DNA from: Bartonella gabonensis
GTDB lineage: Bacteria; Pseudomonadota; Alphaproteobacteria; Rhizobiales; Rhizobiaceae
Direction: 5' to 3'
Assembly: GCF_903679515.1 (NCBI RefSeq)
Contig: NZ_CAHOYM010000002.1
Location: 62,001 to 126,000, forward strand
DNA: 64,000 nt
The position numbers and the translations under genes are program-made. The notes under the pieces were generated by a model. The model did no database searches. It was not told where the DNA came from and saw only the letters and a list, made by a program, of their open reading frames with translations. Position 1 is the first letter of the stretch, and each line of letters begins with the position of its first letter. Positions 1 through 64,000 of this stretch are shown in pieces.

Positions 1-813
1 AAAACAGATGATACCAGCAATGGCGACACCTGTGAGTGTTTCCATAATCGGATTGGTGATCGCTTCAAGTGTTGCAATATTGTTTGTTTGTTTTTCAACA
101 TCACAAATGGCCTTGTTCATTCTTTTTTTCATGACTTCTTCTAGTGAAAAAGCCTTGATGACTCGAATGCCAATAGCCGTTTCTTGTACGATTTTGATAA
201 TTTCACCAAGTGAAAGAAGTTCTTTTTCCATCAAGCTGCGAACGCGTTTTAAAGCCATTCGAACACCTAAAAAAGCCAGTGGCCCTACGATCAAAGTAAT
301 GGCGATTAACACAAAATTTTGAATGAACATGACAAGCAACAGACCACTAACGGAAAGTAAATCACGCACAAAAGTTGTGATAATAGTATCAATGATATTA
401 CGCACAGCTGTCGCATTATGGGTTACCCGAACAAGCAGATCAGATGATGTGTTATTATGATAAAAAGAGACACCTTGTTCCATAAGGCGCGCATAAATTT
501 TGCGCTGTTGTTCAGCAATGATACTGTTTCCTGCTTTACTTAAAAAGTAAGTTTGGGCAAAAGTTGAAATTCCTTTAAGAATAAAGATAAAAGCAATGAA
601 GCTAGAAATCAAAACGATCTTAGCAAAATTCTGCCCATCAACAATATGATTAACAACATCACGCATAATCCAGGCACTGGTTGCAGTTGAGCAGGAAATG
701 ATGATCATTGAGATAATAGCTGCACTGTACCAACGCGCATGTTTATGAAAGTTTTCCCGCAAAAGGCGGATAATAAGATGTTTATCAAAAGAGGAAAGTT
801 GTTTTTTGCCCAT
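1..813 (-). CDS. MsbA-like ABC exporter, N-terminal part (cut by window edge)
   Basis: The reverse strand reads open from an ATG at 813 to the window edge, giving the first 271 residues of a type I ABC exporter. The visible part is the membrane domain: hydrophobic stretches near residues 33-55, 68-90, 145-170 and at the cut end, separated by polar loops of the coupling-helix type. The nucleotide-binding domain, with Walker motifs and signature, would lie outside the window. The closest family I recognise is the lipid A/multidrug exporter group (MsbA, LmrA-like) of inner-membrane half-transporters that act as homodimers. The substrate cannot be told from this half. The alternative plus-strand reading is much shorter and has no recognisable content. 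Confidence 0.8.
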   Translation of the reverse strand, partial: MGKKQLSSFDKHLIIRLLRENFHKHARWYSAAIISMIIISCSTATSAWIMRDVVNHIVDGQNFAKIVLISSFIAFIFILKGISTFAQTYFLSKAGNSIIAEQQRKIYARLMEQGVSFYHNNTSSDLLVRVTHNATAVRNIIDTIITTFVRDLLSVSGLLLVMFIQNFVLIAITLIVGPLAFLGVRMALKRVRSLMEKELLSLGEIIKIVQETAIGIRVIKAFSLEEVMKKRMNKAICDVEKQTNNIATLEAITNPIMETLTGVAIAGIICF

Positions 814-1028
814 GAAGTGCTTCTATATTTTCTTGCTGTTTTATGCAAGATTGAAGCGCTCTTAATTCAAAAGCTCCTGAATTTTTTTACAAAAAGAGCC
901 TTCTTTTTTCAGTGCGCCATACTCTTGCATGCGACAGCGCTTCGTATAACGAAAATCGTTCATAAATGGTCTGTGTACCAGTATTTCACTTATATAAGAT
1001 ATAAGTCTGGTACCATCACTCTGTTGGC

Positions 1029-1240
1029 ATTTCCATATTACAACTGTTCCTTGGAGGCTTGAAAAGGTTCATAAGAGGATTGCGATCCCTCCACTTATGA
1101 CGCGTAAGCAAATATTTTTTTTGATTCCATATTGAGAAGATTTGAAATGAGAGAATCCTACGATATTTGCTTCTCTTATGTGAGGAGAAAAGATATAAAT
1201 TATCATTATTAATTAATATGTTATTCTCTTCCATTTCATG
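1029..1240. repeat. Degenerate intergenic repeat, family A copy 1
   Basis: It shares an ordered series of blocks with the other copies: TTTCCATATT, then a TTGAAA-GGTTCA block, a TTGATTC block, and the core AGAATCCTACGATATT followed by an A/T-rich tail. The copies align by eye over about 200 bp with many substitutions and small indels. The repeat carries no conserved reading frame. Confidence 0.55.
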
Positions 1241-1520
1241 GAAAATATCGCGCAAGGAATTTTTCATGCTTGAGTATTTAAAAATACATCATTTTCATCC
1301 TATAACGTTGCATATCCGCTTTATCCCATTACCTTCAGAAGATTAGATTAAAACCAATGAAATAAAAAAATTTTTAAAGACTTTGGGAGTGAACCAACAA
1401 AACGATTTATCTTTAAAAGAGATACTGCCTTAAGTTGCTGAGAGCTCTGACAATAGAGCGGATAATAAGGGGAAATTTGTAATAAGAAGATGCTATCTTA
1501 TTTTGAAAAATAAGCACCGA

Positions 1521-1712
1521 TTATCCACTGGCTTGTTGAATGCTGTTTGGTAAAGTATTGTTATTAAGCTCCCCATCTTTACGCTTAAGAAGAAACAAGC
1601 CAGCACTATCACACACTTTGCCAGCTCGTGGGTGTTGCGACAAAACCCTTGGCTCTCGAAACTCTTGATAAGAGGCGTTTTTACTCTTTATTTTTGTACA
1701 GTTTTTATTCAC
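1521..1712 (-). pseudogene. Possible tyrosine recombinase (integrase) N-terminal relic
   Basis: A 63-codon reverse-strand frame contains the peptide GKVCDSAGLFLLKRKDGE. This resembles the 'GKHxDGxGLxLxKRxDGG' segment at the start of P4/DUF4102-type phage integrases. The resemblance ends right after this segment and the frame soon stops, so at best this is a small remnant of a longer decayed gene. It sits between two copies of repeat family A. The match was made by eye over about 18 residues only, so chance similarity is possible. Confidence 0.35.
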
Positions 1713-1724
1713 GCAGGCTTTTCC

Positions 1725-1860
1725 ACTGGCGATGTGCAGGCAAGAGATTTTGATTGATTCAACACGGAACAGATCTAAAATAAAAGAATCCTACGATATT
1801 TAGGACTCTCATTTAACATATAACACAATGAATTGTCTTTATAAATCAGTACGTTTCCAT
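1725..1860. repeat. Degenerate intergenic repeat, family A copy 2 (partial)
   Basis: It contains the TTGATTCAAC block, the core AGAATCCTACGATATT and the tail ATAACACAATGAATTGTC. It matches copies 1, 3 and 4 in the same order but lacks the left third of the repeat. Confidence 0.55.
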
Positions 1861-1956
1861 TGCAAGTAACAGATTAAGATGGTAGTGCTAATGGGTATTA
1901 TTATCTTTATGGTTATGAAAGTTCAAGTTAACACCATCATACCTTTACCCGTTTCC

Positions 1957-2175
1957 ATATTGTTATAGCTTTTGGCATTTGAAATGGTTCACAAAAGATA
2001 TTTCTACTTTTTTATATTTTATGCACTATCTCTGTTTGTGATGTGCAAGAAAATGATTTTTGCTGAATTCCACGAATAAGAGAGCTCAAAATGAGAAGAT
2101 CTTACGATGTTCGCACCTACTCATTTAATATGCAAAATAACGAATTCTTCTTAATAAATAGAGAAAGCATTATTA
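1957..2175. repeat. Degenerate intergenic repeat, family A copy 3
   Basis: It begins with the GTTTCCATATT block, then GGCATTTGAAATGGTTCA, then GATGTGCAAG, the core AGATCTTACGATGTT and a TCATTTAATATGCAAAATAA tail. It aligns best with copy 4 near 25,003-25,240, which shares GCATTTGAAA and the tail. Confidence 0.55.
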
Positions 2176-2208
2176 AATTCTTAAAAGGATCTATACACAT
2201 TTATAAAA

Positions 2209-2240
2209 CCTTAAAAGCACCACAAAACTCTCTGTGGTGC
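2209..2240 (-). terminator. Rho-independent terminator of infC
   Basis: Arms GCACCACA (2217-2224) and TGTGGTGC (2233-2240) form an 8-bp perfect stem with an 8-nt loop. Read on the minus strand it is followed by TTTTAAGG. It lies 64 bp past the infC stop codon. Confidence 0.75.
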
Positions 2241-2303
2241 CTCTAAACAATACCCATCTGCTCATTTTGATGAGTTGCACACAGACATTGTTCCAATGAA
2301 AAA

Positions 2304-2840
2304 CTATTTAGGTGCTATCACCATCATTATTTGCCGCCCTTCAAGTTTTGGCTCTAATTCAATCTTGGCAATTTCACTTGTATCTTCTTTCACACGCTGA
2401 AGAAGCTTTAATCCAAGATCTTGGTGAGCCATCTCACGACCACGAAAACGCAAAGTAATCTTTACTTTATCACCATGATCAATAAAGCGATGAACAGCCC
2501 TAAGCTTGACTCCATAATCATGGACATCAACATTCGGGCGCATTTTAATCTCTTTGATTTCAATGACCTTTTGTTTTTTACGTGTTTCAGCAGCTTTTTT
2601 TTGAGTTTGATATTTTAACTTGCCCAAATCGATGATTTTACATACGGGTGGTTCCGCATTTGGTACAATTTCAACCAAATCAAGCCCAGCTTCTGCGGCC
2701 ATAGCAAGAGCTTCTTTTATCGCAACAACTCCCTGATGTTGTCCTTCATCATTGATAAGCTGAACATGAGGCACCCGAATATCCTGATTTGAACGTGGCC
2801 CGTCTTTTTGGGTAGGTGTCATTTTAAACGGTTTACGAAT
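2304..2840 (-). CDS. infC: Translation initiation factor IF-3, probable AUU start
   Basis: IF-3 binds the 30S subunit, proofreads the start codon and the initiator tRNA, and keeps subunits apart. The protein shows the N-domain motif [12 protein letters not shown], the helix AGLDLVEI, the PPVCKI(I)D linker and the C-domain ending in MMVIAPK. An ATG start at 2822 gives 172 residues. Six codons upstream an in-frame ATT (2840-2838) lies 8 nt after a clear GGAG (2852-2849), whereas the ATG has no such site. The added peptide, (M)RKPFK, resembles what I recall as the conserved N-terminus of rhizobial IF-3. AUU is the known start of infC in many bacteria and allows IF-3 to repress its own synthesis, so I prefer 2840. 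infC stands apart from rpmI-rplT, which is near 59,700. Confidence 0.93.
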
Positions 2841-3014
2841 GGTTTATGCTCCTTAATTTTGATTCAACTACAGTTAATTTAATATACAATTATGTACATA
2901 AAAACAACTATAATTCGTGTCTTTTTCATTATTTGATTTGTTACTTTTTAAGTGATTTAGAGTATAAAAGTCTTGCTCTTAATTTAAAGAAATTGTTTTA
3001 TGGAGGAAAGAATC

Positions 3015-3794
3015 ATGAATCAAAATATTTCTTGCCAGTTTTTTTCGTGTGAGGACACTGCTCTTGCAGTACGTCATCGCAAAGGACGCCACTCTCCAGG
3101 TTTGGTTTGGCTTCATGGTTATCAATCCGATATGTTGGGAAGTAAGGCGATGTTGGTTGATCAGCTTGCTCAAAAGAATGATTTGTCTTGTTTACGTTTT
3201 GATTACTCTGGCCATGGGGAATCTGAAGGAGATTTTTTTCAAGGAACAATTTCACGTTGGGTGAGCGAAAGTTTAGCAATTTTTGAAACCTATTGTGAGG
3301 GGCCGCAAATTTTGGTTGGTACCTCTATGGGGGGATGGATTGCTTTAAGGCTTGCTAAGTTGCTAGCGCAGAAAAATAAGAAGCTTGCTGGTATGATATT
3401 AATTGCCCCAGCTCCTGATTTCACACACACACTGGTGGAACCAGAATTAGGCCCAGAAGAATGGAAAATTTTGGAAGAAAAAGGCTATATTGAACGTCCG
3501 GCTATTGGGGATGAGGAGCCGATGCCCTTTACAAAAAAATTGATTGAAGATGGGCGCGAAAATTGTGTCATGAAAGGATGTATTGATGTTGGCTGTCCAA
3601 TTCATATTCTACAAGGGATGGAAGATGATAAGATACCCTATCAGCATACATTGGCTTTACTTGATCATTTACCTCTTCATGACGTAACATTGACACTGGT
3701 TCGCGATGCTGATCATCGTTTTTCTCGTCCACAAGATTTAGATTGCCTAGAAACAGCCTTGAGATCTTTGATTAATCAGATTAATGCAAAATAA
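3015..3794 (+). CDS. Alpha/beta hydrolase, ABHD10-like
   Basis: A 259-residue cytosolic alpha/beta hydrolase. It has the oxyanion motif HGYQSD (His34), the nucleophile elbow GTSMGGW with Ser104, acidic residues Asp204/Asp205 in the place of the charge-relay acid, and His234 in RDADHRF. The HGYxSDM and RFDYSGHG pattern resembles the mitochondrial thioesterase ABHD10 and its alphaproteobacterial relatives, so deacylation of thioesters or esters is a fair guess, but the substrate is unknown. The start at 3015 is chosen because GGAGG (3002-3006) lies 8 nt upstream. An earlier ATG at 3000 would bury that site inside the gene. It is followed after 33 bp by the YgjP gene and probably shares its transcript. 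Confidence 0.85.
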   Translation: MNQNISCQFFSCEDTALAVRHRKGRHSPGLVWLHGYQSDMLGSKAMLVDQLAQKNDLSCLRFDYSGHGESEGDFFQGTISRWVSESLAIFETYCEGPQILVGTSMGGWIALRLAKLLAQKNKKLAGMILIAPAPDFTHTLVEPELGPEEWKILEEKGYIERPAIGDEEPMPFTKKLIEDGRENCVMKGCIDVGCPIHILQGMEDDKIPYQHTLALLDHLPLHDVTLTLVRDADHRFSRPQDLDCLETALRSLINQINAK

Positions 3795-3807
3795 GGAGGC
3801 CTTATTG

Positions 3808-3831
3808 ATGATGAAGATAAAAAATATATGA
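3808..3831 (+). CDS. Possible 7-codon leader minicistron
   Basis: The frame MMKIKNI follows GGAGG (3795-3799) at 8 nt and its stop TGA shares two bases with the ATG of the metallopeptidase gene. The layout fits translational coupling. That the peptide is made is inference. Confidence 0.3.
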   Translation: MMKIKNI

Positions 3832-4574
3832 GCATTTCTGAACAGCATTTTATTTTTTCTGATCGCGCTATTCCTTTACGGGTGCGGGAAAATAAGCGTG
3901 CGTGCCGTCTTACCTTACGTATCGATGTCAGCAGTCAAGAGATTTATGTAACAACACCGCCAGCGATAAATCTCTGTACGGTTCAAAGTTTTATTGGAAA
4001 ACATCGTGCTTGGATTGAGACACGTCTTGCTCGTATACAAATTTCTCATGAAAATGCCTATCTCAAAGAAGGGGCGACGATTCCTTTCTTGGGTGTTTCT
4101 CATACCATAAGACATGAGCAAGGACGTGGAGTAACAGAAATCATTACAGCAGATGTGGAGCAAGGGCCTAAAATTATTGTTTATGGTCAATTAGAATATC
4201 TCCCGAGACGCATTGCTGATGTTTTAAAAAAACAAGCAGCGCTCATTATAACACCTTTAGTGGCACATTATGCTCATCAGGTAGAGCGTAAAGTCAAATC
4301 CATTTGTTATAAAGATACAAAAAGTCGTTGGGGATCTTGTTCAATCGATAAGCGTCTTTCTTTTTCTTGGCGCCTTATTATGGCTCCAAAAGAAGTTGTT
4401 GAGTATGTTGTCGCCCATGAAGTTGCTCATCTTGTTGAAATGAATCACGGACCAAGATTTTGGGCTCTTTGTGAAAAACTATGTCCTGATAGTAAAACGT
4501 ATCGTGCTTGGTTGAAAGAAAATGCTCATAGACTGCACGCCATTAATTTTGATTCATATAAATTAGAGGCGTAA
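3828..4574 (+). CDS. YgjP-like zinc metallopeptidase (DUF45/M48-related)
   Basis: A 248-residue protein with the zinc-peptidase motif HEVAH at residues 197-201 (His197, Glu198, His201) and a third candidate ligand His207 in MNHGPRFW. This is the pattern of the YgjP/WLM (SprT-related) family. The substrate is not established. Upstream, the strong GGAGG at 3795-3799 precedes not this ATG but a 7-codon frame (3808-3831, MMKIKNI) whose TGA overlaps the ATG as ATGA. Translation is therefore probably coupled to that minicistron. An alternative would be an in-frame ATT at 3804. Confidence 0.85.
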   Translation: MSISEQHFIFSDRAIPLRVRENKRACRLTLRIDVSSQEIYVTTPPAINLCTVQSFIGKHRAWIETRLARIQISHENAYLKEGATIPFLGVSHTIRHEQGRGVTEIITADVEQGPKIIVYGQLEYLPRRIADVLKKQAALIITPLVAHYAHQVERKVKSICYKDTKSRWGSCSIDKRLSFSWRLIMAPKEVVEYVVAHEVAHLVEMNHGPRFWALCEKLCPDSKTYRAWLKENAHRLHAINFDSYKLEA

Positions 4575-4662
4575 AAAACTTTCAAATGAAAGCAAATATT
4601 TAACGGAACTTTTTGTTGGGTTTTTCGTTGTGTGTGTGCTTGCTCATGCATGATGAGGAAGC

Positions 4663-4740
4663 CATTGAAGCTCTCAGCACGATTGTCCTCCCCTGCTTGG
4701 TTTGCTGAGTGTCTTCAATGTTTTTGCTTTATCTTTTTTG
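4663..4740 (+). terminator. Long stem-loop followed by T-rich tract
   Basis: Arms CATTGAAG (4663-4670) plus CTCAGCA (4673-4679) pair with TGCTGAG (4703-4709) plus CTTCAATG (4713-4720). This makes 15 bp with a small internal loop and a 23-nt apical loop. A T-rich tract follows at once. It lies between the metallopeptidase gene and dapE and probably ends the upstream transcript. Confidence 0.55.
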
Positions 4741-4798
4741 TCATTCAGCGTAATAATCTTAAGTTTCGATGATTTATGACAAATGGGGAGTTTTTTTA

Positions 4799-5971
4799 AT
4801 GCCTGTTCTTACAGATCCAATTCAGTTATTACAGGCACTTATTCGTTGTCCTTCTATTACACCTCATGAAGCAGGGGCTTTATCAACTTTGGAACAATTT
4901 GTGACAAAAATGGGATTTCATGTTGAACGCCCTATTTTTACGTTTAAAAATACAGATAATGTTGAAAATCTTTATGCAAAAATGGGAAGTGAAGGCCCCC
5001 ATCTTATGTTTGCGGGTCATACGGATGTGGTACCACCAGGTACATTGGAAGATTGGACTTATCCACCTTTTGAAGCTGTTATAGATCAGGGGAAATTATA
5101 TGGGCGGGGTGCTGTTGATATGAAAGGCGGTATCGCCTGTTTTATTGCGGCTCTAGCGCGAGTTCTTGAGAAACAAACGATTAAAGGAACGATAAGCCTT
5201 TTGATTACTGGTGATGAAGAGGGGCCTGCACTTAATGGTACGGTACAACTTCTTCAATGGGCAGAAAAAAAAGGCGAAAAATGGACTGCGGCTCTTGTAG
5301 GAGAACCAACAAGCGTAAAGGCTGTAGGTGATGTTATCAAAATTGGTCGCCGCGGATCGATTTCTGGGATCATTACCGTGAAAGGTCGTCAAGGTCATGT
5401 TGCTTTTCCAGAGCGGGCTGCCAATCCTTTGCCTTTGGCAAATAAGCTTATTCAAGCATTAACACAAACTGCTTTAGATCAAGGGACAGAAAATTTTCAA
5501 CCCAGTAATTTAGAGCTAACAACCATCGATACCGGTAATTTGGCGGTCAATGTCATTCCAGCGCAGACAACGGTTCGTTTTAATATACGCTACAATGATC
5601 TTTGGACAAAAGAAACCTTGATGGGGGAAATTGAAAAACGTCTTGCTTTGGTGCAATCAAAAAACAATAGTGATCCATATCCCTTTTATCAGCTTGAATG
5701 GATTCCGAGTTTAGGGGATGTTTTTTTGACCAAAAATGATAAACTTATTCAAGTTTTATCCAATGCTATTAAAGGTGTAACAGGGACTGTACCAGAATGT
5801 TCCACGTCTGGTGGAACTTCAGATGCGCGATTTATTAAGGATTATTGCCCTGTGGTTGAATTTGGCTTACCAGGGCAAACGATGCATATGGTAGATGAGT
5901 GTGTTGCCCTTGATGCAGCGGAAATGCTTACGGTTATTTATGAGCGTTTTATTGTTGATTTTTTTGCATAA
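4799..5971 (+). CDS. dapE: Succinyl-diaminopimelate desuccinylase
   Basis: DapE hydrolyses N-succinyl-LL-2,6-diaminopimelate to LL-diaminopimelate and succinate in the lysine and peptidoglycan precursor pathway. The 390-residue protein is an M20-family di-zinc enzyme: [11 protein letters not shown] (His74, Asp76), [10 protein letters not shown] (bridging Asp107), the catalytic and ligand glutamates in GDEEGPA (Glu140/Glu141) and His363 in the C-terminal HMVDE. The start at 4799 is preceded by GGGGAG (4785-4790). An earlier ATG at 4769 would add ten residues with no family counterpart and would bury that site. The gene stands alone. dapD, which makes the succinylated intermediate, is at about 28 kb. 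Confidence 0.95.
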
Positions 5972-6098
5972 AGAAATAACTGTTTTGTCATAAAACCCTT
6001 TTTTTACCATAATATCATTTGAGGTGTTAATGCATTAAGTGGTTTTAGAGTGTGTGCTGAGTATAAGCTGGAGTTTTTGCTTGTAAAGCATTTCGTTT

Positions 6099-6209
6099 AG
6101 TGAATCACATGAGTGGAAAAAGCCAAGTAGAATCTACTTTAAGATGCAGAACTGTTTACAGACCGAATTGGGTTAAGAATGTTCGTTCTTTAAGGTGTAG
6201 AGAAGAAAT
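6099..6209. repeat. Degenerate intergenic repeat, family B copy 1
   Basis: It shares with 21,857-21,967 the ordered blocks AGTGAATCA, CATGAG-GGA, GCC-A, GAATC, a TTTACA block, TTAAGAAT-TTC-TTCTTTA and an AGAGAAGAA-like purine block. The spacing differs slightly between the two copies. Confidence 0.45.
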
Positions 6210-6492
6210 TAATGCACAATTCATCTATGGAATGAATGTTATGTCACAATTGATGTAATGATAAGTTTAAGCCATAAAGGCACATAAAAATATGCCGATT
6301 TTTTAAAAAGTTTTTAAACGTAAATACGTTCATTTTCACTATATGTCTTAGATATGTTTCCACGCTCTTATAAATGGCACTTATGAAGTGGGTAATATAA
6401 AATCTACAGGGCATCACTCTCTTTATGCTTATGAAAAAGAAAGTTAGATCAACATATACTTTCTGGCTCAAAATATCGCGATAGCTCTAGGT

Positions 6493-6530
6493 GCTTGAAA
6501 ATGCTCATAAAAAGCATTTTCAAGCCTTTT
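6493..6530 (+). terminator. Perfect 13-bp hairpin with T tract
   Basis: Arms GCTTGAAAATGCT (6493-6505) and AGCATTTTCAAGC (6513-6525) pair without mismatch around a 7-nt loop, followed by CTTTTTATAG on the plus strand. The minus strand has no T tract, so it should stop rightward transcription, from dapE or from an unrecognised small RNA. Confidence 0.6.
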
Positions 6531-6668
6531 TATAGTTTGTATCCCACACTCCGCTATTTTCTAAAAAGGAAGAATTAATGGACGATAAACAGTTTTTAAA
6601 AAAATTTACGATATTTTTATTATAAAAATAATAATTATTATTAAAATCAATATGTTATTATAAATGAT

Positions 6669-7868
6669 TTAGTTTGCAAGTTGGCTGATAATGTGATCAA
6701 GAACAATACGTCCTTTGGGTGTTGCTTTTAGGCGTTGGTTATCCACCATTTCTATCAATTCTTGGTGTTGTAAATCGATAAGTTTTTCCATTGGGATGCG
6801 TTTTTGGCTGAAGGTTTCATAGCGTGTAAGTTCTAAACCTTCGCAAAGGCGCAAGCCCATGAGGAGCATTTCATTTGCTTGTTGCTTAAGAGTTAATCGT
6901 TCTGTTTCGATACAGCCATGTCCTGTCTTTTCGACTAATTCAAGCCACTGTTCGGGATTCTTTTCGTTGATTGTGACAAAACGTTTATGGTTTTCAAGGT
7001 GTGATAAAGATGCTTTTGAAAAGGCAGAAGAATGATTCGGTATGTTCTCAATAAAACGGCCGTGTGCTCCTGGACCAAAGCCTGCATATTGCTGATAACG
7101 CCAATAAAGAAGGTTGTGTGCTGATTCGGCACCAGGCATGGCATGGTTTGAGATTTCATAGGCAGGAAGTCCATGAAGCGCTGTTATTTCTTGGGTAAGA
7201 TGATATAGATCTGCTGCTAGCTCTGATGGGGGAAGGATAAGCCTTCCTGCATCATGCAGTCGTTTAAAGGCGGTTCCTTCTTCGATTGTCAATTGATAAA
7301 GGGAAAGATGATCTGCTGCTAAATCAATGGCTTGTATAAGTTCAGATCTCCATTGTTCAAGGGTTTGTTCGGGGCGAGCATAAATGAGATCAAAGGATAA
7401 GCGTGGAAAAATTTGCCGTGCTAAAGTAATGGCGCAAAGAGCTTGTTCTACATTATGGAGTCGGCCAAGTTTGCGCAATGCTTTATCATTGAGCGCTTGT
7501 ACTCCTAGTGATAAGCGATTAACACCAGCAGCACGGTATCCGCGAAAGCGTTCTGCTTCCACACTGGATGGATTAGCTTCCAATGTGATTTCAACTTTAT
7601 CATCAAGGATCCACTTTCTTGCAAGTGCTTGCAAGAGGGCATCAACAGTTTGTGGCTCCATAAGAGAGGGGGTTCCCCCACCAATAAAAATACTCGTAAT
7701 ACGACGTGGACCTATTTTATGGTATTGCGTTTCTATTTCGCGCTCAAAGGCGGTGACAAAACGTGGTTGATCAACACTATGGATGCGAACATGTGAATTA
7801 AAGTCACAATAGGGACATTTAGCGGCACAAAAGGGCCAATGAATGTAAATGCCAAAAGGTTCATTCAT
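6669..7868 (-). CDS. hemW: Radical SAM heme chaperone HemW
   Basis: The 399-residue protein has the radical-SAM cluster motif CxxxCxxC (Cys14, Cys18, Cys21), the GGGTPS motif and a HemN-type C-terminal winged helix (about residues 310-395). HemW-type proteins were long annotated as oxygen-independent coproporphyrinogen III oxidases. The shorter HemW group lacks the N-terminal HemN extension and works in heme delivery. This protein starts directly at the radical-SAM domain, which supports HemW. Its ATG overlaps the rdgB stop by 4 bp (ATGA), so the two genes are co-translated. Confidence 0.9.
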
Positions 7869-8512
7869 GAGAATGCCAAAAGGTTTTCTGCCAAAATTTT
7901 AAAAGCCCGTGCGCGATGTGAAAGAGGGGGAAGGTCATTGTGTTGCCAGCCGTGTTTTTGCTCTGTTGACATTTCTCCAAAGGTATTTTCATATCCATCT
8001 GGTAAAAAAATAGGATCAAAGCCAAAGCCTTTGTCTCCCTGTGGAGGCCAAATGAACGTTCCTTCAATGCATCCGCGGAAATAATCTGCATGAGTATCAG
8101 GCCATGCAATGCAAATGACGGATATAAAACGGCATTTCCGTTGGCTTTTTTCTCGTGCTCCTACTTTTTGGAGTTCATTTTCTATTTTTTGCATCGCTTT
8201 TGGAAAATCACGTGTACCATCGGCTTGAATTGCCCAGTCAGCTGTATAAACGCCTGGCGCACCATCTAATGCATCGACCTCTAAGCCTGAATCATCAGAG
8301 AGAGCAGGAAGACCTGTCTTTTTTGCTGCTGCAAAAGCTTTTATATAAGCATTTTCTTCAAATGTTGTTCCTGTTTCTTTGGGTTCTGGCAAGCCAAGCT
8401 CTTTTGCTGATTGTATTGTTAAACCAAAAGGTGCAACCAAAGTGGTGATTTCATGTAATTTTCCGGCGTTATGTGTAGCAATGACAAGTTTTTTATCTGT
8501 TATGCTTCTCAT
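7865..8512 (-). CDS. rdgB: dITP/XTP pyrophosphatase (Ham1/RdgB)
   Basis: RdgB removes non-canonical purine nucleotides (dITP, XTP) by hydrolysing them to the monophosphate and pyrophosphate, so preventing their incorporation. The 215-residue protein has the N-terminal motif [12 protein letters not shown], the catalytic [11 protein letters not shown], the GFGFDPIF loop and the C-terminal SHRARAF, all diagnostic for Ham1/RdgB. It is the first gene of the rdgB-hemW pair. In rhizobia it also often neighbours hemW and, divergently, hrcA-grpE, as here. Confidence 0.95.
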
Positions 8513-8990
8513 ATAGATTTCTCCAAAAATGAAAGGGGAACTATTTTTGTGCTAAAAACCAGCTTAAATGTTCATATACACACATTCTGCTTGATTTTAC
8601 ATGATAGGGTTATTTTACATTTTTTATGATATTTTATTCAAATAAAATTTTTCATATTTTGTTAAGACAACGATTGAAAAGGCATGAGAGACGATCTTTT
8701 ATGAAAACGTTCTTATGGTAAAGATCCAATTTTCTACTTCCTGTAATTTATAAACAATCAAGCTTCTTTTGGTAAGTTCCTAAAGAAGACCAATTCCGGA
8801 ATATCCAATCACACACTCTAATAAAAAAACACCTCATGCATAATTTATATGCTTTATATCATTACTCTAAAAGATGGTGTTTTATAGCTCAATAGGATAA
8901 TATATTTTTATACTACTTTAGATTATTTGACCAAGCCTTGGCAAAACTTATATAAGAGAAGAGTGTTTTTTAAGTAGTGAAACAATTGTA
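8513..8990. other. Divergent promoter region rdgB / hrcA
   Basis: A 478-bp spacer with no gene. It carries the hrcA promoter candidate (8,927-8,954) and an inverted repeat AAAACACC (8826-8833) / GGTGTTTT (8876-8883) enclosing a smaller hairpin GCATA-att-TATGC. No CIRCE element (TTAGCACTC-N9-GAGTGCTAA) is visible. Confidence 0.5.
8927..8954 (+). promoter_or_regulatory. Candidate sigma-70 promoter of hrcA
   Basis: TTGACC (8927-8932) and TATATA (8949-8954) are separated by 16 bp and lie about 37 bp before the hrcA start codon. Confidence 0.45.
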
Positions 8991-10061
8991 ATGAAGCACA
9001 AACCTATTGATAATGAACTAAAATATCTTGATGAGCGTTCGCGTGATATTTTTCGCCATATTGTTGAAGCCTATCTTAATGATGGTGAACCTGTAGGGTC
9101 ACGCAATCTTTCGCGACTTTTGCAACAGACATTATCACCTGCGACGATTCGCAATGTGATGAGTGATCTTGAACATCTCGGTTTAATTTATGCACCGCAT
9201 GTTTCGGCAGGGCGAATGCCCACCCAATCGGGTTTACGCTTTTTTGTTGATGCATTTATGGAAGCGGGTGATTTGCCAAACGAAGAGCGAGAAAATATTG
9301 AAATGCAAGTCAAAGAGGCAGGTCATGCACAATCGGTTGAAGATTTTCTTGTTCAAGCAAGCCGAGTTCTTTCCGATCTCTCCCGTGGAGCAGGGCTTGT
9401 TCTCGCAACAAAACAAGAAGGAACATTGAAACATATTGAGTTTGTGCGCCTTGATAGGGAGCATGCTCTTGCTGTTTTAGTGACTCAACAAGGTGAGGTT
9501 GAGAATCGTATTGTTCATTTGCCAGAAGGGGTTACCCATGCACAATTGTCAGAAGCAACGAATTTTCTCAATGCTCATATTCAAGGGCGTACCTTGAGTG
9601 AAGCTAAAGGGGAAATTGCTTGCCTATGCGCAGAAACACGGGCTGCACTTGATGATTTATCACATCATCTTGTTGAAACGGGATTAGCTCTTTGGGGAGG
9701 AGAAGGTGCTGATCATAAAATACACCTTATTGTTCGTGGACGCAGTAATTTGCTTGAAGATGTGAAAGCGGAAGAAGATTTAGAACGGTTACGCCATTTG
9801 TTTGATGATCTTGAAACACGTGAGAGTATGGCACAGCTTCTCGATTTAACGGATGAAGGTTCAGGGGTCCGAATTTTTATTGGTTCAGAAAATAAATTAT
9901 TTTCACTTTCTGGTTCTTCTTTAGTCGTAGCACCTTATCGTGATTCACAACAGAGAGTCATTGGTGCTTTAGGCGTTATTGGTCCTACACGGCTTAATTA
10001 TGCAAGGATTGTGCCCATGGTTTATTATACAGCTCAACTTGTGTCACAGTTATTGCGTTAA
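8991..10061 (+). CDS. hrcA: Heat-inducible transcription repressor HrcA
   Basis: HrcA binds CIRCE operators and represses chaperone genes, mainly groESL in alphaproteobacteria. The 356-residue protein has the N-terminal winged helix (LDERSRDIFRHIVEAYL, then SPATIRNVMSDLEHLG), the conserved HVSAGRMPTQSGLRFFVD segment and the C-terminal HrcA domain ending in GVIGPTRLNYARIVPMV. It is followed by grpE 125 bp downstream, the usual rhizobial order. No CIRCE is seen in front of hrcA itself, so autoregulation through CIRCE is not supported here. Confidence 0.95.
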   Translation: MKHKPIDNELKYLDERSRDIFRHIVEAYLNDGEPVGSRNLSRLLQQTLSPATIRNVMSDLEHLGLIYAPHVSAGRMPTQSGLRFFVDAFMEAGDLPNEERENIEMQVKEAGHAQSVEDFLVQASRVLSDLSRGAGLVLATKQEGTLKHIEFVRLDREHALAVLVTQQGEVENRIVHLPEGVTHAQLSEATNFLNAHIQGRTLSEAKGEIACLCAETRAALDDLSHHLVETGLALWGGEGADHKIHLIVRGRSNLLEDVKAEEDLERLRHLFDDLETRESMAQLLDLTDEGSGVRIFIGSENKLFSLSGSSLVVAPYRDSQQRVIGALGVIGPTRLNYARIVPMVYYTAQLVSQLLR

Positions 10062-10121
10062 AACGATGCAGGTAAGTATTTGGACTATAAAAGCTCATTG
10101 TATTAATATACATCAATACCC

Positions 10122-10150
10122 CTTGATTTTTGTCTGTAAAATTTCGATAT
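10122..10150 (+). promoter_or_regulatory. Candidate RpoH promoter of grpE
   Basis: CTTGAT (10122-10127) and CGATAT (10145-10150) are separated by exactly 17 bp, 36 bp before the grpE start. The pattern matches the hsp20 promoter candidate at 60,799. Confidence 0.5.
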
Positions 10151-10186
10151 CGAGAATAACAAATCTTATGAAGGAATAGAATTTTT

Positions 10187-10846
10187 ATGTCTGATGAAAA
10201 AAACAAGTTTACTGACGCTTCATTTGAAAATTGTGATTTAAAAAATCCAGCTGATCGTAATACACTTAAACAAGCAGCGGATGAATTTTTAAAAACACAT
10301 AAAACAGAAGCACACGGAGATGTTGAAGAAGAAAGTAATGAGGTTGATCCTTTAGCGTCTTTACAGGATGAAAACAAAGAGTTGAAAGATCAGCTTTTAC
10401 GATTTGCTGCAGATATGGAAAATCTTCGACGTCGTACTGCACGCGATGTAGCAGATGCGAGGGCTTATTCCATTGCTAATTTTGCACGAGATATGTTATC
10501 TGTTTCTGACAATCTCAATCGTGCTTTGGAAGCGATTCCAGAAGGTGCACGGGAAAGTGATGCTGGTTTGAAATCCTTGGCAGAAGGTGTTGAAATGACT
10601 GAACGTGCCATGATGGCAGCATTAGAACGTCATGGGGTGCAGAAAATTCATCCAGAGGGGCAAAAATTTGATCCTCACTTTCATCAAGCGATGTTTGAAA
10701 TTCCTAATACCGATGTTCCTGATAACACTGTTCAACAAGTTGTTCAGGCCGGTTATATTATCGGAGAAAGGGTTTTACGTCCAGCTATAGTGGGGGTAGC
10801 TAAAGGAGGGACAAAAGAGGCTTCTGTTGAAACTGATTCGGCTTAA
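10187..10846 (+). CDS. grpE: Nucleotide exchange factor GrpE
   Basis: GrpE releases ADP from DnaK and so drives the DnaK-DnaJ cycle. The 219-residue protein has an acidic, variable N-terminus (about residues 1-60), the long coiled-coil helix with the core [18 protein letters not shown], and the C-terminal beta domain [17 protein letters not shown] ... [15 protein letters not shown]. An AAGGA site lies upstream of the ATG. A candidate RpoH promoter lies between hrcA and grpE, so grpE can be heat-induced apart from hrcA. Confidence 0.95.
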
Positions 10847-10924
10847 CATCAATAACAAGCCTCTAGCGTAAATGCGGCATTCTCTGCAGTATCATATATA
10901 TGAGGTCTTTTCTCAAAGAACTTT

Positions 10925-10953
10925 AAAGGGTGTTACAAACACCCTTTTATTTT
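10925..10953. terminator. Bidirectional terminator between grpE and thpR
   Basis: Arms AAAGGGTGT (10925-10933) and ACACCCTTT (10939-10947) form a 9-bp stem with a 5-nt loop. On the plus strand it runs into TTTTATTTTT. On the minus strand the A-rich upstream arm gives a short T tract. It lies between convergent genes and overlaps the thpR stop codon. Confidence 0.75.
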
Positions 10954-11486
10954 TGAAGTCGCCAATTTCCTTTGACAAGATACACAGCATCGCTTAAGGG
11001 AGATGGCGATGAAAATAAAACAAAGTGATCGACCTCAAAAGGAGGAAATGAAAAATTTCTTTGAAAGAACAGATAAGGAGCAAGGTCTTCAGGTGTAGTA
11101 TCAAGCAGTCGCGCAATCGTAATATGTGGAGTAAATTCTCTTTTATCAGGCGTGAGACCTAAATGGCTACGAATAGATTGCATCTTTTCGTGTAAAAGAT
11201 AGAGAGCTTCACAAGCTTTAATGCGAATAACAAGAGAGGGGGAAGTATTTTCTAAACCCAAAATATCAAAATCCTCTATTTGTAACATAAAAGGAGGAAG
11301 CTTTATTGTTTCAAAGGTGTACATAAGCACATCTGCTGTAGCTCTTTCAATTTCACTGAAAAAAGATAAAGTTACGTGAAAATTTTGCGGATTAATCCAC
11401 TGCACATTTGGTAAGCCCTTTTGCAACGATACAATTTGTTGTGTTGTTTGTTGAGGAATCTGAAGGGCACTAAATAGACGACCCAT
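10947..11486 (-). CDS. thpR: RNA 2',3'-cyclic phosphodiesterase (2'-5' RNA ligase family)
   Basis: The 179-residue protein belongs to the 2H phosphoesterase superfamily. It has two HxTx motifs, HVTL at residue 37 and HITI at residue 121, which form the active site that opens 2',3'-cyclic phosphates and can join 2'-5' bonds in vitro. The length and spacing match the bacterial LigT/ThpR family. The physiological role is not settled for any member. It is a single gene convergent with grpE. Confidence 0.9.
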   Translation of the reverse strand: MGRLFSALQIPQQTTQQIVSLQKGLPNVQWINPQNFHVTLSFFSEIERATADVLMYTFETIKLPPFMLQIEDFDILGLENTSPSLVIRIKACEALYLLHEKMQSIRSHLGLTPDKREFTPHITIARLLDTTPEDLAPYLFFQRNFSFPPFEVDHFVLFSSPSPLSDAVYLVKGNWRLQK

Positions 11487-12116
11487 AATATTATCTCCTT
11501 ATAATGAAAAGATGCCACTCCAAGCGCAATGATAGATAATGAGAAAGAGGTGTGTATCAAAGAAGATAAGGCAATAGTATAGAAAAAGAATGTCTAAAAA
11601 ATGCTTACCATAATTATGAATGTCCAAAGCTTATTTGTTTTAAGAAAATAGTTATGATATCAGTAAGAATAAAAATTGCGTTTTCATGATCTGTATCACA
11701 ATGATGGGCAGTTTGAAATTTTTTTGTATTATGAAAGGCTACAAAATTGGCAGAAAATAAGGAAAGTTGATTGTTTTATGATTTGTAAAATTATCTTGAT
11801 TTTTCTTTCGTGTAAAAGAAGATATATTCAGTACAAATCAAAATTCTCTTTTCTGTAAAGATGTAAAGCATACGATTAAGTTAGCTAACAGCCATAATAC
11901 ACAACGACTATTTAATTTGGCCAAATAATGTTAGGAAAGAAAGCAAAAAATTCTGCATAATACAATTATGACAAGCAATTACATTTATAATAATTGTGTC
12001 AATCTACAGCGGATATGAATCTCGGCATAAAAACGGAAAAAGCAATCAAAATTCGAGATAATGATAGAAAGTTTTACTTTCTAAGGATCATCATCCTTGT
12101 TGATGGTGAGAAAGTG
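11487..12116. other. Spacer between thpR and the HPr gene
   Basis: No gene is recognised. It contains a 12-bp palindrome ATTTGGCCAAAT (11,915-11,926) and two tandem hairpins at its right end. Short open frames here look like chance frames in A/T-rich DNA. Confidence 0.5.
12066..12098 (-). terminator. Tandem hairpins after the HPr gene
   Basis: AGAAAGT-ttt-ACTTTCT (12066-12082) and AAGGAT-catc-ATCCTT (12083-12098) are adjacent perfect hairpins 19 bp past the HPr stop. Neither has a strong T tract, so the terminator call is tentative. They could instead protect the 3' end. Confidence 0.35.
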
Positions 12117-12413
12117 CTAGTTTTCCTCTCCAAAATTGTTATTGATGAGATTTTCAAGAGCATTAAGAGCATCTGTTGCTTCTGGTCCCCAAACACGAAT
12201 GGTAAGATTGCAACCGGATGAAGCTGCTAGCATCATAAGTCCCATAATTGATGATCCACCAACGATTTTTCCATCTTTTTCAACTTCAACAGTGGCATTA
12301 AAATTGTCAACAGTTTGTACAAATTTTGCAGAAGCCCTTGCATGCAACCCACGTTTATTACAGATGCTGAAATGACGGCTTATTTGAGAGGGGAGGGTAT
12401 CTTTGGAAAGCAT
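12117..12413 (-). CDS. Phosphocarrier protein HPr (PTS-Ntr type)
   Basis: The 98-residue protein carries His24 in NKRGLHARASAKF, the phosphorylation site used by enzyme I, and Ser55 in GGSSIMGLMML, the site used by HPr kinase. Both sites are kept, and an HPr kinase gene lies 0.5 kb upstream in the same cluster, so dual phosphorylation is likely. Alphaproteobacteria of this group have no sugar permease PTS, and HPr passes phosphate to regulatory EIIA proteins. The gene follows the EIIA gene after 17 bp and is the last of the block. Confidence 0.93.
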   Translation of the reverse strand: MLSKDTLPSQISRHFSICNKRGLHARASAKFVQTVDNFNATVEVEKDGKIVGGSSIMGLMMLAASSGCNLTIRVWGPEATDALNALENLINNNFGEEN

Positions 12414-12430
12414 CAGTATTTTATCATCCG

Positions 12431-12829
12431 TTATAAAATCATACTTGGTACATTAATATATTTACGCCCTGCTTCTTGTGCTATTCTTAACGCGTCTGAT
12501 AATGAAATATCAGGACATTTGCGAATAGAAATCAGTTTAATAAGCATGGGCAAATTAACCCCCGCAATCATTTCAACGCGTCCTTTTTCAATAGCAGGAA
12601 TAGCTATATTTGATGGTGTTCCACCGAATACATCTGTTAATATGATGACGCCATTATCTGTATTTGTATCGGTTACTGCGGCTAGAATATCACCTCGGCG
12701 CTGATCTATATCGTCATCGGGATAAACGCATATTGTTGCAAACTTTTCTTGTGTTCCAACAACATGCTCCACGGCATGTAAAAATTCAACAGCCAGCTCA
12801 CCGTGCGTTACAAGCACGAGTCCAATCAT
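12431..12829 (-). CDS. PTS EIIA component, mannose/fructose family (ManX-like)
   Basis: The 132-residue protein starts MIGLVLVTHGELA, with His9 as the phosphorylation site of EIIA(Man) domains, and contains the conserved DVFGGTPSNIA loop. It stands alone without EIIB, EIIC or EIID domains, so it should act as a regulator within the PTS phosphorelay, not in sugar uptake. It sits between hprK and the HPr gene, the order known from Brucella and rhizobia. Confidence 0.92.
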   Translation of the reverse strand: MIGLVLVTHGELAVEFLHAVEHVVGTQEKFATICVYPDDDIDQRRGDILAAVTDTNTDNGVIILTDVFGGTPSNIAIPAIEKGRVEMIAGVNLPMLIKLISIRKCPDISLSDALRIAQEAGRKYINVPSMIL

Positions 12830-12965
12830 TTACGCAAACTCCTGTTAACTAAATAAGACCCGACCATATCGGTGGGAAATATATTTTACAAGGCTTTGTC
12901 TTACTGCCAAGAAAAATTTGCAAAAAAAAGGCAAAAAGTGTGATTTTTTTTGTCTTTAGAAAAAA

Positions 12966-13430
12966 TTAGACAGTTTTGTGCCATATTTTTCTAAACAAAA
13001 ATGCTTCAATAGCTTGACAAATGGCTGTACAATCGGCTTCGCGAAGAGAGGGAAGTTTTAAAAGAGGAATGTGCAAATCTTCAAATTGAAAAGTTTTATT
13101 TGTGGAAAAACGTTCATATTCAGGACCGAGAAAAACAACACAATCGATAATTGTATGCTTTTGAAATTCTATCATATAAAGACCAACGCCACGAATCTCA
13201 ATACCGCCCTGTAAGTTGTCAGGCGTGTATCCATGAAGTTTTCCATTTTCTGCACGCAGCATTGTATAATCATCACTGATAAGTTTTGCTTCACGTTTTG
13301 ACCATTCAGCGCGGTCGAGCAAAGCAAGAGTGAGGGTCGATTTCCCTGATCCCGATGGACCTATAATTAACAACCCCTTTCCACCCAGTTGAAGGCAATT
13401 GGCGTGGAGTGTTTCACATTTTGTTTTCAT
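12966..13430 (-). CDS. hprK: Short HPr kinase/phosphorylase
   Basis: The 154-residue protein covers only the catalytic C-terminal domain: Walker A GPSGSGKS at residues 24-31 and the HPrK signature region GGIEIRGVGLY. The N-terminal domain found in Firmicutes (about 130 residues) is absent, as in other alphaproteobacteria. It should phosphorylate and dephosphorylate HPr on Ser55. The gene lies 24 bp after the batS stop, so sensor kinase and HPr kinase probably share one transcript. The 136 bp to the EIIA gene show no clear terminator. Confidence 0.92.
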   Translation of the reverse strand: MKTKCETLHANCLQLGGKGLLIIGPSGSGKSTLTLALLDRAEWSKREAKLISDDYTMLRAENGKLHGYTPDNLQGGIEIRGVGLYMIEFQKHTIIDCVVFLGPEYERFSTNKTFQFEDLHIPLLKLPSLREADCTAICQAIEAFLFRKIWHKTV

Positions 13431-13454
13431 GTACCTTTACTTTGGATAAAAAAT

Positions 13455-15239
13455 TTATTTAACGAGGGGAAGCATAATAATAAACCGTGCGCCAGTTTTA
13501 CATTTTCCAAGTGCTGGATCAATAATATTTTCGGCTGTAATCGTCCCATTATGGGCCTCGATGATTTGCCGACTAATAGAAAGACCAAGTCCAGAGTTTT
13601 GTCCAAAAGCATCCTCGTTTGGTCGATCAGTATAGAAACGTTCAAAAATGCGTTCAATATTTTCTGAACGAATACCGGGGCCGTTGTCTTCAATGGTTAA
13701 AATAAGAGTTGAAGCATGACTTTTCATAGTAATGCAAATTTTGCCACGATTGCGGGGAATAAAGGAACGTGCATTTTCAAGAAGATTTGAAATCACTTGC
13801 CCTAACCGGAGCTCATGTCCTAATACAAGATAAGCTTTTCCATGAGGACGTGGAATAATATTAAGGCTTACATCGATGGTTTGCGCATTGCGGTATACTT
13901 CCTGAACGGCGTGAACAAGACTTTCCAAAAGCGGTGTCATATCAACGATTTCTGCAGTTTCTCGTGCAAGCTCTGCATCGAGCCGCGATGCATCAGAAAT
14001 ATCTGTAATCAACCGATCAAGACGGCGCACATCATGTTGAATAATTTCAAGCAGTTTTTCTTGTGCTTCTTCATTTTTAGCCAGAGGGAGGGTTTCAACA
14101 GCGCTGCGTAGAGAAGTGAGGGGATTTTTTAATTCGTGGCTTACATCAGCCGCAAAGCGTTCAATGGCTTCAATACGCATATAAAGGGCATTAGTCATGT
14201 CACGAATAGAGGCTGAGAGATGACCAATTTCATCTTCACGCATTGAAAAATCAGGAATTTCTACACGCTGATTATTGCCATTACGTACTCGGTTAGCAGA
14301 GGCAGATAATTTGCTTAATGGATGGGCAATCGTGTGGGCTAAAAAGAGAGAAAGAACCAAAAGTACGCTGCCTACAACGGCAAAGACTTTAAATATAACC
14401 AGTCTTTCGGCCTTTACAATATTATCAATATCGGAGCCGGTAGTTGAAAGAAGAAGGGCGCCAACCACTGCGCGATAGCGTTGAACAGGAACGGCAACAG
14501 AAACAATAAGTTGACCTTGTCTGTTGCGTCTTTTGGCGGTAGCAAGAGATCCGTTTAATGCTCGGTACACTTCTGGATAAGCAATACCACGGTTTTTTGT
14601 TTGTTCTCTATCAAGAGCAATACCTTTTCCATAGAATGTGTTTGAATACCATGAAGTAAGGCGATCCCACATGTTTTGTTCTGTTTTAAGTGGGGGTAAA
14701 TCATAGCTAAAAACTTCTCCACTAGAATAAAGAACGCGCGAATCAAGAAGCAAAGTAGCATCACGATCATAGATACGTGCTCTTGTTGTTTTAGGTGTTA
14801 TGAGTCGTCGTAAAAGAGGGGCAACTTGCTCAGGGTTAATGGGGAAATCCCAAGAGTCAGTTGATTGAGGGGCGGGTGTAACGCTTTCACCAGTCTGTAA
14901 CTCTAAGAGTTTTTGGGGGTCAATAAGGATAGAATTTGTATCTACTGTTGCAGAAGCAGCAATAGCCCCAGCGATAATTTTTCCTTGGGTACATAAACTT
15001 TTAATTTTTGCTTCAATTAAGCCGTCGCGAAATTGATTAAGGTATAAAATGCCTGTAACCAGAACGGCAAGGGCAGCAATGTTTAATATAACAATGCGGC
15101 GTGTGAGACTGGAAAAAAGCAATTGTCTAAAGAGACGTTGTGTTCGAAGATGTAAACGAGCAAACATAAAAAATGGCGTTGAGGATATACCGTTAGGGGC
15201 TATTTTTTTTAGAGTTTCCAGTTGAGAATTGTCTGTCAT
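13455..15239 (-). CDS. batS: Sensor histidine kinase BatS/ChvG/BvrS
   Basis: This is the inner-membrane sensor of the two-component system that rhizobia (ChvG/ExoS), Brucella (BvrS) and Bartonella (BatS) use to control envelope and host-interaction genes. The 594-residue protein has a cytosolic N-terminus, a membrane segment near residues 48-67, a periplasmic domain of about 210 residues, a second membrane segment near 285-305, a HAMP domain, the H-box HELKNPLTSLR with His368, an N-box (LLENARSF), DNGPGI and GLGLSIS. The length is usual for the family. It lies 39 bp after the response regulator gene. Confidence 0.93.
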   Translation of the reverse strand: MTDNSQLETLKKIAPNGISSTPFFMFARLHLRTQRLFRQLLFSSLTRRIVILNIAALAVLVTGILYLNQFRDGLIEAKIKSLCTQGKIIAGAIAASATVDTNSILIDPQKLLELQTGESVTPAPQSTDSWDFPINPEQVAPLLRRLITPKTTRARIYDRDATLLLDSRVLYSSGEVFSYDLPPLKTEQNMWDRLTSWYSNTFYGKGIALDREQTKNRGIAYPEVYRALNGSLATAKRRNRQGQLIVSVAVPVQRYRAVVGALLLSTTGSDIDNIVKAERLVIFKVFAVVGSVLLVLSLFLAHTIAHPLSKLSASANRVRNGNNQRVEIPDFSMREDEIGHLSASIRDMTNALYMRIEAIERFAADVSHELKNPLTSLRSAVETLPLAKNEEAQEKLLEIIQHDVRRLDRLITDISDASRLDAELARETAEIVDMTPLLESLVHAVQEVYRNAQTIDVSLNIIPRPHGKAYLVLGHELRLGQVISNLLENARSFIPRNRGKICITMKSHASTLILTIEDNGPGIRSENIERIFERFYTDRPNEDAFGQNSGLGLSISRQIIEAHNGTITAENIIDPALGKCKTGARFIIMLPLVK

Positions 15240-15278
15240 CGATTTGATTGCCGTTCAAATTTTTGCGACAAAGCAGTT

Positions 15279-16001
15279 TTATACCTCGTGAAAACGATAA
15301 CCTACACCATAAAGTGTTTCAATCATTGCAAAATCATCATCCACTTGTTTAAATTTTTTACGCAGACGCTTAATGTGACTATCAATGGTGCGATCATCTA
15401 CGTAGACCTGATCACTATAGGCAGCATCCATTAAAGCATCACGACTTTTTACAACGCCTGGTCTTTGTGCGAGGGTTTGCAGAATCAAAAATTCTGTAAC
15501 AGTTAAAATAACAGGTTTATCTTTCCATGTACAGGTGTGACGTTCTTGATCCATCACAAGATCTCCACGTTTGAGAGAAGAGGTGGAAGCAGTTCCTGTA
15601 GCAAGCGGTTGGTTACGTGCATTAGAACGGCGCAAAATAGCTTTCACACGCTCAATGAGAAGACGTTGGGAGAAAGGTTTTGTAATAAAATCATCAGCTC
15701 CCATTTTAAGACCAAATAATTCATCAATTTCATCATCTTTAGACGTAAGAAAAATAACAGGAAGATCAGATTTTTGACGTAAACGACGCAAGAGCTCCAT
15801 CCCATCCATTCGGGGCATTTTAATATCAAAAATAGCTAAATGTGGGGGGTGAAGTGTGAGACCTTTGAGTGCGGATGCTCCATCTGTATAGCTTTCAACC
15901 CGATATCCTTCTGTCTCAAGCGCAAAAGATAGAGATGTCAAAATATTGCGATCATCATCAACAAGTACAATCGTTTGCGTGATTGTTGGTGTATCTTTCA
16001 T
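15279..16001 (-). CDS. batR: Response regulator BatR/ChvI/BvrR
   Basis: The 240-residue OmpR-family regulator has the acidic pocket DDD at residues 15-17, phospho-acceptor Asp59 in [10 protein letters not shown], a Lys in the conserved KPF (ITKPFS), and a C-terminal winged helix ([14 protein letters not shown] ... GVGYRFHEV). In Bartonella this protein activates virB/D4 and bep genes at host-like pH; that role is taken from knowledge of the family. It is the first gene of the block batR-batS-hprK-EIIA-HPr. Confidence 0.94.
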
Positions 16002-16388
16002 GGTTTCTTAGACCTTTCTATTGCTGTGGTAGCAAATTACCCACACTTATTTTATATGGGAGTTCTCATTTTTTTTGCAAAACAAATATGATACAAATTG
16101 TAGCAAAGTAAAAAACCTTTTATCATTCCTGTAAAATCTTGTTTTGCTTTCATAATTTATAATGTTTCTACGTCTATTAAGATCCCTTAGTTTGAGAGAA
16201 AATTTGCATAAAGGCTTTTTTTATTAAAATTTATTGCAAAGTTTATTATTGTCTTTGTCCCAAAATTGAACAGGCTTAGTTTTGATTGTTGAAGTTTAGA
16301 AAATCCGCCTATGTGTTTTAAGAGCAAAGAAAAGAATGTGGCAATATATGCACAAAAATTTGTTTCTGCTATACGAAAGGAGGTCATA
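16002..16388. other. Divergent promoter region batR / kbp
   Basis: A 387-bp A/T-rich spacer that must carry promoters for both divergent genes. I see no certain operator. A strong AAAGGAGG site ends it, just before the kbp start. Confidence 0.5.
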
Positions 16389-16844
16389 ATGGGATTTTTT
16401 AATTTTATTAAAACTGTAGGGGAAAAGTTAGGTATAGGGGACCATGAACCAAAAGAAAAAGACTTTAAGGCCGCATTTAATCATTTTCAACTCGATACAG
16501 AAAAAGTCAATATTCAAGTTGAAGACGGTAAAGCTATTTTAAGCGGTGAGGTTCCAGATAGGGAAACACTTGAAAAGGCACTTCTGGTTGTTGGCAATTC
16601 ACAAGGTATTTCTTCTGTGGATGTTGAGCAATTAAAGGTTATCGATACGACGCCTAAAAAAACTTCTCGTTTTTACGAGGTTAAATCTGGTGATAATCTT
16701 TGGAAAATCGCTGAGGAGGTTTATGGAAAAGGCCAAGGTGATAAAAACACATTTATTTTTGAGGCCAATAAACCAATGCTAAAATCTCCTGATAAAATTT
16801 ATCCTGGACAAGTTTTGCGTATTCCTGAAATTGATCATATTTAA
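16389..16844 (+). CDS. kbp: BON-LysM protein, Kbp/YgaU type
   Basis: The 151-residue protein has an N-terminal segment MGFFNFIKTVGEKLG, a BON domain (about residues 30-90) and a C-terminal LysM domain starting YEVKSGDNLWKIAEEVYG. The C-terminus FEANKPMLKSPDKIYPGQVL is nearly identical to the E. coli K+-binding protein Kbp (formerly YgaU). In E. coli it is a cytosolic K+ sensor. No signal peptide is seen here either. The start at 16389 is fixed by AAAGGAGG six bases upstream. A longer frame from 16311 would precede that site. Confidence 0.9.
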   Translation: MGFFNFIKTVGEKLGIGDHEPKEKDFKAAFNHFQLDTEKVNIQVEDGKAILSGEVPDRETLEKALLVVGNSQGISSVDVEQLKVIDTTPKKTSRFYEVKSGDNLWKIAEEVYGKGQGDKNTFIFEANKPMLKSPDKIYPGQVLRIPEIDHI

Positions 16845-16886
16845 CGCATCAAAAAGGATAATTTTTGCTTATGTTATGGCATTAAA

Positions 16887-16927
16887 CAAAATGAAGAAGC
16901 GTAAAAATTCACGCTTCTTCATTTTAT
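16887..16927 (+). terminator. Rho-independent terminator after kbp
   Basis: Arms AAATGAAGAAGCGT and ACGCTTCTTCATTT form a 14-bp perfect stem around an 8-nt A/T loop, followed by TAT and A/T-rich sequence. It lies between convergent genes and can serve both strands. Confidence 0.75.
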
Positions 16928-16954
16928 AAAATTGTGTGTTTATAATAAAAGAGC

Positions 16955-17509
16955 TTAGTGGACAGGAGTGGATTGAGAAGGGAAGGTTGTTTTCATAGCG
17001 TTTACAGAGAAATCAACATTAATGGTTCCTGCGTTCTCAAATGTCAATTTTGCGCTAATTTTATCACCTGGCTTGAATGGTTGTGAAAGTCCCATAAACA
17101 TAATATGATCACCACCAGGTTTAAGTGTGATTTCGCCATTTCCCGGAATTTCGATGCCATTATGCAGTTTTTCCATTTTCATAATATCATTAACAACTGT
17201 CATAGTATGCATTTCTGTTGTTTTTACGCCATTTGTGGCAATAGAAACTAAGCGGTCTGGGATATTATTGTGATTAATAATATAGAGATAACCGCTACTA
17301 ACTTTTGCGCCTTTAGGTGTTTCGCGTGCCCAAGGATTGAGAATTTCTATGTCACCAAGTTTGTATTGCTGAGCACTGGCTGGTAGAGTTATACCGGCAA
17401 AGAGAAGAGTATACACGATATTTACGATAACCTTTTTGTATGAATATTGTGTATGTATTGTATTCTTAAAGATGAGATTTGTTATTTTCTTGATAATAGA
17501 TGTCACCAT
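16955..17509 (-). CDS. Periplasmic copper chaperone PCu(A)C
   Basis: A 184-residue exported protein. The N-terminus has a hydrophobic signal sequence ending ITLPASAQQ. The mature part has the copper motif Hx(n)M...HxM: MHTMTVVNDIMKMEKLH and later GGDHIMFM. PCu(A)C proteins bring Cu(I) to the CuA site of cytochrome c oxidase. The start at 17509 is chosen because AAGGAGGG lies just upstream. An ATG six codons earlier would contain that site. It stands alone, divergent from dnaK, with no Sco gene next to it. Confidence 0.88.
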   Translation of the reverse strand: MVTSIIKKITNLIFKNTIHTQYSYKKVIVNIVYTLLFAGITLPASAQQYKLGDIEILNPWARETPKGAKVSSGYLYIINHNNIPDRLVSIATNGVKTTEMHTMTVVNDIMKMEKLHNGIEIPGNGEITLKPGGDHIMFMGLSQPFKPGDKISAKLTFENAGTINVDFSVNAMKTTFPSQSTPVH

Positions 17510-18273
17510 TGATTCACCCTCCTTCATAAGATTTACACTTTGAATTTCTTTTATTTTAGAGATTTTTTATTTAAAATAAAAGAAAAGAATTGCTCAAATA
17601 AAATTGATTTAAATATGGAAATAGAAATCATAGAGCTCTTGGATCTTAAAGGAAAACAGTAAGGTTTACAAAGACAAAACATCTCTCAACATTTCCGTGG
17701 TTATCTCACAAAATTATTTGTAAATGGTAAAGTTTTATGATCCACCACTATTTTACTGAATAAAAATACAATACACAAAGCTCATATACTTGATCAAATC
17801 CTAGTGTTACGACAGCTCTTGATGCTTTAAGGCGTTTATACAGAGGCATTTTATATATTTTCAAATTTCAGAAGGATACAGTTAAAAAAAGCTTTTATGT
17901 CAGTATTTCTTAATTCATGATGAGAAATCAAGAACGCGTGTGTAATTATTCTCTTTATTTTTATAGACAGATATGGTTGTGGAGAATTGCAAGAAAATAT
18001 ATTATGATCTCAAGTCTTTCATAAAGATGGTATTTATAGATCAGTTAGAGACCCTATTTTAAAAGAATTTTTTTATTTTGGAGATGTTTCTCTCATTATT
18101 CTCTTGTAGCAATAAAATCCTGTTCTTATATACGAGGCAGCGAGGCTTGTTGCGACTTGCGGTTTGTTATTTATGTTGCTTAAAGCAGGATACGGGCTTT
18201 GAGTGTTATGAGGAGCTATCTTAAAAAGATGCTTTATGAAGGTTGAGGTAGCTTGCTGAATGGAGATTATAAT
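17510..18273. other. Divergent spacer pcuC-type gene / dnaK
   Basis: 764 bp without a recognised gene. It holds the dnaK promoter candidate at 18,103-18,131. The rest is A/T-rich with no repeat copy that I could identify. Confidence 0.5.
18103..18131 (+). promoter_or_regulatory. Candidate RpoH or sigma-70 promoter of dnaK
   Basis: CTTGTA (18103-18108) and TTATAT (18126-18131) are spaced by 17 bp, about 140 bp before the dnaK start. The -10 part is weaker than in the grpE and hsp20 candidates. Confidence 0.35.
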
Positions 18274-20166
18274 ATGGCAAAAGTAATTGGTATTGATTTA
18301 GGAACAACGAACTCTTGTGTGGCTGTGATGGATGGCAAAAACGCAAAGGTTATCGAAAACTCAGAAGGAGCGCGAACAACACCTTCCGTTGTTGCCTTTA
18401 CTGATGGGGGAGAGCGGCTTGTTGGACAGCCTGCTAAACGGCAGGCGGTAACAAATCCTGAAGGAACAGTCTTTGCAGTGAAACGTTTGATAGGCCGCCG
18501 TTTTGATGACCCTATGGTTGAAAAAGATAAAGCACTTGTGCCTTATAAAATTGTTAAAGGTGACAATGGCGATGCATGGGTTGAAGAAGCGGGTAAGAAA
18601 TATTCTCCATCGCAAATTTCAGCTATGATTTTGCAAAAGATGAAGGAAACAGCAGAATCTTATCTTGGTGAAAAAGTTGAACAAGCAGTTATTACTGTTC
18701 CTGCCTATTTTAATGATGCACAACGTCAAGCAACTAAAGATGCGGGTAAAATTGCTGGACTTGAAGTTTTACGGATTATTAATGAGCCAACTGCTGCTGC
18801 TTTAGCTTATGGTTTGGACAAAAAGGATGGAAAAACAATTGCTGTTTACGATCTTGGTGGTGGTACATTTGATATTTCAGTCCTTGAAATTGGAGATGGT
18901 GTTTTTGAAGTTAAATCAACTAATGGGGATACCTTCTTAGGGGGGGAAGACTTTGACATGCGCTTGGTTGGTTATTTTGCCGATGAATTCAAAAAAGAGC
19001 AAGGAATTGATCTGAAGAATGATAAGCTTGCTTTACAGCGCTTAAAAGAAGCGGCAGAAAAAGCAAAGATAGAGCTTTCTTCATCACAGCAAACAGAAAT
19101 CAATTTACCATTTATCACGGCAGATCAATCAGGTCCCAAGCACTTAACAATGAAATTGACTCGGGCAAAATTTGAATCTCTCGTTGATGATTTAGTGCAG
19201 CGTACCATCGAGCCTTGTAAAGCTGCATTAAAAGATGCTGGATTAAAAGCTGGTGAGATTGATGAAGTTGTTTTAGTGGGCGGGATGACCCGTATGCCCA
19301 AGATTCAGCAAGTTGTGCAGAGTTTTTTTGGCAAGGATCCACACAAAGGTGTTAATCCCGATGAAGTGGTTGCAATGGGTGCTGCTATTCAAGGGGGGGT
19401 CTTACAAGGCGATGTCAAAGACGTATTGCTGCTAGATGTAACACCTTTATCCTTAGGGATTGAAACATTGGGGGGAGTTTTCACACGTCTCATTGAGCGC
19501 AATACCACTATCCCGACGAAAAAATCGCAAGTTTTTTCAACAGCTGATGATAACCAGAGTGCTGTGACGATTCGCGTTTTCCAAGGTGAACGAGAAATGG
19601 CCAGTGATAATAAGTTATTGGCTCAATTTGATCTTGTTGGTATTCCTCCAGCACCGCGTGGGATACCTCAAATTGAAGTTACTTTTGATATTGATGCAAA
19701 TGGTATTGTTAATGTTTCAGCCAAAGATAAGGGAACGGGTAAAGAGCATCAAATTCGTATTCAGGCATCTGGTGGTTTAAGTGATGCTGATATTGAAAAA
19801 ATGGTGCAGGATGCAGAAGAACATGCAGCTGAAGATAAAAAACGCCGTGAAGGTGTTGAAGCCAGAAATCAGGCAGAGGCTCTTATTCATTCAACGGAAA
19901 AATCACTCAATGAATATGGCGATAAAGTATCAGCTGAAGAAAAGGGACAGATTGAAACAGCAATATCTGATTTGAAATCTGCGCTTGAAGGCAGTGATAC
20001 GGAAGAAGTAACAACAAAAATGCAAAAATTAGCAGAAGTCAGTATGAAGCTTGGACAGGCTATGTATGAAGCGTCACAAGCAACAGGCACTGATACTGAA
20101 ACAGAGACAAAGGATGATGATGTTGTCGATGCTGATTTTGAAGAAGTTAATGATAAGAAGAAATAG
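18274..20166 (+). CDS. dnaK: Chaperone DnaK (Hsp70)
   Basis: The 630-residue Hsp70 has the ATPase domain ([16 protein letters not shown] at the N-terminus, [15 protein letters not shown] near residue 195, [13 protein letters not shown] near 335), the linker [13 protein letters not shown], the substrate-binding domain and an acidic tail ending [12 protein letters not shown]. The start at 18274 follows TGGAGA and gives the family N-terminus MAKVIGID. A start 21 bp upstream would add seven unconserved residues. dnaJ follows after 156 bp, with a terminator in between. Confidence 0.97.
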
Positions 20167-20197
20167 TGTCAGCATATGTATTGATTAATTTAATAAA

Positions 20198-20232
20198 CCC
20201 GGCCTTTGAAATATAAGGCTGGGCTTTGTTAT
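20198..20232 (+). terminator. Terminator between dnaK and dnaJ
   Basis: Arms CCCGGCCTT (20198-20206) and AAGGCTGGG (20215-20223) form a 9-bp stem with one G-T pair, followed by CTTTGTTATTT. It may be partial, leaving some read-through into dnaJ. Confidence 0.7.
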
Positions 20233-20322
20233 TTGAGATAAGTTGCAACTTTGTTGTTAAAAATATAAATTAAAAGCGATATTATCCGTAAAGATGGATG
20301 ATAAAAAAACTATCAGGAATAC

Positions 20323-21468
20323 ATGATGAAGGTTGATTATTATGAAATTCTTGGCGTGACTCGTGAATGTGATGATAAAAAATTAAAATCTGCTTTTCGT
20401 AAGTTGGCAATGCAATATCATCCTGATCGCAACGCTGGGGATAAAGAGGCAGAGCGAAAATTCAAAGAAATTGGTGAAGCCTATGAAGTTCTGAAAGACC
20501 CACAAAAGCGTGCTGCTTATGACCGATTTGGTCATGCGGCCTTTGAAAATAGCGGTGGTCAAGGGGGAGGAAATCCCTTTAGCGGTTTTGCTGCGGGTGG
20601 TGGATTTGCTGATATTTTTGAAGACTTTTTTGGTGAGATGATGGGAGGGGTACACCGCAAGCGTGGTGATGGTCGCGAACGTGGTGCAGATCTGAGTTAT
20701 AATATGGAAGTGACCTTAGAAGAGGCATTTTCAGGAAAAACAGCAGAAATTAATATTCCTAGTTCCGTCACGTGCGATGTTTGTGAAGGTTCAGGAGCAA
20801 GAAAGGGCTCTAGTCCGCAAGTTTGTGGAACATGTCATGGATCTGGTCGTGTACGTGCTGCACAAGGTTTCTTTTCTATTGAGAGAACATGTCATACATG
20901 TCATGGACGTGGTGAAATGATTATGGATCCATGCCCCAAATGTCAGGGGACACGACGCATAGAGAAAAATCGTTCATTGAGCGTGAATGTTCCAGCTGGT
21001 ATTGAAGATGGGACGCGTATTCGTCTTTCTGGTGAGGGAGATGCTGGTATTCGGGGTGGCCCCAATGGTGACCTTTATATTTTTCTTTCCGTTAAACCGC
21101 ATGAATTTTTTCAGCGAGAAGGGGCAGATCTTCACTGTCGCGTTCCTATTTCAATGGTAACAGCGGCTTTAGGAGGAGAGTTTGAAGTTTTAGACCTTGA
21201 TGGTGTTAAAGCACGTGTTAAGATTCCTGAAGGGACACAAAATGGACGTCAATTCCGCCTTAAGGGAAAAGGCATGCCCATGTTGCGCCGTCAGCAAACA
21301 AGGGGTGACCTTTATATCCATATCACGATTGAAACACCGCAGAAACTCACGCCAGAGCAACGTGAACTATTGAAAAAATTTGAAAAGCTCTCAAATCATG
21401 AGAATTCACCACAATCACATGGTTTTTTTTCACGTATGAAAGAATTTTTTGAAAATATTTCTGGTTAA
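20323..21468 (+). CDS. dnaJ: Co-chaperone DnaJ (Hsp40)
   Basis: The 381-residue type I DnaJ has the J domain with the HPD motif (His33-Asp35), a Gly/Phe-rich region (about residues 70-110), four zinc-binding CxxCxGxG-type repeats ([32 protein letters not shown]) and the C-terminal substrate domains. The fourth repeat ends TR in place of the usual GxG, a common variation. It starts [12 protein letters not shown]; either ATG could serve. It should stimulate the ATPase of DnaK encoded just upstream. Confidence 0.96.
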
Positions 21469-21856
21469 AATAGCTGAATGCTTTCAGAAAATGAGAAAAC
21501 ACTGTTGGAAGGTTATTTTTCATTAAACTTTCTATTATCTCATCATCTTTGAAAAGCATTCTTTTGACTTGAAAAGAAAAGAGAGAAACAATTAATTTAG
21601 TGTAAGTTCCCGCTGTGGAGAGTTTTTGCATTTCATGGATAAGTCTTGCTTTTGAATGTCTATAACATTTTAAAAAGGGCTTATCCATATAAAGATGCAA
21701 TTGAATGATTGATAATATTTCCAGTGTTAACGGCATTGATCTTGTTGTGCTGTAAAAGATCGTCATTTAAGATAGTGATACAAGATATATAAGTCTCTTG
21801 TACACATGAAGTATTTTTAGACGTGCGTGGTTATTAGACTTGTTTGGAGAGTCTTA

Positions 21857-21967
21857 AGTGAATCAATCACATGAGCGGACATCTGGTGGAACCAGCCCAA
21901 TAAGAATCCAGATTATTTACAAATAAAACCTCTTAAGAATCTTCTTCTTTACAGGAGAGGAAGAAGC
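21857..21967. repeat. Degenerate intergenic repeat, family B copy 2
   Basis: It matches 6,099-6,209 in block order: AGTGAATCA, CATGAGCGGA, GCCCAATAAGAATC, a TTTACA block, TTAAGAATCTTCTTCTTTA and an AGAGGAAGAAG purine block. Confidence 0.45.
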
Positions 21968-22619
21968 CGAGCATTTAAAATTTTGTGTTTATTTTTCTTT
22001 TCTATGATTTTTTCACTCAAAGCCCGTTTTAAAGCTCCATAATAAGACTACAATAATATAATCTCTCATTACTGATTGTATAGGCGCTATTTTCATGTTC
22101 TTAACCACAGTTTCCTCTAAAATATAGATCATTTTAATTGGATAAACGCTACACTATGATTATAAACCAATAGTATATGACTTCATATACCAGTTTCATT
22201 TTTAATGTGAAAGACAATGGTTTTTATTGATTTGGAATTTGAGAGTTAAAATGACAAAACATTCTTCTATTCAGCTCTCTTATTTTTGACGATATAAAAA
22301 GCTAAAATATCATTATAAGAAAATTTTATTTTTATCTTACGAAATCAATAGTTGTATATATTCTTATTCATTGTTAAGTGTCCATAAAGGTAAACGAATG
22401 AGTTGATTGTACAGCGTAGCTTAAAAATTTTATTCTTCAGTTTTATACATAAGTTATAAAATAATGACGTTTTTTGCGCTTATTTTGTTTAATTTTTCTC
22501 TGTTAATTTTATTGAGGAAGTTGTTTTATTATTTCATCTCGTTATTACCTTTTCGTAATTTGAAGGAAAATTGACGATTTTTAGGGGGATGGATAGAGTA
22601 AAGCGTTGTTTTATTGTTT

Positions 22620-22659
22620 TCACTTTTTCTAAATTTTACTAAGAGATAGTAAAAAGTGA
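22620..22659 (+). promoter_or_regulatory. Overlapping hairpins in the argB leader
   Basis: TCACTTTTT (22620-22628) can pair with AAAAAGTGA (22651-22659), and TTTTACT (22634-22640) with AGTAAAA (22648-22654). The two pairings share four bases. The structure ends one base before the Shine-Dalgarno sequence GAGGAGG (22661-22667), so it could affect translation. No function is known. Confidence 0.3.
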
Positions 22660-22675
22660 TGAGGAGGCTCTATTA

Positions 22676-23581
22676 ATGGATGATGCTAAAAACAGTGCTG
22701 TCGATGTTTTGGAAAAACAAGCAGCATTTTTATCGTCTGCTTTACCTTATATGCAAAAATACGAAAATGAAACGGTTGTGGTAAAATATGGCGGTCATGC
22801 TATGGGTGATCCTGCTTTGGGGCGAGCATTTGCGCGTGATATTGCTCTATTAAAGCAATCAGGGATTAATCCTGTTGTTGTTCATGGTGGTGGACCTCAA
22901 ATTGCTGAAATTTTAATGAAAATGGGGATTAAATCACGATTTGAAAACGGTTTACGGGTAACCGATGAGCGGATCGTTGAAGTGGTTGAAATGGTTTTAG
23001 CGGGTTCTATTAATAAGGAAATAGTTGCTCTCATCAATGCTGAGGGTGAATGGGCAATAGGGCTGTGCGGTAAGGATGGCAATATGGTTTTTGCCGAAAA
23101 GGCTTATAGAACTGTCATTGATCCTGATTCGCATATTGAACGTGTTCTAGACTTGGGGTTTGTTGGTGAGCCTATTGAAGTTGATCGTAGATTGCTGGAT
23201 CTTTTAGCCTGTTCTGAAATGATACCGGTTCTTGCTCCTGTGGCTCCAGGACGGGATGGTAAAACCTATAATATTAATGCTGATATTTTTGCTGGAGCTA
23301 TTGCCGGTGCATTAGAGGCCAAACGTCTTTTATTCCTCACGGATGTTCCTGGTGTTTTGGATAAACAGGGTAAATTTTTAAAAGAATTGACAGTTTCTGA
23401 AGCTGAGAAACTTATCAAAAATGGAACAATTTCAGGAGGCATGATTCCAAAAGTAGAAACTTGTGTGAAAGCCCTTCAAAATGGTGTGGAAGGTGTTGTC
23501 ATTTTAAATGGAAAAACCCCTCATTCTGTTTTACTAGAGCTGTTTACCGAACAGGGAGTTGGAACGCTTATTGTTTCATAA
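22676..23581 (+). CDS. argB: Acetylglutamate kinase
   Basis: ArgB phosphorylates N-acetyl-L-glutamate in the second step of arginine synthesis. The 301-residue protein has the amino acid kinase fold motifs [10 protein letters not shown] (nucleotide loop), [10 protein letters not shown] (glycine-rich substrate loop), the [17 protein letters not shown] segment and the C-terminal [12 protein letters not shown] strong GAGGAGG precedes the ATG by 8 nt. The N-terminal helix and length suggest the arginine-sensitive hexameric type. No other arginine gene lies nearby. Confidence 0.95.
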
Positions 23582-23613
23582 ATTGTACGGAAAAGAGGAG
23601 GAGAAGGCTTTTC

Positions 23614-24528
23614 ATGACGAATATCAAACAGTTTAAATATCCTTTATTAAGTAAACCAGAATTGGCAATATTTGCTGCAACGATATTGTGGGGCATCACA
23701 TTTTTAGTGGTTCACATCGCGGTGCGCTATAGTGGTCCTCTGTTTTTTGTTGGATTCCGTTTTATTGTTGCATCCTTGATATGTGGAACAATTTTTTGGC
23801 GTTCTATAAAAGATATGACTGTTTATGAAGTTTTTGCTGGGATGGCAATTGGTTTAGCCATGTTTTTGGGTTATGCTTTGCAAGCAGCTGGACTTCAAAC
23901 GATTATTAGTAGTCAGTCGGCTTTTATTACAGCGCTTTATGTTCCGATGGTTCCAATCTTGCAATGGATTGTTTTTAAAAAACCTCCCCGTTTTGCCGGT
24001 TGGGTTGGTATTGTTTTCGCTTTTATCGGGCTTGTACTTGTTTCAGGACAAAAACCGGGAAGTTTTGATTTTTCAAGAGGCAAAATTTTGACTTTGTTGG
24101 GCGCTTTAGCGATTGCTGGAGAAGTCATACTTATCGGAATTTTTGCCAACAAGGTTGATAGTCGGCGTGTGACCATTATCCAATTATTCTTCAGTGGTTT
24201 TTTTTCATTTGCTTTTATGCTTTTGATGGGTGAAAGCATTCCTGAATTTTCGTGGGTATGGTTTAGTATCGGTATGGGATTGGCACTCATGAGTGCGATT
24301 ATTCAATTGGCTATGAATTGGGCACAAAAGTCTATTTCCCCTACGCGTGCAACACTCATTTATGCAGGTGAACCGGTATGGGCTGGTATCGTTGGGCGTT
24401 TGGCTGGAGAGCATTTATCTCCTTTAGCTTTATTGGGTGGTTTGCTTATTCTGATTGGGATCATTTTTGCTGAGTTACAACCTTCACAATGGCGTAAAAA
24501 AAATAAAGCAATTGAAACAATTGATTAG
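23614..24528 (+). CDS. EamA/DMT-family transporter
   Basis: The 304-residue membrane protein has ten predicted membrane segments in two five-helix EamA halves (first half begins LAIFAATILWGITFLVVH, second near ILTLLGALAIAGEVILIG). The family exports or imports small metabolites. The substrate is not predictable. The start at 23614 follows AGGAGGAGAAGG. It begins 32 bp after argB, so it is likely co-transcribed, which makes an amino-acid-related substrate conceivable but unproven. Confidence 0.85.
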   Translation: MTNIKQFKYPLLSKPELAIFAATILWGITFLVVHIAVRYSGPLFFVGFRFIVASLICGTIFWRSIKDMTVYEVFAGMAIGLAMFLGYALQAAGLQTIISSQSAFITALYVPMVPILQWIVFKKPPRFAGWVGIVFAFIGLVLVSGQKPGSFDFSRGKILTLLGALAIAGEVILIGIFANKVDSRRVTIIQLFFSGFFSFAFMLLMGESIPEFSWVWFSIGMGLALMSAIIQLAMNWAQKSISPTRATLIYAGEPVWAGIVGRLAGEHLSPLALLGGLLILIGIIFAELQPSQWRKKNKAIETID

Positions 24529-25002
24529 CGATTCACCTTCCTATGATGATTTTATTGCATGAGTTTTTTGCTTGCAGAGTTTTCATTTTTGAGGCTTTTT
24601 AAAAATATAAAGATGATTAAAAGGCTTTATAAACTGTTCCTGCTTTTGTATGCAAAATTGGATCCAAAATATTTGTTTGCTTAACCTCTGAGAAGGAAAG
24701 TCAAACCTCATTGAGGCAGAGCATGAAGTGGTAAAGACAAAAACCAATCCTCATCTTTACGGTTATTTTAAAATTTGGCTTTACAACTTTCAAAAAACAT
24801 CCAAGATAATATCTGTAATGGAAATTATGCATTGCCGCATGTTATTTCTTTTGTTCTTTCATAGAATTATGATTTTCATGCAAAATAGAACGCCCAAAGT
24901 AGTCCCCCATAATGTTGTTCATTGCTACGCTTTTTAAAAGAACACTAAAAATCACAGAGCATCACCATTTTACTTAAAATAAAAGGCGCCAGCATTTTCT
25001 TT

Positions 25003-25240
25003 ATCAGTTTCCTTACGACAGCCTTTAGCATTTGAAAGAGAATGAAGCATTTTTATTCATTTCTTAAACGATTGTATCGACATAACAGCCATGTTTGTAT
25101 TGGGGAAGAGAAAAAATTTAATTGATTCACTATGAAAAAGTTTAAAATGAAAGAGGTTAGCGATATTCAGAGTTTTCATTTAAATTGCAAAACAATAAAC
25201 GATCATTTATAAATCAATGTGTTATCCACTGGTTCGAAGA
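25003..25240. repeat. Degenerate intergenic repeat, family A copy 4
   Basis: It shares GTTTCC, GCATTTGAAA, TTGATTCAC, a TTAGCGATATT core and the tail TCATTTAAATTGCAAAACAA with the copies near 1-2.2 kb, closest to copy 3. The orientation is the same. Confidence 0.5.
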
Positions 25241-25673
25241 GGATTGATGTTTTTATCTTTAATGGAACACGAAAGGAGTTGTATAAAAGGTACATAAAAA
25301 CTCTACTCAATAAAACTTATTTCTAAAGTTTTAAACGTTGAGAAGAAAACTGTCCCTTTCAACATGCATTTATTTTATATAGGATTGCTCAAAAAGCAGA
25401 TTATTGCGTACAAATAAAAAAGCATTTCTTGCAAATTTTATTGAAAGTTTAAGGAACATACGCAGCCACCCTATATTCCTGTAATACTTTGATTTATAAT
25501 GCTAATATAGCATTATTCACATTGAATTAAAATCCTGAATATCGTAAAACTTTTTCATGTTAAATCAGTTCAAATCATTTTCTTTTACCTCATAAGTAGG
25601 TGAGCCATGCGGTTAAAACTGTACAAGAAAGGCATGCCTCCTATACATTCTTTTAAGTGCCAAGGATCATAGC

Positions 25674-25701
25674 AACATTGGAGGTTAGCAAAGTGTGTTA
25701 T
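25674..25701. repeat. 28-bp repeat, family C copy 1
   Basis: The sequence AACATTrGAGGTTrGCAAAG followed by TrTGTwAT occurs here and at 34,377-34,404 with four differences in 28 bp. Flanks are less similar. Confidence 0.5.
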
Positions 25702-25921
25702 GGCACGTACCGGCTTATCCAGCCTATGAGTCTATCAAACAAAATGTGAAAAGATCATTTTAGTCCCTTTGGTATTTAATTTAGTAGATAAAAGCCTTAT
25801 TTTTTAGGCTATGAGAAGTTGTGTTTTGAGAAGCTCTTTTGATTAATATTCTTTTGAAAGGTTCTCGATAGAACATAATTGGTCTTTGCGTTTTGTATTA
25901 TTCTTTGCTAAATCGCCTTAT

Positions 25922-27727
25922 ATGACAATAGATCGTAATTATATTCGTAATTTTTCCATCGTGGCACATATTGATCACGGCAAGTCCACTTTAGCGGATC
26001 GTTTGATTCAAATGACAGGGGGGCTTGAGATCCGCGAGATGAAAGAACAAGTGCTTGATTCCATGGATATTGAGCGTGAACGTGGGATTACCATTAAAGC
26101 ACAAACGGTACGTTTACACTATAAAGCAAAAAATGGTGAAACCTATATTTTAAATCTTATGGATACACCAGGTCATGTGGATTTTGCTTATGAAGTTTCG
26201 CGGTCACTAGCAGCGTGTGAAGGTTCACTATTGGTGGTAGATGCGAGCCAAGGTGTAGAGGCACAGACATTAGCAAATGTTTATCAAGCTATTGATAATT
26301 CCCATGAGCTGGTGGTTGTGCTTAATAAGGTTGATCTCCCTGCGGCAGAACCTGAGTGTGTAAAAGAACAAATTGAAGATGTGATAGGTATCGATACATC
26401 GGAGGCTGTGGAAATATCAGCAAAAACAGGCTTAGGTGTTCCTGATGTTTTAGAAGCAATTGTTGCACAATTACCACCCCCCCATACTGGTGATGTTAAC
26501 AAGCCTTTAAAGGCGATGTTGGTTGATAGTTGGTATGATGCATATCTTGGTGTCATCGTTTTGGTAAGGGTGATTGATGGTGTTTTGAAAAAATGTCAAA
26601 CCATTCGCATGATGGGGACAGGAGCAAAATATCCCGTTGAGCGCGTTGGTGTTTTTACTCCCAAAATGGTTCAAGTTGATGAATTGGGGCCAGGCGAGAT
26701 TGGCTTTATAACCGCTTCTATTAAGGAAGTTGCAGATACGCGGGTTGGTGATACCATTACGGAAGAACGCCGCCCTTGTGAAGAGGCCTTGCCGGGTTTT
26801 AAGCCTGCCCAACCTGTTGTTTTTTGTGGACTCTTTCCCATAGATGCTGCCGATTTTTATGATTTGCGTGCAGCCATGGGTAAATTACGCTTAAATGATG
26901 CGAGTTTTTCTTTTGAAATGGAAACATCTGCGGCTTTGGGGTTTGGTTTTCGGTGTGGCTTTTTAGGGCTTCTTCATCTTGAAATTATTCAAGAGCGGTT
27001 AGAGCGTGAATTTAATTTGGATTTAATTGCCACTGCACCTTCGGTTGTTTATCGCATGAATATGAATGATGGTTCTGTAAAGGAGCTTCATAATCCAGCA
27101 GATATGCCTGATGTGGTTAAAATTTCTTCCATCGAAGAACCGTGGATTAGAGCGACAATCATGACTCCTGATAGTTATCTTGGGTCAATTTTGGAACTTT
27201 GCCAAGAGCGGCGCGGGATACAGGTTGGTTTATCTTATGTTGGAACGCGTGCTATGGTGACATATGATTTACCACTCAATGAAGTCGTTTTTGATTTTTA
27301 TGATCGCGTAAAATCAATTTCAAAGGGGTATGCTTCTTTTGATTATCAGATGACGGATTATACAGAGGGGGATTTAGTTAAAATGTCTATTTTGGTGAAT
27401 GGAGAACCTATTGATGCATTATCGATGCTTGTACACCGCACGATTGCAGAAAAGCGCGGGCGTTCCATGTGCGAAAAACTGAAATATCTTATTCCTCAGC
27501 ATATGTTTCAGATTCCAATTCAAGCGGCTATTGGTGGTAAAGTTATAGCGCGTGAAACAATTCGTGCTTTGCGTAAAGATGTAACAGCAAAATGTTATGG
27601 GGGCGATGTCACGCGTAAGCGCAAACTTTTAGAAAAGCAAAAAGAAGGTAAAAAACGGATGCGTCAATTTGGAAAGGTAGAAATTCCACAGTCTGCTTTT
27701 ATTCAAGCACTCAAAATGAGTAAATAA
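25922..27727 (+). CDS. lepA: Elongation factor 4 (LepA)
   Basis: LepA is a ribosome-associated GTPase that helps translation initiation and subunit biogenesis under stress. The 601-residue protein has the G1 motif [10 protein letters not shown]2 RGITIKAQ, G3 DTPGH, G4 NKVD and the LepA-specific C-terminal domain with [20 protein letters not shown]. The start at 25922 gives the family N-terminus [13 protein letters not shown]. An in-frame ATG at 25886 would add 12 hydrophobic residues with no counterpart. No clear ribosome binding site precedes either. Confidence 0.96.
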
Positions 27728-27730
27728 CAA

Positions 27731-27760
27731 AATAAGGGAGGATCCTCCCTTATTAATTTT
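27731..27760. terminator. Terminator after lepA
   Basis: AATAAGGGAGGATCCTCCCTTATT-type perfect palindrome: 10-bp arms AATAAGGGAG and CTCCCTTATT flank GATC (27731-27754), followed by AATTTTAATT. It lies between convergent lepA and dapD. Confidence 0.8.
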
Positions 27761-27811
27761 AATTGCATTTTTTTAGTTTTTTTATTGGCTAGAGTTTTTT
27801 AAAACTGCACT

Positions 27812-28660
27812 TTAATGGCGCAAAAGATCATTAATGGATGTTTTTTCTCGTGTTTTTTGATCAACACGTTTCACTATAACAGCACAATAAAGATTTGGGC
27901 CTGCTTCACCATTGGGCAGTGGTTTACTGGGGAGAGAACCTGGAACCACAACAGAATAGGGGGGAACTTCTCCTATAAAAATTTCACCGGTTGTACGATC
28001 AATAATCTTGGTGGATTTTCCAATAAAAACGCCCATTCCTAAAACAGCGCCTTCACGAATAATACAGCCTTCAACCACTTCAGAGCGTGCACCGATAAAA
28101 CAATGGTCTTCAATAATGGTTGGATTGGCTTGCAGTGGTTCTAAAACACCACCAATTCCAACACCACCAGAAAGATGAACATGTTTGCCAATTTGTGCGC
28201 AAGAACCAACGGTTGTCCATGTATCAACCATTGTGCCCTCATCGACAAAAGCGCCAAGATTGACAAAGGAGGGCATGAGTATGACGTTTGGTGCAATATA
28301 GGCAGAATGGCGTACAATCGCTCCAGGAACGGAACGGAACCCCGCTTTTTGAAAGTCTTCTTCTTGCCAATCAGAAAATTTCGAAGAGATTTTATCCCAC
28401 CAATATGATTGATTACTACCACCAGAAATGATATGCATAGGATTGAGGCGAAAAGAGAGAAGGACAGCTTTTTTCAACCATTGATGAACATGCCATTGTC
28501 CATTTTTTTGACATTCTGCAACACGAACTTCTCCCTTATCAAGAAGGTTTAATGCATGTTCGACACTCTCACGAATTTCCCCCTTTGTTGTCGTATTGAT
28601 AGAATTGCGGTCGTCAAATGCTTTTTCAATAATCATTTCAAGTTGTGTGAGATGAGTCAT
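27812..28660 (-). CDS. dapD: Tetrahydrodipicolinate N-succinyltransferase
   Basis: DapD transfers succinyl from succinyl-CoA to tetrahydrodipicolinate in the diaminopimelate/lysine pathway, two steps before DapE. The 282-residue protein has an N-terminal helical domain, then a left-handed beta-helix of hexapeptide repeats (about residues 100-240) with [20 protein letters not shown] and [13 protein letters not shown], and a C-terminal strand. The start at 28660 gives [18 protein letters not shown], as in the family. A TTG seven codons upstream is possible but less likely. It stands alone. Confidence 0.95.
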
Positions 28661-28877
28661 GACCAGAGTTCCATTAAACAAGTTGAAAGCTTCAAGATTT
28701 ATTACTCTCTATGAACTACGCGAAGAAATGTGTTCAGTCAATAAAACGATAGGAAATCGGACGAGTGTATGAAAAAAGATTATAAAAAAACGCGGGGTAA
28801 AACAGAACAATTGGACACCACTTCTCCATGCAAAGGATGTTCTACAACAGGTAAAAAAAGCCTCTGATTCAGCACAA

Positions 28878-29630
28878 ATGCGTTCATCTACTTATCGTTT
28901 GGCTTATATCGATGAAGAGTTTATGATGCGTCCAGAACTACGCTCACAAAGGATTGCTCTTGAGTTTTTAAAACCGGAAATAACTTTACAAGAATATGAT
29001 ATTCAATCAACCGTTGTTTTATTTGGTGGTGCGCGGATTCCTGAATCTGGACAAGCAGCATGGGCAGCAAAAAATGAAACACAAAAGAGAAATTTACACG
29101 CTATGTCCCATTACTACGATGAGGCAAGGGAATTTGCACGTTTATGTTCACGCTATTCTGCTATGACAGAATATCGTGAATTTGTCGTTGTCACAGGGGG
29201 CGGACCAGGGATAATGGAAGCAGGAAATCGTGGTGCCATTGATGTTGGTGCACCAACTGTTGGTTTGAATGTTGTTTTACCTCATGAGCAGAAGCCTAAT
29301 CCTTATGTAACGCCGCATTTATGTTTTAATTTTCATTATTTAGGGATGCGAAAAATGCATTTTCTCATGCGGGCAAAGGCATTAGTGATTTTTCCTGGAG
29401 GATTTGGGACTTTAGATGAGCTGTTTGAGACATTAACTTTAATACAGACAAGGCGTATGAAACAGATACCGATTTTACTCTTTGGCAAAGAATTTTGGGA
29501 CAATGCGATCAATTTTGATTATTTATCAGTGCAAGGTACAATTTCTCCCTCTGATATTGATTTGGTAAAATTTGTCAATACTGCAGCAGAAGCTTTTGAA
29601 GAAATTCGTTCCTTTTATAAGCTTCCTTAA
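28878..29630 (+). CDS. LOG-family nucleotide hydrolase, possible 5' frameshift
   Basis: The 250-residue protein has a Rossmann-like fold with GGGPGIMEAGNRGA and the signature PGGFGTLDELFE, which define the LOG family (nucleoside 5'-monophosphate phosphoribohydrolases, lysine-decarboxylase-like in old annotation). The open frame continues upstream of the ATG for 35 more codons with plausible family sequence (NNWTPLLHAKDVLQQVKKAS) but has no ATG, GTG or TTG start there. A good ATG at 28769 lies in the next frame, and skipping one base within A-runs near 28772-28791 would join them. The gene may be 5'-damaged, or start downstream at 28878 with a shorter product. Confidence 0.82.
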   Translation: MRSSTYRLAYIDEEFMMRPELRSQRIALEFLKPEITLQEYDIQSTVVLFGGARIPESGQAAWAAKNETQKRNLHAMSHYYDEAREFARLCSRYSAMTEYREFVVVTGGGPGIMEAGNRGAIDVGAPTVGLNVVLPHEQKPNPYVTPHLCFNFHYLGMRKMHFLMRAKALVIFPGGFGTLDELFETLTLIQTRRMKQIPILLFGKEFWDNAINFDYLSVQGTISPSDIDLVKFVNTAAEAFEEIRSFYKLP

Positions 29631-29661
29631 TTGCTCTTTAAGAAGAAGCCTTGAAGGATAA

Positions 29662-30405
29662 TTAATATTCTACCTTAGTCAAATAAAGTCCTGAAGGTGG
29701 TGCAACAACACCACAACGTGTACGATCTTTAGCATGGAGAGCTTCCTCAAGATCTTGAGGACTCCAGCGCCCAACACCAACTTCCATAAGGCTTCCGGCA
29801 AAGGAACGGATTTGATGATGAAGAAAAGAACGTGCCCGTGCATAGAGAAAGATCTCTTCCCCTTCTCTTTTTACATCAAGACATTCAAGGGTACGAACAG
29901 GGCTTTTGGCTTGGCAATGGACCGAGCGAAAAGTGGTAAAATCATGTTTTCCTACAAGTTTTTGAGCCGCTTCATGCATAACTTGCGCATTAAGAGGTTT
30001 TGGCAACCACCACACACGTTTGGCATTTAGGGCTGGTGGAGAGCGGCGATTGAGAATTTTAAAAAGATAATGGCGCTTAATGGCGGAAAATCGTGCATCA
30101 AAATCATCAGGGACATTTTCTACATTTAAGATTGAAATCGCTTCTCCCTGTTGACGTAAAAGAGCATTAAGCGCATCATGGACCGTATGTGTGTGCCAGT
30201 TTTTTTCAAAATCAACATGGGCAACCTGCCCCGTGGCATGGACACCTGCATCCGTTCGACCTGCTGTTTTAATGGTTAATTGTTGCCCACTAAAGCGAAA
30301 AATTGCCACTTCAAGAGCTCCTTGTATAGTATGAAGCTCTACTTGACGCTGCCAGCCAGCATAATTTGATCCATCATATTCAAGAGTGAGTTTAAAACGT
30401 GGCAT
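29662..30405 (-). CDS. truA: tRNA pseudouridine synthase A
   Basis: TruA converts uridines 38-40 of the tRNA anticodon arm to pseudouridine. The 247-residue protein has the catalytic Asp52 in [25 protein letters not shown], and the C-terminal [13 protein letters not shown]. The start at 30405 yields the family N-terminus [13 protein letters not shown] longer alternative overlaps fmt by 62 bp and is not conserved. It begins one base after the fmt stop codon, so def-fmt-truA form one operon. Confidence 0.95.
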
Positions 30406-30406
30406 A

Positions 30407-31336
30407 TTAAAAAACAGCAGAAATATGAGCGCCTCGCAAAAAGCTTGCGCTCTCAAGAACTTTACCACCAGATCTTTGCAGGTGGGTTATTTCAAGACGC
30501 CCTTGTCCACAATGGACAATCAAAGAATCTGGTTCTATTCGACCAATTTCAAGCGAAGAACCTATTGTTAAACGACTTCCAAGAATTTTTACGCGTTCTT
30601 CTTGTCCAGCGATATTCATATTACACCAGCAGCCAGGAAAGGGAGAGAGTGCACGAATATATCGATGAATAAATTCAGCAGACTTTGTCCAATCAATGCG
30701 GGTTTCTTCTTTTTTGATTTTGGCAGCATAGGTAATACCTTCTGCTGATTGTGGCGTAAGTTGGAGCTGTCCTTTTTCCAAAGCAGATAGAGCTTCTATC
30801 ATAAGTTCTGCACCGATATATGAAAGTTTATTTGAAAGTTCACCCAAAGTGGTGGTATCAGTGATGGGGAGAGAGCGTGAGAGGGCAATAGGCCCTGTAT
30901 CAAGTCCCTCATCCATTTTCATAATCATCATCCCCGTTTCTTTATCTCCAGCCATAATTGCGCGCTGAATAGGTGCAGCACCACGCCACCGTGGTAAAAG
31001 GGAAGCATGGGCATTAAAACATCCAAAACGCGGTGTTTCAAGAATAGCTTTCGGTAAGAAGAGGCCATAGGCAACCACAACAGCAGCATCAACACGAAGC
31101 GCTGCAAATTGGGCTTGCTGTTCGGTTGTTTTGAGTGTTTGGGGCGCAAATACGGGAATAGATTTTTCTTCTGCTGCATTTTGTACAGGTGAGGGGATGA
31201 GTTTGAGGCCACGACGTCCTGCTGGGCGAGGGGGTTGACTATAAACGGCGACAACATCATGCCCCGCATCTAACAAAGCATGTAAAATGGGAATAGAAAA
31301 ACTAGGTGTTCCCATAAAACTCAACCGTAATGCCAT
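30407..31336 (-). CDS. fmt: Methionyl-tRNA formyltransferase
   Basis: Fmt formylates the initiator Met-tRNA from 10-formyl-tetrahydrofolate. The 309-residue protein has the N-terminal formyltransferase domain with [16 protein letters not shown] (catalytic region) and the C-terminal tRNA-binding OB-like domain. Its ATG overlaps the def stop codon by one base (TAATG). Pairing with def, which removes the formyl group, is the standard arrangement. Confidence 0.96.
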
Positions 31337-31866
31337 TACAAAACTGCTTCCTGTGTCGTTTTTTCTTTTGCACGTTTTTTAAATTTTCGTATCACCATAT
31401 CACGTTTGATTTTTGAAATGTAATCAATAAAAAGACGCCCATCTAAATGATCCATTTCATGTTGCAAACAAGTCGCCAACAAATCATCTGCTTCAATTTC
31501 TGTTTGTTTTCCTTCTCGGTTCTGATAGCGAACACGTAGGCGTTTAGGGCGTTCAACTTCCGCAAAATAGTCAGGAATAGAAAGACAGCCTTCTTTGTGA
31601 ATATTACGTTCTTCTGAAAGCCATAAGATTTCTGGGTTGATAATGACAAACGGATTTTTCGGCGTATCATTCGGAGAGATATCCATAACCAGCATGCGCA
31701 GTGGTATGCCAATTTGGATAGCAGCAAGACCAACGCCCTGGGCATTATACATAGTTTCCAACATATCATCCGCAAGCTTTTGGAGGGCTGCATCAACATG
31801 TTCGATGGGTTTGGACACTTCCCGTAAAATTGGGTCCGGTAAAGTAACTAAAGATCTTGTTGCCAT
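31336..31866 (-). CDS. def: Peptide deformylase
   Basis: Def removes the formyl group from nascent N-formyl-methionine. The 176-residue protein has all three motifs: GVGLAAIQ (44-51), EGCLS with metal ligand Cys94, and QHEMDH with His136, Glu137 and His140. It is thus complete and probably active. The start at 31866 gives [14 protein letters not shown], as expected for the family; a TTG 12 codons upstream is less likely. First gene of def-fmt-truA. Confidence 0.95.
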
Positions 31867-31957
31867 GAGGCACAGATTAATCAATGCTTGTGTATCGGTC
31901 AATATTGAATAACAAATTCTTGCGCTTTTTTATAATGAGGGCGTTATATTACCTCTC

Positions 31958-33142
31958 ATGTTTGATTCGTTTTTTTCTTTTATACTTGCTGATGAATCTT
32001 TTGCGAAACTAAGTATTTTGCTTTTACTAATACTCGTTTGCTTAGCATGTTTTATGTTAATTTATTCTCATCGGAAAAAGGCATTTTTGGAAAGTGAAGT
32101 TGCCAAGCATGCTCGTGCAGCACAAGAGCAGATGGCTATATTGCTCAAAACACAAGCTGAAATGCAAGGGCGAATGCAAACGATGGCTGAAATTTTTGGT
32201 CAAAGGCAAGCTGAATTGAATAAATCACTTAGTGAGCAACTCAATGGTATGACAACCAATATAGGGCAAACACTTCAGGTACAGACAAAATCAACTTATG
32301 AGAATTTGAATCGTTTGCAAGAGCGTTTAGCAGTCATTGATGCAGCGCAAAATAATATTCAGTCACTTACCGGACAGGTTGTGCAACTGCAGGCCATTTT
32401 AAGCAATAAGCAGACGCGGGGTACTTTTGGTCAAGGGCGTATGGAAGCGATTATTGCCGATGCTCTACCAGCTAATTCTTATGTTTTTCAGGCGGTTCTT
32501 TCCAATGGAAAGCGGCCAGATTGTCTCATTCACATGCCAAATAAAGCACCTTCTCTTGTTGTGGATGCTAAATTTCCTCTGGAAGCTTGGAATACCATAC
32601 GCAAAGCAACGATAGCTCAAGAGCGTCAAGAGGCAGAACGCCAATTTCGCACTGATATGGAAGTTCATATTCGTGATATTGCACAAAAATATCTTATTCC
32701 TGGAGAAACCCATGATACTGCTTTTCTCTTTGTGCCATCGGAATCGATTTTTGCCACAATTTATGAGGATTTTGAACCAGTGGTACAAAAAGCCAATAAA
32801 GCCCATGTGATTATTGTATCGCCGTCTTTGTTGATGCTCTCTGTTCAGGTTGTACAAACCATTATGAAAGATGCGCGGATGCGTGAACAAGCACATTTGA
32901 TTCAGTCAGAAGTAGCAAAATTGATGGAAAATTTTAGAAGAATGGATACGCGTGTTCGCGCCTTACAGAAGCATTTTTACAAAGCTGGTGAAGATATAGA
33001 AGGGATTTTAATCTCATCTTCCAAAATTATGAAACGGGCAAATCGCATTGAAACTTTCGAGTTAAAAGACAATTATTCTGAACCAGCAAAAATGACAACA
33101 TCGGCTCAGTTGCAAACATTGCGTTTGGTTGATGAAGAATAA
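31958..33142 (+). CDS. rmuC: DNA recombination protein RmuC
   Basis: The 394-residue protein has an N-terminal membrane anchor (about residues 18-38), a coiled-coil stretch (about 60-150) and the RmuC domain (GQGRMEAIIADALP, then VVDAKFPLEAW near residue 205, and TAFLFVPSE). RmuC limits DNA inversions at inverted repeats. A nuclease role has been proposed on the basis of its fold. It is divergent from def with 91 bp between. The length is near the family norm. Confidence 0.92.
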   Translation: MFDSFFSFILADESFAKLSILLLLILVCLACFMLIYSHRKKAFLESEVAKHARAAQEQMAILLKTQAEMQGRMQTMAEIFGQRQAELNKSLSEQLNGMTTNIGQTLQVQTKSTYENLNRLQERLAVIDAAQNNIQSLTGQVVQLQAILSNKQTRGTFGQGRMEAIIADALPANSYVFQAVLSNGKRPDCLIHMPNKAPSLVVDAKFPLEAWNTIRKATIAQERQEAERQFRTDMEVHIRDIAQKYLIPGETHDTAFLFVPSESIFATIYEDFEPVVQKANKAHVIIVSPSLLMLSVQVVQTIMKDARMREQAHLIQSEVAKLMENFRRMDTRVRALQKHFYKAGEDIEGILISSSKIMKRANRIETFELKDNYSEPAKMTTSAQLQTLRLVDEE

Positions 33143-33255
33143 AGTAAAGCAAGCTTTTGAATAATCACAAGTTAAGATCGTGTTCTTTATTGATTGGTAA
33201 TAATTTTTTAGTATCTCTATCTTTTTTTATTTCTTAAACGAGAGGAATAGGGAAT

Positions 33256-33843
33256 ATGCTACACCTTTTGTTTTTGGGGGCACTGGTATTTCTGTTAGGG
33301 GGGTGTGCAACAACCGCTCCCATCCACACAAATAACGCTTGCGCTATTCTAGCACAAAAAAATGGTTTTTTTGATAATTGGGGTAGAGCGTCTCAAAGGG
33401 CAGAAATGCGCTATGGAATTCCTATGCCGATTATTCTGGCAACCATTAATATGGAGTCAAGCTTTCGCCATAATGCACGTCCTTCACGCAAAAAATTACT
33501 TGGTTTTATTCCATGGAAGCGTAGGTCAACAGCTTATGGTTATTCTCAAGCGCTTGACAGTACATGGGCAATGTATATGCGTTCTACGGGCAGGTCTTTT
33601 GCATGGCGTAACAATTTTGCAGATGCCGCTGATTTTGTTGCTTGGTATCATCGCCAAAGTGTTCAACGCAATGGTGTGAGGTTTTATGATGCTTATAGCC
33701 TTTATTTAAATTATCATATGGGGCATGGTGCTTATGCACGAAGCGGCGGTCATGTTACTGCTGCGCTTTCACAGGCAGCACAGCGCATGGCAAATATGTC
33801 TAAACTCTATGATCAACAATTAAAAAAATGTGGATGGTATTAG
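33256..33843 (+). CDS. Lipoprotein with SLT-like lytic transglycosylase domain
   Basis: A 195-residue putative lipoprotein. The signal sequence ends in the lipobox LLGGC with acylated Cys17. The mature part shows ILATINMESSF with Glu67 in the position of the catalytic glutamate of SLT transglycosylases, then AYGYSQALDSTWAMY and a C-terminal YLNYHMGHGAY. This indicates murein binding or cleavage at the outer membrane, but the domain is short and the activity is inferred. An AGAGGAATAG site lies before the ATG. It is a single gene, not next to a secretion cluster. Confidence 0.8.
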   Translation: MLHLLFLGALVFLLGGCATTAPIHTNNACAILAQKNGFFDNWGRASQRAEMRYGIPMPIILATINMESSFRHNARPSRKKLLGFIPWKRRSTAYGYSQALDSTWAMYMRSTGRSFAWRNNFADAADFVAWYHRQSVQRNGVRFYDAYSLYLNYHMGHGAYARSGGHVTAALSQAAQRMANMSKLYDQQLKKCGWY

Positions 33844-34886
33844 GGAAGATTTTTGAAAATCTCAATTAGGAAATTTGATGAGATAAAATTATTTAAGAGC
33901 AAAATTTCTTATGGCGTGATAAGGCAGTGTCATTTTTCCGGTTATTAAATGAAACAAATTTTAATAAATGCAAGCGACAGAAAGCTTTTGCAAGATAAAA
34001 TCTATTTAAAGATACTTTTGGTGTTTTTGTCTTTCTTTGTTCAAAAAATTTTAAATTTCACTATGCGCATTATTGGTTGATTATAACATGAATATTTATT
34101 TGTTAAACGTATAAAATAGCAATTACAATAAATGCAATTCAAGCATCATAAAAAGGGTAAAATATTCAATATAAGAAATGAGAAATGCATTAAACAAAAG
34201 AGCATCGTTTCAGAAACTGTTACCTTGTATAAAGGGGGTACTACAGCCCTCAAAATGAACCCTGTCCATCTTAATTAAAAAGTTATCTTGTTGTATGATA
34301 CTATTGTTTAGAGGTAAGGTATATACCACTTTCATATAATGAATATTCAAGGCAAGATTTTTCTGTAGTATGAAGTAACATTAGAGGTTGGCAAAGTATG
34401 TAATAGTGTCGCCTTTCTCCTACATCTCAACCGTGCTCATGATGGTTAAGGAAATGATTTTAATTGGCAGGCATTTGATAAGGTTGAAAACATTCGAAAA
34501 AAATTCTGATTCGCAATAATTAAGAAGTATATTCTGTTCCCGAGCTTTTATTTAGGTGGCTCGCACCTTTTAAAAAGATATCCATAATCAATATATTATG
34601 ATTTTGCGGAAATGTTGTAGAGGAGAGGGAGGTAACTTTTGTTTTTAAAACAATGCGTAAGCTAAACAGCTTACTTTTTTATTTCTATGCAAAGCATAAA
34701 AAAACTTCATTTCCTTTTCATTACTGACAGCAAAATTTTACAATCCAACGAACGATTAGAAATATATTACAGTGCTGAAAGAAGCATGCACTAATGGATT
34801 AATAGCTACAGAGCACATAACCCTTTTTAAATTGATCACACACTCTCTGCTATAAAGTGATTTCTTGATAGAAGAATTGGTCCTTT
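33844..34886. other. 1.0 kb spacer before tRNA-Ala
   Basis: No gene is recognised. It holds copy 2 of repeat family C (34,377-34,404). The rest is A/T-rich. No other tRNA cloverleaf was found by eye. Confidence 0.5.
34377..34404. repeat. 28-bp repeat, family C copy 2
   Basis: It matches 25,674-25,701 at 24 of 28 positions, including the shared block GAGGTTrGCAAAGTrTGTwAT. Confidence 0.5.
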
Positions 34887-34962
<76 letters not shown>

Positions 34963-35068
34963 AAAAACAAATTTCCCCCAAAGGGATAGTCTATAATTTC
35001 AACTTTTTTAAAACGAGAAAAATTGAAGATCAAGAAGAATTTACATTCTAGAGAAAAGATGCCTTCTT

Positions 35069-35449
35069 TTAAGCATCGTCATCATTAGAAACGCCTCCTC
35101 CAAGAATATCGGTAACGTCATCATCTTCATCATCATCATCGTGAGATAAAAATGTATCATCATCATCACCGAGATCGACATCACTATCTTCCAAATCAGG
35201 AAGATCGTCATCTTTAGAATCGTCATCATCCTCTTCAAGAAGCATAAAGGCAGACTTTTCAAGTGCTGTATCAAGCTCTTCAGTATCCACTTCTTCTTCA
35301 TTGTTTGCTTCAGCTGCCACAACCTCAAAATAAGAACGCGGATAAGAAATTCCTGTATAGGGTGACACAATAGGATCGCGATTGAGATCGTAAAATTTTT
35401 TTCCTGTTTCTGGATCAACACGTTTTGTTCCAAGTTCTTGTTTTGCCAT
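35069..35449 (-). CDS. TIGR02300 family acidic protein
   Basis: A 126-residue protein with a conserved N-terminus, MAKQELGTKRVDPETGKKFY followed by DLNRDPIVSPYTG, that defines the TIGR02300 (FYDLN acid) family of alphaproteobacteria, and a long C-terminal tail made almost wholly of Asp and Glu (about residues 70-126). No function is known. The tail suggests binding of a basic partner or metal, which is inference. It is divergent from aroA-cmk-rpsA, a position it keeps in related genomes as far as I recall. Confidence 0.88.
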   Translation of the reverse strand: MAKQELGTKRVDPETGKKFYDLNRDPIVSPYTGISYPRSYFEVVAAEANNEEEVDTEELDTALEKSAFMLLEEDDDDSKDDDLPDLEDSDVDLGDDDDTFLSHDDDDEDDDVTDILGGGVSNDDDA

Positions 35450-35615
35450 AAACCGTGCCTCTTTGATTAATTCTATTCCATTAAAAGATAAATTTTATGG
35501 TGCTTAATCGAAAAATAACACCTTTGTCAAAGATAAATACACTGTTCCATGTAGATTTTTTCATGACGCTCTTTAAAGCATGTGCTAAAGAATGCATAAT
35601 TTCATAAAAGATTAG

Positions 35616-37609
<1,994 letters not shown>

Positions 37610-37706
37610 ATTCATCAAGGAGACTTCCAGCCTAGCGCTAACTTTTCTTCCTTTATTTAAAGAAAAGGGCTAAGGAGTTGCCCATGTTAACACTAACCTA
37701 GCGCTC

Positions 37707-37736
37707 ATACCTTATAAGATAAGGTATATATTAGGA
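37707..37736 (+). promoter_or_regulatory. Leader hairpin before rpsA
   Basis: ATACCTTAT (37707-37715) and ATAAGGTAT (37719-37727) form a perfect 9-bp stem with a 3-nt loop, ending 5 bases before the Shine-Dalgarno sequence AGGAG (37733-37737). S1 is known to repress its own translation in E. coli, so a structured leader is expected. Whether this hairpin does it is inference. Confidence 0.4.
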
Positions 37737-37742
37737 GTTCTT

Positions 37743-39443
37743 ATGTCACAATACAATCCCACAACAGCGGATTTTGAAGCCCTTTTAACAGAATCTTTTC
37801 AAACCAATGATCTTAATGAAGGATCTGTTGTTAAAGGTCGTGTTATTGCAATCGAAAAAGACATGGCCATTATTGATGCTGGACTTAAAGTCGAAGGTCG
37901 TATTCCTCTCAAAGAGTTTGGAGCTAAAGCAAAAGATGGTTCTTTGCAAGTTGGCGATGAAGTTGAGGTTTACATTGAACGCATTGAAAATGCGATGGGT
38001 GAAGCTGTTTTATCGCGTGAAAAAGCACGGCGTGAAGAAAGTTGGGTCCGTTTAGAGGAAAAATTCAATGCTGGTGCACGCGTTGAGGGAGTTATCTTTA
38101 GCCAAGTAAAAGGTGGTTTCACAGTTGATCTTGATGGTGCTGTTGCTTTCTTGCCGCGCAGCCAAGTTGATATTCGTCCCATTCGTGATGTTTCGCCTCT
38201 CATGCATAATTCACAATCCTTTGAAATTTTGAAGATGGATCGTCGTCGTGGCAATATTGTTGTTTCACGTCGTACTGTCTTAGAAGAAAGTCGCGCTGAG
38301 CAACGTTCAGAAATCGTACAAAATCTTGAAGAAAACCAAATTGTTGAAGGTGTAGTGAAAAATATCACAGACTATGGTGCTTTTGTTGATCTTGGTGGGA
38401 TTGATGGTCTCTTACACGTTACAGATATGGCATGGCGGCGTGTTAACCACCCATCTGAAGTGCTCACAATTGGGCAAACGATTAAAGTTCAGATTATTCG
38501 CATTAATCAAGATACGCACCGTATTTCTCTTGGAATGAAACAGCTTGAAAGTGATCCTTGGGAAAGCATCAGTGTCCGCTATCCGATTGGTAAAAAAATT
38601 ACGGGTGCTGTTACCAACATTACTGATTACGGTGGTTTTGTTGAAATTGAACCAGGGATTGAAGGATTGATCCATGTTTCTGAGATGAGCTGGACAAAGA
38701 AAAATGTTCACCCTGGAAAAATTCTGTCTACATCACAAGAAGTAGAAGTGGTTGTTCTTGAAATTGATCCTTCTAAACGGCGTATTTCTCTTGGCTTAAA
38801 GCAAACATTTGAAAATCCATGGGAAGCTTTTGCCAATAAATTTCCTGTCAATTCGCAAATTGAGGGAGAGGTTAAAAATAAAACAGAATTTGGTCTGTTT
38901 ATTGGGCTTGAAGGTGATGTTGACGGTATGGTTCATCTATCTGATCTTGATTGGAACCGTCCTGGTGAACAAGTCATTGATACTTACAACAAAGGCGATA
39001 TTGTTAAAGCGGTGGTCCTTGATGTTGACATTGAAAAAGAGCGTATCTCTCTTGGAATTAAGCAGCTTTCCAGCGATAAAGTTGGAGAAGCAGCCGCTTC
39101 TGGTGAATTGCGAAAAGGGGTTGTTGTAACCTGTGAAGTGATTGCTGTTAATGACAATGACATTTATGTGAAATTGATTGACCACAACCTTGAGACAACC
39201 ATTCGGCGTGCTGACTTAGCGCGTGATCGTGATGAGCAACGTCCTGAGCGTTTTGCAATTGGGCAAAAGGTTGATGCGCGTATAACAGCATTTGATAAAA
39301 AAACACGTAAAATTTCCGTATCGATCAAAGCATTAGAAATTGCAGAAGAAAAAGAAGCTGTTGCCCAATATGGTTCTACAGATTCAGGTGCTTCTCTTGG
39401 CGATATTCTTGGTGCAGCTTTGAAAAAACAAGAACAAGATTAA
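37743..39443 (+). CDS. rpsA: 30S ribosomal protein S1
   Basis: S1 binds mRNA on the small subunit and is needed for translation of weakly led messages. The 566-residue protein has six S1 repeats of about 75-85 residues, each with the G-x-V-x-x-I-x-x-x-G core (for example VVKNITDYGAFVDLGGIDGL and VTNITDYGGFVEIEPGIEGL). The start follows TTAGGAG. Length and repeat count match the alphaproteobacterial S1. Confidence 0.97.
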   Translation: MSQYNPTTADFEALLTESFQTNDLNEGSVVKGRVIAIEKDMAIIDAGLKVEGRIPLKEFGAKAKDGSLQVGDEVEVYIERIENAMGEAVLSREKARREESWVRLEEKFNAGARVEGVIFSQVKGGFTVDLDGAVAFLPRSQVDIRPIRDVSPLMHNSQSFEILKMDRRRGNIVVSRRTVLEESRAEQRSEIVQNLEENQIVEGVVKNITDYGAFVDLGGIDGLLHVTDMAWRRVNHPSEVLTIGQTIKVQIIRINQDTHRISLGMKQLESDPWESISVRYPIGKKITGAVTNITDYGGFVEIEPGIEGLIHVSEMSWTKKNVHPGKILSTSQEVEVVVLEIDPSKRRISLGLKQTFENPWEAFANKFPVNSQIEGEVKNKTEFGLFIGLEGDVDGMVHLSDLDWNRPGEQVIDTYNKGDIVKAVVLDVDIEKERISLGIKQLSSDKVGEAAASGELRKGVVVTCEVIAVNDNDIYVKLIDHNLETTIRRADLARDRDEQRPERFAIGQKVDARITAFDKKTRKISVSIKALEIAEEKEAVAQYGSTDSGASLGDILGAALKKQEQD

Positions 39444-39470
39444 TCATCAATCAAAAGTGATGGTGTTATT

Positions 39471-39505
39471 AAGGTCACTCCTAAAACGAGTGACCTTTTT
39501 ATTTT
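39471..39505 (+). terminator. Rho-independent terminator of rpsA
   Basis: AAGGTCACTC (39471-39480) pairs with GAGTGACCTT (39488-39497) in a 10-bp stem with a 7-nt loop, followed by TTTATTTT. Confidence 0.85.
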
Positions 39506-39670
39506 CTAAAGAAATTATCTACTTAATTTTTAATACAATCCTTAAAAATTATTATAAATACTTGCAAAGAAAAAAAGTTTGTTTTTTGCCTATCAACGGT
39601 TCACTATTCAGATAAAATGCTTACAATTTAAATAAAAAACGATGTAATTGAATAAGAATGGGACTATGGC

Positions 39671-42600
39671 GTGCACAATATCTTTCATAAAGTACTTTGT
39701 TCTCAAAAGAAGGGAAAAGACCATTTTATTAATACGGATTTTCCTCTTCGTGCAATTTATAAAGTACAAGAAGATCTTTATGACTTAGGGCATGATATAG
39801 CTGCTGGCAAAGAAATTTTACTCCCTGAATATGAAGGAGTAGAAGATTTTCGCAAGAGATTGAATGAAAATGCTAAACTTATCCTTCATACCTTTCAGAC
39901 CAGTGATTTTGCTGCTCGAAATGATGAAACTATCGCACCGTCTGCTCAATGGCTCATTGATAATCATTACACTATTGATAAAACCATACAACAGCTACGC
40001 CGTAACCTCCCCAAGACCTTCATAAAGCAACTTCCTCTTTCTACACAAGAAGCAAGAATCCCACGCATTTTTGCTTTAACTTGGCTTTATATTGCGCATA
40101 CCGATAGCAACTTCTCACAAGAAACACTGACAGTTATGATCAATGGGTTTCAAGAAGTTTGTGCGCTCACAATTGGAGAATTATGGGCTCTTCCTTCTGT
40201 CATAAAAATGCTGCTCATTGAAAATGTTCGTCGTCTTTCAGTGCGTATCGAAAAAGCGCGGCAGATGCGTCATCTTGCTAGTCAAGTAGCTGATAAAATT
40301 TCTCTTGTAGAAAATAAAATAAGTCTAAACGCTCTTTTTACGCAGTACAAATTATTCACTAATGACCCAACTTTTTCAGCGCATTTATTTTATCGCTTGC
40401 GCAGTGCATCTGTCGATTCAACTGCAGCATTAACTTGGCTTGAAAAGCAATTAGAAAGTCAAGGCAGTAGCTTAGAAAGTGCAACAGCCGATGAACACAC
40501 CCGACAAGCCGCAGATGGTGTGACCATGGGCAATATTATCCGTGCTCTTAAAGCGATAGATGATGTTGATTGGAACGTATGGTTTGAAACAGTGAGTTGT
40601 ATCGATGCTATTTTGCGTAAAAATAGTGATTTTTCTGAAATTGATTCCCGTTCACGCAATATTTATCGACAAGTCATTGAAAAAATTGCACGCTTTTCGT
40701 CTCTTAGCGAGCTAGAAGTTGCACATAAATCTGTAGAAATGGCAAGTCCTACTTTTGAAGACATGCCTCATTATTCCTCTGTTGGTTGGTATCTTGTTGG
40801 TGATGGTCGTAGCATATTTGAAAAGGCTTGTGGATATACTCCGCCTCTTCTCATAAAATGGGCACGTGCTTTTTATTGCTTAAAACTGAGAGTCATTGCT
40901 GTTCCTGTCTCTTTTCTGACACTTGCTCTTTTGCTTACAGTTTACACCCTTTTACAAATATCTGGCATGACACTATGGATGTCCCTTTGCTTCATTGTAT
41001 TGGCACTTTTTCCTGCTATGGATGCGGCTTATTCTTTATTTAACACTGTTGTTTCGTGGTTTGTTCCATCAAGACAGCTTATTGGTTATGAATATAAAGA
41101 AGGTATACCAAGATATGCACGTACAATGGTTGTTGTGCCTACTTTGATAACATCACGCGATGATATTGATGCACAAGTGCACACTCTTGAAGTGCATTAT
41201 CTTTCCAATCCTAAAGGTGCTATCCATTTTGCACTCATTACAGATTGGGTGGATGCTTCCTTGAGAGAAACGCAAGATGATCTTGATTTGTTGCGCTATG
41301 CGCAAAGAAGCATTGATAAACTCAATGGTCGTTATCATCGTGATGAACTTCCTGTTTTTTTTCTTTTACATCGCCGACGTCTTTATAATAGCGGAGAGAA
41401 ATGTTGGATGGGATGGGAACGAAAGCGGGGAAAACTTCATGAACTCAATCGCCTCTTAAGAGGCGATAAAAATACGAGCTTTTATCCTCCCGATCCACAT
41501 CTTCCTATGGATTGCCGTTTTATTATGACGCTGGATTGTGATGCACGTCTTACTCCTGGGAGTGTTACAAAACTTGTTGGAAAGCTTAACCATCCACTCA
41601 ATCATCCTATTTTTGATCCGCAAAGTGGAAAGATTGTAAAAGGCTATAGCGTTTTGCAACCACGCATTATTCCTTCTCTGACAACAGGAAAAAAAACATC
41701 AATTTTCCAACGGGTTTTTTCTACCAGCCGCGGTATTGATCCTTATGTTTTTGCTGTTTCTGATACTTATCAAGATCTTTTAGGAGAAGGGACTTTTATC
41801 GGTAAAGGTCTTTATAATATTGATGCATTTGAACAAGCACTTGACGGTAAAGTCAAAGAAAATACTGTTCTCAGTCACGATCTCTTAGAAGGAGGATATG
41901 CCCGTACGGCTCTGGTCAGTAGCATAGCAGTTATTGAGGACTATCCAACAACTTATAATATTGATGTTACACGTTATCATCGCTGGATTCGTGGTGATTG
42001 GCAACTTTTACCTTATCTTTTTTTCCCCCGTCAAATAAGCTCCGTGACGCGTTGGAAAATGCAGGATAATTTGCGTCGTTCTCTTACACCACTCATGTGG
42101 TTAATCGCAGCATTTGCAGGATGGGCTCTTTTGCCATTAAAGAGTGTAATCCTCTGGCAGATATTTTTGTTGCTTAGCATCTTCATTGCACCCATTTTAT
42201 GTATATTAAAAACGTTTGTCTCATTCAATATAGATCATTCTTTACGCGGACATTTTCAATTAATTTGGCATAAAACTGTTCTTACAAGCGCTGATATATT
42301 TCTTAAGACGACTTTTCTGGCTCATTCGGCGTATTTTATGACGGATGCGATTATTCGTACACTCTATCGCATGATGATTTCAAAACAGCATCTTCTTGAA
42401 TGGAAAACTTTTGTCGCAACAAAATCAATGCCCAATAATTTGCGTTTCTACGTGCTTACAATGGCACCAGCATCGCTTATTGGGGCTCTTGCCCTAACAT
42501 TCCCTCTTTTTTTTGATAGTTTTGCAAGCTTTATCGCTTTGCCTTTTGGGATAGTATGGTTGTTTTCACCTTTCATTGCTTGGTTTGTCAGTCGACCTTC

Positions 42601-45600
42601 AACATTTCAAGATAGCCTCGAACTTTCTTCAAAAGATGAAAAAATACTCCGCTCTATTGCACGGAGGACATGGCTTTATTATGCAACCTTTGTCAATGCA
42701 CAAAACAACTATTTGCCTCCCGATAATTTTCAAGAAGATCCTGAACCTCTTGTTGCTCAACGTACATCTCCTACGAATATCGGGGTTTATCTCCTTTCTG
42801 TTATTGCGGCACGTGATTTTGGCTGGATTGGTTTTGAAGAGACCATGACGCGTATTGAATGTACCTTACGCTCTCTTGCAAAAATGGAAAAGTTCCGTGG
42901 TCATTTCTATAATTGGTATGCAACGGATACACTCAGACCTCTTTTGCCCACTTATGTCTCAACTGTTGATTCAGGAAATCTTGCCGGTCATTTGGTAACA
43001 CTCTCTTCTGCTTTAAGGGAATGGGCTGAAAAACCACATGTTTTTTTTCAAAGTGATCGAGAAGGCTTATCAGATGTTCTTGCTATTCTTGAAGAAACGG
43101 TTAAAGAAATTCCAGATCATCAACCCAGTTTACGCGTTTTACGCCAAAAAATTGAAGAAAAAATCGCTCGTTTTCATTACTCTGTCCGTACTTTTGTAGA
43201 ACAAGAAAATACGCTCCCTTCTCACCTCAAGGATCTTTCACATGCAGCCCACGATATTGAACACTTAGTCGATGAACTCGACCAAAAAATTCAAACAATA
43301 GAATCTGCGCGTGCACTTTCCTGGGTTAAATGCCTTATCGAAACTTGCGACGCTCATCATCATGATGCAATTGCTCATTGTGATACTGAAAAATTGTGCG
43401 AAAAACTAAACAGGTTGGCTATAGCTGCACGGCAAATAGCCTTTGATATGAAATTTGATTTTTTAGAACAACCTAAACGGCATCTCTTATCCATTGGATA
43501 TCGTGTTCAAGAAAACAAACTCGATGAAAATTGTTATGATCTACTTGCTTCAGAGGTACGTCTTGCAAGCTTTTTTGCTATCGCAAAAGGCGATATAAAA
43601 CTTAAACATTGGTTTCATCTTGGTCGACTCCTCGTCCCCATTGGTTGGAATGGTGCCCTTTTATCATGGTCTGGTTCCATGTTTGAATATCTTATGCCAT
43701 CTCTTGTTATGCGTGAACCTTTAGGCTCTCTCCTAGATCAAACCAATCGACGGATTATTCGTCATCAAATAGAATACGCCCACAAACGAGAATTACCATG
43801 GGGTATTTCGGAAGCTGCATTTAATGCTCGTGATCACTTAATGAATTACCAATATGCCAATTTTGGTGTTCCAAGCTTAGGACTCCAACGTGGTCTCTCA
43901 CGTAATGCTGTTATTGCTCCCTATGCCAGCCTTCTAGCGGCACAATATGTACCTCACAAAGCCATCAATAATTTAAAACGGTTGCGTGATTTTGGAGCTT
44001 TAGGAACATATGGTTATTACGATTCTATTGACTTTACCGCCTCACGCGTGAAGACAGGAGAAAAATACGCTGTTGTACGAAATTATTATGCACACCATCA
44101 TGGCATGTCCATTCTCGCTGTTGACAATGTTATTTTTCAAGGACGGATGCGTGATCGCTTTCACCGTGATCCAATCATTGAAGCCGTACAATTGTTATTA
44201 CAGGAAAGAGCGCTGCACCACATTCCTATCATTCATACCAAAGTTGCTTATCACATGCGTGATAATTCTCAAGAATTTAACGATGCTCCTTTGCGTATTA
44301 TCAAGAACCCGCTGCTTAAACCATGTGCCACTTTGCTCTTATCCAATGGTTCCTATTCTATAATGTTGACAGCGAATGGTTCTGGCTACAGCCGTTGGCA
44401 TGATTATTCAATTACGCGCTTTATTCCTGATGCAACAGAAGATCAACAAGGTACTTTATTCTTTCTGCGTGATACGCATAGTGGTCGGTGGTGGTCGGTT
44501 ACAGGTGAACCAACACGCGTTGTTGAAGAAGAAGCAGTCTGTACTTTTACAGATGAAAAAGCTGAATATACAAAAGTGGTTGATGGTATTAAGTCAACAC
44601 TTGAATGTCTTATTACATCTTCAGGGTGTGGTGAGGGTAGACGTATTCAACTTATCAATACAACACATAAAGACCGTCTCATTGAAATAACCTCTTATGG
44701 TGAACTTACACTTGCAACTATAGATTCAGATTGTGCTCATCCTGTCTTTTCACGTATGTTTATAGAGACAGAAATTGCTGAAGAAGGAAAAACAATTTTT
44801 GCTAAAAGGCGTAAACGCTCTCCTCAAGACCCTGAGATTCATATTGCCCATTTTGTCACTGGTCCAACGGATATTTTTACAGAAACAGAAGCCGAAACAA
44901 ATCGCTCGTTATTTATTGGTCGAGGGCGTTCTATTCACCGACCTGCTGCATTTGATAAAAATACTCGTTTTCGTAACAGTCAAGGTTGTGTTCTTGATCC
45001 GATTGTCTCACTGCGATGCCGTGTAAAAATTCCAGCACATGAAAAAGTTGAGCTCATTTTTTGGACTTTTGCTGCGTATACCAAAGAAACACTGCTCAAT
45101 CATATTAAATATTATCGACAACCCAATATATTCCAGCAAGAATTTTCAATGGCATGGACACGCTCGCAAGTATCGCTGTATCAGAGTGGTATTGACCTTA
45201 AAAAAGCTATTGTCTATCAAAAATATGCAACACCGCTTATCTATTCTGGTCGAATATGGCCTCTTCCTTCAAAAAACTTAGCAAAAACACTTGGTCAACA
45301 ATCTGATCTTTGGCCCATGTCCATTTCAGGAGATATTCCACTGTGTCTTCTCAGATTAAATAACGAGAGTGATATTGCTGTTGTACGTGAGCTGCTGAAA
45401 GCACATGAATATTGGCATATGCGTGGGCTCATTGTCGATCTGGTCATTCTCAATGAACAAGCATCTTCTTATATACAGAATACACAACATGCTGTCGAAT
45501 GGGTATGTGAATCTTATCGCCACCACACTCATGACACAGAGGCACGTCAACATATTTTTACGCTTCGGCGTGATCAGATGAATGAACAGAGTTTTAATAC

Positions 45601-48250
45601 ACTTCTTGCGTCAGCTCGTATTGTTTTGCATGCCCAAAATGGTTCTTTGTCTGAACAGCTGAAACGAATTGATGGAAGTGATTTCGATTTAGCAACTCGT
45701 AAGAGTCATCACGAGTTTCATTATAAATTAAACTCCCCAAAATATAACGAAGAAAGATATGGAACAAAAAAAACTGAACAAAGCCTCTTTTCTTCCATTG
45801 GTCTTATCAGTCAACAAAAATCTTTTCCTACCCCCGTTGACGGAAAAGACCTACAATATTGGAATGGTTATGGTGGATTTAATCATCATAACTATTATGT
45901 GATCCGACTTCGAGGACATATCTCCACACCCCATCCGTGGATTAACGTTATTGCTAACAAAAGCTTTGGCTTTCATGTCTCTGCTGAAGGTGCACTCTTT
46001 ACTTGGGCGCACAATAGTCGCGATTATCAATTGACCCCTTGGAGTAATGATCCTGTTTCCAATCGTCCAGGGGAAGCTCTTTATCTTGTAGACCGCCTGT
46101 CTTTAAAACGTTTCTCACCCGTTTCTGCTGTAGAATGTGATGAAAATATTGTCTACGAGGCTTGTCATGGTTTTGGATTCTCAACTTTTAAATCAACACA
46201 TTCAGAAATCGCATTAGAACTGACTCATACACTCGACCTAGAGAAACCTGTTCGTTTTTCACGTCTTATCCTCACGAATGAAGGGGAAAAACCACGCAGT
46301 TTACGCCTTTATAATTATGTTGAATGGGTTTTGGGAAATGTCCGTACAAAATATGCTCCCTTCATTGTTCCCTCTTATGAAGCTAAATGGGGGGCACATT
46401 TTATTCAAAATCCCTATCACATTAAAAAATCTCAACAAGTTACATTTTTATCAGCTTCCGAGAGACCAACCAGCACCACAACCAATCGCAGCGAATTTAT
46501 TGGTGTAACGGGAACCGTAACACATCCAAATGCGATCCGCAAAGCCAATGCACTTTCCAATACCATTGAAGCAGGATGTGATCCTTGTTCAGCATTTGCT
46601 TATGATATTGACCTTCTTCCAGGACAAACAAAAGAAATTATCTTCTATCTTGGCTGTGCTGAAAATAGAAAAGAAGCTGAAAAATTACTCAATCAAGTAC
46701 GTGCAAATGATTTTGAAACTTTGCTTACACAACAAAAACAATATTGGAGTGATTTTGTTTCACCACTCCAAGTAAAAACACCTGATCCTTCTTTTGATAT
46801 TATGGTCAATTATTGGCTTCCTTACCAAATCTATTCTTGCCGCATGATGGCACGTGCTGCCTTTTATCAAGCTAGTGGTGCATTTGGCTTTCGTGACCAA
46901 TTACAAGATAGTCTCTCTTTATTATTATTAAAACCACAACTAGCGCGTGAACAATTATTAAATGCCGTAGCACATCAATTCCCTGAAGGTGATGTACAAC
47001 ATTGGTGGTTACCTGACACCAATGCAGGTGTTCGCACACGCATTTCTGATGACATTGTTTGGCTTGCATATGCAACAGCTCTTTATGTCAACACTACTGG
47101 CGATGATGCCTTTCTTGATATTCTCATTCCTTTTATTGAAGAAGATGTTCTCAATAGTGGACAACAGGATTCTTATTTTCAACCCACCCAATCCTCAAAG
47201 GTTGCAACAGTTTATGAACATTGTGCTTTGGCTTTAAATCTTGCCATAAAGCGCTGTGGATCTCATGGTCTTCCCCTTATTTTAGGGGGTGATTGGAATG
47301 ATGGCATGAATTTAGTAGGTGCGCGAGGGAAAGGTGAAAGCACTTGGTTAGGGTGGTTTCTTGGGTGCACACTACAAGCATTTATCCCCCTTGCAAAAAA
47401 ACGTGATGATAACACTCGCGTACAAGCATGGAGTGCATATTTTGAGCGTTTGAAAAAATCTCTAGAAAAAAATAGTTGGGATGGTGCTTGGTATAGACGT
47501 GGTTATTTTGATGATGGAACGCCTCTTGGCTCTCAAATCAATGATGAATGCCAAATTGATACCATTGCTCAATCTTGGGCTGTCATTTCTCAAATGGCAC
47601 CGCTTGAGCGCCAAAAACAAGCTATGGCTTCAATGCTTGAACGTCTCTATGATAAACAAGGAAAACTTCTACGTCTTTTCTGGCCCCCTTTTGATAAAAC
47701 AACTCTCGAACCTGGTTATATAAAAGGTTATCCCCCAGGCATTCGAGAAAATGGTGGGCAATACACGCATGGTGCTATTTGGAGCATTTTAGCGCTTGCA
47801 CAAATGGATGAAAGCGATAAAGCCTATCATTTATTTTCCACGATTAACCCTATTAATCATGGACAAAATCCTGAAACTTATCGTGTTGAACCTTATGTGA
47901 TGGCCGCAGATATCTACGCTGTTGAACCACACCGTGGACAAGGTGGTTGGACATGGTATACAGGTTCAGCAGGCTGGTTCTATCACGCTGCAACACAAGC
48001 TATTCTTGGGATTCATCGTAAAGGTGATTTCTTATTTTTACATCCACACTTGCCTTCCTTCTGGCCTGAATATGAAGCAAAAATGAAATTTTATGAGGCT
48101 GTTTATATTCTTAAGGTGAAATGGGGATCTAAAAATACACTCAATGTTAATGGGAAAGAATATGCTCATGTTCAAACAGGGATAAAGTTGGAAAAAACCG
48201 GAAAACATGAAATTATACGCACACTTAAATCTTTAAAACAGAAAAATTAA
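39671..48250 (+). CDS. cgs: Cyclic beta-1,2-glucan synthase (NdvB/ChvB/Cgs)
   Basis: At 2,859 residues this is a full-length member of the family that starts, elongates and cyclises periplasmic beta-1,2-glucan. Order of parts: N-terminal cytosolic region (1-400); membrane helices near 410-465; the glycosyltransferase GT84 domain with DCD in MTLDCDARLTPG near residue 620 and later a RWIRGDWQ motif; more membrane helices near 815-870 and 930-1000; glycoamylase-like and carbohydrate-binding regions; and a C-terminal GH94 phosphorylase-like domain with GGDWNDGMN near residue 2540, which sets chain length. It starts with GTG. No internal stop or frameshift interrupts it, although it makes up 13% of the window, which argues for selection. 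Cyclic glucan is needed for osmotic adaptation and, in Brucella, for intracellular survival. Confidence 0.95.
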   Translation: MHNIFHKVLCSQKKGKDHFINTDFPLRAIYKVQEDLYDLGHDIAAGKEILLPEYEGVEDFRKRLNENAKLILHTFQTSDFAARNDETIAPSAQWLIDNHYTIDKTIQQLRRNLPKTFIKQLPLSTQEARIPRIFALTWLYIAHTDSNFSQETLTVMINGFQEVCALTIGELWALPSVIKMLLIENVRRLSVRIEKARQMRHLASQVADKISLVENKISLNALFTQYKLFTNDPTFSAHLFYRLRSASVDSTAALTWLEKQLESQGSSLESATADEHTRQAADGVTMGNIIRALKAIDDVDWNVWFETVSCIDAILRKNSDFSEIDSRSRNIYRQVIEKIARFSSLSELEVAHKSVEMASPTFEDMPHYSSVGWYLVGDGRSIFEKACGYTPPLLIKWARAFYCLKLRVIAVPVSFLTLALLLTVYTLLQISGMTLWMSLCFIVLALFPAMDAAYSLFNTVVSWFVPSRQLIGYEYKEGIPRYARTMVVVPTLITSRDDIDAQVHTLEVHYLSNPKGAIHFALITDWVDASLRETQDDLDLLRYAQRSIDKLNGRYHRDELPVFFLLHRRRLYNSGEKCWMGWERKRGKLHELNRLLRGDKNTSFYPPDPHLPMDCRFIMTLDCDARLTPGSVTKLVGKLNHPLNHPIFDPQSGKIVKGYSVLQPRIIPSLTTGKKTSIFQRVFSTSRGIDPYVFAVSDTYQDLLGEGTFIGKGLYNIDAFEQALDGKVKENTVLSHDLLEGGYARTALVSSIAVIEDYPTTYNIDVTRYHRWIRGDWQLLPYLFFPRQISSVTRWKMQDNLRRSLTPLMWLIAAFAGWALLPLKSVILWQIFLLLSIFIAPILCILKTFVSFNIDHSLRGHFQLIWHKTVLTSADIFLKTTFLAHSAYFMTDAIIRTLYRMMISKQHLLEWKTFVATKSMPNNLRFYVLTMAPASLIGALALTFPLFFDSFASFIALPFGIVWLFSPFIAWFVSRPSTFQDSLELSSKDEKILRSIARRTWLYYATFVNAQNNYLPPDNFQEDPEPLVAQRTSPTNIGVYLLSVIAARDFGWIGFEETMTRIECTLRSLAKMEKFRGHFYNWYATDTLRPLLPTYVSTVDSGNLAGHLVTLSSALREWAEKPHVFFQSDREGLSDVLAILEETVKEIPDHQPSLRVLRQKIEEKIARFHYSVRTFVEQENTLPSHLKDLSHAAHDIEHLVDELDQKIQTIESARALSWVKCLIETCDAHHHDAIAHCDTEKLCEKLNRLAIAARQIAFDMKFDFLEQPKRHLLSIGYRVQENKLDENCYDLLASEVRLASFFAIAKGDIKLKHWFHLGRLLVPIGWNGALLSWSGSMFEYLMPSLVMREPLGSLLDQTNRRIIRHQIEYAHKRELPWGISEAAFNARDHLMNYQYANFGVPSLGLQRGLSRNAVIAPYASLLAAQYVPHKAINNLKRLRDFGALGTYGYYDSIDFTASRVKTGEKYAVVRNYYAHHHGMSILAVDNVIFQGRMRDRFHRDPIIEAVQLLLQERALHHIPIIHTKVAYHMRDNSQEFNDAPLRIIKNPLLKPCATLLLSNGSYSIMLTANGSGYSRWHDYSITRFIPDATEDQQGTLFFLRDTHSGRWWSVTGEPTRVVEEEAVCTFTDEKAEYTKVVDGIKSTLECLITSSGCGEGRRIQLINTTHKDRLIEITSYGELTLATIDSDCAHPVFSRMFIETEIAEEGKTIFAKRRKRSPQDPEIHIAHFVTGPTDIFTETEAETNRSLFIGRGRSIHRPAAFDKNTRFRNSQGCVLDPIVSLRCRVKIPAHEKVELIFWTFAAYTKETLLNHIKYYRQPNIFQQEFSMAWTRSQVSLYQSGIDLKKAIVYQKYATPLIYSGRIWPLPSKNLAKTLGQQSDLWPMSISGDIPLCLLRLNNESDIAVVRELLKAHEYWHMRGLIVDLVILNEQASSYIQNTQHAVEWVCESYRHHTHDTEARQHIFTLRRDQMNEQSFNTLLASARIVLHAQNGSLSEQLKRIDGSDFDLATRKSHHEFHYKLNSPKYNEERYGTKKTEQSLFSSIGLISQQKSFPTPVDGKDLQYWNGYGGFNHHNYYVIRLRGHISTPHPWINVIANKSFGFHVSAEGALFTWAHNSRDYQLTPWSNDPVSNRPGEALYLVDRLSLKRFSPVSAVECDENIVYEACHGFGFSTFKSTHSEIALELTHTLDLEKPVRFSRLILTNEGEKPRSLRLYNYVEWVLGNVRTKYAPFIVPSYEAKWGAHFIQNPYHIKKSQQVTFLSASERPTSTTTNRSEFIGVTGTVTHPNAIRKANALSNTIEAGCDPCSAFAYDIDLLPGQTKEIIFYLGCAENRKEAEKLLNQVRANDFETLLTQQKQYWSDFVSPLQVKTPDPSFDIMVNYWLPYQIYSCRMMARAAFYQASGAFGFRDQLQDSLSLLLLKPQLAREQLLNAVAHQFPEGDVQHWWLPDTNAGVRTRISDDIVWLAYATALYVNTTGDDAFLDILIPFIEEDVLNSGQQDSYFQPTQSSKVATVYEHCALALNLAIKRCGSHGLPLILGGDWNDGMNLVGARGKGESTWLGWFLGCTLQAFIPLAKKRDDNTRVQAWSAYFERLKKSLEKNSWDGAWYRRGYFDDGTPLGSQINDECQIDTIAQSWAVISQMAPLERQKQAMASMLERLYDKQGKLLRLFWPPFDKTTLEPGYIKGYPPGIRENGGQYTHGAIWSILALAQMDESDKAYHLFSTINPINHGQNPETYRVEPYVMAADIYAVEPHRGQGGWTWYTGSAGWFYHAATQAILGIHRKGDFLFLHPHLPSFWPEYEAKMKFYEAVYILKVKWGSKNTLNVNGKEYAHVQTGIKLEKTGKHEIIRTLKSLKQKN

Positions 48251-48367
48251 AGGGCTTTTTTTATTCTTGCCCAAAATCTTAGAGTTGTTATAGTTTCTCT
48301 CATTCCTATATGGATCTTGTTGGAGCACAATAATTTTAAATTCTATGAGATTGAAAGAAAGAGGATT

Positions 48368-49672
48368 ATGAATCATCCAGATATCGCGAGGCGTGTTTAC
48401 AATCATACCTGGAAACTTGATCCTATTATTCGTTCACTTCTTGATACGGATTTTTATAAACTTCTTATGGTACAGATGATTTGGGGGCTTTATCCCACTG
48501 TTAATGCCACTTTTTCCCTCATAAATCGCTCTAAAACAATACAGCTTGCCGACGATATTGATGAGGGTGAATTACGTGCCCAACTTGATCACGCTCTTAG
48601 TTTGCGCTTTACAAAAAAAGAAATGATCTGGCTTGCTGGTAATACATTTTATGGACGCAAACAAATTTTTGAACCGAGTTTTCTTCAGTGGCTTGAGAAT
48701 TTTCAACTTCCAGAATATGAACTCATCCGAAAAGATAGCCAATATACTCTTAATTTTTATGGTTCATGGGCCCATAGCTCCATGTGGGAAATTCCAGCCC
48801 TTGCTATTGTTAGTGAATTACGTTCACGTGCCGCTATGAAAAGCCTAGGTCGCTTTGCTCTTGATGTACTTTATGCACGTGCTAAAGCAAAAATGTGGAG
48901 TAAAGTTGAACGTCTTAAAAAATTGCCTGATATTAAAATATCCGACTTTGGTACAAGGCGCCGCCATTCTTTTTTATGGCAGCGCTGGTGTGTTGAAGCC
49001 TTAAAAGAAGGTATTGGCAATTCTTTTACGGGGACTTCTAATGTTCTTCTCGCCATGGATACAGATTTAGAAGCTCTTGGAACCAATGCGCATGAATTGC
49101 CGATGGTCATTGCTGCTCTTAGCAACAACGATGATGAATTACGTAGAGCTCCGTATCAAGTTTTACAAGATTGGAATCGTTATTATGGTGGAAATCTTCT
49201 TATTGTTTTACCTGATACCTTTGGTACAGAAGCATTTTTATGCGATGCCCCAGATTGGGTAGCAGATTGGACGGGTTTTAGACCAGATAGTGCCCCCCCT
49301 ATTGAAGGGGGCGAACGCATTATTCAATGGTGGAAAGAAAAAGGGAAAGATCCACACAAAAAACTCTTAATTTTTTCTGATGCACTTGATGTCGATACGA
49401 TTGAAAAAACCTATCATCATTTCCATGGAAAAGTGCGCATGAGTTTTGGCTGGGGAACAGACTTGACAAATGATTTTGCAGGCTGTGCCCCTCAAGAAAT
49501 AACAACCCTTGATGCTCTTTCCCTTGTTTGTAAGGTAACCCATGCTAATGGACGGCCAGCTGTAAAACTTTCAGATAACCCTGAAAAAACCATCGGTGAA
49601 CCGCAAGAAGTAAAACGTTATATCAAGTTTTTTGGCAATGAAAAACGCTTTGCCAAACCCATAAAGATTTAA
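48368..49672 (+). CDS. pncB: Nicotinate phosphoribosyltransferase
   Basis: PncB makes nicotinate mononucleotide from nicotinate and PRPP in NAD salvage. The 434-residue protein shows the N-terminal [13 protein letters not shown], the FGTRRRHSF motif and [10 protein letters not shown]. The start at 48368 follows AAAGAGGA and gives the family length. A longer frame from 48317 has no supporting site. It lies 117 bp after cgs with no strong terminator between. Confidence 0.95.
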
Positions 49673-50032
49673 ATTATAAACATATTTCTATAAACTTAAA
49701 ACAAACCGTTATAGTCACTTTATGCCGACAGATAGATATGGCTTCTATTAGCATTTTAAAAATAGCATCTCTTGATAAAAACGCTTTATCACTACTCCTA
49801 ACAGTGATTTTACTAATCTCTGATTAAGGTCTTCATATATAGCTTTTTTACTTATAAAATTATTTTACAAACATATCATTCATTGCAATAAATTGCTCTA
49901 AAAAGGTTTATCATCTCATATATATTTTTGATATTTGTAACCCTGCAATTGAAGGTAAAAAAATCTCTGCCAATAGCTTTAACGAACCTGCCAATCAAAA
50001 AACTATTTGGTTTGTGCCTTTTCTTTCTCTCA
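49673..50032. other. 360-bp convergent spacer pncB / DUF454 gene
   Basis: A/T-rich sequence with no recognised gene, repeat or clear terminator. Confidence 0.4.
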
Positions 50033-50419
50033 TTATGAAGATGGGCGGGTTACAATATAAAGGACAATAAGCAGCGAAAGTGTGGCAACCAATAAAGCAA
50101 GCCACAAAACAGGATGCGCTATGACGAGAAAAGATAAAAAACCAACTGCTATACTTATAATCGCCAAAATTTTAACAAATGTAGAAATAGCCTTTTTTTC
50201 TTCCCACTGCTTAATAGGTGGACCAAAGATGCGGTGATTATGCAACCAACGATGAAAATGCGGTGATGAGCGAGCGAAGCACCATGAAGCAATTAATAAA
50301 AATGGCACCGTTGGCATAATAGGTAATACTATACCGATAAAGGCTAATACAATCATTGCACAACCTGCTACATAATAGCAAATACACAAAGGGCAAGATA
50401 TTTTAAATTTTTTTTTCAT
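50033..50419 (-). CDS. DUF454 (YbaN-type) inner-membrane protein
   Basis: A 128-residue membrane protein with two to three strongly hydrophobic segments (about residues 13-35 and 82-123) and the family motif LPIMPTVPFLLIASWCFARS ... HRWLHNHRIFGPPI, which defines DUF454/YbaN. The function is unknown. It lies 0.4 kb downstream of the metal-transporter operon on the same strand, but an intervening terminator makes it a separate unit. Confidence 0.82.
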   Translation of the reverse strand: MKKKFKISCPLCICYYVAGCAMIVLAFIGIVLPIMPTVPFLLIASWCFARSSPHFHRWLHNHRIFGPPIKQWEEKKAISTFVKILAIISIAVGFLSFLVIAHPVLWLALLVATLSLLIVLYIVTRPSS

Positions 50420-50625
50420 CCTTTCGTACTATTTTTCTCCATATAAGGTAACTCTACATATTTTCTTGCTTTTTTACATCATGCCTCACGCATATTACTT
50501 TATTCATCATTGTATTTTCAGTGACAACTTCTTCTAAAGCACAAAATAGCTTACGCAATATGATAATCATTTTAAATGGTTTCAAGAAATATAAATAAAT
50601 TTTAAATATAAATAAATTTTCAGGA

Positions 50626-50670
50626 AAAGAAAAAATAAAAAGGCTGCAGAATAAATCAATGCAGCCTTTT
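50626..50670 (-). terminator. Terminator of the sit/yfe operon
   Basis: AAAAGGCTGCA and TGCAGCCTTTT form an 11-bp stem with an 11-nt loop. On the minus strand the stem is followed by TATTTTTTC. It lies 160 bp past the last gene of the operon. Confidence 0.8.
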
Positions 50671-50688
50671 AATTAAGAATGCAGCCTT

Positions 50689-50699
50689 GGGGGGGGGGG
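50689..50699. repeat. Homopolymer of 11 G
   Basis: Eleven G in a row in an otherwise A/T-rich spacer. It lies in the 3' untranslated region of the metal-transporter operon and about 270 bp upstream of the DUF454 gene. Confidence 0.9.
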
Positions 50700-50830
50700 A
50701 GAAATACATACTGCATTCACGTGCTAGACATTAGGAGGAAAAATAACCTAGCGCTGTGCCTTTTATTTAAAACCAACATAAGAGACAATACATAAAAATG
50801 CATGGCTGATATGCATGAATTTTATTATCG

Positions 50831-51736
50831 TCAAGTTTCTTGGACTGTGTTTTGATGAAAGAAAATCATCGTGAAAATAGCAATAAAAATCAACGTTAAG
50901 ATCAACACAATCGTAGAAGCAGAATCAGAGCCGATAAATAAGCTAAGATAAATCCCTAAAAAACCAGAAAAAGCTGCAACAAGTATCGCGATCATTAACA
51001 TAAAAGAAAACCGTTTTGTGACAAGATAAGCAATTGCTCCTGGTGCTATCAGTAAAGAAATAACAAGCACAATACCAACAGCTTTCAAAGCTGCAACAAT
51101 TGTCAGAGAAATCATCGTGAGAAGAGTATAATGGAGCAATGATACGCGCAACCCCATTGCACGACCTTGTACTGAATCAAAAATATACAGCATAAAATCA
51201 CGCCATTTTGCTCCTAAAATAAAAGTAACAATGGCAGAAATGATTGCTGTCTGCGTAATATCAAGCCAATTAACACCCAACAGATTACCAAATAGAATAT
51301 GATTTAAATCTAGGCTACTATAGATAGACGTTGCCAAAACAAGCCCTAAACCAAACATCGATGAAAAAACAACACCCATTACCGTATCCTGTTTGATACG
51401 ACTATTGCTTCCTAAAAAACCTGTTGTAAGTGCACAAACCATACCCGCAACAAAAGCACCACAAGTAATCAAAGTCATTGTAATATTCTCTGGACGCATA
51501 TGCTGAAACCAAGCAAATGGCAAAGAAGCTAAAAATACTATCACCCACGGTGTTGTCATATAACCAACAACAACACCTGGAAAAACTGCATGGGAAATGG
51601 CATCGCCTAACAGAGCCCATCTTTTCAAAATAAGAAAACAGGAAAGCATTGCCATTGGAACAGAAAGGATTATAACAATAAGCATGCCTTTAAGCATAAA
51701 AGAAAACTGGAAAGGGAGTAGTAATTGATCAATCAT
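50831..51736 (-). CDS. sitD: Mn/Fe ABC transporter permease, second (SitD/YfeD)
   Basis: A 301-residue inner-membrane permease of the metal ABC-3 family with about eight membrane segments and the motif ALLGDAISHAVFPGVVVG, where the conserved His and Asp lie, and LLIAPGAIAYLV. It forms the transmembrane channel with the other permease. The ATG overlaps the stop of the SitC gene by 4 bp. It is the last gene of the operon. Confidence 0.9.
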   Translation of the reverse strand: MIDQLLLPFQFSFMLKGMLIVIILSVPMAMLSCFLILKRWALLGDAISHAVFPGVVVGYMTTPWVIVFLASLPFAWFQHMRPENITMTLITCGAFVAGMVCALTTGFLGSNSRIKQDTVMGVVFSSMFGLGLVLATSIYSSLDLNHILFGNLLGVNWLDITQTAIISAIVTFILGAKWRDFMLYIFDSVQGRAMGLRVSLLHYTLLTMISLTIVAALKAVGIVLVISLLIAPGAIAYLVTKRFSFMLMIAILVAAFSGFLGIYLSLFIGSDSASTIVLILTLIFIAIFTMIFFHQNTVQET

Positions 51737-52599
51737 GATAACATCACACCTTTTTTTGCTGCATTTATCCGTAAACGCGCAGCAATATACCCGTGTTTAG
51801 GAGCAAAAATAAAAGCTAACATAAATAAGAATGCTTGAAAAAGAACGACAACACCGCCTGTTTGTGCATTCAAAAAATAACTCACATAGACACTTAATAC
51901 GCTTGTGAATGTCCCAATTATAACTGCAATAACCAAGATATTCACAAAACGATCACTTAAAAGATAAGCTGTTGCCCCAGGGGTTACAACCAAACAAATA
52001 ACCAAAAATGCTCCAACCGTTTGCATAGCAGCAACAGTACAAGCAGCAAGCAGTGTGAAAAAGAGAATCTTTAAAAACTTTACGTTCAATCCAATGGCAC
52101 GTGCGTGTGTCTCATCAAATAAAGAAACAAGGAGATCTTTCCATTTCAAAAGCAATATAAGTAAAGAGAAAAAGCCAATAAAAGCCAATTGTATAATATC
52201 TGATGAACTCACGGCTAAAATATTTCCTAAAACAATCGTATCAATATTAACAGCCATTGGTTTTAATGATTTGAGAAATAATCCAAAAGCAAAAAAGGAA
52301 GAAAAAATGAGACCAATAATGGTATCTTCTTTAAGTTTTGTCCGCTGATTAAAAAACAGCATTGCTGCCGCAGCAAGCCCCCCAGAAAAAAAAGCGCCAA
52401 GTGAAAAAGGTAATCCTAAAAGGTAAGCTCCTGCTACGCCAGGAACGATCGAATGAGATAGTGCATCACCAATTAATGACCAACCTTTTAACATCAAAAA
52501 AGCTGAAAGAAAGGCACAAACACAGCCAACTAATCCAGAAACCCACATTGCATTCACCATATATTGATAGCTCAGTGGCTCAAGCAAAAAAGAAATCAT
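51733..52599 (-). CDS. sitC: Mn/Fe ABC transporter permease, first (SitC/YfeC)
   Basis: A 288-residue metal ABC-3 permease, paralogous to its neighbour, with [20 protein letters not shown] and [14 protein letters not shown]. Two permeases of different sequence point to a Sit/Yfe/Mts type of heterodimeric channel for Mn2+ or Fe2+. It overlaps both neighbours by 4 bp, so the proteins are co-translated in fixed ratio. Confidence 0.9.
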
Positions 52600-53426
52600 G
52601 CAACGTGCTCCACTTTTTCAATATTCTCACAAACTGTAGATTGTTTTCTCTCCATGAAAACATTATTTTTTTTTGCGCCTTGAAGATCGAAAATATGGTG
52701 GTGCAAAGACCCTTCAAAAGTTTTCTCTAGATTTTCCTTTGTAAAGATTTTTTCTGTTAATCCAGAAGCTAAAACGGTTCCTTTTATTAAAACCGTATGA
52801 TCACAAAATTCCGGAACAGAACCTAAATTGTGGGTAGAAACCAAGATCACTGCTCCTTCTTTACGCAGATCTTGTAACAAAGCAATAATTTTATCTTCTG
52901 TTGTAACATCAACTCCTGTAAACGGCTCATCTAATAAAATAGCTTTTGCTTTCTGTGCCAGAGCACGCGCCAGAAAAACACGCTTTTTCTGTCCACCAGA
53001 AAGTTCTCCAATCTGGCGCTTGGCAAAAGGCAACATATCCACGCGTTCTAAAGCAACACGCACAGCTTCATAATCCCGTGCCCGTGCATAACGAAAAAAG
53101 TTCATGTGACCATAACGTCCCATCAAGACAACATCTTCAACAAGAACAGGAAAATTCCAATCCACATCTTCACTTTGAGGAACATAAGCAATAAGTTTTT
53201 TTTTCAAAGCGACATCAACGGGCAAATCAAACATGCGAATTTTTCCCTTTGAGGGGCGTACAAAACCCATAATCGCTTTAAATAATGTTGATTTACCGGA
53301 TCCATTCACGCCAACCAATGCGGTGATAGAGCCCTTTGGACTTTCAAAATTTACTTCGCGTAAAGCTGTATGTCCATTACGATAAGTTACAGTTACCCCT
53401 TGGGCAAATATTCCACATTCCGTCAT
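52596..53426 (-). CDS. sitB: Mn/Fe ABC transporter ATPase (SitB/YfeB)
   Basis: A 276-residue ABC ATPase with Walker [10 protein letters not shown], signature [15 protein letters not shown], Walker B ILLDEP and the switch His in VSTHNLG. The C-terminus has a short tail, rich in charged residues, beyond the nucleotide-binding domain. It powers uptake by the two permeases. Its start overlaps the end of the binding-protein gene by 4 bp. Confidence 0.92.
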
Positions 53427-54331
53427 TGGCTTTTTACTCCCTCTAATAAGGCTTTGCTAATACGTCCACTCGTGACACGTAATAAATCAATATAAGTGGG
53501 GACCTCACCATTTTTCTCACTTAGAGAATCAACATAGAGAACACCACCGTATTTAGCTCCTGTTTCTCTTGCGACTTGTTTAGCAGATGCTGGAGAAATT
53601 GTGCTCTCAGAAAAAATTGCATGAATATTGTATTTGCGAACCATATCAATAACATGCTTAACTTGCTGGGGTGTTCCTTGCTGATCGGCATTAATGGGCC
53701 ATAAATAAAGTTCTTTTAGATCAAAATCGCGCGCTAAATAGCTAAATGCACCCTCACTGGTTACAAGCCAACGCTTATCTTGAGGAACTGCTGCCAATTC
53801 AGCTCTAATGGGATCAATGGTGGCGCGAATCTTCTGCTTATAAATTTCAGCATTTTCTTTATAAATAGCAGCATGTTCAGGATCATATTTTACAAAGGCA
53901 TCGCGTATATTATCAACATAAATTAAAGCAGAAGTTGGTGACATCCATGCATGGGGATTTGGCTTACCACTAAAGGGACCCTCACCAATTGTAATGGGTA
54001 CAATACCTTTTGAAACAACAACACTTGGAACATCCTTAATGTTTTGAAAAAACTTTTCAAACCAAAGTTCCAACTCTAATCCATTCCAAAATACAAGGTT
54101 AGCCCCTTGGGCACGCATAAGATCGCGTGGGGTGGGTTGATATTCATGAATTTCTGCACCTGGTTTTGTAATGGATTCAACATCAGCGGCATCACCTGCT
54201 ACATTGCGTGCCATATCCGCAATAATGGTGAATGTCGTAACAGCTTTAAATTTACCAGCACATATAGCTAAATTTGGAGTAAAAAAAATAAAACTTCCCA
54301 CAATTAGAGTAAAAATTTTTTTTATATTCAT
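53423..54331 (-). CDS. sitA: Periplasmic Mn/Fe-binding protein (SitA/YfeA)
   Basis: A 302-residue cluster A-I binding protein. After a signal sequence (about residues 1-25) it shows the metal ligands expected for this class: His in [13 protein letters not shown], His in NPHAWMSP, Glu in [13 protein letters not shown] and Asp in [10 protein letters not shown]. The set His-His-Glu-Asp is typical of Mn2+/Fe2+ binders; Zn-binding ZnuA relatives have a His-rich loop, which is absent here. The start at 54331 follows AAAGAGAA; a start 12 codons upstream is less likely. It is the first gene of the operon. Confidence 0.92.
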
Positions 54332-54361
54332 TAATTTTCTCTTTATTTTATTGCGAATGAT

Positions 54362-54404
54362 TTGCATTATTATTTAGCAATAACAGTTATCTTCTGCATT
54401 TGCA
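54362..54404 (-). promoter_or_regulatory. Candidate metal-responsive operator of the sit operon
   Basis: Just upstream of sitA are two dyads: TTGC-N11-GCAA (54362-54380) and TGCA-TT-TGCA (54395-54404). Mur/Fur, MntR or Irr sites control sit operons in rhizobia and are often A/T-rich dyads with TGCA elements. Which regulator binds here cannot be told from sequence alone. Confidence 0.35.
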
Positions 54405-55540
54405 ATGAAGGATTTTTACAAAAATTAACTTTTCAAGCCCTTTAAAAACAATTCTTTTTCCTCTTGAAAATTCACCTTGAAAAAAAGCGGATGATTTTAA
54501 AGAAAAATTGCTTTGTTGTTTTGCAAAGCATTTTATAAAAAGCTGAGATATCTTTCCCATTTGTTGCTGGTAAGCTTATGTTTTATAGCGCTTTTTATCG
54601 CATAAAGCCTGTGTCTTTTCTGTAGTTGATTAATCAACATCTCATCCCAATGATAACATATTAATTTATAAGGATAACGTATCGTTTTATTGAGTTAATA
54701 ACCTGAATATTATAGGGTTTTATCATTTTTAACTATGAAACAATGACTATCTTTTATTCGCTCCTTACAAGCAGAATGCACCTGTGAACACAAACGATAA
54801 AAAGGAATAAAAATCCTTTTTATGGACTTTCTCAAATACATGGGGTTGTCGGCTACATGGAAGCTAGAAAAGAGGAATTATGATGGACCTAATTTGCCCT
54901 TTATTAAGCATAAAGAGGATGATGCACAATAAACTTTAATCACACCATTCACGGATGCTGCCATGAAATAAACTTAGAAACACTGAAATATGTTTTTTAA
55001 AACAAACACATATTTGAAAAAATATTACGTTTAAAAACTTTATAAGCACTTCTCGCTTTTATCTGCTAAAATGGGAGTAAAATATTGCGTATATCTGTTG
55101 GATCTATCTCTGAAGCGAGAATACAGCTTCTTTAGAGGAGAATATCAAGATATAAAGTAAAAATCATCTTGCCTTTTTAATTTGGCTTTACGTAAAATGA
55201 ATTTTGAAAACCCAAAGGGTTTTAGTCTATTAATGGTGGTTCTAATAGCTCAGGTTATTTACAAGTATTATGCAATTTATGCGCTTTTAAAAGCATCTCA
55301 AGCAATGCTTTTTAATTTATGGAATGTGTATTGCCCCATATTTTTATTTTTTTTATGGTTTCTAAACAAGCACTCCACTTTAAGGTACAAAAATAAATGA
55401 TTTTGATTCATTCAAAGAAGATTTAAAAAATAAACCTTAAATATAGTGGGATCCCTTATTTAAGATAAAAAATTATCATTATCAATGAATGGATTATCAT
55501 AAAACTTTTTTTCAAAAGGACTCTATAGGCTTCGAATCTT

Positions 55541-55572
55541 AAAAAAATAAAGGAACACTCAAAAATGCTCCT
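55541..55572 (-). terminator. Rho-independent terminator of pheT
   Basis: On the minus strand AGGAGCA and TGTTCCT (one G-T pair) form a 7-bp stem with an 8-nt loop, followed by TTATTTTTTT. Confidence 0.75.
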
Positions 55573-55599
55573 ATCTTTATAAAAATCATTCGAAAAGAC

Positions 55600-58014
55600 T
55601 CAATGACGAAGATAAGCGCCTGTCATTTTAGTGACATTTTCTATTACTTTTGCAGCAATTTCTTCTAGGTCTTTATCGGTCAAAGTGCGTTCAATCGGTT
55701 GAATAACAATCTCAATAGCAATAGATTTTTTATCTTCACCAAAGCTTTGATCTTCAAAAAGATCAAAAATCTGTACGGAGTGAATAAGTTTTTTATCGAC
55801 TCCCTGAGCAGCACGAACAATAAGAGAAGAAGCAATCGCCTTATCAACGATAAATGCAAAATCACGCCGCACCATTTGAAATGGCGATAATTTCAAAGGA
55901 GGACGGCTTTTTGTTGTTTTTTTCTTTGGTTCTGGAATTTGATCTAGAAAAATTTCAAAGCCGCATAAAAGACCATTGATATCTAATTTTTCTAAGGTTG
56001 CTGGATGAAGAACACCAAAAAAACCAAGAATAATCTTTGATCCAAGTTTTATGACTCCTGAACGGCCTGGATGATACCAATCGGGGGCGCTAACTTCAAT
56101 TTGTACTTTTTCAACATCTATATCGCATGCTTCTAAAACAGCTAAAGCATCTGCTTTGGCATCAAAAACATCAACAGCTGTAGCATTTCCATTCCAAAAA
56201 CGCCCAGCTCCTTCAAATTGCTCTGTGCCACGACGAATCCCACTCACAACACGTCGTTGCTTATCTGGGATATCGCCTTCATAAATGCTGGAAACTTCAA
56301 ACAAAGCAAGATCGGAAAAACCACGATCAGCATTTCTTTGCGCTGCCATAAGCAAACCAGGTAAAAGAGAAGGGCGCATCACTGACATATCAGCGGCAAT
56401 AGGATTGACCAATTTAAGCTGTGCTTGACCTCCCCCAAAAGCAAGAGCCTGATTTTCAGAGATAAAAGACCACGTTACCGCTTCTTTCATACCGCGATGT
56501 GCTAAAGCCAAACGGGTAGCCCGTGAACGAATTTGCGCGCATGTTAAAACTTGATCTTTTGCTTCTGTGAAGTTTTCCAAAGGAATAGGTTTAATTTTAT
56601 CTAACCCATAAATTCTCATGATTTCTTCCACCAAATCGGCTTTACCCATAATATCAGGGCGCCATGATGGTACTTTTACTGTAACGACATCTCCTTTTCC
56701 CTCAACGCAAAATCCAAGTTTCGTTAAAATAGAGATGACTTTTTCAGGCTCTATTTCCAAACTTGTTAAACGTTTAATTTCAGAAAAAGGAAAAGCGATC
56801 TGTTTGGTTTCTTGTTGCTGATAGCCAACAATTTTCGCCTTAGATATCTCGCCACCACAAAGACGTAAGACCAATTCTGTTGCAATCTCAAGCCCTGTTC
56901 CCATAAAAGCCGGATCAACACCCCGTTCAAACCGATAACGTGCATCACTGATAAGACCTAATGTTCGCCCTGTTTGTGCGATGCTTTGCGCATCCCAAAG
57001 CGCTGATTCAATAATAACGCGCCGCGTCGTCTCATCACAGCTTGTTCTCTCACCACCCATGATACCAGCAATGGAAACAACACTCTCTTCATCGGCAATA
57101 ACACAATCTTTCATATCTAAATTATAGGTTTTTCCATTCAGTGCTTGAAGCTTTTCACCTTCATGGGCGCAGCGTACATACAAATTGCCTTTAATCTTAT
57201 CCGCATCAAAAACATGGAGCGGATGACCAAGGTCAAAACTGATGTAATTGGTCATATCAACAAGAGCATTAATCGGTCTCAAACCAATTGCATTCAAACG
57301 TTGTTGCATCCACTGTGGTGAAGCGCCATTTTGCACATTACGCACTTCACGCCAAGCAAAACCTAAGCATAACGATCTGCTGGACGAGAAATCCAAAGAA
57401 ACATCAAGTGGTGTTTCAAAGGTAACATCGAATTGTGATAAGGATAATTCTTTTAATTTTCCCATTCCTGCAGCAGCAAGATCACGGGCAATGCCGCGAA
57501 CACCTGTGCAATCAGAACGATTGGGAGTCAAGACAAGATCAATGATTGGATCATCTAGACCAGCATAAGCTGCAAATGTCCCTCCAATAGGTGCATCTTC
57601 TGGAAGTTCGATAATCCCATAATGTTCACCTGATAATTCAAGCTCGGACGATGAACACATCATTCCAAAACTTTCAACACCGCGGATTTTTCCTATCGAT
57701 AGCGTTACATCAAGTCCTGGTACATAAGTCCCTGGTAGCGCAAGGACACCAACAAGCCCTGCACGTGCATTTGGTGCCCCACAGATAACTTGTAGAGGTG
57801 TACCAGAGCCTGTATCGACTGATAAAATCTGAAGTTTATCTGCATCAGGATGTTTTTCTGCCGTTAAAACTTTTGCAATCACAAATCCTTTTAAAGAAGA
57901 TCGATCATCAACGTGATCAACCTCAAGGCCTATAGATGTTAGTTTTTCACAAATTTCATTTAAAGATGCATCTGTCTCTAAGTGATCTTTTAACCACGAC
58001 AAAGTAAATTTCAT
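55600..58014 (-). CDS. pheT: Phenylalanyl-tRNA synthetase beta chain
   Basis: PheT is the large subunit of the (alpha-beta)2 enzyme that charges tRNA-Phe. It carries the editing site that clears Tyr-tRNA-Phe. The 804-residue protein has the tRNA-binding EMAP-like domain (about 40-150, with HPDADKLQI), B3/4 and B5 domains, the core repeat with RRFERG-like segment ([11 protein letters not shown]) and the C-terminal FDX-ACB domain. The start at 58014 gives [12 protein letters not shown], the family N-terminus. It lies 32 bp after pheS. Confidence 0.96.
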
Positions 58015-58046
58015 TTTAAAAACCTCACATGAAAGCGATGATAAGA

Positions 58047-59129
58047 TCACACATTTCTATTAGGAAAAAAAGCAGGCATATCAAAGCAGCGAAAGCCATA
58101 ATGGTCTAACCAACGTAGATCGGCATCAAAAAAAGCCCGTAAATCAGGCATACCGTATTTCAACATGGCAATGCGATCAATGCCCATACCCCATGCAAAA
58201 CCTTGATATTCATCGGGATCTAAGCCAACATTTTTCAACACATGAGGATGCACCATTCCGCATCCTAAAATTTCCAACCAATCCTGTCCTTCTCCAAATT
58301 TTACTTCTGAACCAGAGCGATCACATTGAATATCCACTTCCATAGATGGTTCTGTAAAAGGGAAAAAAGAGGGACGAAAACGCATTTTTACTGAAGAAAC
58401 TTCAAAAAATTCTTTACAAAAGGTTTCATGCAGCCACATCATATGGGCAATGGTGGAGGTTTTATCAATGACAAGACCTTCGACCTGATGAAACATGGGC
58501 GAATGCGTTGCATCCGAATCCATACGGTAAGTTTTCCCAGGAATAATGATCCGTATCGGTGCTTGTTGTTTTTCTAGTGTGCGAATTTGTACAGGTGAGG
58601 TATGGGTGCGCAATAATTTGCGTTCTCCCATTTTATCAACATCAAAAAAGAAGGTATCATGCATTTCGCGCGCTGGATGACCTTCAGGAAAATTCAATGC
58701 CGTAAAATTGTAATAATCTGTTTCAATATCTGGTCCTTCTGCAAGAGAAAAACCCAACTTCGTATAAATGGCGATAATTTCCTCAATCACTTGTGAAATA
58801 GGATGAATACGCCCCCGTTCCATAGGCGAAGAGCGAACAGGCAAGCTAACATCAACTGTTTCACGAGAAAGACGGATATCCATGGCTTGTCTTTTCAAAA
58901 GATCACGCTTTTGCGCCCATAAATCTAAAATGCGATTTTTTAACCCATTAAGAACCGGACCAATTTTTTTGCGCTCGCTAGCCTCCATCTTTCCTAATGC
59001 TTTTAATTTTTCAGAGATGCTGCCTTTTTTACCCAATGCTGCAATACGCACTGTTTCAAGTGCCTGTTCATCACCCGCAGCTTCTAAGGCTAAACAAATT
59101 TCTTGTTCCAGACGCTCAATATCGTTCAT
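58047..59129 (-). CDS. pheS: Phenylalanyl-tRNA synthetase alpha chain
   Basis: PheS holds the aminoacylation site. The 360-residue protein has an N-terminal coiled coil, class II motif 2 ([12 protein letters not shown] ... [19 protein letters not shown]) and motif 3 ([18 protein letters not shown]). The start at 59129 gives [13 protein letters not shown] 17 codons upstream lies inside the attenuator hairpin and is unlikely. The gene is 93 bp downstream of rplT with a terminator-like hairpin in between. Confidence 0.96.
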
Positions 59130-59149
59130 ATTTTTGCCTATTTTTTTAA

Positions 59150-59222
59150 TAAAAAAACCCGCACTCGCAATAGCCAGCACGGGACCTCGAATAAATAAAT
59201 GCTTAAGAGAACACGACTGGCT
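59150..59222 (-). promoter_or_regulatory. Candidate attenuator between rplT and pheS
   Basis: On the minus strand CCCGTGCT and AGTGCGGG (59183-59157) form an 8-bp stem with G-T pairs, followed by seven T: a terminator placed inside an operon. A competing pairing is visible: AGCCAG (59222-59217, right after the rplT stop) is complementary to CTGGCT (59177-59172) in the terminator arm and loop. Pairing there would break the terminator and let pheST be transcribed. The signal that would choose between the two is not seen; no Phe-rich leader peptide is evident. Confidence 0.5.
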
Positions 59223-59623
59223 TACTTGACAGCGCCTTCAAAAGCATTAGGTGTTGTATCTTTTAAATATTCTAAAGCTTTTTTTGCCGAAGCGACTAAA
59301 GCAGAAAATGCTTCCGCCTCATAGATTGCTATATCTGAAAGAACTTTACGATCAACTTCAATACCGGCTTTTGATAAGCCATCAATAAAACGTCCATAAG
59401 TTAAACCTTCTGCACGAACAGCTGCGTTGATTCTCTGAATCCACAACGCACGGAAAGTACGCTTTCTATTTTTGCGGTCACGATAAGCGTATTGTTTTGA
59501 ACGATCAACCGCTGCCTTCGCTGCACGAATAGTATTTTTACGACGACCGTAAAATCCTTCAGCTTGTTTAAGAACTTTTTTGTGCTTAGCGTGTGCTGTC
59601 ACACCTCTTTTCACACGTGCCAT
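59222..59623 (-). CDS. rplT: 50S ribosomal protein L20
   Basis: The 133-residue basic protein begins [20 protein letters not shown] and contains [17 protein letters not shown] and [10 protein letters not shown], the conserved L20 elements. L20 is needed for early 50S assembly and in some bacteria represses its own operon. It follows rpmI after 33 bp and precedes pheST. Confidence 0.97.
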
Positions 59624-59656
59624 ATTATAATCTCCTCAAAATCAAAAGCGTAAGGT

Positions 59657-59860
59657 TTAATGACCATTCGGCAAATAATGCTGAATGACTTTTTTAGCAT
59701 CTTGTTCACACAAAACCATTGTTCCACGTGCATCGCGAATAAATTTATTCGAACGCTTAATCATGCCGTGGCGCTTACCGGCAGCTCCTACTTTAATTTT
59801 GCCTGACGCAGTGATTTTAAACCGCTTTTTAGCGGATGATTTGGTCTTCATCTTGGGCAT
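59657..59860 (-). CDS. rpmI: 50S ribosomal protein L35
   Basis: The 67-residue protein begins [20 protein letters not shown] and has [19 protein letters not shown], as in L35. The start at 59860 is the family start; an earlier start at 59893 would add 11 unrelated residues. First gene of rpmI-rplT-pheS-pheT. infC, which often precedes it in other bacteria, lies elsewhere in this window. Confidence 0.97.
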
Positions 59861-59897
59861 TTTGCTACTCCATACATTAATTGATTTAATCAAATAT

Positions 59898-59931
59898 CTT
59901 ATTCACTCAAGCGGACCAACACTTGAATAAG
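59898..59931 (-). promoter_or_regulatory. Leader hairpin upstream of rpmI
   Basis: On the minus strand CTTATTCAAG pairs with CTTGAGTGAATAAG: 4 plus 8 bp around a small bulge, with a 10-nt loop TGTTGGTCCG. It lies 37 bp before the rpmI start, where L20-type autoregulatory leaders are found in other bacteria. The functional claim is inference. Confidence 0.4.
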
Positions 59932-60015
59932 CATTTAAACAGCCACGGCATGCCCTGCCGGACGGTTCTTAGAGACATTTTCATAAGCTAGTATACACAA
60001 AATAGCAAGACCATA

Positions 60016-60777
60016 TTACAAAAAAATCGGCGCTCCATTGCCTTGAACTTCAACCAAAGGTGCTGGAATTGCATTCGTTTTAATTGCTGCTTTACAGAGA
60101 TCGGCAATAATGCATTGGGTACATTGTGTTTTACGTGCTTGACAAATATAGCGTCCATGTAAAATCAGCCAATGATGTGCATGACGAAGGTAATGAATTG
60201 GTATAATTTTTAATAATTTTTTCTCAACAATCTCTGGTGTTTTGCCAGGTGCCAAACCAAGACGATTGCTTAAGCGAAAAATATGTGTATCGATCGCCAA
60301 TGTAGGCTGACCAAAAGCAACATTCAAAACGACATTCGCTGTTTTGCGCCCCACACCTGGAAGAGCCATAAGTGCTTCACGCGTATCAGGCACTTGACCG
60401 CCATATTGTTCAATTAAACAGTTACAAAGAGCATAAACATTGCGTGCTTTTGCACGCCAAAGACCAATTGAACGGATATGATGAGCTATTTCTTCTTCTC
60501 CTAATGCAACCATTTTTTCCGGTTGATCAGCAAGGCGAAAGAGTTCTTTAGTGGCTTTATTAACGCTTACATCTGTCGCTTGAGCTGAAAGAACAACGGC
60601 AACCAAAAGTGTAAAAATATTTATATAGTTAAGATCACTCTTAGGTGTCGGGCGTTGTACAGAAAAACGGTGAAATATCTCTGCAATTTCATCTTTATTA
60701 TATAATATACCAGATAAATTTCGTACCTTTGATAATTTTATGGTATTTCGAGGTGTTTTTATGTTACTTTGGGGCAT
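60016..60777 (-). CDS. nth: Endonuclease III
   Basis: Nth is a base-excision repair glycosylase and AP lyase for oxidised pyrimidines. The 253-residue protein has the helix-hairpin-helix motif LPGVGRKTANVV with catalytic Lys145, the catalytic Asp163 in AIDTHIF, and the four-cysteine iron-sulfur motif C-x6-C-x2-C-x5-C near residues 208-224. An N-terminal extension of about 30 residues precedes the usual start of homology. It stands alone, divergent from hsp20. Confidence 0.95.
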   Translation of the reverse strand: MPQSNIKTPRNTIKLSKVRNLSGILYNKDEIAEIFHRFSVQRPTPKSDLNYINIFTLLVAVVLSAQATDVSVNKATKELFRLADQPEKMVALGEEEIAHHIRSIGLWRAKARNVYALCNCLIEQYGGQVPDTREALMALPGVGRKTANVVLNVAFGQPTLAIDTHIFRLSNRLGLAPGKTPEIVEKKLLKIIPIHYLRHAHHWLILHGRYICQARKTQCTQCIIADLCKAAIKTNAIPAPLVEVQGNGAPIFL

Positions 60778-60798
60778 TGAACTCTCTTAATCTTCTCT

Positions 60799-60827
60799 CT
60801 TGAAGTTATCATTCACGCTCGCCATAT
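60799..60827 (+). promoter_or_regulatory. Candidate RpoH (sigma-32) promoter of hsp20
   Basis: CTTGAA (60799-60804) and CCATAT (60822-60827) are spaced by exactly 17 bp, about 70 bp before the hsp20 start. This is a very good match to the alphaproteobacterial heat-shock promoter. Confidence 0.65.
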
Positions 60828-60897
60828 GAGAAGAATGTAGCGAACACTTTATATAGAGTTTGGTCAAGTAAAGCCGCTTTAAAGAGGATACTCATGA

Positions 60898-61329
60898 ATG
60901 ACACATGTGACGCCTTTCTCTAATCCTTTCCTTTTAGGATTTGAAACCGTAGAAAAAATATTACAACGTATCGGTAAAGCTGATGAGGCTTACCCAGCCT
61001 ATAATATTGAACGTTTACATAAAAACGATGATGCAAATCATATCCGGATAACTTTAGCTGTTGCTGGATTTAAGATTGATCATCTTAATATTTTACTCGA
61101 TGATAATCAATTGGTTATTCATGGTAAACAAACAGACAATCAAAATCATCAATATTTATATCGCGGTATAGCTGCGCGTCAATTCCAACGGATCTTTGTC
61201 CTTGCGGAAGGGATGAATGTCACAAATGCAGAGTTGAAAAATGGTCTTTTATCAATTAATCTGTATCAACCAAAATTAAAAAAAGAAATAAAACAGATTC
61301 CAATTAAAGTCCGTAGTGGTGAGTCATAA
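60898..61329 (+). CDS. Small heat shock protein, Hsp20/IbpA type
   Basis: The 143-residue protein has an alpha-crystallin domain (about residues 35-130) with RITLAVAGFKIDHLNILLDD and a C-terminal L-x-I-N/I-like tail (LLSINLYQP). Such proteins hold unfolding clients for DnaK-DnaJ-GrpE, all encoded in this window. Two ATGs overlap (60894 and 60898). The first is better spaced from GAGG but codes for only nine residues (MNDTCDAFL), so the gene starts at 60898. The DUF1150 gene follows after 26 bp. Confidence 0.9.
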   Translation: MTHVTPFSNPFLLGFETVEKILQRIGKADEAYPAYNIERLHKNDDANHIRITLAVAGFKIDHLNILLDDNQLVIHGKQTDNQNHQYLYRGIAARQFQRIFVLAEGMNVTNAELKNGLLSINLYQPKLKKEIKQIPIKVRSGES

Positions 61330-61355
61330 AAATTAAGGCGTAAAGGAATAGTGAA

Positions 61356-61607
61356 ATGGGAGACCATAAACAAAACTTATCGTTTCAGAATACGTCCTAC
61401 TCTGATGCGGGACAGGTTGCTTATTTAAAAAAGGTTTGTACAGATGATCTGGCTAAAAGCTTTCCAGATCTTCCACCCATGACCCCAGGTATTACTATAT
61501 GGGCGCTTTTTGGTGAAACCGGTTATCCTATCATTTTATCGGATGAACGCTCTATTGCCCTTGCTGGAGCCAATGAACATGAACTCCAAATTGTAACGCT
61601 GCATTAG
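61356..61607 (+). CDS. DUF1150 family protein
   Basis: An 83-residue soluble protein with DLPPMTPGITIWALFGETGY followed by PIILSDERSIALAGANEH. This conserved C-terminal block defines DUF1150, a short alphaproteobacterial family of unknown function nearly always found beside an hsp20 gene. The constant pairing suggests a role in the heat-shock response, which is inference. It follows GGAATAG and probably shares the hsp20 transcript. Confidence 0.85.
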   Translation: MGDHKQNLSFQNTSYSDAGQVAYLKKVCTDDLAKSFPDLPPMTPGITIWALFGETGYPIILSDERSIALAGANEHELQIVTLH

Positions 61608-62502
61608 ATTGCGCTTTACGAGAAAGAACTTAAACTCTTTATAAATTCTATCCGTTTTTTCTCAGTTAAAGGGTGTTAGGCTATTTAGCGGTATTGTTGG
61701 ATTTTTGCTTTTTTTTTATTGGTGAGGGTGTGCGGTGTCTTGGTATTGTGTGGGGGGCTTAAAAGGGTTGGTATTCTTCTGCAATGTGCGTCATCATTCA
61801 ATAAAATATTGATGATTATTCATAATTATTTTTTTTCAACTGGAATGAAAGTCCTGAAAATCATGAGATTCTCTCGTTTAAGGTTCGCTTATTAAGTTTT
61901 ATTGATTGATGGGGCCGTATATTACGCACGGCCTAGTGATGAAATAGGCTAGAGCGTATTGAGAGATCCTTCTTTGAAACGCGTATGTGAATTTGGTAGG
62001 ACAAATGTATTTTGTTGGAGTATTCTGTTTTTCGTGAGGGGCGTGACTTCATTGAAAAATGTGAAAAACAAAAGCATGAGGTAATGTGTTATCATTATTT
62101 AAGATATCGCTATGGATGCTTTTGAAGGGTGTAAAGCTGAAGTGTAAGGACATGGTAAGTTTTTATACCATGAGGCTTTCATATTCTTTATCAATTATCC
62201 TATCCTCTTATTCCAGAAATTACGCAAATAGATTGATGCAATATACGCACTAAATCTGGCATATAAAAATCTAGAATAGTTTGTCTCAAATGTGCAGTTA
62301 CGCTGGGATTAGATAGTGAGTTATAGGTAATAGCAAAATAAAAGCTTTATGACTTTATAGGTAAGCTTATGTAGGGCTTTTAATTTTGTGCATCAAATGC
62401 TTCAGTACAAGGTATTTTTCTTTTTTGAATATTAAAGCTCTTGTCTTTATAGTGAAGTTGCAGCACAACAAGCAAAATGGAATTATTTGAGGGGAAAAAA
62501 TA
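61608..62502. other. 0.9 kb spacer between the DUF1150 gene and ilvD
   Basis: No gene is recognised. The left part (61,690-61,800) is unusually G-rich on the plus strand, and 61,900-62,130 has a stop-broken frame that could be a decayed gene. A 7-bp hairpin CATGGTA/TACCATG lies at 62,151-62,172. I could not assign any of these. Confidence 0.4.
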
Positions 62503-64000
62503 ATGCCTTCTTACCGTTCAAGAATATCGACACACGGGCGTAATATGGCAGGAGCTCGCGGTCTTTGGCGTGCAACAGGGATGAAAGATGCGGATTTTGG
62601 TAAACCCATTATTGCGATTGCGAATTCTTTTACGCAATTTGTACCAGGGCATGTTCATTTAAAAGATCTTGGACAATTGGTTGTACAACAGATAGCCATT
62701 GCCGGTGGTGTTGCAAAAGAGTTTAACACCATTGCTATAGATGATGGAATTGCGATGGGGCATGATGGGATGCTTTATTCTTTGCCCTCACGTGAAATTA
62801 TTGCTGACTCTGTAGAGTATATGGTCAACGCCCACTGTGCGGATGCTCTTGTCTGTATTTCTAATTGTGACAAAATTACACCAGGAATGTTAATGGCTGC
62901 TTTACGGTTGAATATTCCAACAATTTTTGTTTCAGGCGGTCCTATGGAAGCCGGTAAAATTAAATGGAAAGACCAAGATTTAAGGGTTGATTTGGTTGAT
63001 GCGATGGTCGCTGCCGCTTCAGAACTGAATTCAGAAGAAGAAGTTGCTGAAATGGAGCGTGCGGCTTGTCCTACATGTGGGTCTTGTTCAGGAATGTTTA
63101 CGGCCAATTCCATGAATTGCTTAACGGAAGCTTTGGGGCTTTCGCTTCCCGGCAATGGATCAGTGCTTGCAACACATGAAGATCGACGGATGCTTTTTGA
63201 AGAAGCTGGAAGGCAGATTGTTGCATTGACCAAGCGTTATTATGAAAAAGATGATGAAACAGTTTTGCCACGCTCTATTGCTTCACGCAAGGCTTTTGAA
63301 AATGCTATGACCGTTGATATTGCCATGGGGGGATCAACCAATACAGTATTGCATCTTTTAGCAGCGGCGCAAGAAGGTGAGGTGGATTTTACTATGACGG
63401 ATATTGATCACCTTTCACGTCGTGTTCCTGTTTTATGCAAGGTTGCTCCTGCTGTTGCGAATGTCCATATGGAAGATGTTCATCGCGCGGGTGGTATTAT
63501 GGGGCTTTTAGGCGAATTGGATGCAGCGGGACTCATTGATACATCAACTTATACGGTTCACGCAAAAACCATGAAAGAAGCTCTTGATCATTGGGATGTA
63601 AAACAGACACATGAACCAGCTGTTCATAAATTTTATCGTGCTGCTCCAGGTGGTATTCCAACACAAACAGCCTTTAGCCAATCTTGTCGCTATGAGACTC
63701 TTGATCTTGATCGTGAAAAAGGTGTGATTCGCGATAGGGAACACGCTTATTCACAAGATGGAGGATTGGCAGTTCTTTATGGAAATCTTGCCAAAGATGG
63801 CTGTATTGTAAAAACAGCAGGTGTTGATCAATCAATTTTGACCTTTAGAGGTCCAACAAGAATTTTTGAAAGCCAAGATTCAGCTGTTTTAGCAATCTTA
63901 AATGATAAAATTAAAACAGGTGAAATTGTTTTAATTCGTTATGAAGGACCACGCGGGGGACCTGGAATGCAAGAAATGCTTTATCCAACGAGTTATCTCA
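62503..64000 (+). CDS. ilvD: Dihydroxy-acid dehydratase, 5' part (cut by window edge)
   Basis: IlvD dehydrates dihydroxy acids in valine and isoleucine synthesis using an iron-sulfur cluster. The first 499 codons are in the window; a full protein is about 610 residues. Visible motifs are the N-terminal [17 protein letters not shown], the [17 protein letters not shown] segment, and cluster cysteines in [12 protein letters not shown] and [17 protein letters not shown]. The ATG at 62503 follows TTGAGGGGA. The frame is open to the edge with no defect. Confidence 0.95.

Follow-up and report, generated by a model that had tools for sequence, protein, structure and literature searches.

The C-terminal tail of a ribosomal protein probably does the work of a leader peptide in Bartonella gabonensis and its relatives. 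In a 64,000-nucleotide stretch of its 1.97 Mb genome, which is the whole of the DNA analysed and is called the window throughout, the spacer between rplT and pheS carries what we judge, with reasonable though far from full confidence, to be a ribosome-coupled attenuator of pheST whose leader 'peptide' is the tail of L20, with a UUU control codon through which we infer that phenylalanine is sensed. With a shade less assurance we favour the broader proposal that a universal ribosomal protein gene serves here as an attenuator leader, and that a single UUU in the L20 tail of this family senses charged tRNA-Phe and so controls pheST. The rare tail TTT is probably the sensor of a switch between rplT and pheST that is conserved across Bartonella, Brucella, the rhizobia and allied bacteria.

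The four genes of the operon, rpmI, rplT, pheS and pheT in that order, all lie on the minus strand (Table 1; the name rpmI is presumed from the standard rpmI-rplT gene order), and a plus-strand reading that had also been folded was dropped for this reason. No promoter was listed by a pattern scan of the rplT-pheS spacer, and no dedicated leader ORF of at least 20 aa occurs there on the minus strand. The longest pheS frame begins at a GTG at 59180, inside the terminator 5' arm, and since the likely start is the ATG given in Table 1, automatic annotation may misplace the pheS start too far upstream.

Table 1. Features of the operon and of the proposed attenuator, with positions in the window
Feature	Position	Strand	Basis
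rpmI (L35)	59657..59860	minus	ORF and start read from sequence
rplT (L20, 133 aa), proposed leader gene	59222..59623	minus	ORF and homologue matches
rplT stop TAA	59224-59222	minus	
Tail Phe codon TTT, proposed control codon, 18 nt 5' of rplT stop	59240..59242	minus	
Segment 1, codons E-G-A-V; hairpin P1 partner of segment 2 across the stop	59228..59239	minus	
Segment 2, the A arm GCCAGTCG, directly 3' of rplT stop	59214..59221	minus	
GCCAG, first bases past rplT stop	59221-59217	minus	
Upper part of antiterminator P2	59185..59210	minus	
Segment 3, 5' terminator arm CCCGTGCTGGC, common to P2 and P3	59173..59183	minus	
Terminator loop TATT, between CCCGTGCTGGC and GCGAGTGCGGG		minus	
Segment 4, 3' terminator arm GCGAGTGCGGG; P3 is the terminator stem	59158..59168	minus	
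Seven-T tract	59151..59157	minus	
pheS, regulated gene; start ATG 59129	58047..59129	minus	
pheT, next operon gene	55600..58014	minus	Start and name by ORF inspection

An initial annotation of this DNA had described a terminator with a G-T-containing stem and a seven-T tract inside the operon, and such a terminator is indeed present on the minus strand as CCCGTGCTGGC/GCGAGTGCGGG, its stem holding U-G and G-U pairs and one G-G mismatch; 33 A/T-rich bases separate GCCAG from the whole unit, CCCGTGCTGGC-TATT-GCGAGTGCGGG. The complementarity of AGCCAG to CTGGCT (59177-59172), also remarked on there, is real, and the placing of AGCCAG just past the rplT stop is the part that needs correction, its first A being the last A of the stop codon. 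Both the A arm and the terminator 3' arm are complementary to the terminator 5' arm, and we propose that the four segments may pair as P1 (1 with 2), as the antiterminator P2 (2 with 3) or as the terminator P3 (3 with 4). Taken by itself, the window sequence gives a z of -0.99 for the fold of the whole spacer, -1.50 for a shorter spacer piece and -2.36 for the antiterminator piece; in shuffles of the A-arm stretch its match to the 5' terminator arm has p = 0.02, and a consensus terminator scan of the window does not list this terminator. Such single-sequence evidence is marginally above chance, and the real support comes from the comparison with relatives.

For that comparison, rplT was matched in 70 of 71 genomes of the genus and 197 of 199 of the family; of the 70 matched in the genus, 69 (all but G058) supplied rplT ends, as did part of the family genomes, 80 named records and genomes of the order. 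The 284 unique loci became 274 scored loci once eight near-duplicates, L113 (short) and L296 (N) had been dropped, and these comprise 231 with the attenuator (64 from the genus Bartonella and 167 others), 17 from the family without it, which were sorted by eye, three with insertions between the stop codon and the A arm, and 23 from other families. A terminator is detectable in 31 of the 40 loci without an A arm (16 of the 17 from the family, 15 of the 23 from other families), and these 31 are the controls; as the own-family members were sorted by eye as lacking the element, that half of the control set is a chosen one. A fixed cut-off on the helix score, with no sorting by eye, is passed by 215 of the 274 loci. 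Related genomes enter all locus counts as if they were independent, which makes the size of a contrast weigh more than any p value.

The stretch from the rplT stop to the 5' terminator arm folds as an antiterminator in 231 of the 274 scored loci. Mean z for P2 is -3.14 in these 231 versus 0.04 in the 31 controls (-0.16 in the 16 from the family and 0.25 in the 15 from other families), and it averages -2.01 in the 64 Bartonella loci and -3.58 in the 167 others; values below -2 occur in 195 of the 231 attenuator loci versus a single control (L124). Some pairing past the stop is not diagnostic, for at least four of the first 14 post-stop bases pair with the 5' arm in all 231 attenuator loci and in 19 of the 31 controls, and at least eight do so in 224 and 9, respectively; it is the energies that set attenuator loci apart from controls. 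In an alignment of 39 of 42 clustered sequences (L136, L279 and L301 were left out as poorly aligned), 80.3% of P2 cells are paired, a level reached by 7 of 500 shuffles, as against 29.9-51.0% when the pairing is slid. For P3 the paired fraction is 93.2%, with five pairs changed on both sides. Both P2 and P3 are conserved, and the 5' arm that they share lets only one of them form at a time.

The initial annotation had proposed a search of relatives for compensatory changes in both pairings, and the two fared differently: covariation of the terminator is significant (its score is reached by 0 of 500 shuffles), whereas that of the antiterminator, on the automatic alignment, is not (79 of 500), a weakness that probably comes in part from misaligned upper stems. 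Compensation can be read from the sequences among L096, L257 and L273, where CCAGCGC/GCGCTGG becomes CCGGCGC/GCGCCGG and TTCCCAA/TTGGGAA becomes CACAAC/GTTGTG. In most relatives P2 extends beyond six bases, its upper stem being TTCCCAA/TTGGGAA in many rhizobia and weak in Bartonella; its sequence is variable, and the most constant part belongs also to P3. Loss of the two pairings in relatives had been named as one outcome that would count against a two-state attenuator between rplT and pheST, and both are instead kept across the family, which supports that assignment. Three points go beyond it, namely the longer antiterminator of most relatives, a third hairpin across the stop codon and the TTT in rplT as the likely control signal.

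That third hairpin, P1, pairs the final codons of rplT with the A arm. It is paired in 82.7% of cells versus 29.8-52.4% when slid, 10 of 500 shuffles attain its covariation score, and its mean z is -2.28 in the 167 non-Bartonella loci, -1.52 in the 64 Bartonella loci and -0.47 in the 31 controls, 22 of which also have a P1-like pairing. At a synonymous site, the third base of an Ala codon, 90 of 142 classified non-Bartonella loci (25 of the 167 were left unclassified) are pairable versus 83.9 expected with partners shuffled, a count reached by none of 2000 shuffles; the base is mismatched in the remaining 52, of which 29 are G-A. Scored against rplT usage, the two most biased of 109 codons are Ser AGC at position -4 from the stop and Phe TTT at -6. 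Of the 100 loci with Ser at -4, 97 use AGC, against 4% for the rest of rplT, a bias that fits P1. This third pairing, which includes leader coding sequence, is supported, and is weaker in Bartonella.

How such a set of hairpins might be thrown by a ribosome can be sketched. Where Phe-tRNA is sufficient, a ribosome would reach the rplT stop and cover segments 1 and 2, leaving P3 to form and transcription to terminate; where no ribosome is present, P1 would sequester segment 2 and P3 would again form. A ribosome slow at UUU would cover segment 1 and leave segment 2 free, whereupon P2 could arise ahead of the synthesis of segment 4 and transcription would run on into pheST. Which segments count as covered or free follows from the generally known size of the ribosome footprint, and on that size the position of the control codon fits a ribosome stalled over segment 1 with segment 2 free; the distance from the Phe codon to the stop is 18 nt in 163 of the 167 non-Bartonella loci and 21 nt in three. 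The structures and the UUU preference are computed results; the ribosome positions, the kinetics and low charged tRNA-Phe as the signal are what we infer. In both species folded (L001 and L103) the Phe-stalled partial transcript adopts P2, and once segment 4 is included the equilibrium fold of the same state is the terminator. As the stability of P1 and P3 together also exceeds that of P2 in 230 of 231 loci, antitermination must be kinetic, as is the switching of known attenuators.

A Phe-rich leader peptide had been reported as not visible, which is literally true, and one conserved Phe codon in the rplT end (59242-59240) was overlooked; the accompanying suggestion that the control signal may differ was apt, the likely signal being this rare TTT within rplT. 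L20 in the family mostly ends in ...NAFE[SG]AVx or ...NEFExAVx, and among the matches listed from other families of the order most L20 proteins end near residue 115-123, family f28 being the clear exception. Among the non-Bartonella attenuator loci with a tail Phe, 161 of 166 encode it by TTT (L247 has Tyr instead); in the same loci TTT makes up 70 of 684 other rplT Phe codons and 218 of 1596 Phe codons in the pheS stretches examined. TTT occupies codon -6 in 158 of 163 loci, where it ranks second among the 109 scored codons, and in 148 of 157 once identical ends are collapsed. In Bartonella the tail TTT (59 of 63) says little, since the other rplT Phe codons are also mostly TTT (182 of 256).

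Two pairing partners were tried as reasons for keeping TTT and rejected: TTT persists in 64 of 68 Phe-bearing loci that lack CAAG in the A-arm region, and in 77 of 82 loci without the GCT at codon -7 that would form a GCTT/AAGC hairpin. By the partners tried, the TTT is unexplained. TTT is also kept in L160 and L213, where the attenuator is missing, which counts against the reading preferred here. Nine loci of the family with RAVGEK in the L20 tail lack the element by eye; two of them, L300 and L307, match a model of it weakly. In L160, from the genus member G063, the tail has the Phe but the terminator is another one and an A arm is not clearly seen; pheS was not found within roughly 600 nt downstream of it.

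The same P1, P2 and P3 would be equally at home in an attenuator that is ribosome-coupled and not specific to phenylalanine, reporting rplT translation at large (ribosome flux, drugs or general starvation), with UUU serving only, by its slowness, to synchronize ribosome and RNA polymerase; we hold this to be unlikely, if well worth entertaining. The six f28 loci have no attenuator and a similar tail with Phe or Tyr, encoded by TTC or TAC in five (terminators there are plain in five loci, with none found in L191), and because FE-x-AV is kept even so, part of the Phe conservation is at the level of the protein; on this view only the slowness of the codon may be kept for timing. A single Phe codon is moreover a weak sensor, which counts against Phe sensing given that pheM is Phe-rich, and the attenuator is retained without a tail Phe in L030 (Leu, TTG) and L247 (Tyr, TAC). 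What such a general reporter leaves unexplained is why the conserved slow codon should be one for phenylalanine before the genes of Phe-tRNA synthetase, and TAC, judged by codon preference, would not be expected to be slow in L247. L030 and L247 are natural tests of Phe sensing.

It is improbable that the element senses nothing and works as a constitutive partial terminator to keep L20 at a higher level than PheST, the A arm merely lowering termination efficiency: P3 is clear, and the 31 of 40 loci that have a terminator without an A arm agree with such a device, but P1, its placement at the stop codon and the bias to AGC and TTT would be left without explanation. Least probable of all is that read-through is set by L20, some other protein or an RNA acting in trans, bound to P2 or P3. 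In its favour, the leader RNA of the L35 gene is a known target of L20 (PMC2704228); against it, no L20 leader or other cis-element reaches the Rfam threshold in the window, sub-threshold Rfam matches look like chance, and the P2 sequence varies, with its least variable part shared with P3. At curated score Rfam finds only tRNA in the window, with no Phe leader, L20 leader or T-box, and no such family in L103, L045 or L096; a permissive Rfam scan of 59040-59330 gave none of the three either.

The distribution of the element was followed with a model. This model, R1, built from 39 diverse rows, was tried on 90 chosen loci, none of them in its alignment, and gave at least 43.5 bits in all 47 attenuator and three insertion loci tested, no match at E up to 1 in the 23 loci from other families and none in 12 of the 17 own-family loci without the attenuator, the other five matching weakly (L160, 29.6; L050, 28.9; L307, 22.4; L300, 21.6; L122, 15.9 bits). 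Under stricter filters, by which weak matches are lost, R1 matched 13 of 297 genomes of the order, all from the family, and in the class, of 289 genomes, that of the window plus one weak match. The latter (G751, E 3.6e-4; stretch L320) was rejected as chance, there being no rplT or pheS by tblastn and, by eye, a different coding sequence; in the genome of the window itself R1 has one strong match, the next standing at E 0.09. With that one match taken as chance, the attenuator set is seen, in these order and class samples, only in the family.

Wherever the sequence of an attenuator locus runs on for at least 1400 nt (123 loci), pheS is present further along in the same orientation, and in 103 of these loci it begins within 350 nt. 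Nine loci from several genera (L035, L040, L044, L082, L094, L097, L109, L077 and L120) have an extra gene of about 270-305 codons between attenuator and pheS; in eight of the nine its protein has VW[VI]KR near the start and on inspection resembles a kinase. The attenuator still sits right after rplT in these loci, which would bring the extra gene under its control as well. The insertions in L099, L236 and L102, of roughly 60 to 100 nt between stop and A arm with the remaining attenuator present, would uncouple a ribosome at the stop codon from the A arm.

Set beside known systems, the locus has the downstream gene for the same amino acid (pheS) that marks a classical attenuator and lacks the short dedicated leader ORF with several cognate codons. 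In E. coli rph-pyrE, reportedly described by Bonekamp et al. in 1984, translation of the upstream gene coupled to transcription decides read-through; there a full-length upstream gene is the leader, as is proposed for rplT, and the geometry here fits, but the signal in that operon is UTP where a codon is proposed for this one. Searches for attenuators usually look for a short leader ORF enriched in a single amino acid, and they would pass over the present one, with its proposed leader in the gene of a ribosomal protein and its lone control codon. The rplT-pheST site may already be contained in the comparative studies of attenuation by Vitreschak et al. (2004) and by Lopatovskaya et al. (2010). 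As far as the available text of PMC5371410 goes, E. coli pheM is a Phe-rich leader peptide with alternative stem loops, and rplT-pheM-pheST resembles the present locus in operon site, in the choice between terminator and antiterminator and in the Phe-tRNA synthetase genes downstream; here, unlike there, the place of a separate leader ORF is taken by the rplT end with one Phe codon.

Within rhizobia, the portion available of PMC10117765 describes the Sinorhizobium meliloti trp attenuator (trpL/peTrpL), likewise a case of leader-peptide attenuation, but with a dedicated 14-aa leader ORF and not at an aminoacyl-tRNA synthetase operon. Attenuation at S. meliloti duf1127, according to the available part of PMC12218461, depends as here on translation of an upstream ORF, which there, unlike rplT, is a short uORF, the attenuation being presumably Rho-dependent and relieved by tetracycline; neither rplT nor pheS occurs in the text. 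The site goes unmentioned in the accessible portions of PMC12218461, PMC4117421, PMC2704228, PMC4833913, PMC10117765 and PMC2873474, and by title and the start of the abstract no rhizobial or alphaproteobacterial rplT-pheST attenuator is described among the papers listed, a list mostly outside the subscription literature.

If true, the proposal means that a leader peptide has in effect been fused to ribosomal protein L20, which suggests a reason for the lineage-specific tail of that protein. Selection on a synonymous codon can, in this way, point to a sensor. The proposal predicts that an essential synthetase is regulated in Bartonella, Brucella, Rhizobium, Mesorhizobium and their relatives.
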